From a bacterium (GTDB lineage: Bacteria; Vulcanimicrobiota; Xenobia; Xenobiales; JADMJV01): a DNA stretch of 46,774 nt. Each line of letters opens with the position of its first letter. Positions within the stretch are counted from its first letter, which is position 1. A model generated the notes under the pieces. That model saw only the letters and a list, made by a program, of their open reading frames with translations. It was not told the origin of the DNA and did not search any database. The position numbers and the translations under genes were made by a program. The stretch spans positions 1 through 46,774 of the forward strand of contig JASBRJ010000116.1 of the NCBI GenBank assembly GCA_030149525.1, written 5' to 3'. Below are positions 1 to 46,774 of this stretch, piece after piece.

Positions 1-262
1 CACGGCGGATTGAATGTGGCGTAAACGGCGAGTTGAACCTGGTGTACCCGGGCCGGGCGGCGTCACGCTAGATTGAATGTGGCGTAAACGGCAGGTTGAA
101 CCTGGCGTATTGAAGCCGGGCGGCGTCACGGCGGATTGAAAGTGGCGTAACCGGCAGGTTGAACCTGGCGTATTGAAGCCGGGCGGTGTCACGGCGGATT
201 GAAAGTGGCGTAAACGGCAGGTTGAACCTGGCGTATTGAGGCCGGGCGGCGTCACGGCGGAG
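1..262. repeat. Array A: tandem 63-bp intergenic repeat
   Basis: Just over four head-to-tail copies of a 63-bp unit. The landmark GTCAC begins at 62, 125, 188 and 251, exactly 63 bp apart, and a further copy is cut by the window start. Each unit carries GTCACGGCGG, GTGGCGTAAACGGC, GGTTGAACCTGGCGTATTGA and GCCGGGCGG blocks. Copies differ by only a few substitutions, so the array is recent or homogenised. There are no unique spacers, so it is not a CRISPR. The period is 21 codons, so spurious ORFs run through such arrays. No protein family is recognisable and I treat it as non-coding. The same unit recurs near 3.8 kb. Confidence 0.85.
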
Positions 263-325
263 TCCGAAAACGAAGCGCGATCAACAATCCGAGTTCCAAA
301 TCGTGAGCTGGAAGAAAAGTAGACC

Positions 326-483
326 AAATCTTAAACAAACTGTTCACATCGATCAGCCCATTTTTGCCTCCCGGAAATCTCCTGGCAGTATTCTATATTT
401 GAGATGATGAGTGAGTGAGACCCGACACTAACGGGTCCGGCCGGTTCTACCTGGTGAGAGAGGTGGGGCCGGCTGTTTTTTTT
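326..483 (+). ncRNA. 158-bp duplicated element with two hairpins and a T-tract, copy 1 (putative small RNA)
   Basis: This block recurs without indels at 3499-3656 with about five substitutions. Its right half holds hairpin 1, GACCCG (419-424) pairing with CGGGTC (432-437) across a 7-nt loop. Hairpin 2 follows: CCGGCC (437-442) with GGCCGG (467-472) plus an inner ACCT/AGGT stem. A run of eight T follows at 476-483, which is the form of a rho-independent terminator. A TATATT box near 394-399 could be a -10 for a short transcript of about 80 nt. No Rfam family is recognised. Alternatives are a plain terminator inside a duplicated segment or a mobile-element end. Confidence 0.5.
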
Positions 484-489
484 AGAGCG

Positions 490-795
490 GGGGCCTGGTC
501 GGCGATTCGGGGCTCGTGGCTCCCGCAACACTGCGAGGTGAATTCAGCAGTGTCGGGCTGGTGGCTCGACCAGGGCGACCGACTCAGTAACTCCGCGACG
601 GGTAATTCCGCAGTAACGGACTGGTGGAGCGACCTGGGGGTAGGAGTCGCCAATGTTGAGAGGGTGAATTCCACAGTACAGGGTCGACGCGCGAGTCAGC
701 AACTCCGCGACGGGAAGTTCCGCAGAGCCGGACTGGTGGATCGACCTGGTCGCCCGAGTCCGTAACGCCGCGACGGGAAGTTCCGCTAGCTCGGG
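490..795. repeat. Array B: degenerate 63-bp repeats
   Basis: About five diverged units. CTGGTGG recurs at 558, 621 and 733; the last interval is 112 bp, equal to 63 plus a unit shortened by 14 bp. Each unit carries CTCCGCGACGGG, AATTCCGCAG and TCGACCTGG-like blocks. It aligns loosely with array A (CACGGCGG..ATTG..GTAACGG) and is probably an older member of the same family. Several overlapping frames are open here on both strands because the unit length is a multiple of three. None has a recognisable domain or a good ribosome-binding site. Confidence 0.65.
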
Positions 796-1016
796 TTGAG
801 GGTTCGTCCGAGGCAGCCAAATCACCAGGGTCTAGCCGTGAATTCGCCCCTTCAAAGCTCAGAAAAACCTTGTAAATACTTATTTGGAAGCGAGGTCCTA
901 AGAGGCTCTTGTCGAATGATTTAGAGTTGACAAGATGGGGTTGTTTGAGCCTTCTCTTGTCGGCCCAAAGCGACAGAGAAGTCGTTCCTTATTCCGTTCC
1001 TTAGGAGCCTTTAAGT
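796..1016. other. Intergenic leader of the HNH gene
   Basis: No gene is seen. There is an inverted repeat CTTGTC (908-913) / GACAAG (929-934), and a TTGACA hexamer overlaps its right arm with no convincing -10 at the expected distance. A clear AGGAG lies at 1003-1007, nine bases before the HNH start codon. Confidence 0.4.
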
Positions 1017-2609
1017 ATGATCAGCGCCTCAGCCATCGACCCTCGACGATTTCGAATTGATACGCTTGTTGCTATGGGAGATAGAGTTCGTCATAACCTG
1101 GCCTTACGTGCCGTTGGAACTCTAACCGCTTGCAAACTGACCCTGGGTCGGTGTTTGCTGGCGATTGAAGAAACTAAGGATTTCAAGAAGTTCGGCTGTT
1201 CTTCGTCCACACATTATGCGGTGGCAAAGCTTGGGGTAAACAGGAAAGAGGCGAACGACTGTAAGCGAGTCGCACGGGAACTGCTGAGGTTGCCGGAACT
1301 TTCCTTGGCGGCAGAAGAGGGGCGGATTTCCTGGGGTAAGCTGAGAGAGATTGTTCGTAAAGCCAGTCCGGAAACGGAAGAATTTTGGTTGCAACTTGCT
1401 CAAAAATATAACGACCAGCAGATTCAGATGCTGGTCAGTAAGACTCCACCTGGAGCCGTTCCCGGAGAAGTGGATTTGGAGGACAACGGCTACAACTCGC
1501 TTCTTCGTTGCCCTTTGAGCCCTCAAGCCTATAGAATGCTGGAAGAGGCAACCCGCGCTTACTCGATCGCCCGGGGTAGACTTGTGACCAAGGCCGAGGT
1601 GATTGGTGATGCGCTGGTATCGCTTTTGGCAAAGGCGCCTTTGGACGAAAAGGCTCTGGCCAGGGTTCGGGAGGAGGCTGATAAGGATTTGCAGGCGGAG
1701 CGGGCGCGGCAGATTCCTCTAGTGGCTGAGGCTCGGGAGTTGGCCGCCGAAATTGGATTGATAGAGCGTGAGCCAGACGGGGAGTTGGACCCGGACCGGG
1801 TCGATTCGACCGAAGCCGCCCCTTGCAAGGGCAGTCTGCTCGGCACTAGGGAAGCCGGGCCCGCGACTGGTAGCAAAGACGCGACTCTGAGCTTCGCCGA
1901 CTCCGACGATTTGGACCCGGGCCGGATCGCCTCAACCGAAGCCAACCCTTGCAAGGGCAGTCTGCTCGGCGCAGGCAAAGCCGGGCCCGCGACCGGTGGC
2001 AAATCCGCGACTCTGAGCTTCGCCGACACCGACGATTTGGACCCGGGCAGGGCCAATAAAGCCCGCGCCGCCGAACTTCTCTCTCAAGCCTTGGGACTGG
2101 CCAATTTCGATCCAGATTTTCTCTCCGAGATGGACCCGGACCGGGTCCAATATGTTCGACTCAATAATCCCTGGTCGAGCACCCGAGTCCGCTTCAATAT
2201 AGACTCCCGACATACTACTAAATCCCAGAAAACAGAAATCCTTCGACGGGACTCCTGGTGTTGTAGCACCCCGGGGTGCCCGAATAAAATTTGGCTTCAC
2301 ATCCATCACCTGGAGAGCTTCGCCCATGGCGGCAAGACGGCACCCTATAACCTTCTTGGTCTCTGTTCCGCCTGCCACAAGAACACTCACGACGGTCTGC
2401 TCAAAATCGAACGACAATCAGATGGAACGCTATTGTTCCTGGACCAATACGGTCGACGCCTCGATCAGCAGGTGGATCTGGAACTTGCCTACTGGCTGGA
2501 CTTTGAAATTGGCTGGAGCGGTGGCGAGCAAGATTCGTACAAGGCCCGGTGCGGAATTGGCTGGTCAGTTTTCTCGAACAAGCTCACCGACTCTGGCGGA
2601 GTGGCATAA
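1017..2609 (+). CDS. HNH endonuclease family protein with internal 42-residue repeats
   Basis: 530 residues, ATG preceded by AGGAG. The C-terminal domain is a classic zinc-ribbon HNH nuclease. A CC...GC cysteine pair leads into HIHH at residues 428-431, then a conserved N, then CSAC from residue 450 and HKNTH. The N-terminal two thirds is helical and resembles the DUF222-type region found before HNH domains in multicopy bacterial proteins. Residues about 257-340 contain two near-identical 42-residue units (126 bp) beginning LDPGR/LDPDR and carrying CKGSLLG, followed by a third partial start. These linker units look like a tandem duplication or an in-frame repeat insertion. HNH proteins of this kind cut DNA; the biological target is unknown. 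The stop overlaps the next start (TAATG). Confidence 0.85.
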   Translation: MISASAIDPRRFRIDTLVAMGDRVRHNLALRAVGTLTACKLTLGRCLLAIEETKDFKKFGCSSSTHYAVAKLGVNRKEANDCKRVARELLRLPELSLAAEEGRISWGKLREIVRKASPETEEFWLQLAQKYNDQQIQMLVSKTPPGAVPGEVDLEDNGYNSLLRCPLSPQAYRMLEEATRAYSIARGRLVTKAEVIGDALVSLLAKAPLDEKALARVREEADKDLQAERARQIPLVAEARELAAEIGLIEREPDGELDPDRVDSTEAAPCKGSLLGTREAGPATGSKDATLSFADSDDLDPGRIASTEANPCKGSLLGAGKAGPATGGKSATLSFADTDDLDPGRANKARAAELLSQALGLANFDPDFLSEMDPDRVQYVRLNNPWSSTRVRFNIDSRHTTKSQKTEILRRDSWCCSTPGCPNKIWLHIHHLESFAHGGKTAPYNLLGLCSACHKNTHDGLLKIERQSDGTLLFLDQYGRRLDQQVDLELAYWLDFEIGWSGGEQDSYKARCGIGWSVFSNKLTDSGGVA

Positions 2610-2935
2610 TGCGCCACCCCGACTCCTCGGAGCAAGAAAAGACCAGACACATTCCTTTCTTAATCGCTGTCGTACTCATGCTGGCCATGATGCTGTATCA
2701 GCCCCGCTTCGAAGCCGCAGAAATTGAGACTGTCTACAGGGCGCCCTATCATCTCTTTCTCGTAAGCAGTCGACACTTCCCCGAGCTACCTTATTTCGGC
2801 CTCGCAGTATCGGGCCAAAAATTGCAGCTCTTGAGGCCGTTCCATCGTCCGACCGGCTTGACTTGGCTCGACGACGAAGCCCTCGACAGATTGGAAGCGA
2901 GCTATGATGACGAATTGAAGGCCCGAAAGAAATGA
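2609..2935 (+). CDS. Small single-pass membrane protein
   Basis: 108 residues, starting at the ATG that shares its A with the TAA of the HNH gene. An upstream in-frame start at 2549 would overlap the HNH gene by 61 bp, so I prefer 2609. One transmembrane helix lies at about residues 15-32 (IPFLIAVVLMLAMMLYQP), followed by a charged soluble tail ending DELKARKK. No family is recognised. Its stop overlaps the next ATG (ATGA), so the three genes from 1017 to 3366 are probably translationally coupled. Confidence 0.6.
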   Translation: MRHPDSSEQEKTRHIPFLIAVVLMLAMMLYQPRFEAAEIETVYRAPYHLFLVSSRHFPELPYFGLAVSGQKLQLLRPFHRPTGLTWLDDEALDRLEASYDDELKARKK

Positions 2936-3366
2936 AACAGGAGCAATCAGCCCAAGCTCTCATCCGGAGTTGGAAAAATCAAGGGTTGGTCATTTTGGAC
3001 GGAGCTTCCCAGGCGGAACTCAAGAAGCTGGAGCAGGCTTGCGGCGTTAGGCTGCCGGAAGACTTCAAAAATTACTTGAGTTGCGCAAACGGTATGCAGA
3101 TCGACGATTGGGACGACAATATGATTCGGTTCTGGCCCCTCCAAGAAATCAGGGCTCCAACAGGAATGATCCCGCCACTTGATTCATCACCCCCGACGAG
3201 TCTGATCTTTGCCGACTATCTGATAGACTCACACTTCTTTGCTCTGGAGTTTTCGGCGAACAGCGAGGTCCGAGTCATCAATCTGAGCAGCGAGCGCAAA
3301 GCCGTGATCGCCGGAAGTTTCTCGGAGTTCATAGACTTATGCTTAGCGAAAAACCTGCCCTTGTAG
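2932..3366 (+). CDS. SMI1/KNR4 family protein
   Basis: 144 residues. The family signature is visible: an N-terminal helix ending in a LEQACGVRLPEDFKNYLSCANG block (residues about 32-55), then a W/F-rich strand region (IRFWPLQEI) and a late FSEFIDLCL helix. SMI1/KNR4 proteins are commonly immunity proteins beside polymorphic toxins, including nucleases. Here the gene lies two genes downstream of an HNH nuclease in an overlapping cluster. That makes an immunity or modulator role plausible, but this is inference. The start ATG overlaps the preceding stop by four bases. Confidence 0.8.
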   Translation: MKQEQSAQALIRSWKNQGLVILDGASQAELKKLEQACGVRLPEDFKNYLSCANGMQIDDWDDNMIRFWPLQEIRAPTGMIPPLDSSPPTSLIFADYLIDSHFFALEFSANSEVRVINLSSERKAVIAGSFSEFIDLCLAKNLPL

Positions 3367-3498
3367 TGCGCACGCCGTCTTTTCCTAGCCATTTCTGTAA
3401 CGAGCCTGATGGCCTTCTCATTCCATCTAGCGATCCAAGCCTTACTCCTCGGGAAACGGTTCGGCCTCAAAATACGTCGTACCGAAAAAAACAAAACT

Positions 3499-3656
3499 AA
3501 ATCTTAAACAAACTGTTCACATCGATCAGCCCATTTTTGCCTCCCGGAAATCCCCAGGCAGTACTCTGTATTTGAGATGATGAGTGAGTGAGACTCGACA
3601 CTAACGGGTCCGGCCGGTTCTACCTGGTGAGAGAGGTGGGGCCGGCTGTTTTTTTT
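3499..3656 (+). ncRNA. 158-bp duplicated element, copy 2 (putative small RNA)
   Basis: Same length and order as 326-483. Hairpin 1 is GACTCG (3592-3597) with CGGGTC (3605-3610). The one change from copy 1 in this stem (C to T) keeps pairing through a G-U wobble. Hairpin 2 (3610-3615 with 3640-3645) and the eight-T tract (3649-3656) are unchanged. The other four substitutions lie at 3553-3570, outside the hairpins. Structure is therefore retained while flanking bases drift, although the numbers are small. It stands in the 656 bp between the SMI1 gene and the next plausible gene. Confidence 0.5.
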
Positions 3657-3741
3657 ACCCAGAACTTGTCAGGCTTAGTTTCGCAACTAGGAACCACACA
3701 AATTGGGCCGGACAATAATGCGACGGCTGAGCAGTACTTAT

Positions 3742-3925
3742 CGAGGCCGGGCGACGTCACGGCGGGTTGAACCTGGCGAATTCGGAGCCGGGGCGGCTTC
3801 ACGCCGGTTTGAAAGTGGCGTAAACGGCAAATTGAACCTGGCGTATTGAGGCCGGGCGGCGTCACGGCGGATTGAAAGTGGCGTAAACGGCAGGTTGAAC
3901 CTGGCGTATGGAGGCCGGGGGGCTT
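3742..3925. repeat. Array A': 63-bp repeats, second locus
   Basis: Roughly three units of the same 63-bp family as array A. The GTCAC-equivalent points are at 3756, 3798 and 3861. The first unit is shortened by 21 bp and the next interval is exactly 63 bp. It begins about 90 bp downstream of the second 158-bp element, so the element and the array occur together at both loci. A minus-strand ORF across it encodes a 21-residue periodic peptide, which I judge an artefact of the period. Confidence 0.8.
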
Positions 3926-4274
3926 GGCACCAACGTAACAAGACTGACAACCCGACGACCCCAGTCTGATGAGTCAACCAGGCAAGTCTTGTGGTGAACC
4001 GAACGGCATTTTAACCTAGACTTTGAGAGGCCTGAACAACGACGAGAAAGCCACCTGGTTGTTCAGCGTCTTCTTAGTTGCCTCGCCTCTTTTCCTGGCG
4101 AAGTGGCCCACATACGAGCTTGAGGCATCAATTGACCTGGTTTCAAGCCAAACCCAAGCCCTTTTCACAACCACAACCTGCGCTAACTCCTTGAGCCCGC
4201 AAGCCCTGCGAAAGCAAAAACAGCCACGAAGCAACTCCCCCCCCTGTTAGGTCAACCCTGAGCCACATATCTGC
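3926..4274. other. Intergenic region, no supported gene
   Basis: About 350 bp with no repeat and no convincing coding sequence. A TTG-initiated frame at 4023-4250 encodes a possible hydrophobic stretch near its start, but it has no ribosome-binding site and a low-complexity end. A C-run (CCCCCCC) lies near 4239-4245. Confidence 0.4.
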
Positions 4275-4622
4275 ATGATCAACAAACACAAAGAATTCTG
4301 GAAGCACCTTTTACCTCTTTTCAACGGGCTACTGCTGGTTGTCGGCTTTCCTCTGTGCTGCCTGCTGTCGCTTGACATTCTGTCCCCGAATTTCACCTTC
4401 GGCCACTTGCTCGGAGGGCTCCTCGTTACGATGTTCGCTCTTTTCGCGGCGAACTTTGTTTATCAAGCTGCTGCTATTATTTCGGTGTCCAGGTCGATTC
4501 GGAAGAACAGGACGGACTACGACTACCCAGCCTTTTGGCTTGTCACTACGCTATCCGTTGCAGGCCTTGCTTTGAGTCCGAAGATTCTTCGACTCTTTTT
4601 GGTCATCCTGGACTCAGTCTAA
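4275..4622 (+). CDS. Small polytopic membrane protein
   Basis: 115 residues with three likely transmembrane helices: about 14-32 (LFNGLLLVVGFPLCCLLSL), 43-68 and 88-110. A basic loop (RSIRKNRTDYDY) lies between helices two and three. No family is recognised. The ribosome-binding site is weak. It ends 44 bp before the serpin start and may share its transcript. Confidence 0.55.
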   Translation: MINKHKEFWKHLLPLFNGLLLVVGFPLCCLLSLDILSPNFTFGHLLGGLLVTMFALFAANFVYQAAAIISVSRSIRKNRTDYDYPAFWLVTTLSVAGLALSPKILRLFLVILDSV

Positions 4623-4666
4623 AGCGACTCCGAAGGTGCTTTCCCGCCCCAAAAGAACCTCCCCAA

Positions 4667-5854
4667 ATGAGGATTATTGCGCTGGTTTTGCTCCTTCTCT
4701 GTTTCACGGCAACTCCGCTCTGGGCCGAGTCGCTGGGAGATGCGGTCTCCGACTTTGGCTACAAATATTTCCGGAGCCTGAACACAGAGGAGGGAAACAC
4801 TGCTGTCAGCCCGCTGTCCATTCACGCAGCCTTTGCGATGCTGACTTTGGGGAGCAGTGGAAAGACCCGAGAAGAAGCTGAGGAGGTCCTCCGGGTAAAC
4901 GATGCGGAGATTCGTCAATACCAGGACTTTATGAAGAGGCTGAAACCGGAGAGCGATCCGCTTTCTCTGGCCTGCCGACTCTTCCCCGCCGAGAGCCTCA
5001 AACTCAGCACCGACTATCTTCAAAGTTCTAAAGAAAGCTTCGGCGCGGCCCCTCAAGCTTTGGATTACAGTGTTCCGGAGTCGGCACGCCAGACCATCAA
5101 CGAGTGGGTTTCCGACAACACCGGTAAGCTGATTGAAAAGCTGATCCCTCCCAACGGAATTAACAAGAGTACCGAGTTAGTTCTGGCCAACGCCCTCTAC
5201 TTCAAGGGTCGCTGGCAAGAGCCGTTCATAGAACCTATGACGAGGCCGGGGACTTTTCACTCCCCCTCGGGTGACCTTGAAGTCCCGATGATGTCGGGGG
5301 ACTTATCCTACGCCCTCTACCACATCGACAACAGCTTTCAAGCCGTGTCTCTGCCCTACGCGGAATCGAACCTGGCCATGGCGTTTGTCATGCCTTTGAC
5401 CACGGACGACTGGAGCGCAACCCAGCGTCGTCTGGGACCGGAGCTGATAACTCAACTAGAAAAGTCTTCCCGAGAGAACGGCGACTACGATTTCCCGCTC
5501 CCGAAAGTCAGAGTCACTCTCCCCAAGTTTAAGGTCGCCCAGGACAGTAAGCCGATACCACTGCTCCGCCTGTTGGGGCTCAATCGAATGCTCGGAGGCA
5601 GCCCCGAATTGGGCCGCCTGTCGGAAACACCAACGGGCTTTAGAGTTACGGAATGCTTTCATCAGGCCGTGGTGGAAGTGGACGAGAAGGGCACGGAGGC
5701 TGCCGCGGCGACGGCCATCACAATGGCCCGTTCCATGCCTTCGATCCTGGCCCAGGTCGTCATCAATCGCCCCTTCTTTTTTATCATTTATGATCGAGAA
5801 TCGTCCGCCCCACTCTTTATCGGTTCGGTGAGCAATCCCAAGCAAGAGAAATGA
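4667..5854 (+). CDS. Secreted serpin (serine protease inhibitor family)
   Basis: 395 residues. I start at the ATG that gives a Sec signal peptide (MRIIALVLLLLCFTATPLWA); an upstream in-frame start would add 44 residues without signal character. The serpin fold is clear: NTAVSPLSIHAAFAMLTLGS near the N-terminus, the LVLANALYFKGRW segment, and the C-terminal RPFFFIIYD...PLFIGSVSNP. The reactive-centre hinge EKGTEAAAATA is intact and carries small residues at P12-P9, as expected of an inhibitory serpin able to insert its loop. By counting from the hinge Glu (P17), P1 falls at Ser or the preceding Arg of ARSM. The target protease is unknown. The stop overlaps the next ATG. Confidence 0.92.
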   Translation: MRIIALVLLLLCFTATPLWAESLGDAVSDFGYKYFRSLNTEEGNTAVSPLSIHAAFAMLTLGSSGKTREEAEEVLRVNDAEIRQYQDFMKRLKPESDPLSLACRLFPAESLKLSTDYLQSSKESFGAAPQALDYSVPESARQTINEWVSDNTGKLIEKLIPPNGINKSTELVLANALYFKGRWQEPFIEPMTRPGTFHSPSGDLEVPMMSGDLSYALYHIDNSFQAVSLPYAESNLAMAFVMPLTTDDWSATQRRLGPELITQLEKSSRENGDYDFPLPKVRVTLPKFKVAQDSKPIPLLRLLGLNRMLGGSPELGRLSETPTGFRVTECFHQAVVEVDEKGTEAAAATAITMARSMPSILAQVVINRPFFFIIYDRESSAPLFIGSVSNPKQEK

Positions 5855-7197
5855 TCTTGTTGGGGAAGAGGGGCCTCGTGAAACCCCCTGTTGGAAAACT
5901 CATTGGAACTGCCCTTCGACGATGCCGTGACGCCGAGGTGGTGTGGGAGGAACGCACGGAGATCGACCTGGCTCAGCCACTGAGCCCTCGCGAATCGGCA
6001 GGCTGGGGACTTCGAGTCAATCAGGAAGGTCGCTCGGGTTGGACCTGGGCAAACTTGGAAGACAGCCCTGAGAATCTCTTGGAGCGAGCCGTCCACGACG
6101 CCAAGACAAGCTCCAAGGACTCTATCCTTTTCTCACACGGCCTCCCCTTTACGGGCCACTCGGTCGTTCCCGATGTTATTGAACCTGAGCCGCATGTCTA
6201 CCGCCTCAGCAAACTGGTAGACCGACTCCGTTTCCTTATGCCCTCCATCATACCGGGTCGAGCCCTCTCCATCGGAGCCAGCCTTCTGATCCAGAAGATG
6301 TGCCTCATCACTCGTGCCGGAGAACAGTATGGTCAACGCATCGTTTACACCATCAATGTGAAAGCCAACGAAGGTCTTCCGCTCTCCACCCAACTGGTAG
6401 CCTCTCGACTGAGGGAAAGCCCTGCCGACATTCTCATGAGCCTGGCCTGGCGGAGTGCCCATTCGGAAGAGATCAAATCCGCTCCAGAAGGATTTCAAGC
6501 CTCAGTCTTCACTGAGGACGCCACCGGTGCCATCTTGAGAGATATGGTAAAAGATCACTTCGATGCCTCCAACTTCCTGAAAGAACCGGAGAAAGCCGCG
6601 CCCTGGGGTGAAACCTGGCTCCACGAAGATATCACTATCATGGACGACGGAACTCTCAGTAGCGGACCGGGTTCCGGCCCATTCGACGGAGAGGGGATCA
6701 AAAAGCGTCCCGTGTCTCTGGTTCAAAGCGGCGTTGTCCATCATCATATCGCCGACCGTTACCACGCCAAACAGCTTGGGGTGGATGCTGCCGGACTGGC
6801 TGTGCGCGACTGGGGCAAGCCTCCCCGTCCCGGATACTCCAATCTCGCTATGGTCCCAGGCGATCAAACGCTGGGAGAGTTAGCACGCAAGATAGGCAAC
6901 GGGGTTATCCTTGATTTTCTAGCGCCCTGCGACGCTCCTCGTGAACATGGTGAATTTTGCCGCGTGGCCCAGATTGCGTTCAGAGTCCAGAACGGTCGAC
7001 CGACTCACCGACTGGAACCGTTCTTGGTCAGGGGCCGGTTCACCGACATTTTAGGCAAGGGCTTGCTTGGTGTCGGCGCGGAACGTCTTTGGAACCTTCG
7101 TTGCTTCACTCCACCTGTAGCCACAGCCGGAGTTATTTGCGAACCTCTCCCTTCAGGCCTCACCGTCAACGACGAGCGATGCGGCTCTTGGTGGTAG
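5851..7197 (+). CDS. TldD/PmbA family protein (PmbA-like)
   Basis: 448 residues, ATG overlapping the serpin stop (ATGA). The region from about residue 265 matches the TldD/PmbA C-terminal domain: GSGPFDGEGIKKRPVSLVQ, then GVVHHHIADRYHAKQLG. These are the glycine-rich turn and the tyrosine-bearing helix typical of the family. In the known pair, TldD carries the HExxxH metal site and PmbA/TldE does not. No HExxxH is visible here, so this is a PmbA-like partner subunit. No TldD partner lies in this window. The family processes peptides and modified peptides in the cytoplasm. Co-translation with a serpin is unusual. Confidence 0.75.
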   Translation: MILLGKRGLVKPPVGKLIGTALRRCRDAEVVWEERTEIDLAQPLSPRESAGWGLRVNQEGRSGWTWANLEDSPENLLERAVHDAKTSSKDSILFSHGLPFTGHSVVPDVIEPEPHVYRLSKLVDRLRFLMPSIIPGRALSIGASLLIQKMCLITRAGEQYGQRIVYTINVKANEGLPLSTQLVASRLRESPADILMSLAWRSAHSEEIKSAPEGFQASVFTEDATGAILRDMVKDHFDASNFLKEPEKAAPWGETWLHEDITIMDDGTLSSGPGSGPFDGEGIKKRPVSLVQSGVVHHHIADRYHAKQLGVDAAGLAVRDWGKPPRPGYSNLAMVPGDQTLGELARKIGNGVILDFLAPCDAPREHGEFCRVAQIAFRVQNGRPTHRLEPFLVRGRFTDILGKGLLGVGAERLWNLRCFTPPVATAGVICEPLPSGLTVNDERCGSWW

Positions 7198-7200
7198 TGA

Positions 7201-8346
7201 GTGACTCAACGACTTTATTTCCCCCTGGAACAAAACTTCACATGCACTTCATGCGGGAAGTGCTGTAACGCCCACTGGCGCATTGGAGTCACTCCCGAAA
7301 AAAAAGAAGTTATCGAATCCACACAAGCGTTTTCCGCTCTGAAGAAAAAAGGCTTTCAGCCGCTCACGGTTCGTGAGGGAGCCTTCGAACTGAATCGGGA
7401 CTCCAGCGGTCAGTGTTACTTTCACCAAAACGATCTCTGTGCCATTCATGCCGAAGCCGGTCCTGACGCCAAACCGGCTGCTTGCAAACTCTACCCTTTC
7501 CAGCTTGTCGCTAGTCCCGATGGACACTTCGTCTCACTCTCTTTCAGCTGCCCGGCCGTGGTGGCCGGCGTAGGCGGTGATAGCTCCGAGCATCGCAACG
7601 AACTCGAGCAAACCATAGCTTCAGCACCTCACTTCTTCCCTCCCCAACAGCCGGCAAGTGCAGATATCACCATCTCCGAAGGGTTCCAGATCCCGTGGAC
7701 CAGTTATCTTATTTGGGAAACGGATCTTATCGACTCTCTCCGCCACGCCCAGACACCGGTGGAAGCTCTCTTCGACGGTGTCAGTCGGCTCACCGAGGCG
7801 GTCATCCTGAACCAGGAACCGGTTTTTCGGCAAACCCACACCTCGCTCTCTTCGCTCTTGAAGAAGAATCTCATGGAATTGGCTCCGTTCTTCACCGTGA
7901 TCACTCTTTCCAATATCGAGGAGTATTCGGATCTCGGCCGCCGCAAGGAATTGGTGGCACAACTCACAGCCGGCTCCACCTTTCATAGCCGGCTTCTGAA
8001 CACCCGGACGCCGAAGTTCAGACCTCATCGTCCGTTCGACTTACTGACCACCAGTATCATCCAAAGGTTCGTAACAGCGCAGATTTGGGGCAAACGCCTC
8101 ATCACCGGACCCACCTTCTTGTCTCGCCTGCTTTTCCTCGCGATCAGTCTCGAGGTCTTCCGATTTTACTTGGAAACTTACAAACTGATGACCGACGAAA
8201 AGCATTATAGTCAGAGCGGCGTGGAGTGGTGCTTCGACTTCATGGAAAATGAGCTGCTCCATCACCACGACATTCTCTTTCCCGCCTTCTTAGAATGGGA
8301 GAGAGACCTGCTGGAGTTCGGTCGCCACTTTCACAACCAGGAGTAA
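7201..8346 (+). CDS. YkgJ-type cysteine-cluster protein
   Basis: 381 residues from a GTG start three bases after the previous stop. The N-terminal domain has the metal-binding pattern of the YkgJ/CxxCxxCC family: CTSCGKCC at residues 15-22, then C at QCYF, LCAIHAE, ACKLYPF and SCPAV. Such clusters are thought to bind zinc or an iron-sulfur centre. The remaining 240 residues are helical with no domain I recognise. The tight spacing after the PmbA-like gene suggests one operon from the serpin through this gene. No strong ribosome-binding site precedes the GTG, so coupling to the upstream gene is likely. Confidence 0.8.
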   Translation: MTQRLYFPLEQNFTCTSCGKCCNAHWRIGVTPEKKEVIESTQAFSALKKKGFQPLTVREGAFELNRDSSGQCYFHQNDLCAIHAEAGPDAKPAACKLYPFQLVASPDGHFVSLSFSCPAVVAGVGGDSSEHRNELEQTIASAPHFFPPQQPASADITISEGFQIPWTSYLIWETDLIDSLRHAQTPVEALFDGVSRLTEAVILNQEPVFRQTHTSLSSLLKKNLMELAPFFTVITLSNIEEYSDLGRRKELVAQLTAGSTFHSRLLNTRTPKFRPHRPFDLLTTSIIQRFVTAQIWGKRLITGPTFLSRLLFLAISLEVFRFYLETYKLMTDEKHYSQSGVEWCFDFMENELLHHHDILFPAFLEWERDLLEFGRHFHNQE

Positions 8347-8415
8347 CCGAAAGAAAAGCCTTTTAGGGGTGAATCAAAGCAGGATTTTCTCTCAAACAAG
8401 GCCTATTCACCGTGC

Positions 8416-9879
8416 ATGAAAACCCAAACCGCGTCTGGAACCGAATCCAGAGGACTCAAAAGCTTTTTGGAAATCCCCTACGACCAGCTTGAAGAGATGA
8501 ATCTCGAAGCCAAGCAGAAGCAATTGGACCGGGTTGATCCCCTGAAGCTCCAAGACCACTATCTGAAGTATCTGGCCGATGAGAAGAAAATTAAAGCCGT
8601 CACGGTCTGCTTTTCCGACCTTGAAGGCCGTTTTCATATGCTGGACTACGACAAAAAGTTTCTTTTGAAGTCCCACGACAACCTCACCTTCGACGGCTCT
8701 TCCGTACAGGGTTTCTCCGTGGTCGACGAGTCCGACCTGCGCCTGGCCATCGACTGGGCCTCATTCCGCTGGCTACCCAGTGATATCTTCGGACCCGGAA
8801 AGGTGATTGTCTTCGGCCTGATTCAAGACCGTGAGGGCGTGGCCTATCACTCCGATATGCGTGGCCGATTGAAGAACTACTCCGACGAGCTCTACAAGCA
8901 GGGCATGCAGGCCAACATCGCCGTGGAGTGTGAAGGGTTTGTTTTCAATGGTGTCAACGCCGAGCGAACCTATTCCCCCAGCGTGGGCTTTGAACTGGTT
9001 TCCAACGGTGGTTATTACAACTCACTACCCAGTGACCCGCTTCGCCTATTCATCGACCGCCTGGCTGAAGCACAGCGCGCCATGGGCTTTGAAAACGAGA
9101 AGGACCACCCTGAGGTGGCACCCTCTCAGTTCGAGTTGAACTACAGCTACACCGAGGCTCTCATGGCCGCCGACCAGCTCCAACTCTATAAACTGGTAGC
9201 TCGTCAGACCGCCGCCCAGATGGGTTACACCGTGTCTTTCCTTCCCAAGCCTATCGCGGGCATCAACGGCAACGGAATGCACACCAACATGTCCATTAGC
9301 AAGAAGGGCAAGAACAAGTTCTACGACGGCAAAGGCGAAGAGCAACTGTCCAAGATGGGATGGGATTTCATCGAAAGAATTCTCAGTCACGGTAAAGATC
9401 TGTGCTTGATCCTCAACCCCAGCGTCAACTCCTACCGCCGTCTGGACCCCCACTTTGAGGCCCCCAACCAGATCAAGACTTCAGCCGTAGACCGGACTTC
9501 CATGGTTCGAATCCCTCTAGGCAATGAGAAGTCGGCTCGAATCGAGGTGCGGACCGTGGCCCCGGATGCCAATCCCTACATGACGTTCTACGCTCTTTTG
9601 CGCACCGGGTTCGAAGCCACCGCCAGCAAAAAGATCAACAGCAAGACCCGCAGCACCAATGCCGAGTTTCTTCCCGGCAACATTTATGAGGCTATCGAGC
9701 ACTTCGAGAAGTCCAAGTTCATGGAAGAAATTCTTGGTGCCGACGTCAAGCAAAAGTACCTGGAAAGAAAACTTGAAGCGGCCGAGCGCTCTCCCAAGGC
9801 TCTCGGAACTCAGGTCAAGACCGGTGAGATTATCTATCATCACGAGGTTACCAACCAGCATATCTGGGGTCTGTTCTAA
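8416..9879 (+). CDS. glnA: Glutamine synthetase, type I
   Basis: 487 residues. It condenses glutamate and ammonia to glutamine with ATP in the cytoplasm. Family landmarks in order are FDGSSVQGF with DESDLRL (beta-grasp end), AVECEGFVFN with the metal-binding Glu, APSQFELNYSY, NGNGMHTNMS (ATP-site histidine loop), NPSVNSYRRL, and RIEVRTVAPDANPYM. The adenylylation motif NLYDLP is not present, so control by adenylylation is unlikely. The N-terminus carries about 40 extra residues. It is followed by a strong terminator and appears to be a single-gene unit. Start chosen at ATG 8416, with a weak AAGG about 13 bases upstream. Confidence 0.95.
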   Translation: MKTQTASGTESRGLKSFLEIPYDQLEEMNLEAKQKQLDRVDPLKLQDHYLKYLADEKKIKAVTVCFSDLEGRFHMLDYDKKFLLKSHDNLTFDGSSVQGFSVVDESDLRLAIDWASFRWLPSDIFGPGKVIVFGLIQDREGVAYHSDMRGRLKNYSDELYKQGMQANIAVECEGFVFNGVNAERTYSPSVGFELVSNGGYYNSLPSDPLRLFIDRLAEAQRAMGFENEKDHPEVAPSQFELNYSYTEALMAADQLQLYKLVARQTAAQMGYTVSFLPKPIAGINGNGMHTNMSISKKGKNKFYDGKGEEQLSKMGWDFIERILSHGKDLCLILNPSVNSYRRLDPHFEAPNQIKTSAVDRTSMVRIPLGNEKSARIEVRTVAPDANPYMTFYALLRTGFEATASKKINSKTRSTNAEFLPGNIYEAIEHFEKSKFMEEILGADVKQKYLERKLEAAERSPKALGTQVKTGEIIYHHEVTNQHIWGLF

Positions 9880-9900
9880 GAACATCACCGGAAACAAATC

Positions 9901-9931
9901 AAAAGAGGGCTCGCTTGCGGGCCCTCTTTTT
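9901..9931. terminator. Rho-independent terminator, bidirectional
   Basis: Ten-bp perfect stem AAAAGAGGGC (9901-9910) / GCCCTCTTTT (9921-9930) with a 10-nt loop. It is T-rich on both strands, so it can serve glnA and the convergent gene ending at 9965. Confidence 0.9.
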
Positions 9932-9964
9932 GTTTAGGAAGAAGAACGACTCCAAGAAAAGGGG

Positions 9965-11014
9965 TTAGACGGCCACCTTTTTGGAGAACTTATGAACAAA
10001 GTGCTCCAATGTATCTCTCATCCAGTAGATCTCATCGGCTCGTAGGCGTCCAGAGAAACGGATAACTCGGTCGTCGCTTCGTGCCTCCCAGGCGGCTCCA
10101 TCATCGACCACGTCAAGCTCCTCAAGCTTCGTCAAATCGATCTCCTGCTTTGAACTCAATTTACCGACGATCTCGGATTTCAAGGACCGAGGAGTTAAGG
10201 TCACCTCAATCCGGCTACCGAGAGAACTCTTCACTTGCCATCCAACGAAAAGGAGAGAAGCAAGAACGATGCCGGCAATCAAACGATAGAGCCCGCTCTC
10301 TCCCAACTGAGTCATCAAGAATTGAGTATCCCAGAACATTCCTAGAAGACAGAGAAGAGCGAACAGTCCGCCCAGATTATTCCAGTCCCATCGCTGAGGA
10401 ACATTAAAAGTGACTCGTTCCGATTCCTGACGATAAACAATAACGGAATCTTTCGGCTGGGAGATGAACTTAATGGGCTCACCTTGTCTTCGAAGCCGCT
10501 CGCCTAAAGGGAGGTCTAATTCGTTTGGCTCACGCCGATGTCCGGTGACCTTATCGTTCATGGGACGCTGGGTGAAACGAGACAAATCTTCAGCTATCTT
10601 TCGAGCTTGCAGATAGCTGCCGGGCGCTTTCCACTCCACTTTGTCTTTGCCGGACACGAGATAAACAGCGCGCACGGTATAACTCGAATCCTTATTGCTA
10701 CGAGTCTCCTCCACAAGCAGGACTTCAGAGAGCTGCGAAAGCTCCGTAGTCTTCACACTCATGGGCCAAAAAGTGAGTCCCCACCACCGGGTCATCAACC
10801 TTTGGTCCTTATCCAGAGTACAACCGGAGCGGCCGAAAACCATAGCGATGGCAACACAGGTAAAGAGCGTTCCCCCAAATATGTCCGCTCCTGTAATGGG
10901 TTTACCGGCGTAAAGAAACTTTGAAGCGATATCGATTGCAGGCAGGAAAAATAGGAGCCCGAACCAGATCAGGAAGCCGCCACCGTTGCGAATAGATAGC
11001 TTATTACCGCTCAT
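9965..11014 (-). CDS. Membrane protein with duplicated 2TM plus PH-like architecture
   Basis: 349 residues. I place the start at the ATG at 11014 (MSGNKL), which has GAGG seven bases upstream and follows a good promoter. The longer frame to 11101 would place the start upstream of that promoter. Two hydrophobic helices lie at residues about 12-32 and 43-60, followed by a beta-rich segment. A second pair lies near residues 220-262, followed by another beta-rich segment ending in a long helix. The soluble halves resemble bacterial PH-like domains in pattern, but I cannot name a family. It is convergent with glnA. Confidence 0.7.
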   Translation of the reverse strand: MSGNKLSIRNGGGFLIWFGLLFFLPAIDIASKFLYAGKPITGADIFGGTLFTCVAIAMVFGRSGCTLDKDQRLMTRWWGLTFWPMSVKTTELSQLSEVLLVEETRSNKDSSYTVRAVYLVSGKDKVEWKAPGSYLQARKIAEDLSRFTQRPMNDKVTGHRREPNELDLPLGERLRRQGEPIKFISQPKDSVIVYRQESERVTFNVPQRWDWNNLGGLFALLCLLGMFWDTQFLMTQLGESGLYRLIAGIVLASLLFVGWQVKSSLGSRIEVTLTPRSLKSEIVGKLSSKQEIDLTKLEELDVVDDGAAWEARSDDRVIRFSGRLRADEIYWMRDTLEHFVHKFSKKVAV

Positions 11015-11065
11015 CGTCGCACCTCGATTCTGCACTTTTAGAAAATCTCTCAAGGCTAGAAATTT

Positions 11066-11094
11066 ATTATAGTAAAAATCCGCTTCACCGGCAA
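11066..11094 (-). promoter_or_regulatory. Sigma70-type promoter for the 9965-11014 gene
   Basis: Reading the minus strand, -35 TTGCCG (11094-11089), a 17-bp spacer, and a perfect -10 TATAAT (11071-11066). The transcript would begin near 11059, giving a leader of about 45 nt to the ATG at 11014. Confidence 0.7.
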
Positions 11095-11242
11095 GAGGCA
11101 CCGGATAGACGACGTCGCTCTATCCCAGGGTATACAAGCTCTCAGAAAAAGGGATACCCACTTTGTATTTTTCCGGCTCTCCACCCCACCCATCCTCACG
11201 ATGTAGTTTATGATCATCCTTTCCGAAAGGGGAGTCTGAAAA

Positions 11243-11677
11243 ATGACACATCAAGGAACAACCATTGAAAGAAAACAGGTACAACTCGACCCCAACCGAG
11301 GCGAAGTTGTCCAGAAACACTCGGTCGACTATCGTCCCTCTGAATATGAGGCTTCCAAAGCAAAGATCGAGAGATTCTCCGTCATAGCCAACTGGATCGT
11401 CAGCGCCGTGACAGCTCTGTTGGGTATTCGCGTTCTTCTTAGTCTCTTCGGAGCCAACCCGAGTGCGCTCTTTGCCCAGTTCATCTACGCCGTAACTTTC
11501 CCGCTAGTCTTGCCTTTCGACACTCTCTTTATGACGCCCGCCGTGGGACAAGCAACCCTCGACACCGCTGCCCTCGTAGGGCTGGTCGTGTACCCTATCG
11601 CCGGATACGGATTGGCCAAACTTGTTCGAGCCGTATGGGCTCCGGCCGACCCTGAGGGTCGTGCCTACGTAGCGTAA
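11243..11677 (+). CDS. YggT family membrane protein
   Basis: 144 residues with GGGGAG ten bases before the ATG. The C-terminal part has two hydrophobic segments, IANWIVSAVTALLGIRVLLSLFGANP (about 51-75) and TAALVGLVVYPIAGYGLAKLV (about 110-132). The conserved FAQFIYAVTFPLVLPFDTLF block of the YggT family lies between them. YggT proteins are small envelope proteins linked to cell-shape, osmotic or division functions; the exact role is not established. The first 48 residues are charged and polar. It is probably co-transcribed with the secreted protein 19 bp downstream. Confidence 0.8.
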   Translation: MTHQGTTIERKQVQLDPNRGEVVQKHSVDYRPSEYEASKAKIERFSVIANWIVSAVTALLGIRVLLSLFGANPSALFAQFIYAVTFPLVLPFDTLFMTPAVGQATLDTAALVGLVVYPIAGYGLAKLVRAVWAPADPEGRAYVA

Positions 11678-11696
11678 CCCGGAAAGGAGATTTCTT

Positions 11697-12026
11697 ATGA
11701 AAACCACAGCCCTCAAAACTGCGCTTTTGATCACTCTGGCGACCGCCACTTGCGCTGTCGCCAATACCGGAAAGCTTGAGCTGCCCGAAGAAAAGGGTAA
11801 AATCTATCGTCCGGATGCTCCCGGATACTCGTATTACCTCTACGACGCACCGGTGGAAGCGCTCGACGAAACGGTAGAAAGCTTACCGGAGTTCGACGAA
11901 AGTGGCCTCTTCTTGTCGAAGAAGGGTCTCTTCCGCTACGCCTACTTTGAAAAGACGGGGACCTGGGTGACACCCAAACTGTCAGACCAGGCGCTCAGAG
12001 ACCCTTACGACGAGGGAAACTGGTAG
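11697..12026 (+). CDS. Small secreted protein of unknown function
   Basis: 109 residues with a strong AAAGGAG nine bases before the ATG. It has a Sec signal peptide (MKTTALKTALLITLATATCAVA), then an acidic, tyrosine-rich mature part with a repeated GLF(L/R) motif. No family is recognised. It ends before a strong terminator and forms the last gene of the YggT unit. Confidence 0.65.
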   Translation: MKTTALKTALLITLATATCAVANTGKLELPEEKGKIYRPDAPGYSYYLYDAPVEALDETVESLPEFDESGLFLSKKGLFRYAYFEKTGTWVTPKLSDQALRDPYDEGNW

Positions 12027-12030
12027 AGAA

Positions 12031-12061
12031 AAAAGGCTCGCCTGTCAGGCGAGCCTTTTTG
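12031..12061. terminator. Rho-independent terminator, bidirectional
   Basis: A nearly perfect palindrome: AAAAGGCTCGCCTG, a single central T, then CAGGCGAGCCTTTTT. It has A-rich and T-rich flanks and sits between the small secreted protein gene and the convergent lipase gene, so it can stop both. Confidence 0.9.
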
Positions 12062-12084
12062 CTTTTATCGGCAAAACGCTTCCG

Positions 12085-13869
12085 TTATTTCCAGAACTTG
12101 AGGTTCTCCAGTCGGTTCCCAAACGACTCTTCCCGTTCGGCTCGATTGGCTTCTCGGCAATAGTTCGCTTTTCCGGCGAAAAAATTCGAGGATTGCGCTT
12201 TTACCCAGAAACTCTGGGCCGCGTTGTAATAGGTTTCATTGGAATGAATGCCCAGGCGCACGTTTCGAGGTTTCTTGCTGATGTCGGCTGGAGAAATCAG
12301 CGTGCCCTCTTTGTCCATGTGCACCAGGTTCCCCACATGAAGATAGGGGCCGCTAGCCGGGGGAATCATGGTGACGATGTCTCCCTTGAGTTCCATCCGG
12401 TACATGTTGGGCATAACTCGATCGCAGAGCTGCTTGAGGTCGGCACCGCCCACACGGGGAGAACCGGAGACGATGACGACTTCATTTCTAAACTGTCCCG
12501 GTAAATTGAGCGCCACGTCCAGACCACAAAGAGTCGCTTGTGCCCCACCAAGACTATGACCGAACACATAGAGGTTCTTCCCTCGATATTGCGGCTTGGA
12601 AAGAGCGGCAATAATCCTCGGCCTGAGCCGACCGTAGGCCTCCCGGAATCCGTAATGAACCTTAACATCCATGGCCTGGTCGGAGGCGAGGCTTGCAGGA
12701 GTGACAAAGTCCAGAAGAACGGGCACCGCCAGCGCGTCGCTCACAATGCCGTTGAGAAGAGTTTTACCCCGAAGCTTTTCCAGGCCCTCGGAAGCTGCTT
12801 TGCTGCCCCTAAAACACACCACCACATCGTTGCCCTTCACCGCCACATAGCTTCTCAATCGATCGGTGGTGAGAAAGGCGAGCTTTCCATCCGCCTTTGA
12901 AGTGATGAGCTGCCCGTTGTTCTCAAGGGTGAACTCCGCCGTGGTAAGCGAGGTTTTTACCTGATTGTCATTCACCTGAGAAATCCACTGGACATGCTGC
13001 TGCATGGCAGCGATGGTCTCCGCCTTATTCTTGTTGAAACGGGAATCGGTATGAAGGCGGAACTTGTCCCGGTAACCTGTCGGCGCCGAGGTGCTGTTGT
13101 TCTGATTCGCGGTCTGGTTGCCGGGTTGAGGTCTGGCCGGTTCAACCTTCTCGGTTTGGATGGAGCCCGAGTGCGATAAGTCTGCCGGCACAACTTGGGC
13201 GAGGGTGGGTTCTACAGAATTCACCTTCGACAGTGTCCATTGACCGGTCTTCTCCTTGGGGAACCAACCCCACTCTCCTCTGGAAAAGTCACCGGATGGA
13301 GTGAAATAGAAACGAAACCAACCCAGCCGTCCGTTGTTGCTAAAGTGGCCCGCGAAGTTGTTGCGGTCCCAAGCTCCCACCAGAATCCCCTTAGCCCCGT
13401 AGTCACCGATCAGGAAGTTGTCCTGTGTTCGGAGCTTGAGTTGCCCGAACGACGAGTTGTAGACCCCGCTGAATCTCTCGCCGCCCTGTTGGCGCTGAGG
13501 AGTGAAACCGATATTATGAAAATTGCTCAGACGCGGGACAACTGCCGAAACGCGATCACCGTTCCAGTCCTGTAGTTGACCGTCTTTCTTCCAACGATAG
13601 CTTCCACGGAACTTACTACCTCCCAGGTCCTGAAAAGTAAAAAAGCCGCTCCGCTTGTAAGCGGGGTTGGTAAAGACACCTTGGAGTAAGTCGAAGCGCT
13701 TCTCCCCGAGAATGAGACCCTCTTTGCCGTAGTCGCCGACCACGTAGTTACCGATTGTGTAGAGACGAACTTCCCCAAAGTTCGTTTTCCAGGTCCCGTT
13801 CCAGTTTTGAGCCAAGACTATCTGACTCAAGAGAGCCAATAGCAAAAAGGTGTTCTTGAAAAGTCGCAT
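12085..13869 (-). CDS. Secreted class 3 lipase-like hydrolase with duplicated N-terminal domain
   Basis: 594 residues with a Sec signal peptide (about 1-20). Two related 85-residue units follow, each reading W/Y-(N/G)-G-x-(W/Y)-x-(T/S)-x-F-G-x-(V/L)-(R/K)-L and then (V/I)GDYG. They occupy about residues 22-110 and 127-215. After a Pro/Gln/Asn-rich linker comes a lipase class 3 domain: VVCFRGSKAASE (oxyanion region) and the nucleophile elbow FGHSLGGAQA, with Ser at residue 439. Asp and His candidates follow in the KGDIVTMIPP and YLHVGNLVHM segments. It likely cleaves lipid or ester bonds outside the cytoplasm. The N-terminal units may bind a polymer or the envelope. The substrate is unknown. 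Confidence 0.85.
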   Translation of the reverse strand: MRLFKNTFLLLALLSQIVLAQNWNGTWKTNFGEVRLYTIGNYVVGDYGKEGLILGEKRFDLLQGVFTNPAYKRSGFFTFQDLGGSKFRGSYRWKKDGQLQDWNGDRVSAVVPRLSNFHNIGFTPQRQQGGERFSGVYNSSFGQLKLRTQDNFLIGDYGAKGILVGAWDRNNFAGHFSNNGRLGWFRFYFTPSGDFSRGEWGWFPKEKTGQWTLSKVNSVEPTLAQVVPADLSHSGSIQTEKVEPARPQPGNQTANQNNSTSAPTGYRDKFRLHTDSRFNKNKAETIAAMQQHVQWISQVNDNQVKTSLTTAEFTLENNGQLITSKADGKLAFLTTDRLRSYVAVKGNDVVVCFRGSKAASEGLEKLRGKTLLNGIVSDALAVPVLLDFVTPASLASDQAMDVKVHYGFREAYGRLRPRIIAALSKPQYRGKNLYVFGHSLGGAQATLCGLDVALNLPGQFRNEVVIVSGSPRVGGADLKQLCDRVMPNMYRMELKGDIVTMIPPASGPYLHVGNLVHMDKEGTLISPADISKKPRNVRLGIHSNETYYNAAQSFWVKAQSSNFFAGKANYCREANRAEREESFGNRLENLKFWK

Positions 13870-13920
13870 ATCTGTGCCTTGCTTGGTTCAAGGGCCTTAG
13901 TCCTTGATTTTTGTGAAGAT

Positions 13921-14502
13921 CTAGGCTTGACCGGCCACGTGAGTCAGATATTCCACAGCGCACCGGGCGGCGTACTTCTGAATCCACCGCCCCCAGGGAG
14001 CAAAGAGTTTGACGAACCACAAATTGGGACGAGACCAGGCTTCGATGTGAAGCACCACTTCACCACTGGGAAGCTTGGTCACCTGGAAAATTTCTTCCCC
14101 TAGCTCCGGATGCTTTTCCAACGTTTGGTAGACGAAGCCGGAACGAACTCCCCGTTCGGTCTGCTCATTCTCGAAGACCTCCACAACCCGACTGGCAAAG
14201 AACAGGCGAAGGCCGGGCAAGAACTTGTAATTGAGACCGATAGTGTCTCCCACTTCGACCTTCTGAGTGTGGGTCACCGTTTTGCCGATCTTAGGACCGA
14301 AAATTTGATAACCGAGAATGCTTCGCGACACCTTTTCGAACGGGCCACCCTGGATAGGCAAGCCTTCGGGCTCCAAGGCAAGCGTCGCCTCCGTCACATC
14401 GTGATTCGGATTCCGGATGATCTCCTTGGGAGCTTCGGGATGAATTTTGCGCTCTTCCCACTTGGAAAGATCGGGTTGAGACCAGGGAAAGATAAACTGC
14501 AC
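13921..14502 (-). CDS. DUF1990 family protein
   Basis: 193 residues from a GTG start that overlaps the preceding stop (TAGTG), with GAAGAGG upstream. The longer frame to 14592 would overlap most of the GIY-YIG C-terminus and starts in an Arg/Ser-rich stretch, so I reject it. DUF1990 features include VEVGDTIGLNYKFLPGLRL, GFVYQTLEKHPELGEEIF near residue 125, and HIEAWSRPNLWFVKLFAPWGRWIQ near the end. The family has a START-like, lipocalin-like fold with unknown ligand. It is the last gene of a three-gene minus-strand operon. Confidence 0.85.
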   Translation of the reverse strand: MQFIFPWSQPDLSKWEERKIHPEAPKEIIRNPNHDVTEATLALEPEGLPIQGGPFEKVSRSILGYQIFGPKIGKTVTHTQKVEVGDTIGLNYKFLPGLRLFFASRVVEVFENEQTERGVRSGFVYQTLEKHPELGEEIFQVTKLPSGEVVLHIEAWSRPNLWFVKLFAPWGRWIQKYAARCAVEYLTHVAGQA

Positions 14503-14804
14503 TAATTCACCTCTTCGAGCAAGCCGTCGAGACCGAGAACGCCTGCCACCAGACGTTCTTTGTCTTTTCGCTTGAGACGCTTGACTCGCCACTCAAGCTT
14601 ACAAGCCCGGCTACGCGTTCCTACGGCCTGGCGAAAGACCAGTTCCAGAGGCCCTCTGCCTCGAGTAAACTTAGCACCGTCACCGGACTCATGTTGGGAG
14701 AATCGCTGCTCAACATCATTGGTGATGCCCGTATAGAGCTTTCCGTCGCCGCACTTGATGACGTATAGAGACCATTCACTCACAACCGAATCGTCCGTGG
14801 CCAT
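14502..14804 (-). CDS. GIY-YIG nuclease family protein (YhbQ/UPF0213-like)
   Basis: 100 residues. The start is the ATG at 14804, preceded by GGAGGA at nine bases; an upstream TTG at 14822 is less likely. A single GIY-YIG domain reads SLYVIKCGDGKLYTGITNDVEQRFSQH, with the conserved Arg at the usual position, then GAKFTRGRGPLELV and KLEWRVKRL carrying the metal-binding Glu. It matches the length of single-domain YhbQ-type proteins, which are DNA repair or structure-specific nucleases. The stop overlaps the downstream DUF1990 start. Confidence 0.88.
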   Translation of the reverse strand: MATDDSVVSEWSLYVIKCGDGKLYTGITNDVEQRFSQHESGDGAKFTRGRGPLELVFRQAVGTRSRACKLEWRVKRLKRKDKERLVAGVLGLDGLLEEVN

Positions 14805-14823
14805 GGGGCCTGCTTCCTCCAAC

Positions 14824-15117
14824 TTAGCCGAAACGCTTTCTGTTACGCTCCACGGCCTTCTCTCGCTCCTCTTCCCGATTCTTCGGGGGGGCTGAAGTGC
14901 TTAAGTTCTCAAGGAGCTTTCGGGCGACTTCCGCCACATCTTCAACGGCCTGCTCAAAAGGAGCCTGGTTAGCGGCAGAGGGCTTCGTAAAGCCGCTGAT
15001 CTTTCTTACGAACTGGAGGGCTGCAGCCTCAATTTCGTCATCCGTGGCTGGGGGATCAAAGTTGAACAAAGTTCTGATGTTGCGGCACATCCGAGGGGAT
15101 TGGACCTGACCTTTCAT
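14824..15117 (-). CDS. DUF2277 family protein
   Basis: About 97 residues. The conserved core is MCRNIRTLFNFDPPATDDEIEAA followed by ALQFVRKISGFTKPS, which is the DUF2277 signature. The family start is often the Met of MCRNI (15090). Here GGAGG at 15121-15125 sits close to ATGATG at 15117-15120, so I choose the second of those with modest confidence. A charged tail (REEEREKAVERNRKRFG) ends the protein. Function is unknown. It leads the operon with the GIY-YIG and DUF1990 genes. Confidence 0.85.
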   Translation of the reverse strand: MKGQVQSPRMCRNIRTLFNFDPPATDDEIEAAALQFVRKISGFTKPSAANQAPFEQAVEDVAEVARKLLENLSTSAPPKNREEEREKAVERNRKRFG

Positions 15118-15133
15118 CATCCTCCAGCCGCAA

Positions 15134-15169
15134 TGAGAATACTGTCAAGCCCAGTTGACAGTATTCTCA
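15134..15169. promoter_or_regulatory. Perfect 15-bp inverted repeat (operator or terminator-like)
   Basis: TGAGAATACTGTCAA (15134-15148), loop GCCCAG, TTGACAGTATTCTCA (15155-15169). It is AT-rich with no T-tract, so it is a poor intrinsic terminator. It lies between the stop of the 1046-residue gene and the DUF2277 ribosome-binding site. Its inner octamer TTGACAGT is also the half-site found twice in the MerR promoter at 18554, which suggests an operator read by the same regulator. Confidence 0.6.
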
Positions 15170-15178
15170 CTCCTTGAG

Positions 15179-18100
15179 TTACCCCGCGAACGGGTTGGAG
15201 CCAAACCACCAGACGGCATCGGGATGCCAGGGCGGAACGATTCGTCCACTACGATAGCTGTCTCGGACTTTCTTCACATGCTTGACCGTGCGAACACCCA
15301 TGTCGTGAAGAGCATCGCCGGCATAAGAGGCAAGTTCACCGCCCGCATCGGCGATATTCTGGAGCGCCTCCTGGCCTGCGTCGCCGAGGTTTCGCAGAGA
15401 GTCTACAATCGCCTTGCCTCCCTCGGAGAGATTGGTCCCCAGGCGGTTCAGGACGTTCTTGGCGGCGTCACCGCCCTGGCGCACCAGATCCTGCACAGCG
15501 GCTAGAGCCTCTTTGGCTTTTTCCGGCTGAGCTTTCACGAAGTCGACCAGGCTATTGACGGCCTGTCTTCCCAGTTCGCCGCCCTTCTTGGCAATAGAGG
15601 TGATGCCGTCAACGGCCTGACTGCCGAGCTTTTGAAATGCCTCCACCGGGTTGTCTCGGAACTCGGAATAGGCGTTCTGGAGCATTTCAAGCCCCTGGGC
15701 ACCGGCGTTCTTCAAGCCTTCGATGGCGTGCCTGCCGATTTCCAGGCCTCTTTCGCCCATGTCTTTCAACCCTTTGAGCGCAGCTTTGCCAAGCTCCCCG
15801 CCCTTGGCAATGACATCGCCTATTCCGTCGCGGGCGATCTGACCCATGGTGTCCCAGTTTTCCGGACTGGCCATCCACTTGAGAGTCTCAAGGCCTTCCT
15901 TGCCCTGGCCTACCAACCAACTACCGGTTTGCTGAAGCTTTTCGAGAGCCTGCTCTCCTAACTGGCCGGCCATCTGAGCGGCACTACCCAGGGCGCCGAT
16001 AGCGCTCTGGCGGAACTGATCCAAACCTTGACCCATGGCTTGAGCGAAGTCGCCTAACTTTCCAGGGTCTCGGATGACCTCGGCGAGCATGTCGATGCCC
16101 CCGGCGGTCATTTTCATTCCGCCACCCACGGCGTCGGCTGCAAATACCCCCGTTTTCTCAGCCAAGGAGATACCAGCTTTGCCGGTCACCTTTCCGAGAT
16201 CCATCAACTTGTCTTCAGCGCCTTCCATACCGAACGTGGTAGCCAGAGCCAGCATTCCAGTCGGACCTCCCAAGACAGCCCCGCCCGCCACAACGGCGTT
16301 GAGAGTCTCAGAAGCCTTCCAGTTCTCCGGGTCGGCTCGAAACTGATCGATCTGGTGTCCGGTGTACAGGTCCAGACCGAGTTCCGCCGCACCCAGGGCC
16401 AGGTTGGCGGGTAGTCCTACGTTGCCTACTCCGAACAACTCGGCCACTCCGAGAGCCGTGTCGACTCCGTTGAGGCCCACTCCCATTCCCCCGAGAAACC
16501 GGATCTCCGGGGGCAAGCTGGAGTCGGCGGCGATCATTCCTGATTCCGCAGTGGCATAGGCCGACGCAGCGGTACCCAGTGCCGGGACCATTTTGCCAAC
16601 GCCCTTGAGAACTTTGCCGGCCGTTTTCGCGGTGATAGGCACACCCATTTTGGACATCATGCCGTCCACCGAGGAGAAGATTTTGCCAAGATTTTTAGCG
16701 GCTCCAGCAGGCAGGGACTCCAAAGCCAGGTCCATGTTGGTGAGGGCGCCCTTGAGCATGTCGCCGTCCAGATGCTGAGTGAACTTGAGCATACTGGCCG
16801 CATCTCCGGGATTCACGGCTTTAAGGACGCGACCGAGAGCCTCTTGACTCTCTTTAGGGAGCGTCTTAAGAGTTGCACCGAGAGCTTCCGTGATCGGCTT
16901 CCCATTCACTGTTTGCTTGAGTAGCTCAGTGGCCTGACCGGGTTTCATTTCAGAGAGCACAGTGGCCATGCTACCTCGGAGCTCTTGAGGAGTATTCTCC
17001 AGGGCCTGAAGCATCGCTCTGGCCTGCTCGGGAGACTCCGCCCCGGCCAACAAAGTGTCAACAGCCTTGCGGGCGGAAGGGTCTGTCACCAGGCCTTCAG
17101 CTCGCTTAGCCTCCTCGCCGTTCAGATGGCGTGTAGGTCCAGCCTTAGGCTTCTCATCGGCCTTAGGCTTCTCATCAGCCTTAGGCTTCTCATCGGCCTT
17201 GGGCTTTTCATCAGCCTTAGGCTTCTCGTCCGCCTTGGGCTTCTCGTCAGCCTTAGGAGCCTCTTCCGCCTTAGGCTTCTCATCAGCCTTAGGCTTCTCA
17301 TCGGCCTTAGGCGCCTCTTCCGCCTTAGGCTTTTCGTCCGCCTTGGGCGCCTCATCAGCCTTAGGCTTCTCATCCGCCTTAGGCTTCTCGTCGGCCTTAG
17401 GCTTTTCGTCCGCCTTGGGCTTCTCGTCAGCCTTAGGAGCCTCTTCAGCCTTAGGCTTCTCATCGGCCTTAGGCTTCTCATCAGCCTTTGGCTTCTCGTC
17501 AGCCTTAGGCTTCTCGTCAGCCTTAGGCTTCTGCCCATCTCCTCGAAGGATGTTATCGAGAATTTTGCTCCCTTTTTTGAACCATTCGGAGTTCTTCATG
17601 TCCGACAGGCCCTGGCGAAGCTTCTTTTTCAGCTCTTCTTTTTGTTTTTCCGTGAGTTTGTCGAGGGCGTTGTTTTGGTACTTTTCGATCTTGGCTTTAT
17701 CTTCATCCGACAGCCCGCCGTCCTCCGACGAGGCTCTAGCCCGGGGCTCGAACGGTTGGGGAGAGGAATCTGCAGACGATCGCTCGCTTTGGGCCGGAAC
17801 AGAGGCCCGGGAAGCGGCTGCAGAAGGCCCCCGACCTTCAGCGCCGGCAGAAGGTGTCACCTCACCAGAGGGAGAGCCCGCCGCCCCCTCGGTCCGGGAG
17901 ACAGAACTTCCCGTCTCAGCGTTGGATTGGGCTTTCGGCTCAGCCACTGTCGCCTGGTCCGTGCCAGCAGAAGAATAGGCCTCAGGCGGCTTAGCCGTCT
18001 CACTCGCTGCAACAGAGGAATCGGCCTGGGAGCCGAAACTGTCGGCCAACCCTTTCTTCAAGGCGCCGAACCCACCGGACTCGGAACTCTCACGTCGTCG

Positions 18101-18319
18101 ACTCTCACTTGAGCGAGAAAACCGGTCTACCGAGCCGACACCGCGAGTTTGAGAGCGACCAGACGAACGGTTTGCCCCAGACTTCGTCGCGCCGGCACCC
18201 GAGTTCGACCGTGCTCTGTTACGAGAGGCCCCACTGGAGGCGGAACTTCGGCGCTTCTGCCTACTGGAGCTACTCCCACTCGATCTTCTTCTGGTTCCAC
18301 CGCTAGGTCCGACTGACAT
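15179..18319 (-). CDS. Large low-complexity protein with Lys-Pro-Lys-Ala-Asp-Glu repeats
   Basis: 1046 residues, ATG preceded by GAGGAG at seven bases. Regions in order are: an Arg/Ser-rich basic N-terminus (about 1-75); a Ser/Ala/Glu-rich segment to about 200; a charged helical segment (about 205-262); some 22 hexapeptides KPKADE with KPKAEE/APKADE variants (about 264-392); a helical domain; a Gly/Ala-rich hydrophobic stretch (about 573-665); and a long set of amphipathic repeats of the AxxGLExLKxxG kind to about 1010. It ends WHPDAVWWFGSNPFAG. There is no signal peptide and no family is recognised. The architecture suggests a surface, envelope-spanning or exported structural protein, but that is inference. 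It is divergent from the MerR operon. Confidence 0.75.
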   Translation of the reverse strand: MSVGPSGGTRRRSSGSSSSRQKRRSSASSGASRNRARSNSGAGATKSGANRSSGRSQTRGVGSVDRFSRSSESRRRESSESGGFGALKKGLADSFGSQADSSVAASETAKPPEAYSSAGTDQATVAEPKAQSNAETGSSVSRTEGAAGSPSGEVTPSAGAEGRGPSAAASRASVPAQSERSSADSSPQPFEPRARASSEDGGLSDEDKAKIEKYQNNALDKLTEKQKEELKKKLRQGLSDMKNSEWFKKGSKILDNILRGDGQKPKADEKPKADEKPKADEKPKADEKPKAEEAPKADEKPKADEKPKADEKPKADEKPKADEAPKADEKPKAEEAPKADEKPKADEKPKAEEAPKADEKPKADEKPKADEKPKADEKPKADEKPKADEKPKAGPTRHLNGEEAKRAEGLVTDPSARKAVDTLLAGAESPEQARAMLQALENTPQELRGSMATVLSEMKPGQATELLKQTVNGKPITEALGATLKTLPKESQEALGRVLKAVNPGDAASMLKFTQHLDGDMLKGALTNMDLALESLPAGAAKNLGKIFSSVDGMMSKMGVPITAKTAGKVLKGVGKMVPALGTAASAYATAESGMIAADSSLPPEIRFLGGMGVGLNGVDTALGVAELFGVGNVGLPANLALGAAELGLDLYTGHQIDQFRADPENWKASETLNAVVAGGAVLGGPTGMLALATTFGMEGAEDKLMDLGKVTGKAGISLAEKTGVFAADAVGGGMKMTAGGIDMLAEVIRDPGKLGDFAQAMGQGLDQFRQSAIGALGSAAQMAGQLGEQALEKLQQTGSWLVGQGKEGLETLKWMASPENWDTMGQIARDGIGDVIAKGGELGKAALKGLKDMGERGLEIGRHAIEGLKNAGAQGLEMLQNAYSEFRDNPVEAFQKLGSQAVDGITSIAKKGGELGRQAVNSLVDFVKAQPEKAKEALAAVQDLVRQGGDAAKNVLNRLGTNLSEGGKAIVDSLRNLGDAGQEALQNIADAGGELASYAGDALHDMGVRTVKHVKKVRDSYRSGRIVPPWHPDAVWWFGSNPFAG
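17143..17532 (-). repeat. In-frame 18-bp tandem repeat encoding KPKADE
   Basis: About 22 copies of an 18-bp unit inside the 15179-18319 gene. Synonymous third-position variation between copies with a near-constant peptide indicates selection on the protein. The array keeps other frames open on the opposite strand, giving long false ORFs. Confidence 0.9.
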
Positions 18320-18553
18320 GCCTATCTCCTCACCAATCGTCTGTTAAGGAAACGATAGCTTGCATTTTTGAAACGCCTTTACGGAACTCACACCGCAAAT
18401 CTTAAATTTTTATTGCGATTTCAGACTTTTTTAAGGGTAAACAAACGCGCAGAAGCCCACGGCAACAACTCTTCTAGAAGGTGCTCACAGTTTTAAAAAA
18501 GACTTCAAGACCAAGCTCTTCAACCCAGTCACGTCGAATAGCAAAACTTTTAT

Positions 18554-18588
18554 TTGACAGTGTCAATTGACAGTGTTATAAATGATTT
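18554..18588 (+). promoter_or_regulatory. MerR promoter with embedded operator; leaderless start
   Basis: -35 TTGACA (18554-18559), exactly 17 bp, then -10 TATAAA (18577-18582). The predicted transcription start falls at or next to the ATG at 18589, and no ribosome-binding site exists, so the mRNA should be leaderless. The spacer contains a direct repeat TTGACAGTG...TTGACAGTG and the 12-bp palindrome TGTCAATTGACA. The operator therefore covers the promoter, which fits autorepression or MerR-type control. Confidence 0.75.
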
Positions 18589-19152
18589 ATGAGTCAGAAG
18601 ACATGGAAGCTCGAAGAGTTGGCAGAGAAGAGCCAACAGTTCCTTGGCGCAGAGGGAGAGTCCAACCGCATCCAGTGGAAACCTAACGGACGCCAGATCC
18701 GTTACTACACAACACTGGGTCTGTTGGACAAGCCTTTCGGGGGCCGGGGACAAGGTGCTACCTATGGTCCAAAACACCTTCTTCAACTCATTGCTATCAA
18801 GCGCTTACAGCATCAGGGTTTAAAACTGTCAAAGATCCAACCCATCCTGGCCGGACTCTCGACCCAAAAGCTCACCGAGCTTCTGGGATATTCTCAAGAG
18901 TGGTTGGAGCAGTTGCAAACCGAATTGGAATCGGAAAACGACAACGAACAAGACCGCGAGGACACGGAATTTTGGAGCGTCATTCCCGACGTACCGAAAG
19001 ATGAAGTCCCTCTGGTCACCTACTGTCACTTCGAACTGGCACCTGGAGCTACTTTTGTGGCCAGCCAGACCGCACTCAGCCACCTTGATGAAGAAAAACG
19101 TCAGGAACTTGCAGATGAACTGCGAGATGTGTGGCAAAAGTATAAACAATAA
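18589..19152 (+). CDS. MerR family transcriptional regulator
   Basis: 187 residues. The winged-helix DNA-binding domain covers about residues 33-95: GRQIRYYTTLGLLDKPFGGRGQGATYGPKHL, then an IKRLQHQGLKLSKIQPIL helix. This is the MerR pattern including RYY..LGLL. A coiled-coil-like acidic stretch follows (about 105-125, LQTELESENDNEQDRED). The C-terminal 60 residues form a small effector domain I cannot name, with the segment VTYCHFELAPGATF. It is 14 bp upstream of the VIT/VWA gene and almost certainly in one operon with it. The regulator probably acts on the overlapping operator in its own promoter. Confidence 0.88.
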   Translation: MSQKTWKLEELAEKSQQFLGAEGESNRIQWKPNGRQIRYYTTLGLLDKPFGGRGQGATYGPKHLLQLIAIKRLQHQGLKLSKIQPILAGLSTQKLTELLGYSQEWLEQLQTELESENDNEQDREDTEFWSVIPDVPKDEVPLVTYCHFELAPGATFVASQTALSHLDEEKRQELADELRDVWQKYKQ

Positions 19153-19166
19153 GATCGGAGACCCTT

Positions 19167-21665
19167 ATGCCTGTCCAGATGCACCCTGAAACCGCTGTTG
19201 GCGAACTGAAAGCCGGAGCCCACAAATTCCCCCTCCAAGCCGTCGATGTCCGCGGAACCGTCCGAGGTCTGCTCTACTCCGCCACCATCACCCAGAAGTT
19301 TTTGAACGACCGGGACTCCAGAATGGAAGCCGTCTACGTCTTTCCTCTTCCTCCCAAAGCCGCCGTTCACAACTTCGAACTGAGGATCGGCGACCGGGTC
19401 GTAGAGGGCGAGATCAAGGAACGCGGGGCGGCCAGAAGAGAGTATCGCGCAGCCATTCAGGCCGGACACCGCGCCGCGCTTATGGAAGAAGAGCGCTCCG
19501 ATATCTTCACCACCACTGTAGGTAACATCGGTCCCGGCGAAGAGGTCACCATCAAGTTCGAAATCTCCGGTCCCTTGAGCTGCTTCAAAAACACGGCTCG
19601 GCTCCGCCTGCCTCTGGTAGTCGGCGAAGTCTTCATACCGGGCAATCAACTGAGTGGAAATTCTGTGGGCGACGGCATCGAAATGGACACCGACGAGGTT
19701 CCCGATGCCAGTCGCATCAGCCCTCCCCGACTGGCTGACGGAGTTCCCAACCCGGTAGCCCTCAGCGTCTCTTTTCTGGTGGAGAAAGCGGGTCTTCAAA
19801 TTACGGATGTGGCCAGCACCTGTCACTTTGCCCGAACCAAGCGTTATAAAGACGGTCGCCACAGGGTCAGTCTCCTGCCTGGCGTAGAACGCCTGGATCG
19901 CGCCTTCGTCCTGGAAGTCACCTATCCTGAAAACACTCTCCAAACAAGTCTTCTTGTGGACCGGGAAAAGAAAGCGTTCGCCCTCACCGTGGTCCCTCCG
20001 GCCGCTCGCGAAAGAACGACTCATCCCCGCGACGTGGTCATTCTCCTGGATCGCTCCGGTTCCATGAGCGGTTGGCCCATGATCGCCGCCCGGCGTGCCG
20101 CAGCCCGCATTATCGACAGCCTCACTCAAGACGATCGATTTGGTATCGTGGCTTTCGACAATCGAAATGTCCACTTCGACTTCAAGAACGGCCTCTGCCA
20201 CGCCAACTCTTTCTACAAAATGAGAGCGGCCGAGTTCCTCAATAAGATCGATGCCGAGGGCGGCACCAACATGCTCCCGGCACTACGAGACGGAATGCGT
20301 TACTTCAGCCAGACCGACAATCGTGACCCCCACGTCATTCTCGTCACCGACGGAGATGTAGGCAACGACTCCAGCCTGATTCGAAGTGCCCAAACCGGTA
20401 TCCGTATCTCTACCGTGGGCATCGGCTATGCCGCCCGCGAGGGTCTACTCAATCGCATGGCCGAGACCAGCGGCGGGCTGTGCACCTTGATCCCCAACGA
20501 ATCGGAGTTGGATCAGGAACTGGCGGAAATGCACCGCAAGTGGGGCCAACCTGTCTGGAAAGGTCTTTCTCTTGCCGGAGCCGACGAAAAGTTCCGCTCC
20601 CCAAAATTCTGGGATGTGTGGCAGGATGTTCCCACTACGTTCTTCGGTCGCCTGGACGAACTGCCCGAAGTCACAACTGTAAGTGGCTGGTTTCAGGGCA
20701 AGGGGCAGTATAGCCAGGAGGTCGAAGCCCTCGACACTGAGGACCCTGTGGTCTTCCGCGGCTGGGCTCGCTCCCGACTCCTCGATCTAGAAGATCTCTT
20801 TCTGGTCAACAAAGCCGCACCCGCCGAGTTGGTGAAACTCTCCGTGGAAGCTCAGGTTCTGTGTCGATTCACGGCCTTTTCCGCGGTGGACAAAAGCGAG
20901 AAAGTGGATACCGAAGTGGCGCTGGATAAAGTGGTCCAACCGGTCGAACAGACCATTCAGCGAAAATCGCTCGCCGCCAAGCCGATGCTAGGCTTGCAGA
21001 GCCGTAGAGGTGCGCCGCGTTCCGCTCCCCCGCAGATGTTGAGCTCAAGAGCTATGCCCCCTGCTCCTCCTGCACCACCCGCCCCTGGATACGGCGGAGG
21101 CGCAAACGACGACCTGTTCCTCGGTAGCCCCGATAACGACTGTTTGTTCGGGGATGCTCCATCGCTCGATATGGAGGCAGGGGAATGCTTCAGCGAAGCT
21201 CTTTTCGAAGACGCCTGCTTTGAAGAACCGATGATGGAAACTGTGCTCGAGTATAAGAGAGAGGTTCACACACTTGATGAATCCGGACTCTTCGACGACG
21301 ATGCCGAAGTCTCTGATCTTCTGCGCCAAGCTCCGGCTCCGAAAGCTGCCCCCAGAAGAGAACAAGCGCCCATCGTAACCTCCACTAACTGGAAGGATTT
21401 GTTGAGCAAAGACATCCTGCTCACCCTGGGCCTTAACCCCTCAACAGACGCCCTGAGAAACTGCCTCAAGCGTATCAAGGAGATGATCGAGAAGCTAACC
21501 GTCGCCCTGAGAAGCGAGCAGATGGCTAACCTCGACGCCTGGAAGCAAGTGTTGAGCAAGCTTCTGGACTACCAGGACGCTTTGCAAGACGCCATCGACG
21601 GCGAAAGCTTAAACGAGGCACGCAGCCTGCGCAAAGAGATAGAAAAAATGGTCAATCGACTGTAG
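19167..21665 (+). CDS. VIT and VWA domain protein
   Basis: 832 residues, ATG with GGAG upstream. The N-terminal VIT domain covers about residues 10-145: VRGLLYSATITQKFLNDRDSRMEAVYVFPLPPKAAVHNFEL and the GEVTIKFEISGPL end. The VWA domain covers about 285-460, with the MIDAS motif DRSGS (Asp295) and the later TDGDVGN. A proline- and glycine-rich linker follows near residue 630. Next comes an acidic Asp/Glu/Cys segment and a helical C-terminus (about 740-832). Proteins of this type in large-genome bacteria resemble inter-alpha-trypsin inhibitor heavy chains. No signal peptide is visible, so it is cytoplasmic or exported by another route. Expression is probably set by the adjacent MerR regulator. 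Confidence 0.9.
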   Translation: MPVQMHPETAVGELKAGAHKFPLQAVDVRGTVRGLLYSATITQKFLNDRDSRMEAVYVFPLPPKAAVHNFELRIGDRVVEGEIKERGAARREYRAAIQAGHRAALMEEERSDIFTTTVGNIGPGEEVTIKFEISGPLSCFKNTARLRLPLVVGEVFIPGNQLSGNSVGDGIEMDTDEVPDASRISPPRLADGVPNPVALSVSFLVEKAGLQITDVASTCHFARTKRYKDGRHRVSLLPGVERLDRAFVLEVTYPENTLQTSLLVDREKKAFALTVVPPAARERTTHPRDVVILLDRSGSMSGWPMIAARRAAARIIDSLTQDDRFGIVAFDNRNVHFDFKNGLCHANSFYKMRAAEFLNKIDAEGGTNMLPALRDGMRYFSQTDNRDPHVILVTDGDVGNDSSLIRSAQTGIRISTVGIGYAAREGLLNRMAETSGGLCTLIPNESELDQELAEMHRKWGQPVWKGLSLAGADEKFRSPKFWDVWQDVPTTFFGRLDELPEVTTVSGWFQGKGQYSQEVEALDTEDPVVFRGWARSRLLDLEDLFLVNKAAPAELVKLSVEAQVLCRFTAFSAVDKSEKVDTEVALDKVVQPVEQTIQRKSLAAKPMLGLQSRRGAPRSAPPQMLSSRAMPPAPPAPPAPGYGGGANDDLFLGSPDNDCLFGDAPSLDMEAGECFSEALFEDACFEEPMMETVLEYKREVHTLDESGLFDDDAEVSDLLRQAPAPKAAPRREQAPIVTSTNWKDLLSKDILLTLGLNPSTDALRNCLKRIKEMIEKLTVALRSEQMANLDAWKQVLSKLLDYQDALQDAIDGESLNEARSLRKEIEKMVNRL

Positions 21666-21683
21666 GCTGCCGCCTGGAGTGTC

Positions 21684-21713
21684 GGCCGGATCGAAGGCGG
21701 TCCGGCCTTTTTC
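21684..21713 (+). terminator. Rho-independent terminator of the MerR-VIT/VWA operon
   Basis: Seven-bp stem GGCCGGA (21684-21690) / TCCGGCC (21701-21707), loop of ten, then TTTTT. It lies about 20 bp after the VIT/VWA stop. Confidence 0.88.
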
Positions 21714-21767
21714 TATTTCCCGGCAAAGGGGACCGTCAACGCCCATCAAAGGGGCGGCCCGGATATC

Positions 21768-22931
21768 ATGAAAAGACTACCACTCATAGCTCTTGTTGGA
21801 GCACTTGGCGGCTCACTCTATCTCCTGTCCGCCAAAGGCCACACATACCTCATCCACTTCTGCTTATGGACAGTTGCCTTCACCGTTTGTGCCGCTTCCA
21901 TAAAGCAACGTGCAGGACGGATCATCTGTCTCAACCTGGCTCTTCTCTTTGCCCTTTTCGCCTTTCTGGAAGGAGCCTTGTGGCTGAAGAGCGGCCTCAG
22001 TGAAGGCGGGAGCTTCTACAGAACTAAGCCTCATCTGGCAAGAGAACTGAACTCCGATCATCCGGTTTTGGGCTGGGCTCCTGAACCGGGGCGCCGATAT
22101 GAGGCCAAGAAGACCCGCGGCGAGCATGTCCTTTACGACGTCTACTACACCATCGACGAAAACGGCTTCCGAATCACCCCTCCCCCCAACCGAGAAAACG
22201 CCCCCGCCATCCTGTTCACCGGCTGCTCCTTCACCTTCGGCGAAGGCCTCAACGACGAAGAATCTTTCCCTTACAGAGTCGCTCAGAAGCTCGACGGTCG
22301 CTACAAGATTTGCAATCTCGCCTACTCCGGCTACGGCGCCCAACAAACTCTGGCCAACATCCGCCATGGTCTCTACAAGAAAGCTCTGGGCGATTCCCAG
22401 CCACTGGCGATGATCCACCTGTCCATACCCGACCACGCGGACCGCGCTGTGGGAGCTTTGAGTTGGGGACAGCGAGCGCCCCGGTTTTTCGCCGGCTCCG
22501 ACGGCCGACTAGAAACCAACGGAACCTTTGAGAACTCAGGGACGACGGGGGAATGGCTTCGATACGTCCGCCTTAAGGAAGCGGAAAAGTCGGAATTGGG
22601 GAAGAGACTCTTTAGTTACAGAACTTCCGATGAGGATATTGAACTCTGGCTAGAGCTCCTGAAATCGGCTCGTCGTGAATTTCAGGACTCCTTTCCAGAG
22701 ACCCCCTTCATCGTCGTCCTCCTCAACAGTCCGACCCCGACAACTCAGAAGATGGAGGAGGCCCTGAAAAAGAGCGGCTTGACCTATCACCTCTGCTACT
22801 CCGAGAGTCCTGACTTGAGAGAGGAAAAATACAAGATCCCGGTGGACCGACATCCTAACGCCCTGGGCGCCGAGAAGCTGGCCGACTACATGATCAACTT
22901 TCCCCTCAAGGACGTTCTGAAAAATCGGTAG
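21768..22931 (+). CDS. Membrane-anchored SGNH/GDSL-like hydrolase
   Basis: 387 residues. The first 75 residues hold two or three transmembrane helices (LIALVGALGGSLYLL, FCLWTVAFTVCAA, ICLNLALLFALFAFLEGAL). The SGNH fold follows. Block I is the nucleophile segment ILFTGCSFTFGEGL, where Ser of CSF replaces the Ser of GDS. The late block is the DxHxN-type catalytic end RHPNALGAEKLADYM, preceded by Asp (VDRHPN). Such enzymes are esterases, or acetyl-transfer or de-acetylation enzymes acting on polysaccharide in the envelope. The substrate is unknown. It lies downstream of a terminator and so has its own promoter. Confidence 0.75.
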   Translation: MKRLPLIALVGALGGSLYLLSAKGHTYLIHFCLWTVAFTVCAASIKQRAGRIICLNLALLFALFAFLEGALWLKSGLSEGGSFYRTKPHLARELNSDHPVLGWAPEPGRRYEAKKTRGEHVLYDVYYTIDENGFRITPPPNRENAPAILFTGCSFTFGEGLNDEESFPYRVAQKLDGRYKICNLAYSGYGAQQTLANIRHGLYKKALGDSQPLAMIHLSIPDHADRAVGALSWGQRAPRFFAGSDGRLETNGTFENSGTTGEWLRYVRLKEAEKSELGKRLFSYRTSDEDIELWLELLKSARREFQDSFPETPFIVVLLNSPTPTTQKMEEALKKSGLTYHLCYSESPDLREEKYKIPVDRHPNALGAEKLADYMINFPLKDVLKNR

Positions 22932-23028
22932 TGACTTCTTTCTACCGCTAGCGCACAGGGGCGAGACTGAAAAGTTTTAAATTGCACCCACTGGATAAAA
23001 TCAGAAGACAAGACCATCGGAGGACAAA

Positions 23029-23412
23029 ATGATGTTTTCAGACCATAAAGCAGATGTACCCAAAGTAGCGGCCGCCCTGGCAGCATCACTCATCGCTGTA
23101 GACGGAGTGATCGACGAAGAAGAAAAAGAGATGGCCGTGCGCATGGGGCGAAGCATGCTGCCCGGTTTCTCCAACACCACCTTTGAGACACTCCTGGAAG
23201 GCCTGGACGATCTCCCTTCGGCTTATGAACTGGCGTCCACTCTGACGGATGTTTTGGATGAAGAGTCCAAAGACAACGTCATCAACTATTTAGTCGCTAT
23301 CGCCACCGCCGACGACGTGATCGTTGAAGTGGAGCATCAAGAACTGGAAGCCGTAGCCGCCGCACTGGGTGTACCGCTTCCTCCGATGAAGGTCGCCACC
23401 CCGGGAGCCTAA
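23029..23412 (+). CDS. TerB-like domain protein
   Basis: 127 residues, GGAGG before ATGATG (the start may be either codon). All-helical, with two repeats of the TerB pattern: LIAVDGVIDEEEKEMAVRMG near residues 22-42 and VAIATADDVIVEVEHQELEAVAAALGV near 93-120. The acidic D/E-rich turns may bind metal. TerB-like proteins sit at the membrane in stress or surveillance complexes. There are no other tellurium-resistance genes in the window, so no resistance role should be assumed. Confidence 0.8.
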   Translation: MMFSDHKADVPKVAAALAASLIAVDGVIDEEEKEMAVRMGRSMLPGFSNTTFETLLEGLDDLPSAYELASTLTDVLDEESKDNVINYLVAIATADDVIVEVEHQELEAVAAALGVPLPPMKVATPGA

Positions 23413-23501
23413 CCGTTCGCAAAACCAAAATCTCTACCCTCAGTAGGAAAAGGTTCATGTGGACCTGCTCTGGAAACTTCAACATTGAGGGTTCGCAGAA
23501 T

Positions 23502-24803
23502 ATGTCACAAAAACGTCGAGCAAGTCGGGGTATGGCGCTTATCGTGGTGCTGGTCCTGATCTCCATACTGGGGATGCTGTTCGGTATTGGAGGCCGCGAA
23601 GACGGCCTCAGTCTTGCCACCGCAGGGCAGTCCACCGAGCGCAATATGGCCTACTTCGTGGCTCAAGGCGCTCTTCAACGGGCCCTCACCGAACTCCGAG
23701 ACGACCCTAACTGGACGGGAGTCACCGGTGCCGATTTCCCGGGTGGGGTCAACCAGACTTACGACGTTCAGCTTTTCAGCAATACCACGGGAGCCCCCAA
23801 GGCCACACCGGCCGGTGTGAAAATTGCTCCCGGAACGACTCTCGTTTTGGCCACCGGTCACATCGGCGACACGTCCCACAAAATGGCCGGCATACTCACC
23901 TCTGCAGGCTCCGACAGTCCCGGTTTTGCCTGCTTAACCCAGGGCGACTTTTACTTGAGCGGAGCGAGAATTGGAGCTTTCGATGCTCCCAACGGAAGTT
24001 TTGCCATTGCGGATCTGAACTTCCAGGAGGGGATGGCCCAGATCGGTAGCTTGAATTCTGTCATTGAAATCAAGACCCAGGCGGCCGACCCAGACGCCGG
24101 AACCCCGGCGCGGCCCACCATCGTGGACGGAAGTATCGCAAGCGATCAGCTCGACGGTAGCGTTGAGACGCAAGATCCCGGTGTCTATGTCATGGACCCC
24201 GACTCCGTCATCGGCGGAGAAAAACGTCTCGACGCGCCCCCAACTCTTAGCTTTGACCCGATCCCCACCTATCTCGGCGGGCCGGACATCTCCGAGAGTG
24301 CCGGGGTGAGGACCCTTCTCCCCGGTCACTACAACTCGCTCAATTTAACCAACGATGCTTATCTCCACTTGGAGCCCGGCGACTACTATTTCAAGGATCT
24401 CTTCCGAACCTTCGACACCAGCCGAATTTACACCAAAGGGAAGGTCCGGATTTTTGTGGGAGGTCGTTGCGCAACAAACGGAACGTCTTCACTCAACCAT
24501 GAAGGCGACCCCCGTAATTGCGAACTCATCATGACCAAAGACGGTTCGACCGTCAGCGACGGAACCGCCGGATGGATTTCCCAGGAAAGCTACGCCTGGG
24601 CCCGGATCAAAGTCCCCCGTGGTAAGCTCGGTGTTTCCGGGACGATTTACGGTGATGTCCAGGCCGATAGCGTCAAGGTGACCGGAGACCCGGACGACTC
24701 GGGAGCCATCAACTTCTTTACCGATCTTGCCGAACCGGGTGGCGGCCCACTGGACGGGGTGGGCGGAACCTTTATCTATTCGTCAACATGGACGGTTCAA
24801 TAA
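23502..24803 (+). CDS. PilX-like minor prepilin / pilus assembly protein
   Basis: 433 residues from ATG 23502 (MSQKRRASRG, then a hydrophobic MALIVVLVLISILGMLFGI helix). An in-frame ATG at 23457 with AAAGG would add 15 residues. A short basic leader followed by G and a helix of about 20 residues matches PilX/GspK-type pseudopilins, as does the FVAQGALQRALTEL stretch typical of PilX N-terminal regions. The remaining 370 residues are beta-rich and contain several DPD-type acidic loops, possibly calcium binding. The next gene overlaps it by 16 bp, so the three prepilin-like genes form one operon. Confidence 0.7.
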   Translation: MSQKRRASRGMALIVVLVLISILGMLFGIGGREDGLSLATAGQSTERNMAYFVAQGALQRALTELRDDPNWTGVTGADFPGGVNQTYDVQLFSNTTGAPKATPAGVKIAPGTTLVLATGHIGDTSHKMAGILTSAGSDSPGFACLTQGDFYLSGARIGAFDAPNGSFAIADLNFQEGMAQIGSLNSVIEIKTQAADPDAGTPARPTIVDGSIASDQLDGSVETQDPGVYVMDPDSVIGGEKRLDAPPTLSFDPIPTYLGGPDISESAGVRTLLPGHYNSLNLTNDAYLHLEPGDYYFKDLFRTFDTSRIYTKGKVRIFVGGRCATNGTSSLNHEGDPRNCELIMTKDGSTVSDGTAGWISQESYAWARIKVPRGKLGVSGTIYGDVQADSVKVTGDPDDSGAINFFTDLAEPGGGPLDGVGGTFIYSSTWTVQ

Positions 24804-25252
24804 AACACAGCAAACAGGGAATGACTCTCCTGGAGCTTATCCTCGCTCTATTTCTTTTCGCGACCCTTGTCCCGCTGTTCGTCGGACTCTGGTCGACTCA
24901 TCACCGCGCGGTGGAAAAGAGTGCGGGGGTTGTTCTGGGAAATAACATCTGTCATCTCATTTTGGAACAGGCCGTGGCGGCAGGCTACAGCGGAGTCGAC
25001 TCGCTGGCCGCCACGACTCTCGCCGACCGAACACTGAGTCTACAAACCTCCATAACCGACTCCAGCACCAGTCCACCCTCTTCCTGGTCCACATCCAAGG
25101 ATTATGTCTGGTCCATGACCGTGACTTCGGGCCCGTCCACCACACCCGCCTTGCGCACTGGGGAAAAGCTGGTCAGTGTGAGGGTGGAATGGACGGAGAG
25201 AGGCCGGAATCAAACCGTTCAAGCCTCCACTCTTCTGGTGGACAACCCGTGA
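24788..25252 (+). CDS. PilV-like type IV minor prepilin
   Basis: 154 residues. Leader MDGSIKHSKQG, then a prepilin cleavage site before MTLLELILALFLFATLVPLF, with Glu at position five of the mature protein as needed for pilin packing. The soluble part is short and Ser/Thr-rich. It overlaps the preceding gene by 16 bp and ends on a TGA that overlaps the GTG of the next gene. It is likely a minor pilin or pseudopilin of a type IV pilus or type II secretion machine. Confidence 0.8.
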   Translation: MDGSIKHSKQGMTLLELILALFLFATLVPLFVGLWSTHHRAVEKSAGVVLGNNICHLILEQAVAAGYSGVDSLAATTLADRTLSLQTSITDSSTSPPSSWSTSKDYVWSMTVTSGPSTTPALRTGEKLVSVRVEWTERGRNQTVQASTLLVDNP

Positions 25253-25890
25253 GGCAGCTTCAACGAAGAAGAGGAGAAACCGGAACCACGCTGGTCGAAC
25301 TAGCCGTTGCTTCTTTTCTCCTCGCCATTCTTTTAGGACTGACGCACCTGGCTCTCATCGAGGGGGTGAAGAAGCAGAAATCCCTTCGAGAAGACATCGC
25401 CCTTCAGCAAGATGCCCTGGCGCTCTTGGCTCGCATATCAAGAGAGGCCTCCGAGGGTCACTCCGGCACCTTCTGGCCCGACCGAAGCACGAACTCCATC
25501 CTCACCATGCCCGGGGGAGCCCCGGTGGGTTTCGTCTTCTTATCACCAAGAGACGGCGCCGGGCGGATTCAACTCGACCCCTCCAACAACCGACCTGTGT
25601 GGCAAAAAAGAGTTTGCTACTACTTCGAACCGGCTAACGGAAAAGTGTATCGTGCTGAAGATTCTCTAGCCGCCCCCTCGTCCACCGCCCCACCCAGGGA
25701 CGACTCTAAAACAACTCAGTGGTTTAAGGACAATCGCCCCGGCGATCCTCTTCCCGGGGTGGTAGAGTCCTTCGAAGTGGAAGTAGGCGACACTTTGGAA
25801 CAGTTAAAGTTCAACATCACGCTCAGCACCCAGCAGGGTCCGAGAAAAAAAGAACTGGAGTTTCTTACTAACGCGACTTTGACGAAGTAG
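25249..25890 (+). CDS. PilW-like type IV minor prepilin
   Basis: 213 residues from a GTG at 25249 that overlaps the previous stop (GTGA). An upstream in-frame ATG at 25189 would put 20 odd residues before the leader. Leader RQLQRRRGETG, then TTLVELAVASFLLAILLGLTHLAL, again with Glu five. Then comes the QQDALALLARISREASEGHSG helix common in PilW-like proteins. The mature domain is beta-rich. It ends in a 23-bp convergent overlap with the gene on the minus strand. Confidence 0.8.
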   Translation: MRQLQRRRGETGTTLVELAVASFLLAILLGLTHLALIEGVKKQKSLREDIALQQDALALLARISREASEGHSGTFWPDRSTNSILTMPGGAPVGFVFLSPRDGAGRIQLDPSNNRPVWQKRVCYYFEPANGKVYRAEDSLAAPSSTAPPRDDSKTTQWFKDNRPGDPLPGVVESFEVEVGDTLEQLKFNITLSTQQGPRKKELEFLTNATLTK

Positions 25891-26161
25891 AGCTTTCCGA
25901 CGGGCTCTCCCACATCTTCTCCACGCCCACCCGGGGACCGTAGGAGTCGGCGGCGGTGGACAAAATCCAACGGGCGTCTTCGGAAAAGCCTGGTTTTTTC
26001 ACCTTAACCTGGAGATCAAGCGATCCACTCACCGGTCTTTCAGCGGTTTGAGCCTGCTCCACAGCACTCTCCGGCTCCACCGCTCGCGGCCTGGAAAGAA
26101 ACATAACCCCGGCCGCAACGATTGCCAAAACCACAGCCAGTTCAATCTTGCGCTTCTTCAC
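25868..26161 (-). CDS. Small membrane-anchored protein
   Basis: 97 residues: a basic N-terminus, one transmembrane helix (IELAVVLAIVAAGVMFL, about 6-22), then a charged periplasmic-type tail ending in a Ser/Lys-rich segment. No family is recognised. It overlaps the convergent prepilin gene by 23 bp. It lies 46 bp downstream of the large gene ending at 26208 and may belong to that transcript. Confidence 0.55.
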   Translation of the reverse strand: MKKRKIELAVVLAIVAAGVMFLSRPRAVEPESAVEQAQTAERPVSGSLDLQVKVKKPGFSEDARWILSTAADSYGPRVGVEKMWESPSESSTSSKSR

Positions 26162-26207
26162 TCCACCATTCTAAACGCCGCCGGTGACCTTGTCTATGCC
26201 GTCCCCA

Positions 26208-28361
26208 TCAACCAAACGCTCGATAGTAGGAGCGCCCGGAAACAAGAATCTCATGGTTTGAGACGACGAACCCGAGAAGGTCGATGGTGGCGAGGAGTCG
26301 ATCCGCTTCTAAAAACTCGCCTTGTTGCCTCAGCTGGTGGCCCACATTGTTCCGGACCGCTTCCATGTAAGCGGTGTAGATACGCCCCGAGTTTTCGAAG
26401 AACTGCCTGAAGCCGGGCTCTAAGTCTTCTTGGAGCCGACCCTGTAGAGCTTGTGACAGAGCGCCCGGGAGTCGACGCTTGCTGGAATGGAAGAACCAGG
26501 CGCTCAGGCCACTGGCGGTCACTCGTCGCTTCAACCAATCGCCGAAGTTGAGTCGACCTCGACTTCCTCTTATCCACACTTCCGCTCGGAGAGCGTTGGT
26601 CAAGTCACAATAGGAGACTCCCTGAAGTCTTCCATAAAGCCTGTCAAACTGCTTCTCCTCACCCTTCAACTGACAGATATGGGCCAGGTATTCAACGACA
26701 AACATGCTTTCTGAAACAGAGACATCCTCAGCATCCAGTTCGCTTTCCTTTTCAACGGACATGAGGCGCAAGGCCGCTTCGCGTCCCTCCTCGATGCGTT
26801 CCTGAGCCAGCAAGAGTTCCAGTTCCATTCGCTCAATCAGTCGCTTCTCGCTCTTATCTTCGAGGTGTCGCTCTTTGAGCTCTCGGCAGAGCACGAGAGC
26901 GGAATCACAGTCTCCCTCTCGGCGAAGAAAAAGGACTTCCAGCAAAGGATTCTCTGGTCGGACCTGGGGCTCACGCTCGCCCTCCAACTCAAGACAGATA
27001 AGAACCAGATCTCGAGCGGTGCTCAAGCGCTCGGAGCGACCTTCCAAAGGAAGCGCCCAGAGCTGTTGAGCGGTTTGTGCGATCAACTTGTTAGGATGAT
27101 AGTTGATGCGCTCCGACTGTTTCAAATACTGCTCCAAACGGACCAGGCCCTGAGAGTCACTCGTTATGAGATCGGAGTTTTGAGACGTTCGGTCCTCGTT
27201 GAGGTGAGCCTTGAACTGTGTAGCCCAGCTGTTAAGCTCAGTGTCTTGCGGCAAACTGTCCAGCAATGGAATGAGCTCTCTATTGGCCAAGCGCCAGCGT
27301 AAATCCGACCGGATGATTTCGCGCACGAATTCCTGAGTCTTCTGCCTCAAGAATTCCAGCATACGTCTGAACTCGGCGTTCTGCACGATCCCTGCCCCAC
27401 CCAGGTCGCGTGTAAGGCCGCGGGTGACGATCACGGCACTGACTCCGGGACCGAGCGTCGTGGAGGGGACTCGATAGCAGATGCCGTTGCGGAGAATGAC
27501 GATTCCCTGTCTCTGGGCCTTAGGCCCCGAAGCCAGATAGATGGCAGCAGAAAAGTCCTCATCGATCTCCTCGATTCGGGTCAGCTCTCCGTATTGACTG
27601 ATCTTCTGAAGACTCTCTCGCCCTTGCAAACACAACTGCCCCACGAACTCGTTGGTGTAAGCCGGAGCGTGGAATAATCCGAAAATCCCTTTATTGTTGA
27701 GAGAAAGCTTGAGAGGCGCTAGACGCCCTGTCTTCAGAATCTGAAGAAGCGAAGGTGCCCTTTTCAATCTCTGGCTGAGAAAGCGGAACGGCCTTTCCAC
27801 CACAACTCGATTGAACTCGAGAGTTTTCTCACCAGGACCAACCTTCCATTCCTGTCCATCAAATCGGTAGCTGATGGTACAGCTAGAGAGAGCCGCCTCT
27901 TGACCAGCGGCAAACCTGGAAAGCCCGCTTAAGAGGAGAGCCAGGTGAAGCGAACTGCTTTCGGCATCTTTTTGAAAGAGCGCCTGGGACGGATTCTCAA
28001 ACTGAGACTCCTGGAATTCGGTGCCGTCGAACTCGACCACCACTTTGGAGCCATCAGAAAAGACTCGGAAGAATGTTGCTGCCCCGCAAACCGCCAATCC
28101 CAGCGCTTCCAGAACGAAGAGCGCCGGGTCCTTCAGGGAATACTGCTCCAGCTTATGGAGTGCTTTGTCGGCGGCCACCGAAAACGAGCCGCTCTCTACC
28201 GCCTCTCCCTCCTGCCTCAATCCGGCCAGCAGTTCGTTGAGGCCCTGCACTTGCTTTTCCGTCATGAAACCCCACTTCCCAACTCTCTTCAGATTCACTT
28301 CCGCCCCGTTGGAAGACCGCTTATCGACCACAGCTAACCGCTCATCCGTCAAGCAGGTCAT
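26208..28361 (-). CDS. Large soluble protein of unknown function
   Basis: 717 residues if started at the ATG at 28361 (AAGGAC upstream); ATG 28265 is an alternative and gives 685. The frame extends to 28481, but that would run into the divergent secreted-protein gene. No signal peptide or membrane helix. The first 200 residues contain LFVLEALGLAVCGAATFFRV followed by VVVEFDGTEF. That spacing loosely recalls a degenerate GHKL ATPase N-box and DxG box, but key residues are not conserved, so this is only a guess. The second half is helical with TPR-like character (LFLRREGDCDSALVLCRELKERH...). Protein-protein interaction is plausible. Confidence 0.65.
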   Translation of the reverse strand: MTCLTDERLAVVDKRSSNGAEVNLKRVGKWGFMTEKQVQGLNELLAGLRQEGEAVESGSFSVAADKALHKLEQYSLKDPALFVLEALGLAVCGAATFFRVFSDGSKVVVEFDGTEFQESQFENPSQALFQKDAESSSLHLALLLSGLSRFAAGQEAALSSCTISYRFDGQEWKVGPGEKTLEFNRVVVERPFRFLSQRLKRAPSLLQILKTGRLAPLKLSLNNKGIFGLFHAPAYTNEFVGQLCLQGRESLQKISQYGELTRIEEIDEDFSAAIYLASGPKAQRQGIVILRNGICYRVPSTTLGPGVSAVIVTRGLTRDLGGAGIVQNAEFRRMLEFLRQKTQEFVREIIRSDLRWRLANRELIPLLDSLPQDTELNSWATQFKAHLNEDRTSQNSDLITSDSQGLVRLEQYLKQSERINYHPNKLIAQTAQQLWALPLEGRSERLSTARDLVLICLELEGEREPQVRPENPLLEVLFLRREGDCDSALVLCRELKERHLEDKSEKRLIERMELELLLAQERIEEGREAALRLMSVEKESELDAEDVSVSESMFVVEYLAHICQLKGEEKQFDRLYGRLQGVSYCDLTNALRAEVWIRGSRGRLNFGDWLKRRVTASGLSAWFFHSSKRRLPGALSQALQGRLQEDLEPGFRQFFENSGRIYTAYMEAVRNNVGHQLRQQGEFLEADRLLATIDLLGFVVSNHEILVSGRSYYRAFG

Positions 28362-28440
28362 GTGTCCTTCGATATGGATATAATCAGGAGGACGAGGAGA
28401 GCTATCAGCACCCGTCCGCAAACGATCTGAGGGAGGATTT

Positions 28441-28800
28441 GTGAGGAAAAAACTCTGCGGCACATTTGTCGCACTTCTCATCTTTATTGCGTTAGCCCCG
28501 GCTCAAGCCGGAACCTGGCGCTCAACAACCGGAAACATGTTCCACTTTTACCCTGGAGGAGCTATGGAAGCTTATGTCCAGGGCAACGTTTACAACGGCC
28601 GATGGTGGTGGACCCAGAACCCTTACCAGTTTCAGTACAACTTCGGTTACAAGACGATCACCGTCAATGTCAAAGGTCAGGGTGCCATCGCTTTAGAGCC
28701 CGGCCGCAACCCGTCATACTGGTCTATGATCGCCCGTCGAGGTTCGGAAGAGAAACGTCCGGATACGACCAGCTGGTTCATGGAACAGGTTGATCCGTAG
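28441..28800 (+). CDS. Small secreted Trp-rich protein, paralog 1
   Basis: 119 residues from a GTG start with GGGAGGA four bases upstream. Sec signal peptide to about residue 23 (LAPAQA). The mature protein starts GTWRSTTGNMFHFYPGG and continues with YNGRWWWTQNPYQFQYN and VNVKGQGAIA. It is about 95 residues, likely a small beta-barrel or beta-sandwich. No family is recognised; it could be a lipid or carbohydrate binder, which is inference only. It ends eight bases before its paralog and is a tandem duplicate. Confidence 0.7.
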   Translation: MRKKLCGTFVALLIFIALAPAQAGTWRSTTGNMFHFYPGGAMEAYVQGNVYNGRWWWTQNPYQFQYNFGYKTITVNVKGQGAIALEPGRNPSYWSMIARRGSEEKRPDTTSWFMEQVDP

Positions 28801-28808
28801 GAGATTCC

Positions 28809-29174
28809 ATGAAACAAAGGTTCATCGTTTTTTTAGCAGCCTTTTTCGTCCTTGCAGCGTTGCTTCCGGCCCAAGCCGGAACCTGGCGCTCAACAACCGG
28901 AAACATGTTCCACTTTTATCCAGGGGGCGCCATGGAGGCCTATGTTCAAGGTCGCTCCTACAACGGGAACTGGTGGTGGACCCGAAGCCCTTATCAGTTC
29001 CAATACAATATCTACGGATTCGGGGGAACCTGCACCGTCAACATCAAGGGTCAGGGAGCTATCGCCTCCTATCCCGGGCAGGCACCTTCCTACTGGAGTC
29101 AGCTCGGTTCTCGAGGTGGCAAAACGGACAAGCCGGACACAACCAGTTGGTTCATGACCACTATCGACCCGTAG
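28809..29174 (+). CDS. Small secreted Trp-rich protein, paralog 2
   Basis: 121 residues with TAGGAG before the ATG. Own signal peptide (LLPAQA), then a mature start whose first 25 residues match paralog 1 at every position. The central loop carries a three-residue insert (YGFGGT against GYK). The TTSWFM end is conserved. Both copies keep the WWW core and the GQGAIA strand. A strong terminator follows, so the two genes form a bicistron. Confidence 0.7.
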   Translation: MKQRFIVFLAAFFVLAALLPAQAGTWRSTTGNMFHFYPGGAMEAYVQGRSYNGNWWWTRSPYQFQYNIYGFGGTCTVNIKGQGAIASYPGQAPSYWSQLGSRGGKTDKPDTTSWFMTTIDP

Positions 29175-29191
29175 ATCAACTCGAACCATGG

Positions 29192-29222
29192 AAAAGCCGG
29201 TCGGTGCGACCGGCTTTTTTTG
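29192..29222. terminator. Rho-independent terminator after the secreted-paralog bicistron
   Basis: Stem AAAAGCCGGTCG (29192-29203) / CGACCGGCTTTT (29207-29218), GTG loop, then a T-run. It is T-rich on both sides and can also stop the convergent CHAT gene ending at 29224. Confidence 0.9.
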
Positions 29223-29223
29223 T

Positions 29224-32112
29224 TTAGCGCCAATCTCCCAGCAGGATGAACGGTGCCCAATAGGCTGGATGCGCATACTCCGTCCCCAACTGATGGATCT
29301 GGGCCTTTTGAAGTGAGGCGGCAAGACTGGAACCGTTCTTCAACTCCCCGTAAAACTGAGCCATCAGCTCTCTGGTAGACTCGTCTTCCACTTTCCACAG
29401 AGTGGCTACGACGCTCGGCGCACCGGCAACCCAAAAGGCTTCGGCCAAACTGGTTACCTCGGCTCCGGGATTAGAATTGCCCAAAGCGGTGGAGCAAGCC
29501 GACATGGTGACAAGACGGGTTCCCGAGAGCTTAAGATCAAAGATCTCAGGCGGGTGCAGTCGCCCACTTTCCTTGGACCCGGCGAGAGTAATGAAGGAAG
29601 CGTTGGGGTCGCGGTTATTCAGCGTCCCGTGAGTGGCCAGATGAAGATAACCCGCCCCCGAGCTTTCACTCTTGAGTCTGGCCTTGGTCGCCTCGGCCCC
29701 CAAGAGCACCTTGCTCTTGGGAAAGACCTTCTTCAGTTCTTCAACCTCCTGAGCCGCACCCGGGAGACTGCCGTCGGGGTTACCCAGGGCGATCAGCTGT
29801 CCAGAGTTCGAATTGTGCGCCTGAAGAAGGGCCAAATCGCTTGCCTTACTCAACACGACAAGCCTCTTTCTCTGAATGAGAAACTCGGGTCCCGTCTCTG
29901 TCTTTCGTGCCAGCCCCGCAAAAGGGAGATAGTGAAGGTGTCCTGTGGGAACAATAGCGACCGTTTTAGCCGAAGCGATCTCTTTTTCCACCGGCTCCAA
30001 CAGCAACTCGTGAAGACGATAAAAAATCTTCGCGTATTCATGTCCGCGGCTGCCGTCATCGTTCCAGGAAATGGGCGGTGGCGGAAAGCGCCCTACGATC
30101 GATCGATAGCGACGAACCAGGCGGCTCAGCTCTTTGCTCTCCACCGAAACAGTTCGAATGGCATAATCCGTGGGGGTAACGGCGAAGATGTAGAGTGTTC
30201 CGTCTTCGGCGGGAAAATACTGGAGAACGACTGTATCGGCGGGAATGCGAGCTTGCAACTTGCTGAACTCCACAGGATCCACGAACAGCATGGTCGCGTA
30301 TTCAGGATGGGTCTCCCGAAGCTCTCGAGCTTTGGTCACAAACTCTTGTTTATTGGAGGCGATAAGACTTCCCGAGTTGGCCGGTGGCGGCGCTGTCGTT
30401 GGGAGCGTTGTTTCGGCAGCCTGCTCTTGCTCCAGAGCTCTGAGGCGAACCTGCTGCTGTTGCACCGCTCTCAAAGGCGCTGCTTCGCCTGTCTGAAGCT
30501 GAGATGAGGTCTGCAGCTTCTTCTGTTCCGTGAGCGTTGCCATAGCTTCTTTGGCGTCGCCTTTTTGGGCTTCCAGGCGAGCGAGCAAGGAGAAGGCACG
30601 AGAGTAGTGATGCTGCTCCTGTGGAGCAACACCGAACTGAACGGCCCGCTCACGAATCTTCTGCACCACGGGTCTGAGAGTGTTCACGGCCAGCTCAGAC
30701 TGCCCGGCCGCCTGCTGCTGGGAGGCTTTGTTAATCTGAGCCACTAGAGCCCCTAACTGGTGCTGGTGCGTGGAGGAAAGACGACTCAGTCTCTCATTGT
30801 TTTGACTCGACAATTCGGGCCAGTCGATGAGAAGCTCTATCTCCCGAAGAGGTGCATCGGCAGCTTGAAACTTCGCAAGAGCTGTCTGAAAACTGCTTTC
30901 GGGGGAGCTACCGGCCGCCTGGCTGAGCTGCCCTTTTCTTCGAGCGGCTTCCCCTTCCAGCAATGAAAAGCGGGGAGAATCGGAAACTCGAAGCCCGGGA
31001 AACTCCTCTTGAAACTGACTTGAGAGAGCGGTCAGCCTTCTCCGGAGTTCGACCACGTGCTGCTCTGCCCGACCGAGCCAGGAGGTGGCACCACTGGTGT
31101 CGCCCGAGCCTAAAAGAGCCTCCGACCTCACCAACTCAAGCTCAGGCAAAGCAAAGTCAAGTTCAAAATTCTGGGAGTTTCCCGACGAACTCCAACCGTT
31201 CCAAAGTTCCATCTCCTCATCAGCGAGATCCTGGACCTCAAGTTCCTCGAAACGAGCGCTCTCTCGCAACCAGAAATCCTGACACTCTCTAGCCCAGGCC
31301 CAATGCTGGGGGTCGCTCTGACTTGCCGGGTCTATCCGTTGCAGAAGGGCCAGGGCTTTTCGCCGCGCTGAAAGATGGGCCGCAAGACCCGTTCGAGGTA
31401 GTGCTTGGAAGCGAGTGGTGAGAGCGATATATTCCTGGAGAGCGTTCTCTGCGCTCAACTCCGTAGCGTACCGATAAGCCAGTTCATTCTGGCCACTGTC
31501 ATAAGCCGCTCTCATCCGAGCGAGGCTCAAAGTCGCTCCAGGCGTCTCCGTATTTCTCAACTGATATTGGGCCAATGCCGAACTGGGCAGACCGACGGCG
31601 GAGTAGGAGACAACCTCCGTGCCTGCGATCCCCAATCGGCTCGACTGCAATCCTCGAAGGGCTGCCTCGGTACCCAAGCGCGCACCCGCCTCCCCGATCT
31701 TCGCTCCCTCGGCTCCGATTTCGGACGCCTCTCGTGTGATTTCACCGGTCCCTTTGAGCAACTCATTGAGGTCGGAAAAATTGATCATCCCGGTCTCACT
31801 CTGGCGGGCCAGCTTATCACCCAGCGCTTCCATGTCTTGACCCTTTTTTGAGACGATCTCCGCCTTGCGGTTTATCTCAAGAATCCGGGCATCTATGGAG
31901 CGGAGAACGGTATTGAGATCGGGGAGTCTCTTCACGGTGTAGGCCTTGTCCCCCAACTGCTGGGCCAGGCTGCTCGCCCGCATGAGATAGCGGGCTCGCT
32001 CTTCCTCGGCAGTTTCAGCCAAGACCGAACCGCTCAGAGCCAAAAGAGAGAGACTTATGATGACCAAACGACAACGCAACGACATAGAAAATACACTTCC
32101 GTGAACCCTCAC
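29224..32112 (-). CDS. Secreted CHAT domain protease (CHAT-1)
   Basis: 962 residues from a GTG at 32112 preceded by GAGGAG; ATG 32085 is an alternative and places the Sec signal peptide right at the N-terminus (LSLLALSGSVLAE). The middle is helical with TPR-like and coiled-coil stretches. The C-terminal 320 residues are a CHAT protease of the caspase/separase clan. Catalytic His is in HLATHGTLN (residue 828) and Cys in MSACSTALG (residue 873), followed by AFWVAGAPSVVATLWKV. Both catalytic residues are intact. The signal peptide places it outside the cytoplasm, unlike most described CHAT effectors. A paralog lies at 41169-44315. Confidence 0.88.
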   Translation of the reverse strand: MRVHGSVFSMSLRCRLVIISLSLLALSGSVLAETAEEERARYLMRASSLAQQLGDKAYTVKRLPDLNTVLRSIDARILEINRKAEIVSKKGQDMEALGDKLARQSETGMINFSDLNELLKGTGEITREASEIGAEGAKIGEAGARLGTEAALRGLQSSRLGIAGTEVVSYSAVGLPSSALAQYQLRNTETPGATLSLARMRAAYDSGQNELAYRYATELSAENALQEYIALTTRFQALPRTGLAAHLSARRKALALLQRIDPASQSDPQHWAWARECQDFWLRESARFEELEVQDLADEEMELWNGWSSSGNSQNFELDFALPELELVRSEALLGSGDTSGATSWLGRAEQHVVELRRRLTALSSQFQEEFPGLRVSDSPRFSLLEGEAARRKGQLSQAAGSSPESSFQTALAKFQAADAPLREIELLIDWPELSSQNNERLSRLSSTHQHQLGALVAQINKASQQQAAGQSELAVNTLRPVVQKIRERAVQFGVAPQEQHHYSRAFSLLARLEAQKGDAKEAMATLTEQKKLQTSSQLQTGEAAPLRAVQQQQVRLRALEQEQAAETTLPTTAPPPANSGSLIASNKQEFVTKARELRETHPEYATMLFVDPVEFSKLQARIPADTVVLQYFPAEDGTLYIFAVTPTDYAIRTVSVESKELSRLVRRYRSIVGRFPPPPISWNDDGSRGHEYAKIFYRLHELLLEPVEKEIASAKTVAIVPTGHLHYLPFAGLARKTETGPEFLIQRKRLVVLSKASDLALLQAHNSNSGQLIALGNPDGSLPGAAQEVEELKKVFPKSKVLLGAEATKARLKSESSGAGYLHLATHGTLNNRDPNASFITLAGSKESGRLHPPEIFDLKLSGTRLVTMSACSTALGNSNPGAEVTSLAEAFWVAGAPSVVATLWKVEDESTRELMAQFYGELKNGSSLAASLQKAQIHQLGTEYAHPAYWAPFILLGDWR

Positions 32113-32187
32113 GGATCTCCTCACTCATTTAAGCTTGCACGACTCAGATCAAAGTAAAATTGTCGAGCACCGAGAAACCGATCCAAA

Positions 32188-33057
32188 ATGCGAACCCGAT
32201 TCCTTTCCATATTGCTCCTTCTCTTGCTTCAGCCCACCCTCGGGGAGGCCGACTTCGTTGCTCTCATCTGCGATCTGAAAGGAACCGCTGAATGGAGGGC
32301 AGACTCCCAGACAATTTGGCAGAGCGCCTCCATTCTCGGCCGGCTCGGTGACCGGGCCGAACTCCGACTCGATGCCGGCACCACCGTGACCATCAACTTC
32401 GTTAGGGGCGGGAGCCGAGCAACACTCCTTGGACCATGTCGAGCCGAACTCAGCGAGGAGAGTGTTCGTCTGCTGGAGGGTGATCCTCAAAGTTTGTCCG
32501 TTCTAAAACCGAAAAAGCGAGTCGGCACGCTTTATCCCAAAGCTTTGAATCTGAACAGAATGGGCGGTCTGGTGCGCCCCCAAGATTCGGGAGAGCCACG
32601 TTGGACGACCGACGCCGTTGTTCTACCCGGGAAGAACCGTCTCACCTGGCAAACATCACCGCGCTATCGCTTCTATCAGGTGGAGCTAACCAGCGATGCG
32701 GACGAGCAGACATCTGTGCTCGAGAGAACCGAAGAGAGTGGAGTCGAAACTCTTCTAGACGCGGACACAATCTATCTGGTGTCTTTACGAGCCTACACAG
32801 CCGGCAATGAAACTCCCGATTTTAGCTGGAACGGAAGCTTGGAAACCTTGAGCGAGGCGTGCCGAGACGAGCTGTCTCGCCAGCCTCGCGAGAGCGTGAC
32901 CGACAAGGTTATCCTTCTCTCGCATCTGGTCCATCTTGAACTGTATCAGCCCGCTCGCGAACTCTGCCGCGAGATCGTGGCTCAGAGACCGGACGAGCCT
33001 CTACTGCAGGAACTATTGCAATCACTCGTCCGGTTCGGAGCCGCTCGGGGACTCTGA
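32188..33057 (+). CDS. Secreted FecR-like domain protein
   Basis: 289 residues with a Sec signal peptide (to about residue 20). Residues about 23-105 follow the FecR pattern: a beta-rich GTAEWRADSQTIWQSASILGRLGDRAELRLDAGT stretch, then VTINFVRGG. A fibronectin-like beta segment follows at about 125-205, and a helical end resembling a TPR pair (VHLELYQPARELCREIVAQRPDEP). FecR-like proteins sense or transmit envelope signals. It is divergent from CHAT-1 and lies opposite the kinase operon, so it may feed the same envelope response. It overlaps the convergent gene by 36 bp. Confidence 0.65.
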   Translation: MRTRFLSILLLLLLQPTLGEADFVALICDLKGTAEWRADSQTIWQSASILGRLGDRAELRLDAGTTVTINFVRGGSRATLLGPCRAELSEESVRLLEGDPQSLSVLKPKKRVGTLYPKALNLNRMGGLVRPQDSGEPRWTTDAVVLPGKNRLTWQTSPRYRFYQVELTSDADEQTSVLERTEESGVETLLDADTIYLVSLRAYTAGNETPDFSWNGSLETLSEACRDELSRQPRESVTDKVILLSHLVHLELYQPARELCREIVAQRPDEPLLQELLQSLVRFGAARGL

Positions 33058-33630
33058 CACGCGCTTGAGCAAGACACGATAGGAACCCGGTTCCGTTCCC
33101 TTATGAAAAATCCACCACTGATCCGGCGCCAGGCCTCTGACCCGCAAGGCGTTGGTCGAACGTATTTCTTGGGAAATCGGGTCTCTCATCTGTAAACTCA
33201 TAGCTTCTCCCTGAACCCAAACCGCCTCATAGTCGCCGGGCAGGTAGAGCGCAGCCCCCGCTTCCAGGACACCGCTGCGCACCACAAACCGGCCGGCACC
33301 GCCCCGTTCGGTTTTTGAAGCCCGCAGCTCCAATCGTTTAGCCCAGCTCTGAAAGATGGGATCGCCTCCTGCCAGCTCTCGAGCTCGCCGACATAAGCTC
33401 AAGGCCTTGACACGATCAAAGTCTGCCGTGGGGTAATCCAGCATCAGTTCAACCGCCATCAGGTAGGCCCCGGGCGAGTCGGCTCGGCGGCCGAAATCGA
33501 GCAGTTCTCCGGTGAGAAGAAAAGCGTGAAGCTGTTTGGCATCTTCCTGGGAGAGGCGAAGCTTCTCGTCGGCCAAGCTCGCTCCTGAAAGAAGCCAAAG
33601 CAGGAGAATCAGGCAACACAGTTCCTTCAC
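33022..33630 (-). CDS. Secreted protein of unknown function, coupled to the hybrid kinase
   Basis: 202 residues from a GTG that overlaps the kinase stop (GTGA). Sec signal peptide (to about residue 20, SGASLAD). The N-terminal half is helical and TPR-like ([43 protein letters not shown]). The C-terminal half is a beta-rich [30 protein letters not shown] segment. No family is recognised. Translational coupling to the kinase makes it a candidate periplasmic partner. Its 3' end overlaps the FecR-like gene by 36 bp. Confidence 0.6.
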
Positions 33631-36221
33631 GGCTCTGTCTCCGACAGAAAATCCTGCAGGGCGCGCCTCAGCTTGCTCTCCTCGCGGGCAAGCTTGGAGA
33701 AATCCGCCTCTTTCTCTCCCTCAAACTCACGGAGAACGGCTAAAAACGGCTGAGCTCCGAAGGGGGCTGCGGCGTTTCTGAGTTGCTGCAGAGCCTGCCT
33801 CTCCAGCTTCCCTCTGGAAAAGGCTTCCTCCACCTTGGACAGGAGACCCGGCGCGGTCTCAAGATAAAGCTTAAGCACTCTGGTTAAGTTCCTGGGGTCT
33901 CCGCCTACCGAACGCAAGCTGAGCGCTGCATCGAAAACAGGCCCCTCCCAACTCGCTTTCCTCGACTGTCTGCTCTCCACCGGAGCCATCGGTGACTTGA
34001 CCAGAGAATCTATGACTTGAAGAAGACGCTTTTCATCGATAGGCTTGGCCAGATGGGCGTTCATACCCGCCCGAAGACACTCTTCTCGGTCTTTGCTGAA
34101 GGCGTTGCCGGTCAGGGCCACAATAGGCGTACGACAACCTTGCTTTCTAAGCCGACGAGTGGCGGAAAAACCGTCCAGAACAGGCATGTGAATATCCATC
34201 AGGATGAGATCATAGGCTTTCCGGCTTGCCGATTCAACCGCGGCCCCACCGTCGGCCACTGTATCTACTTGATGACCTGCCTCCTGGAGCAGGCTCCGCC
34301 CCAGCTTCCGATTGATGGGGCTGTCATCGGCCAGCAAGATTCGTACCGGTCGCGACGACCTGAGAGCTGGAGCGCCCTGTGACGACGCCTCTCCGCCAAG
34401 AAGTTGAAATAGGGCTGTTGGGTCAAGAGGGAGCAAGAGGGTTTCAACATTCGAGTTCTCCATCTCTTCCGGCCTATTCGCCAATCCGATAATTCGTCCG
34501 GAAATATGGGAGAGCTCTTCTACCGTGGAGACAGGAGCAAAAGCGACCACCCCTGGGGAGATTTGAGAGACTTCCTCCATGCCCCAGAATTCCGTCCATT
34601 GGCGAAGAACCGCCGTCTGAGTCGGAGAAACATCGAGAAAGTGGACCGGATTGTGGAATCTTGCCTCCGCCAATCTGGATTCACCCACAAATTTCATCGG
34701 AAGAAAAAAGGCGAATCGACTCCCTCGACCCGGCTCGCTCTCAAGTTTCAACTCCCCGCCCATACGTGAGAGCAACTCCCGGCAAATAGAAAGACCTAGT
34801 CCCGTTCCCCCAAACTCTTGAGCAATACGTCCGTGCTCTTGATGAAAAGGCTCAAAGATGGCCTTCCTGCGGTGGGCGGAAATCCCCATACCTGTATCCC
34901 TCACTTCGATCAGAACCTCTCCCTCACCGGGGGAACCGGCCTTGAGAACAACGGAGCCTTGAGAGGTAAACTTGACGGCGTTGCTCAGAAGGTTCGTCAC
35001 GATCTGGCCCAATCGTAACGGGTCTACCAAGACTTGCTCGGGAAGCCCGGGGGTGGGATGATAAACAAGTTCAAGGCCCTTCTCCACAGCCTGATGACGA
35101 AACGTCCGGCACGCTGTGCTTAACAACATGTTGAGGTCGGTGGGAAGCGGAACGATCTCCAAAGCCCCCGCCTCAATTTTGGACAGGTCTAAGAGATCGT
35201 TCATGAGGCTCAGGACGGAAGCCGCAGAAGAGGTCACCGTCTTCAGATACTCCCGCTGCGCCGGCGTCACATCGGTTTTCAAGGCTAGCTCCGTCATGCC
35301 GATCACGCCGTTGAGCGGAGTTCTGATTTCGTGACTGACATTGGCCAAGAACTCTGTTTTGGCTCGACTGGCCGCCTCCGCGCTCATCCGCTGGGCGAGG
35401 TTGGCTGCGGCCATCCAACCAAGGCCCACAATGACAAGAAGCAAAGCGGCGCTCTGGGAGGCTTCCGCCACGTCGCTGCGCTTCCAAAAGCTCTCATCGG
35501 GACGGGCCACCCCCAACCTCCAGCTTGTCATGATCGGGATTGTTTCCTGGTAGATAGGAGTTTCATCCGACAGACCCCGGCCCAGAGGCAAGACCAAGCC
35601 GGAGTCGAGTTCAGAGATACGGTTGCCCAAAGCCGACAATCCTCGGCTCAATTCGGTGGTCTCAAAGACGCAAACCGCCATTCCTACCACCCTCTCTCGA
35701 TGGATCACAGCCGTGGCGTAGCAAAAAAGACTCTGGCCCTCGGCTTGAATGACCGGAGAGGCCACAAAGCCCACGGGAGACTCCTTCACCCTTTCCTCCA
35801 GCGCGGCCAAGCTCTTCCATTCTTCTTCGCTAGGGAGCTTCTTATCGGACTTCTGAAAATTCAGGAGCAACCCGTTGGTGGAATCGGCATAGAATCCAAT
35901 GAGGTAGAGAGACTGAAGCTCGGAACTCTGGCCCAAAAGACGAAAAAGAGGCTCCACTCGAGGCTTCACCAGGGGAGGGAGAGGTTCACCGGCGGCCACG
36001 AAAGTGGGCAGAACCTCGTCGTTGGCCACCAGGCTCAAAGTCGATTGCGTCCAAGAAAGTCGTTCTGCCAGCCTCGCCACATCGCTTAGGGCCAGGGCGT
36101 GGCTCTCCTTCAAATAGTTGGCGCGAGCCTCGCTCATCGAAGAGCGATAATCCCATGCGACCAGACCCAGCAAACAGAGGCTGAGTAGACCGATGGCCAT
36201 GTGGAGGGGCAACCTCTTCAT
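33627..36221 (-). CDS. Hybrid sensor histidine kinase with degenerate Hpt domain
   Basis: 864 residues. One transmembrane helix at about 8-25, an extracytoplasmic sensor region to about 258, and a second helix ([14 protein letters not shown], about 258-272). HisKA follows with phospho-acceptor His297 in [12 protein letters not shown]. The ATPase domain carries [17 protein letters not shown] (N box) and [16 protein letters not shown] receiver domain spans about 625-745 with [21 protein letters not shown] (Asp676) and the Lys of HLAKPID. The C-terminal 100 residues have an Hpt-like four-helix layout, but where the phosphotransfer His should stand the sequence is [13 protein letters not shown], with Gln812. 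The phosphorelay is therefore broken or takes another route. Confidence 0.92.
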
Positions 36222-36387
36222 AAGGGCTGGCCCCTTTCGGCGATCAAGGTCACCACACCTAGACCCGGGCTTAAGCGTTTGTGCAGAAATCGTGGATAAG
36301 CGGTTGTCGCGGTGACTTAACCGGTCGGCAAACCGGTGGGGATTCGCCAGCGGTCTGGGAATAATTATAGGAGTGAGCTACCTATGG
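36222..36387. other. Divergent intergenic region between the kinase genes
   Basis: 166 bp. It contains an imperfect inverted repeat ACCGG...CCGGT near 36319-36337 and an AGGAG at 36369-36373. No clear promoter hexamers were found. The genes on both sides encode histidine kinases and are transcribed away from it. Confidence 0.35.
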
Positions 36388-36993
36388 ATGACAACTTCCG
36401 GAGTAACCGCCCTTTGGATAGGGACAAGCCTTGCCCTTCACCAGTCTCTTTGTCGTGAAAAGGCCCTCAAGGAACAGCTAAAGGCCGCCCCGCAAGAGGA
36501 GAAAGAGCGCAAACATCCTTTCCTCCACCCTCACTTTCTGTTCAACTCCTTGAACACCATTCGCTACTTCGTGAGGACCAACGGGAAAACAGCTCGGGAC
36601 CTTCTCCTGGATCTCTCGCTCGTTCTGCAGACAGCCCTTCGCCGGGATAACCAGGTCTCGCTGAATGAAGAACTGGCGTCGGTGAGAGCCTATCTTCGTC
36701 TGGAGCAAGCCCGCTTAAGCGACCGGTTGGAAGTGGAAGACTCTGTCCCCGACCGGGACTTGCCCCAACTGATCTCCTCCCATCTCTTGCCGCAGATGGT
36801 TCAAGGTCTTGTCAACGCCGCAACTTCACAAAGCAGTGGAGGTCGAATCAAGCTTTTTCTCTCCCAAGATGAACTGGTGATGGAGGGGAGCAGTCGAGCG
36901 GAACCGGACCAGGCGCTGCTCCTCAAATTCCCCAAGAATGTGACCGTCGAACACCCTGATGGAACCCGCTACAGATGGAGGTTACTCTCATGA
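36388..36993 (+). CDS. Reduced LytS-like histidine kinase
   Basis: 201 residues from ATG 36388; a GTG at 36373 is possible. One N-terminal transmembrane helix (VTALWIGTSLALHQSL), then the His_kinase block FLHPHFLFNSLNTIRYFV with His49, and LLLDLSLVLQTALRR. The ATPase domain that should follow is shortened. The usual LVENAIKHG becomes LVNAATSQS, with the N-box Glu lost, and no DxGxG or GxGL box is present. It keeps the phosphorylatable histidine region but is probably catalytically impaired. It is coupled by an ATGA overlap to the LytTR regulator. Confidence 0.75.
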   Translation: MTTSGVTALWIGTSLALHQSLCREKALKEQLKAAPQEEKERKHPFLHPHFLFNSLNTIRYFVRTNGKTARDLLLDLSLVLQTALRRDNQVSLNEELASVRAYLRLEQARLSDRLEVEDSVPDRDLPQLISSHLLPQMVQGLVNAATSQSSGGRIKLFLSQDELVMEGSSRAEPDQALLLKFPKNVTVEHPDGTRYRWRLLS

Positions 36994-37727
36994 AAATCCT
37001 GATCGCCGACGATGAGACGCCGGCTCGCGAGGAGCTTCAGTTCATGCTCGAAGAGCTGTTGCCCCAAGCCGACTTTCAACAAGCCAAGGACGGACTTGAT
37101 GCTCTCCATCGACTCCGGGAGGACGACTTTGATGTGGTTTTCCTGGACATTCAGATGCCTGGCAAAGACGGCCTGGAGGTTGCCTCTAAACTTTTTGAGC
37201 AACGTCGCCCTCCTAAGGTCGTCTTCGCCACAGCCTATTCCGAGCACGCCGTGGAAGCCTTTCGCTTGAGTGCTCTCGACTATATTGTCAAACCGATTCG
37301 AGAAGACCGGCTTTGCCAAACGGTGAAACGACTGCAAGAGCGTTGGGATCAGAGAGAAGGCATGCAAAAACTGCTCTGGCAACGCAAGGAGAACAAACTC
37401 TGGGTAGAGGCTTCCGAGGAACGATGGGTCTTGTTGGACTACGATGACATCCTCTATATCCAGGCCCAAGACAAGAAAGTTTTTGCCATCGCCGACGGCT
37501 ATCCACCTTTGAGGATTCGAAAAACCCTGAAGGAACTTGAGGAAGCGATGACCGATGACGGCTTCCTGCGAGTTCACAAAGGCTACATGGTCAATCTGAA
37601 GAAGGTCAAAGAAATGAGTGCCTGGTTCTCGGGAGCCTATACCCTCGTGCTCGAATCCAGCCAGAACTCTCAGGTTCCTTTGTCTCGACGGTTCGTGGCA
37701 AGATTTCGTGAAGCCACACGATGGTAG
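36990..37727 (+). CDS. LytTR family response regulator
   Basis: 245 residues. The start is ATG 36990 (MKILIADDE), overlapping the kinase stop with GGAGG eight bases upstream. The receiver domain covers about 1-120: IADDETPAR, phosphoacceptor Asp53 in VVFLDIQMPG, FATAYSEHAVEAF and the Lys of DYIVKPI. The LytTR DNA-binding domain covers about 140-240: ILYIQAQDKKVFAIADG, FLRVHKGYMVNLKKV and VPLSRRFVARF. This pairing controls envelope or exported-factor genes in many bacteria. Possible targets here include the adjacent LRR and pilin genes, which is inference only. Confidence 0.93.
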   Translation: MKILIADDETPAREELQFMLEELLPQADFQQAKDGLDALHRLREDDFDVVFLDIQMPGKDGLEVASKLFEQRRPPKVVFATAYSEHAVEAFRLSALDYIVKPIREDRLCQTVKRLQERWDQREGMQKLLWQRKENKLWVEASEERWVLLDYDDILYIQAQDKKVFAIADGYPPLRIRKTLKELEEAMTDDGFLRVHKGYMVNLKKVKEMSAWFSGAYTLVLESSQNSQVPLSRRFVARFREATRW

Positions 37728-37805
37728 ACCGACAGTAAACTAAAACCTCGCACAGTAGCGAAAAGGAACTGAACAGGGTGTTATCTTCTTACATAGAACC
37801 ATGTA

Positions 37806-38651
37806 ATGATGTCACGTACACCTCCCACCGGCGATATGCGGGCTGCCATGAAAGATGCTGTCAAGCGCTCCAAGGGCAATCAGCAGCAAGCCAAGAGCGC
37901 GCGGGCCCAATGGAAACAACAGGCTAAGAAGCAAAGAAAGGTTCGTTCTATGGTGGCGCTGGCCGCCCTGGCGCCTATCGCTCTTCTTTCCCTGCTGTAT
38001 CCCCTTCACAGCCTGGGATACATTCGACTCTTCGCTCCACGCCCTCTGGCGCGTGCCCTGGCCAACCCTCAGGGCACGGAGAAGCTCAAGATTCGAGGCT
38101 ACTATCTAGACGAAGCTCCGGGCGATCTGGAGAATTTGACCAAGCTGCGTGAACTCAACCTCGACGCCAATCGTCTCACAAAAATCGACCCGGTGATTTT
38201 CAAGCTGAAAAACTTGCGCCAGCTCAGCTTGAGCGGTAACGACATCAAAGAGATTCCCAGCGACATCAGTCAACTCGAAAATCTGCAACAACTCCATCTG
38301 ATGGGCAACGAGATAACAACCCTTCCCAAAGAGCTGTTCCAGTTGAAGAATCTGGAGGTCCTGGTCCTCAATAATAACGGGGTGACATCGATACCTCCCG
38401 ACATTAAGAAACTCAAAAAACTGAGGGTTCTGGAAATCCAAGACAATTCCATCAGCAAAATACCCGACGAGTTAATGACCCTTCCCAAACTTGAGATTCT
38501 TCGCCTCTCCGGTAACTCGCTCCGAGACATTCCAGACTTCTCCAGGCTGAAAAGCTTGAGAAATCTCGCTCTTCGAAACACCGGAATGCGACCGAAGGAA
38601 CTCGATCTGTTGCGCAAACGTCTTCGCAAAGGCGCAACGGTCAATTGGTGA
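37806..38651 (+). CDS. Membrane-anchored leucine-rich-repeat protein
   Basis: 281 residues starting at ATGATG. A basic, Gln/Lys-rich N-terminus (about 1-48) precedes one transmembrane helix (VALAALAPIALLSLLYPLHSL, about 49-70). Seven 23-residue leucine-rich repeats follow from about residue 107, each LxxLxxLxLxxNxIxxIPxxL, as in TLPKELFQLKNLEVLVLNNN. No catalytic domain is present. With the basic end inside, the repeats face outward and probably bind a protein partner. No ribosome-binding site is seen before the ATG. It lies 78 bp after the LytTR gene. Confidence 0.85.
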   Translation: MMSRTPPTGDMRAAMKDAVKRSKGNQQQAKSARAQWKQQAKKQRKVRSMVALAALAPIALLSLLYPLHSLGYIRLFAPRPLARALANPQGTEKLKIRGYYLDEAPGDLENLTKLRELNLDANRLTKIDPVIFKLKNLRQLSLSGNDIKEIPSDISQLENLQQLHLMGNEITTLPKELFQLKNLEVLVLNNNGVTSIPPDIKKLKKLRVLEIQDNSISKIPDELMTLPKLEILRLSGNSLRDIPDFSRLKSLRNLALRNTGMRPKELDLLRKRLRKGATVNW

Positions 38652-38663
38652 GAAAAACAGGTA

Positions 38664-38692
38664 TTGACCCAGGGCTAGCGCAAATCTATTAG
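38664..38692 (+). promoter_or_regulatory. Sigma70-type promoter for the pilin gene
   Basis: -35 TTGACC (38664-38669), 17-bp spacer, -10 TATTAG (38687-38692). The predicted start is near 38699, about 22 nt before the GTG at 38721. Confidence 0.6.
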
Positions 38693-38720
38693 TAGTGAAC
38701 GGAAAGGACGGGGAACGTCG

Positions 38721-39137
38721 GTGCTCAAGAGACCTCGCAAACGACTCAACGGATTCACCCTCATCGAATTGATGATTGTCATCGCTATCGTAGCTATTCT
38801 GGCCGCGATATTGGTGCCGAACCTCATTCGGGCTCGTTCTCGGGGCCAACTCACAGCTTGCGTTTCCAACCTTCGGAATATCGGAACAGCTGTGGAAATG
38901 TATAACGTCGACGCCTCCGGTCGATACCCCCCCAGCTTCAATGTCCTCACCCCGAACTATCTGAAGAGCATTCCCTCATGCCCTACGGCCGGCACAGATA
39001 CCTATTCCGGGTCCTATACTTTCACCGTTCTTCCAGATGCCTTCGAAGTCTTCTGCCAGGGTAGTTTTCACGCCGGTTTCACCGACGTTAACTATCCTCG
39101 GTTCACGGCCGCTCAGGGTCTGATCGAACGCCCTTAG
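38721..39137 (+). CDS. Type IV major pilin-like / type II pseudopilin
   Basis: 138 residues from a GTG start. Leader of 11 residues ending RLNG, then the classical FTLIELMIVIAIVAILAAILVPNL segment with Glu five and a long helix continuing IRARSRGQLTACVSNLRNIGTAVEMY. The soluble domain starts with DASGRYPPS, as in GspG-like pseudopilins and major pilins, and has paired Cys at CPTAG and FCQG. It is a single gene with its own promoter, separate from the minor prepilin operon at 23.5-25.9 kb. Confidence 0.88.
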   Translation: MLKRPRKRLNGFTLIELMIVIAIVAILAAILVPNLIRARSRGQLTACVSNLRNIGTAVEMYNVDASGRYPPSFNVLTPNYLKSIPSCPTAGTDTYSGSYTFTVLPDAFEVFCQGSFHAGFTDVNYPRFTAAQGLIERP

Positions 39138-39165
39138 ATCTCTCCAAAGCCGCTCGACCGAATCC

Positions 39166-41166
39166 CTATTTCAATTTCACCCAGAGTATCTCTTTAGCCA
39201 CGTACTCGCTGGGCTCCTTAATAGACGGCCGGCTGGCGCGAGTTCCTGTCATCACAGACCCCATAAGCTGACCGAACGGGCTGTTCAAGGTCGCTTCCGG
39301 TTGAGCGGCCGATCTCTCTTGCCCGTTGGTCTCAAGGAAAAGAAGATCGATCTCCTGAGAGGTTCCAATCACCTTGAACCCTTCCTGACCGCTCCCCCCG
39401 TCGAAGGCACAATCAATATGTAGCGTCTGACCGGGAGCGAGCTTCTTCTTGGCTTCCACGCCGTAAGGATAGAACACTTTCACTCCGCCGTCGGGCGTGA
39501 AGTTGAGCACGGAAATGAAGAGCGGTGAGGTGCTGTTGTTCTTCACTTTGAGAAGCGCCTGTTCTCCGGAACCGAAAACGTATTTGCCCTCGCTGTCCGG
39601 CTCGACTCCGCTGGCCTGAAAACTGTCGATACCTCCGCTGAATGTGCCCGGTAGGATCTCAACATCCAGACTCTGCGGTTGGTTGACCATACGGGTGAGA
39701 TAGAGCCGACGAGCTTCGCCCCTGAGCGCTCGTCGAATCATGGAGGGTTCGGCGGTGGGAGCCAGGATCTCGCCGCCTGAGGCTCTCTCCAGGCGAAGCT
39801 TTCCGTTTTCGTTCCAGGCCAGAACAGCCGCATCCGAGCCACGAGAGACCTTCTTCACCACCGGGTCTTCAGTCAGGTTGGAAAGCGCCTCGGCATTGGG
39901 ATCGAAGTAGATAGGAAGCTCTACCTGTCCAAAATTCTGTTCCGTGACCCAACCCACTGCTGAGCGTAGGTCGTTGGGATTGCCTTTCTCCACCTGGGCC
40001 GTTGCACGGTAGAGATCGGTGCCGGCAGGCTGAACCACCGCTTCGGTGATAAATTTGCCTTTGTCATCGGCCGAGGTTGCGCCGACCTGGTACAGCCCCA
40101 CCTTGGTTCCGGGGTTGAGACCCAGCAACTTGCCCCGGTCGAGCACAACCTGATTTCCTCTGACCTCGAGCACGGAAATGGAAGCCTCCCGAGGCTTGGC
40201 TTGCCCGCCGAACAAGACCAGGTCACGATCACCCTCCGACACCGGATCCTGATCGTAAAAATAGGGCGTGGCAGATATCAAGCGCATCAGGTCCTTGTAA
40301 GTGGAGTCCGGACCCAGGCGGGGGTCTTCCAGAGCGGTGACAAGCGCGTTGGTAAAATCACCTCCGTGAGAAGGATCTTCCTTGGCCGTTTGACGTGGCC
40401 CGCAGGCGCTTAATACGACCCATCCCTTAGCTCCCGCACCGTGGCGGGAAGCTTCCAGGATGGCGGGATTATTCACAGCCGGAGGCTTAGGGGCCGAGCG
40501 ATACTTCAGATTGGTTCGCTCCACCTTGCCCAGAGCGTTGGCCGAGCGGCTGATAGTTCCCGAGTGACAACTGTCGAAAAGAAAAATCACCGAACCGGGC
40601 CCGTCGCCGTTGGGGCGGACTTTCTCCACAGCTTTTTTCAGTGCGGTCTCAAAAAAATCGTCGCGCACGACCCGGTCGGCAAGACTGGGATCATCGGGCT
40701 TGGTGGCGTCGATAGCAACCAGACACTCGTCCAAGCCGTCGTCTTCTGGGTCGTACTTTTCGAACACGGCCCCCTCGGGTGGTTGGCGATTGTCCACTGC
40801 GAAACCGTGGCCGGCGTAATAGAAGATCACCGTCTCGCCAGGCTGAGCGGATTCAATAAGATTGAGTAGCCCCTGTTGGATACCGTCTTTGGTGGCCTGA
40901 CTCTCGGGCAGCACAACCAATCGGTCGTCAGGAGTTCCAAAACGACTCATAAGTGTCTTTTTCAACCTGGCCACATCGTTGGGTGGGCCTTCCAAAGGAC
41001 TCCACGCGTCGGGGTTCTGATAGGCTCCGATTCCCACCAGAAATCCTCGAATCTGGGGCTTCTTGTCGGCCAGCACGGGGCCCGCCATGGTTGTGCACAG
41101 TAATCCGGCCACTGCCAAATTCAGAATTTGACGACCCTTTCGGCGGAAGCGACTGATCAATGCCAT
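39166..41166 (-). CDS. Secreted caspase-family (C14) protease with DUF4384-like region
   Basis: 666 residues. The start is ATG 41166 with GGAG six bases upstream, inside the end of the CHAT gene. Sec signal peptide (about 1-34, ending MAGPVLADKK). The caspase-like p20 region covers about residues 35-300: FLVGIGAYQNPDAWSPLEGP, catalytic His120 in YYAGHG, Cys200 in FDSCHSG, then VVLSACGPRQTAKE. The C-terminal half carries a beta domain like DUF4384 (LYLTRMVNQPQSL, GEQALLKVKNNS, FYPYG), often found with exported caspase-like proteins. It is translationally coupled to CHAT-2 and probably works with it outside the cytoplasm. Confidence 0.88.
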   Translation of the reverse strand: MALISRFRRKGRQILNLAVAGLLCTTMAGPVLADKKPQIRGFLVGIGAYQNPDAWSPLEGPPNDVARLKKTLMSRFGTPDDRLVVLPESQATKDGIQQGLLNLIESAQPGETVIFYYAGHGFAVDNRQPPEGAVFEKYDPEDDGLDECLVAIDATKPDDPSLADRVVRDDFFETALKKAVEKVRPNGDGPGSVIFLFDSCHSGTISRSANALGKVERTNLKYRSAPKPPAVNNPAILEASRHGAGAKGWVVLSACGPRQTAKEDPSHGGDFTNALVTALEDPRLGPDSTYKDLMRLISATPYFYDQDPVSEGDRDLVLFGGQAKPREASISVLEVRGNQVVLDRGKLLGLNPGTKVGLYQVGATSADDKGKFITEAVVQPAGTDLYRATAQVEKGNPNDLRSAVGWVTEQNFGQVELPIYFDPNAEALSNLTEDPVVKKVSRGSDAAVLAWNENGKLRLERASGGEILAPTAEPSMIRRALRGEARRLYLTRMVNQPQSLDVEILPGTFSGGIDSFQASGVEPDSEGKYVFGSGEQALLKVKNNSTSPLFISVLNFTPDGGVKVFYPYGVEAKKKLAPGQTLHIDCAFDGGSGQEGFKVIGTSQEIDLLFLETNGQERSAAQPEATLNSPFGQLMGSVMTGTRASRPSIKEPSEYVAKEILWVKLK

Positions 41167-41168
41167 GA

Positions 41169-44100
41169 TTATCTCCAATCTCCAATCAAGAGAAATGCCG
41201 CCCAATGATACGGGTGACGTGTTTTTGTGTCGGCGATGAGCGATTTCTGCGCAGACTGCATAGCCTTAGCAGGAGTTGCTCCCCCCTTGAGTTCCTTGTA
41301 GAAATTCTCCATCAAAGTTTTGGTGGAATCGTCGGAAACCTTCCACAGACTGGCTGTCACGGTGGGGCATCCGGCGAACCCGAAAGCGTCGGCGAGGGTA
41401 GTCAACTCACCCTGTCCACTGGGATTTTCGCCCAGGGCCGTCTCACAAGCCGAGAGAGTCACCATCCTCACATCGTTGAGATCCAGACCGGCAATTTCAC
41501 CGATGTCCAACTTGTCACCCTGACCCAGGACCAGGTAACTCAGGTTAGGGTCGTCGCTGTTCAGAATACCGTGGGTGGCAAGGTGAACAAAACGCACACC
41601 GGCACCGGCTTTGACCTTCTCCAGAGTAGCCTCGTCTTGAATGAGGACCTTAGAGTTCGGAAACAGGCCACCAATACTCTTGGCCTCGATGGCCGCTCCG
41701 GGAAGAGTCCCGTCGGGGTTGCCCACCACCAGAGTTCCGCCCGGTTTGGTGTCCGGTTTGCGAGCGAGCCTCTCGAGATCGGTGGATTTCAGCAGAGTCA
41801 CCACTTGCTTTCGCTCAATCAGAAAGTCCAGACTTTTGCCCGAGGGACGGGCTAGAGCTTGGAGCGGCACATTCATAAGACTTCCCGATGGGATGAAGGC
41901 CACCACCGGATAAGGCTCCAGCTCTTTCTCAATGGGCTCCACGATATACTTGTGAAGCTCAACAAAAGCGTCCAGGGATTCTTCCACGCTCTCTTGCTTC
42001 TGGGCAGCCATCAAAACCCGGCCCGCTCTGTCTCTCAACGATCGAAACTTGGTACTGAGAACGCCTCGGCGAGCCGACTGGGCCAAATCCTCGATCTTCG
42101 CGCGGGTCACCGGCACTTTCTGAATCTTGAGTTCCTTGTTGGTGAGCACAAAGAGAAAAAGGGCATCGTCTGCCGGAAAGATCTGGATCACCGCCGTATC
42201 TTCCGGAACAAATTCCTGAAGGCGAGCGAAGTTGACCGGTCGCACCGCAAGCATAGAGCCGTATCCGGGATACTGGCGGCGAATATCCCCGAGCGCTTTG
42301 TAAAACTCGGAACGATTACCGGCGATCTGACCTTCCACCTTGTCGGTGCTCTTGCCGGCTTTGCTCTGACTCTGCTTTACCGAAGACAGAGCGCGGGTGC
42401 GGGCCCTTGTCTCCTCAAGCTTTTGAACCGCTTCTTTAAGGCCCGGCTTCTGAGAAGCGATCTGCTCGGCGTTCAAGTTCATCAAGCTCTCCGCCTGACT
42501 CAACCGAGCCAGAGTGGCGAAAGCTTCTTCGTTCTGCCCAGCCTGCAGTTGTAGCTCGGCCAGAAGCTCGTAGGCCCGACGGAATCGCTTGCGAATCCCC
42601 TGGTCTCCCCCCGCTTCGGTGAGATAGTCCTCGATCAGCTGAACCGCCTCTTTGGCCTTAGCTAGAGCCGTTTTGGAATCCCCGCCCTTTTTTGAAAGTT
42701 CGGCGGCGTTAACCAGACAGACGATCCGCCCGGGTCGATAGTCGTTGGCCTGACTCAGTTTGGCCAACTCATCGTTGAGAGGCGCAGCCTCAGAATATCG
42801 AGGACCGGACAGCAAGTTCTCCACTTTTAAGAACCGGGCGTCCTCCAGGCCGAGGAAACCGCCCTGAGTCCGGGCATCTTTCTGAAACACGATAGCTTCC
42901 TCGATGGCGTTGGCATCGTTTCGAAGCCGTGCCTTTTCCATCCGTTGAAGAGCCACCATCCTAGGGGCTTCGCCGATGGTCCAAACAAACTCGAACTGCC
43001 CGCCCTCAAGGTTAATGGGATTTCCGTAGTGGGCCAGCTGGTAGCCTAAACCGGCTTCCCGGATATTCTCCCAGGATTCTTGAACCGATCCCTCCAGTTC
43101 GGAGAGGAGGGTGCGGGCGTGGTCCAGTTGACCACTCTTTCTCCAGGAGGCGACCACCTGGAGCTGGAGAGCCTGAGTGGCTAGCATAAACTCGGGGTTC
43201 CACAGTTTCAGAAACGTCTCCGCATCCCTCGGGTCAAAGCGGAGGGCCAACTGATTTTTAGAGAGTCGTCGAAGCTTCTTGAGATCTTCCCAAACGATGT
43301 AATAGAGCTGAGCACGATTGGGGAACTCTCCCGCCTCACGTTGCATTCGCTGGAGAGCTTCGTGAACCCAAATTCCCGCCGATTCCACCATCTGCCGGCC
43401 CAGTCCGCCGGGGATATTCTCCAACTGATCCGTTTTGAAATTGCGCCACACCGCAACATGCCGGCCGGTCAACTGATCCAGGGGAACTTCGCCTTTCTGA
43501 TTGTCCCGCTCGAAGGCGACGCTGTCCACGATGAATTGGGCCAGAGGATTGGGTTGCCCCTTAAGAAGTTCTTGGAGCTTGGAGAGTTGCTTGTCAACTT
43601 CGTTGGGCTTCTCCAGTTTGCGAGCCGCCGAAAGCATGGCCAGGTGGAGATAGAGGGCTTGAGGGCCGTCCACTCGGGAGGAGTAGCTCTCTCCCTTTTG
43701 CAGCGCCTCCGACCACAGTCCGGTGGTTTCCAGAGCGTTCACTTCCAGAGCCAGAACCTCGTCGGCTCGAGGATGGCCTTCGTTTTTGGCCAGATAACTC
43801 TTGAGGGCGTTGAGCATGGAGGGAAGAGCGAAGTCGTTACCCACCCGCACAGCCAGTTGGGTGGCCGCCAACGCCTCGTCAAAATCGTCGGCCTTCTTTT
43901 CTTGAGCATCCACTGTCTCGGCCACAGTGCCCCTTGTGTCGACCACTTGATCGTCTTCAAACAGAGTCCCTCGCCAACGGGTATTGGGCCACAGGATATT
44001 GGCCTCAAGAAGCGCCTCATTGGGCCCCTTATGGCCCTCCAGCCGATAGGCACGGCCGACATGGTTGAGCCACTTCTCGGTTAACTCCGAGGGGCCCGTT

Positions 44101-44315
44101 TTGTGGACTTCGAGCATCCTGTTGAAGGCTTCGCGGCCCACTTCCCCCTGGTAGCGAACCGCCGCTACTACGTTGTGAAGCTGACCGGAGTCGATCCATT
44201 CCGTCACCCGTTGGGTGAAGATCTCCGGGGTGACCTCTTGAGCCAAGCTCAACGGGCTCAAAAGCAGGACGAGAAAAGTGCTGAATAGGTATCGATTGAA
44301 CAGTCTGGGTTTCAT
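41169..44315 (-). CDS. Secreted CHAT domain protease with TPR-like repeats (CHAT-2)
   Basis: 1048 residues, Sec signal peptide about 1-25 (LLLSPLSLAQE). The central 600 residues are helical and TPR-like (for example LLEANILWPNTRW, LYLHLAMLSAARKLEKPNEVDKQL). The CHAT domain covers about 720-1048, with catalytic His915 in HLATHGILN and Cys957 in LSACETALG, then TLADAFGFAGCPTVTASLWKV. It is a paralog of CHAT-1, including the same LLIGDWR-type end. The final codons (GGAGATTGGAGA) double as the ribosome-binding site for the caspase gene, two bases downstream of the stop. It is divergent from the caspase-like lipoprotein gene. Confidence 0.9.
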   Translation of the reverse strand: MKPRLFNRYLFSTFLVLLLSPLSLAQEVTPEIFTQRVTEWIDSGQLHNVVAAVRYQGEVGREAFNRMLEVHKTGPSELTEKWLNHVGRAYRLEGHKGPNEALLEANILWPNTRWRGTLFEDDQVVDTRGTVAETVDAQEKKADDFDEALAATQLAVRVGNDFALPSMLNALKSYLAKNEGHPRADEVLALEVNALETTGLWSEALQKGESYSSRVDGPQALYLHLAMLSAARKLEKPNEVDKQLSKLQELLKGQPNPLAQFIVDSVAFERDNQKGEVPLDQLTGRHVAVWRNFKTDQLENIPGGLGRQMVESAGIWVHEALQRMQREAGEFPNRAQLYYIVWEDLKKLRRLSKNQLALRFDPRDAETFLKLWNPEFMLATQALQLQVVASWRKSGQLDHARTLLSELEGSVQESWENIREAGLGYQLAHYGNPINLEGGQFEFVWTIGEAPRMVALQRMEKARLRNDANAIEEAIVFQKDARTQGGFLGLEDARFLKVENLLSGPRYSEAAPLNDELAKLSQANDYRPGRIVCLVNAAELSKKGGDSKTALAKAKEAVQLIEDYLTEAGGDQGIRKRFRRAYELLAELQLQAGQNEEAFATLARLSQAESLMNLNAEQIASQKPGLKEAVQKLEETRARTRALSSVKQSQSKAGKSTDKVEGQIAGNRSEFYKALGDIRRQYPGYGSMLAVRPVNFARLQEFVPEDTAVIQIFPADDALFLFVLTNKELKIQKVPVTRAKIEDLAQSARRGVLSTKFRSLRDRAGRVLMAAQKQESVEESLDAFVELHKYIVEPIEKELEPYPVVAFIPSGSLMNVPLQALARPSGKSLDFLIERKQVVTLLKSTDLERLARKPDTKPGGTLVVGNPDGTLPGAAIEAKSIGGLFPNSKVLIQDEATLEKVKAGAGVRFVHLATHGILNSDDPNLSYLVLGQGDKLDIGEIAGLDLNDVRMVTLSACETALGENPSGQGELTTLADAFGFAGCPTVTASLWKVSDDSTKTLMENFYKELKGGATPAKAMQSAQKSLIADTKTRHPYHWAAFLLIGDWR

Positions 44316-44489
44316 CTGCCGTCAGGCTTCAGTCTTCGCATTTTTCTAACCTTCTGAATCCGAGGCCGGTCATCGGCGGCTAGGGACCGTTTGTCTCTCA
44401 ACTCAAACTTCTCCACACCTCTGCGGAAAGGCACTGAGAGCGGCAGGCTAGAAGCCTTAGCGGACACGGTTATCTTTTTCGGGGGTCTT

Positions 44490-46628
44490 ATGAAATCGAT
44501 CAAGCTCGCTCTGCTTTTCTCTTTGGCAGTTCTCTTTCTCCAATCCGGCTGCGGCCACTCCAACGGTGTTCAACCTCTCGCTCCCACGGGGGGAAATACC
44601 GTCAACCTTCGTTCCACCGGAGGAGTCACGGGCTATGTCTTTCAGGTCAATCCGGTGTTTCTGGTCGACCTTCCCTCCAACGCACCGGCAGGCTCCCAGG
44701 CACGCAGCGGCGCCTTGATTCGCGTCCTGGATATGAACGGCAAGGTCTTGAAAGAAGGGACAACCAGCGCCGACGGTCGATTCGACATTTTCGGTCTGCC
44801 GCCGGGCCGCTTGGTCATTGAGGCCAGGGTTGATCCGAAGAGTACGAACCCCGACGTGAGTCAGACTATCACCCTCGTCCCGGATACGACCATCGTTCTG
44901 GGTCGCCGCTTCCCCATCGACCGAGACAAGGCGACCAGTCTGGCTCTTCAGGGGATAGAGCCGCGAGCCCGTGTTCTCGCCACTCTGCAGCCGCTGCCTC
45001 CCGGAACCTCGGTGAGCCCGTTTTTTGATCAGGAAGGAGGCTCCGGAAACGATGTTCGTGTCACGCAGGCCGACGAATGGTTCTTCTTCGTCGATCTTCA
45101 ACCCGACCAGATGTTCGAGCACCCCGTGCAATATGTCTTTGTGGACGCCAATACGGGAGTGGTTCAACGAACCGCGGAATTGCGATGGTTTCCTCGCCTC
45201 AACGGCGCGCCGTTCTGGTCAGGTCCAAACGAGTACACCAGAAACGGTGCAGCAGGCCCTGAAGTTGTTCAGCAGACAAACCTGACTCAAGCTCAACCTC
45301 GAACGACGCCCCCTCTGAAGAAAGTCCTACCTCAACAAGTTCAGGGCAATGAAGGAGCCTTCGCCGTCATCCTTTTCGGCTACCAAGATCATCCCGGCTT
45401 TATTGCCGACAAGCAGCTCGTGGATAAGTTCTACAAGGACCGATTGCCGGCAGGTCAAGTCTTCTCCATTTCGGCCGACGGCCGCTCTTTGGCCGATGTC
45501 AAAGCCGATCTAGAAGCAGCCTTCAAGTCGGTCAATGCCGCAATCGCAAAACGAGATTCAGAAGGGCTCAAATCCACCCTATTCTTCCACTTCGGAAGCC
45601 ATGGCGGCACTGTCAAAAGTTTTGAAGAAACCAGTCCCGGAAAATTTGGCGGCAAGCTGCGGGCAACATCCAGCCTGAAGACCTCAGACACCTACCTGGG
45701 ACGCCTCAGTAGCAACAACGACGCCGTGGTGGCTTCGGCGGAATGTCTCGACCTGAAAGCGGTGGGCTACCCCGAAACCGCCACCGAAGACACTTTCGAG
45801 CGCAAGGGAACCACAACGGCAGCCTTCGGCCAGGTGGAGCTTGAAACGACCCAAACCATCAGAGTTCTCGGATTGGACCGCCTCGGTCTAGTGGACACCA
45901 AAGCGTGTAAGGTTCGGGTTGTAATGGACTCCTGCTACAGCGGACTCCTGGCCAACGATCTCGTAGACAAAGCTTTCATGGGCACAAATCATGATCTCTT
46001 CGTTATCGGCTCATCCGTGGAACTGGGGATTATCGATAGGTTAGGATGTCGCTTCACCCAGGCCGCCTACATTCGCGCCGACATCGTGAACGCCGACTTC
46101 ACCGGCTTGCTCGGCACCGACGGAAAACTGCTTCCCGTCCTGCAAGAATTCGGTCAAGAAGAGAGCAGCCGGGACTCGCAGAAATCCCGCTTGAGAACTC
46201 GGCCGGGAACGGGCCACTGCGCCCCCATGCCCGATACCGCACCCACCCCAACACCAAGCCCCACCGACTCCCCCACTCCTACCGTCGACCTCATAGACGC
46301 AGCGGGAGCGCAGGGCGCTCTCTCGGCCTTCCACCAGGTGGGAGTCACCAGTTGCCCACAAAGGGTGGGTACCATCGCGATCAATCGAGTTGCCAACGAA
46401 CCGGTCTCCATTCAACTTTCCGTTCCACCAGGTTCGTCTCTCTTTTTAGAAACACCGACCTCCTTTAACCTCAGCGGTACGGGGGTTCAGTTGACGACTC
46501 GCGACGTCTTCTTCGACTGCTCCACGATGAACTCGTTTTCCGCCCTGGTGACTGTCACCGCCACTCGACTCTCCGACGGAGCGCAGGAAGTGGTGGAGGT
46601 ACCGGTGACAGTGGAGATCCAACCCTAG
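44490..46628 (+). CDS. Lipoprotein with caspase-like (C13/C14 fold) domain
   Basis: 712 residues from ATG 44490 with a GGGGG ribosome-binding site. Lipoprotein signal MKSIKLALLFSLAVLFLQSGC, with the lipobox Cys at residue 21. Residues about 45-145 form a carboxypeptidase-regulatory-like beta domain (TGYVFQV...RVLDMNGKVLKEGTTSADGRFDIFGLPPGRLVIEA). A caspase-fold region follows with His371 in HFGSHGG and Cys482 in MDSCYSG, preceded by a strand-rich core (FAVILFGYQDHPGF). A PTPTPSPTDSPTPTV linker (about residue 588) leads to a C-terminal beta domain. It is the third caspase-clan architecture of this cluster. Its stop codon coincides with the IS boundary, so the native end may differ. Confidence 0.8.
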   Translation: MKSIKLALLFSLAVLFLQSGCGHSNGVQPLAPTGGNTVNLRSTGGVTGYVFQVNPVFLVDLPSNAPAGSQARSGALIRVLDMNGKVLKEGTTSADGRFDIFGLPPGRLVIEARVDPKSTNPDVSQTITLVPDTTIVLGRRFPIDRDKATSLALQGIEPRARVLATLQPLPPGTSVSPFFDQEGGSGNDVRVTQADEWFFFVDLQPDQMFEHPVQYVFVDANTGVVQRTAELRWFPRLNGAPFWSGPNEYTRNGAAGPEVVQQTNLTQAQPRTTPPLKKVLPQQVQGNEGAFAVILFGYQDHPGFIADKQLVDKFYKDRLPAGQVFSISADGRSLADVKADLEAAFKSVNAAIAKRDSEGLKSTLFFHFGSHGGTVKSFEETSPGKFGGKLRATSSLKTSDTYLGRLSSNNDAVVASAECLDLKAVGYPETATEDTFERKGTTTAAFGQVELETTQTIRVLGLDRLGLVDTKACKVRVVMDSCYSGLLANDLVDKAFMGTNHDLFVIGSSVELGIIDRLGCRFTQAAYIRADIVNADFTGLLGTDGKLLPVLQEFGQEESSRDSQKSRLRTRPGTGHCAPMPDTAPTPTPSPTDSPTPTVDLIDAAGAQGALSAFHQVGVTSCPQRVGTIAINRVANEPVSIQLSVPPGSSLFLETPTSFNLSGTGVQLTTRDVFFDCSTMNSFSALVTVTATRLSDGAQEVVEVPVTVEIQP

Positions 46629-46774
46629 TGGTCTGTCAATAAAGTATTTGCGGATAAAGGCTTTTTAGCTTGGTCCTCGCATCGTTGATTGTGAATTGCC
46701 AATCGACTCCTCGCTGGCGGGCGTTGATATTTTCATGCCAAGCTGACATTTGGGTATTCAGCAATTCGAGACTT
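46626..46774 (-). mobile_element. IS630-type insertion element, left end (partial)
   Basis: The element begins at the TA of TAGTGG (46626-46627) and runs off the window. IS630/Tc1-mariner elements insert at TA, and the sequence TAGTGGTCTGTCAATAAAG fits an end of that kind. The transposase reading frame fills almost the whole visible part. Confidence 0.65.
46636..46774 (-). CDS. IS630 family transposase, C-terminal fragment (cut by window end)
   Basis: About 45 residues ahead of a TGA at 46636-46638. The peptide includes NTQMSAWHENINARQRGVDW, then QFTINDARTKLKSLYP, which matches the usual C-terminus of IS630-type transposases (AWN/AW-R...DWQFT--DAR-KLK-LYP). The start lies outside the window. 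It is too short for the usual gene callers. Confidence 0.7.
   Translation of the reverse strand, partial: SLELLNTQMSAWHENINARQRGVDWQFTINDARTKLKSLYPQILY

Follow-up and report, generated by a model that had tools for sequence, protein, structure and literature searches.

A dispersed nine-copy family of predicted small-RNA genes behind an OmpR-type direct repeat in an Eremiobacterota genome

GcvB, a single-copy small RNA of about 200 nt with an internal seed, carries an unpaired, G-rich segment (R1) whose pairing partners are C/A-rich stretches located upstream of ribosome sites, and the seed of the LhrC RNAs is C-rich. LhrC is present in Listeria as several homologous copies that are switched on by the two-component system LisRK (PMC4132741). 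OmrA and OmrB of enterobacteria are duplicated Hfq-class sRNAs of 82 to 88 nt controlled by the OmpR response regulator; their 5' ends are near identical over the first 21 nt, as are their terminators, and the 5' end serves as the seed (PMC4211561, PMC12692685). The CiaR regulon of streptococci includes about five homologous csRNAs at separate loci, each ending in a terminator and preceded by the direct repeat TTTAAG-N5-TTTAAG with an 11-bp period (PMC3091779). For Eremiobacterota, a search of an open library returned only incidental mentions of small RNAs and no study of them.

The window is the whole 46,774-nucleotide stretch analysed, contig 315 (C315) of an 8.27-Mb Eremiobacterota assembly in 398 contigs (97% complete, 4.5% contamination); a glutamine synthetase near by was closest to MAGs named Candidatus Eremiobacterota (77 to 79% identity). 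Two blocks of equal length, said in the preliminary description to differ by about five substitutions and no indels, were found to align over 158 nt (326-483 and 3499-3656) with no gaps and exactly 5 differences, namely (copy 1/copy 2) 380 T/C, 383 T/A, 391 T/C, 395 A/G, and 422 C/T. The similarity reached slightly upstream (311-484 versus 3484-3657, 94%). Two hairpins and a T8 tract are retained in both copies, and the only stem change is that at 422, where U-G replaces a C-G pair in hairpin 1, both as first described. The other four differences fall within the promoter, a short way before the predicted RNA begins.

The block is composed of two predicted parts, a promoter of about 75 bp (326-401) and an 82-nt RNA (402-483), which together would probably make up a complete small-RNA transcription unit. 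In copy 1, all parts of which are on the + strand, the promoter contains an upstream box, TTAAACAAACTGTTCACATC (331-350), made of two half-sites with an 11-bp period and presumed to be an activator site, and a −10 hexamer, TATTCT (389-394). The RNA begins with an unpaired putative seed (402-418), followed by hairpin 1 (419-424/432-437), a terminator hairpin (438-475), and T8 (476-483). Copy 2, also on the + strand, has an identical box (3504-3523), the hexamer TACTCT (3562-3567), and a predicted 82-nt RNA (3575-3656) with hairpin 1 at 3592-3597/3605-3610, the terminator hairpin at 3611-3648, and T8 at 3649-3656. Both terminators were reported by a terminator scan, each with 15 bp and an 8-nt loop. 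The fold z scores of the two RNAs were −5.1 (copy 1) and −3.9 (copy 2), with 0 of 200 shuffles equally stable, and those of the whole 158 nt including the promoter were weaker (−2.6 and −2.1).

The preliminary description knew of only two copies, which holds for the window but not for the genome. BLAST of the block against its own genome matched four places, and a search with the core pattern returned nine copies on five contigs and none with the reversed pattern: C315:402, C315:3575, C196:536, C101:14399 (−), C13:5920, C395:525, C395:1898, C395:2264, and C395:2815. The gene is accordingly multicopy in the sense of more than one highly similar sRNA gene per genome. A tenth core match, on C214, had three mismatches and neither hairpin nor U-run and was discarded; further matches to model R1 (C389, C76, C214, L134, L136, L143, L151, and L303) lacked the core and were either terminators or coding sequence. 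The copies on C315, C196, C101, and C13 are of a long form (82 to 97 nt) with an additional hairpin preceding the terminator, those on C395 are of a short form (about 46 nt), and three of the nine are nearly identical. The copy at C395:1898 has a −10 hexamer and is probably decayed, since the box is absent, the hairpin is mismatched, and the fold is weak (z, −1.3). Copy-number growth of the predicted sRNA is thereby seen in progress, the genome holding a long form, the minimal form of 46 nt, and one probably decaying copy. The block was identified as part of a dispersed gene family, a previously uncatalogued predicted small-RNA gene with a presumed regulatory role.

The seven copies outside the window lie in four unrelated neighborhoods, next to a GNAT acetyltransferase (C196), a Ser/Thr kinase and a small protein (C101), mnmA and a hybrid histidine kinase (C13), and a PilZ protein and a sugar-nucleotide epimerase (C395). 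These neighborhoods bear on the earlier proposal that the blocks are the RNA or the ends of a mobile or defense cassette. The two window copies do flank, in direct orientation, three + strand genes encoding an HNH endonuclease-domain protein of 530 aa (1017-2609; PF01844, 25 bits), a small predicted membrane protein of 108 aa from its ATG (2609-2935; no Pfam match), and an SMI1/KNR4 (SUKH) family protein (2932-3366; PF09346, 44.6 bits). However, the seven other copies lack these genes, about 20 HNH paralogues dispersed in the genome (including those on C227, C214, C57, C232, C105, C149, and C368) have no copy of the RNA on their contigs, and none was found on the other copy-bearing contigs C13, C101, C196, and C395. 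PADLOC matches were only weak, and no transposase was seen among the neighbors scanned. For the entire family the cassette reading is contradicted, its probability was judged close to negligible, and the HNH, membrane, and SMI1 genes are taken from these comparisons to be bystanders. Several of the HNH paralogues are truncated or at contig ends, and their middle part is variable; in the window protein this part contains a 126-bp tandem repeat (1782-2033). Directly downstream of the region lies a bacterial serpin (4667-5854; PF00079, 304 bits), and farther along, 21 tandem 18-bp units (17070-17620) encode PKADEK repeats in a 1,046-aa protein (15179-18319, − strand).

Eight of the nine copies have a common architecture of box, −10 hexamer, unpaired start, one or two hairpins, and U-run. 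The box is an 11-bp direct repeat, TTWACA-N5-TTYACA (for example, TTAACA-AACCG-TTTACA), at about −71 to −55, with the second half-site starting at −60 in the core-anchored alignment of eight copies. The −10 hexamer (TATTCT, TACTCT, TAATCT, TATATT, or TAAATT) is at −13/−12 in all nine copies, and in eight the box precedes it by 41 to 42 bp. OmpR-family regulators bind direct repeats of this type, and the fixed spacing is what would be expected of genes in an OmpR-family regulon. The pattern TTWACANNNNGTTYACAYC had 18 matches in six genomes from the family/order, against 0 when reversed. Within 1.43 Mb of the genome itself, half-site repeats with the 11-bp period numbered 16, versus 2 for 10 bp, 7 for 12 bp, and 5 for the reversed pattern. 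The box was frequently upstream of gene starts; the genes concerned included one for a pilin-like protein and others for small repetitive proteins. Across the family/order (loci L030-L051, e.g., L043:1501, L037:1501, and L047:1501), it was often found before small secreted, repetitive, or pilin-like genes, and some such promoters have three or four consecutive half-sites. In a relative, one locus (L036, G002:C42:12470) has a like box with a −10-like site and then an intergenic terminator behind it but no obvious gene, and may encode a further box-driven small RNA of unrelated sequence. The box also resembles Pho-type repeats, but no phosphate gene was recognized by eye among the boxed genes viewed, and assignment to the Pho regulon was rejected.

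With a putative promoter of its own and a U-tailed terminator, each unit has the features of a free-standing gene. The same features might belong to a cis-acting leader or attenuator of a downstream gene, perhaps together with the mini-ORF ATGATGAGTGAGTGA (MMSE*), since the terminator structure follows a short ATG ORF and a same-strand gene begins within a few hundred bases in C13 and C196. However, no downstream gene is common to all copies, more than 500 bp separates the window terminators from the next same-strand gene, and the copies at C101 and C395:2815 each meet the 3' end of a convergent gene. The leader peptide itself was rejected because its stop is replaced by CGA in the C395 copies. 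A leader function was therefore considered highly improbable, and the units are probably independent RNA genes.

The predicted RNA starts with the conserved sequence AGAUGAUGAGUGAGYGA, of which the first 17 nt (long copies) or 15 nt (short copies) are unpaired; when a slightly longer stretch of C101 was folded, the RNA start could pair with bases past the U tail. The fold z scores ranged from −3.9 to −5.1 for the long form and from −2.7 to −4.0 for the three intact short copies. The arms of hairpin 1 occupy the same place in different sequences (GACCCG/CGGGTC, AACCCG/CGGGTT, GACTTC/GAAGTC, and GACCTC/GGGGTC). Covariation had been proposed as a check on the structure; because model R1 aligned the long forms poorly, each loop was replaced by AAAA and the count was restricted to the core and the six basal pairs. 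Two-sided changes were observed in four of the six basal pairs, 97% of the cells pair, and the covariation score was reached by 1 of 500 shuffles; sliding by one column reduced the pairing to 50 to 56%. The distinct rows number only six and are related to one another, and the arms came from folds of single sequences, so that the case for selection on the predicted structure of hairpin 1 is good but not overwhelming. The sequence of hairpin 2 differs among C315, C101, and C13, with 12 to 14 of 12 to 14 pairs formed in each long class. The compensatory changes, the fixed promoter geometry, the unpaired 5' end, and the seven further copies all support the original suggestion of a small, structured RNA that ends in a terminator of its own.

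Tandem arrays of a 63-bp unit adjoin both window copies, at 1-256 (+), where the array may run off the contig end, and at 3800-3929 (+). The C196 copy has such an array upstream, and another stands between the copies C395:2264 and C395:2815 and ends at the box of C395:2815. Related arrays were found on 15 contigs, several at contig ends. Their units, of about 63 to 82 bp, contain TTGAANNTGGCGTWWACGSC and are intergenic (contigs including C16, C50, C92, C110, C152, C179, C196, C256, C308, and C395). Within the first array, positions 94-165 matched the Rfam model of the c-di-GMP-II riboswitch below threshold (23.8 bits versus a gathering score of 53.5), probably by chance. A link between the arrays, which stand beside four of the six sRNA sites, and the growth in copy number is plausible. 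The fuller reading, of a lineage-specific family whose copy number was raised by recombination via the flanking arrays and whose purine-rich 5' seed would regulate mRNAs without masking the Shine-Dalgarno sequence or AUG, is doubtful; it would concern a phylum whose RNA biology has hardly been studied. The adjacency to arrays could also suggest a short mobile or repeat element of the MITE/REP type that contains a terminator by chance and makes no functional RNA, as could the dispersal within one genome, the near identity of three copies, and the restriction to one lineage. However, the divergent copies keep the promoter spacing, the unpaired core, and the pairing while their hairpin sequences change, which is unexpected of a passive element. 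Moreover, the similarity stops at the box and the terminator, and the neighbors scanned include no transposase. A MITE/REP origin was thus deemed quite improbable, and the copies continue to be treated here as small-RNA genes. No terminal inverted repeats were found at 40 nt or longer, nor by eye at the block ends.

No convincing homologue was found by pattern search (up to 2 mismatches) in 148 other Eremiobacterota genomes, none of them of the same genus; two 2-mismatch matches (G062 and G106) were at the control level. The same was true of BLAST and covariance-model searches of the relatives. The position downstream of mnmA in relatives, an exact-match scan of 84,980 genomes (from which the source genome was possibly left out), and searches of viral contigs, plasmids, and phages yielded no homologue. 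Evidence of conservation therefore rests on the paralogues. The Rfam search suggested earlier gave no match at the gathering threshold in the window and only chance-level matches in the copy regions, and covariance models did not place the RNA in OmrA/OmrB or any other Rfam family.

We hypothesize that the copies are sibling trans-acting sRNAs, activated by an OmpR-family regulator and pairing via the 5' end in the manner of OmrA/OmrB, and we consider this reading probable. Binding of the response regulator to the box would switch the copies on together, and the RNA would be stabilized by its U-tailed terminator and by Hfq. Its 5' end would then pair with C/A/U-rich stretches in several mRNAs, altering translation or stability; extra copies would raise the dosage, and different hairpins may tune stability. 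A canonical Hfq is encoded in the genome (C144:800-994; PF17209, 88.9 bits) in a miaA-hfq-dapF context. The seed contains neither CAU nor CCUCC and therefore cannot simply mask the AUG or the Shine-Dalgarno sequence, which makes pairing in the 5' untranslated region or early codons likelier. Eight near-perfect 14-nt non-self complements of the seed were found, all inside genes or away from starts and none at a start codon, and duplex energies at 1,205 crudely predicted gene starts (17% of the genome) showed no excess over 60 shuffled seeds. One candidate target is the gene at C23 (L265:4357), whose early codons are complementary to the seed (−22.6 kcal/mol). The lack of a target in these searches, the multiple copies, and the conserved unpaired segment would also suit RNAs that bind and titrate a protein, as do the sponges CsrB/RsmZ. 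Yet each RNA has one such segment rather than repeated sites, the conserved core has no GGA motif, the 46-nt form is small for the role, and Hfq and the U-tails point to the pairing class. A sponge was accordingly judged unlikely, and regulation by pairing is preferred. The family is well delimited; it probably belongs to a two-component regulon, and its seed can be tested.

That these are RNA genes of a known kind, sibling sRNAs (PMC4211561), but of a new family is well supported by the sequence comparisons. As in OmrA/OmrB, sibling copies have a common 5' end and a terminator, and control would be by an OmpR-family regulator; unlike OmrA/OmrB, the copies are nine and mostly dispersed rather than two in tandem, the inner hairpin is variable, a 46-nt short form exists, and no sequence relation was seen (no Rfam match). 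The Omr seed pairs near the Shine-Dalgarno sequence and AUG, whereas the present seed cannot mask them directly. Like the csRNAs, the copies are homologous, terminator ended, and located at separate loci behind a direct repeat with an 11-bp period. However, the unpaired region of the csRNAs lies between two stem-loops and is complementary to the Shine-Dalgarno sequence and AUG, whereas here it is at the 5' end, and the CiaR repeat is 10 bp from the −10 hexamer, compared with about 41 bp for the box described here. The likeness to LhrC is in the several homologous copies and the presumed two-component control, but the sequence and seed differ (no Rfam match), the seed here being purine rich. 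The pairing logic proposed here is that of GcvB R1, although GcvB itself is longer and single copy and has its seed inside the RNA.
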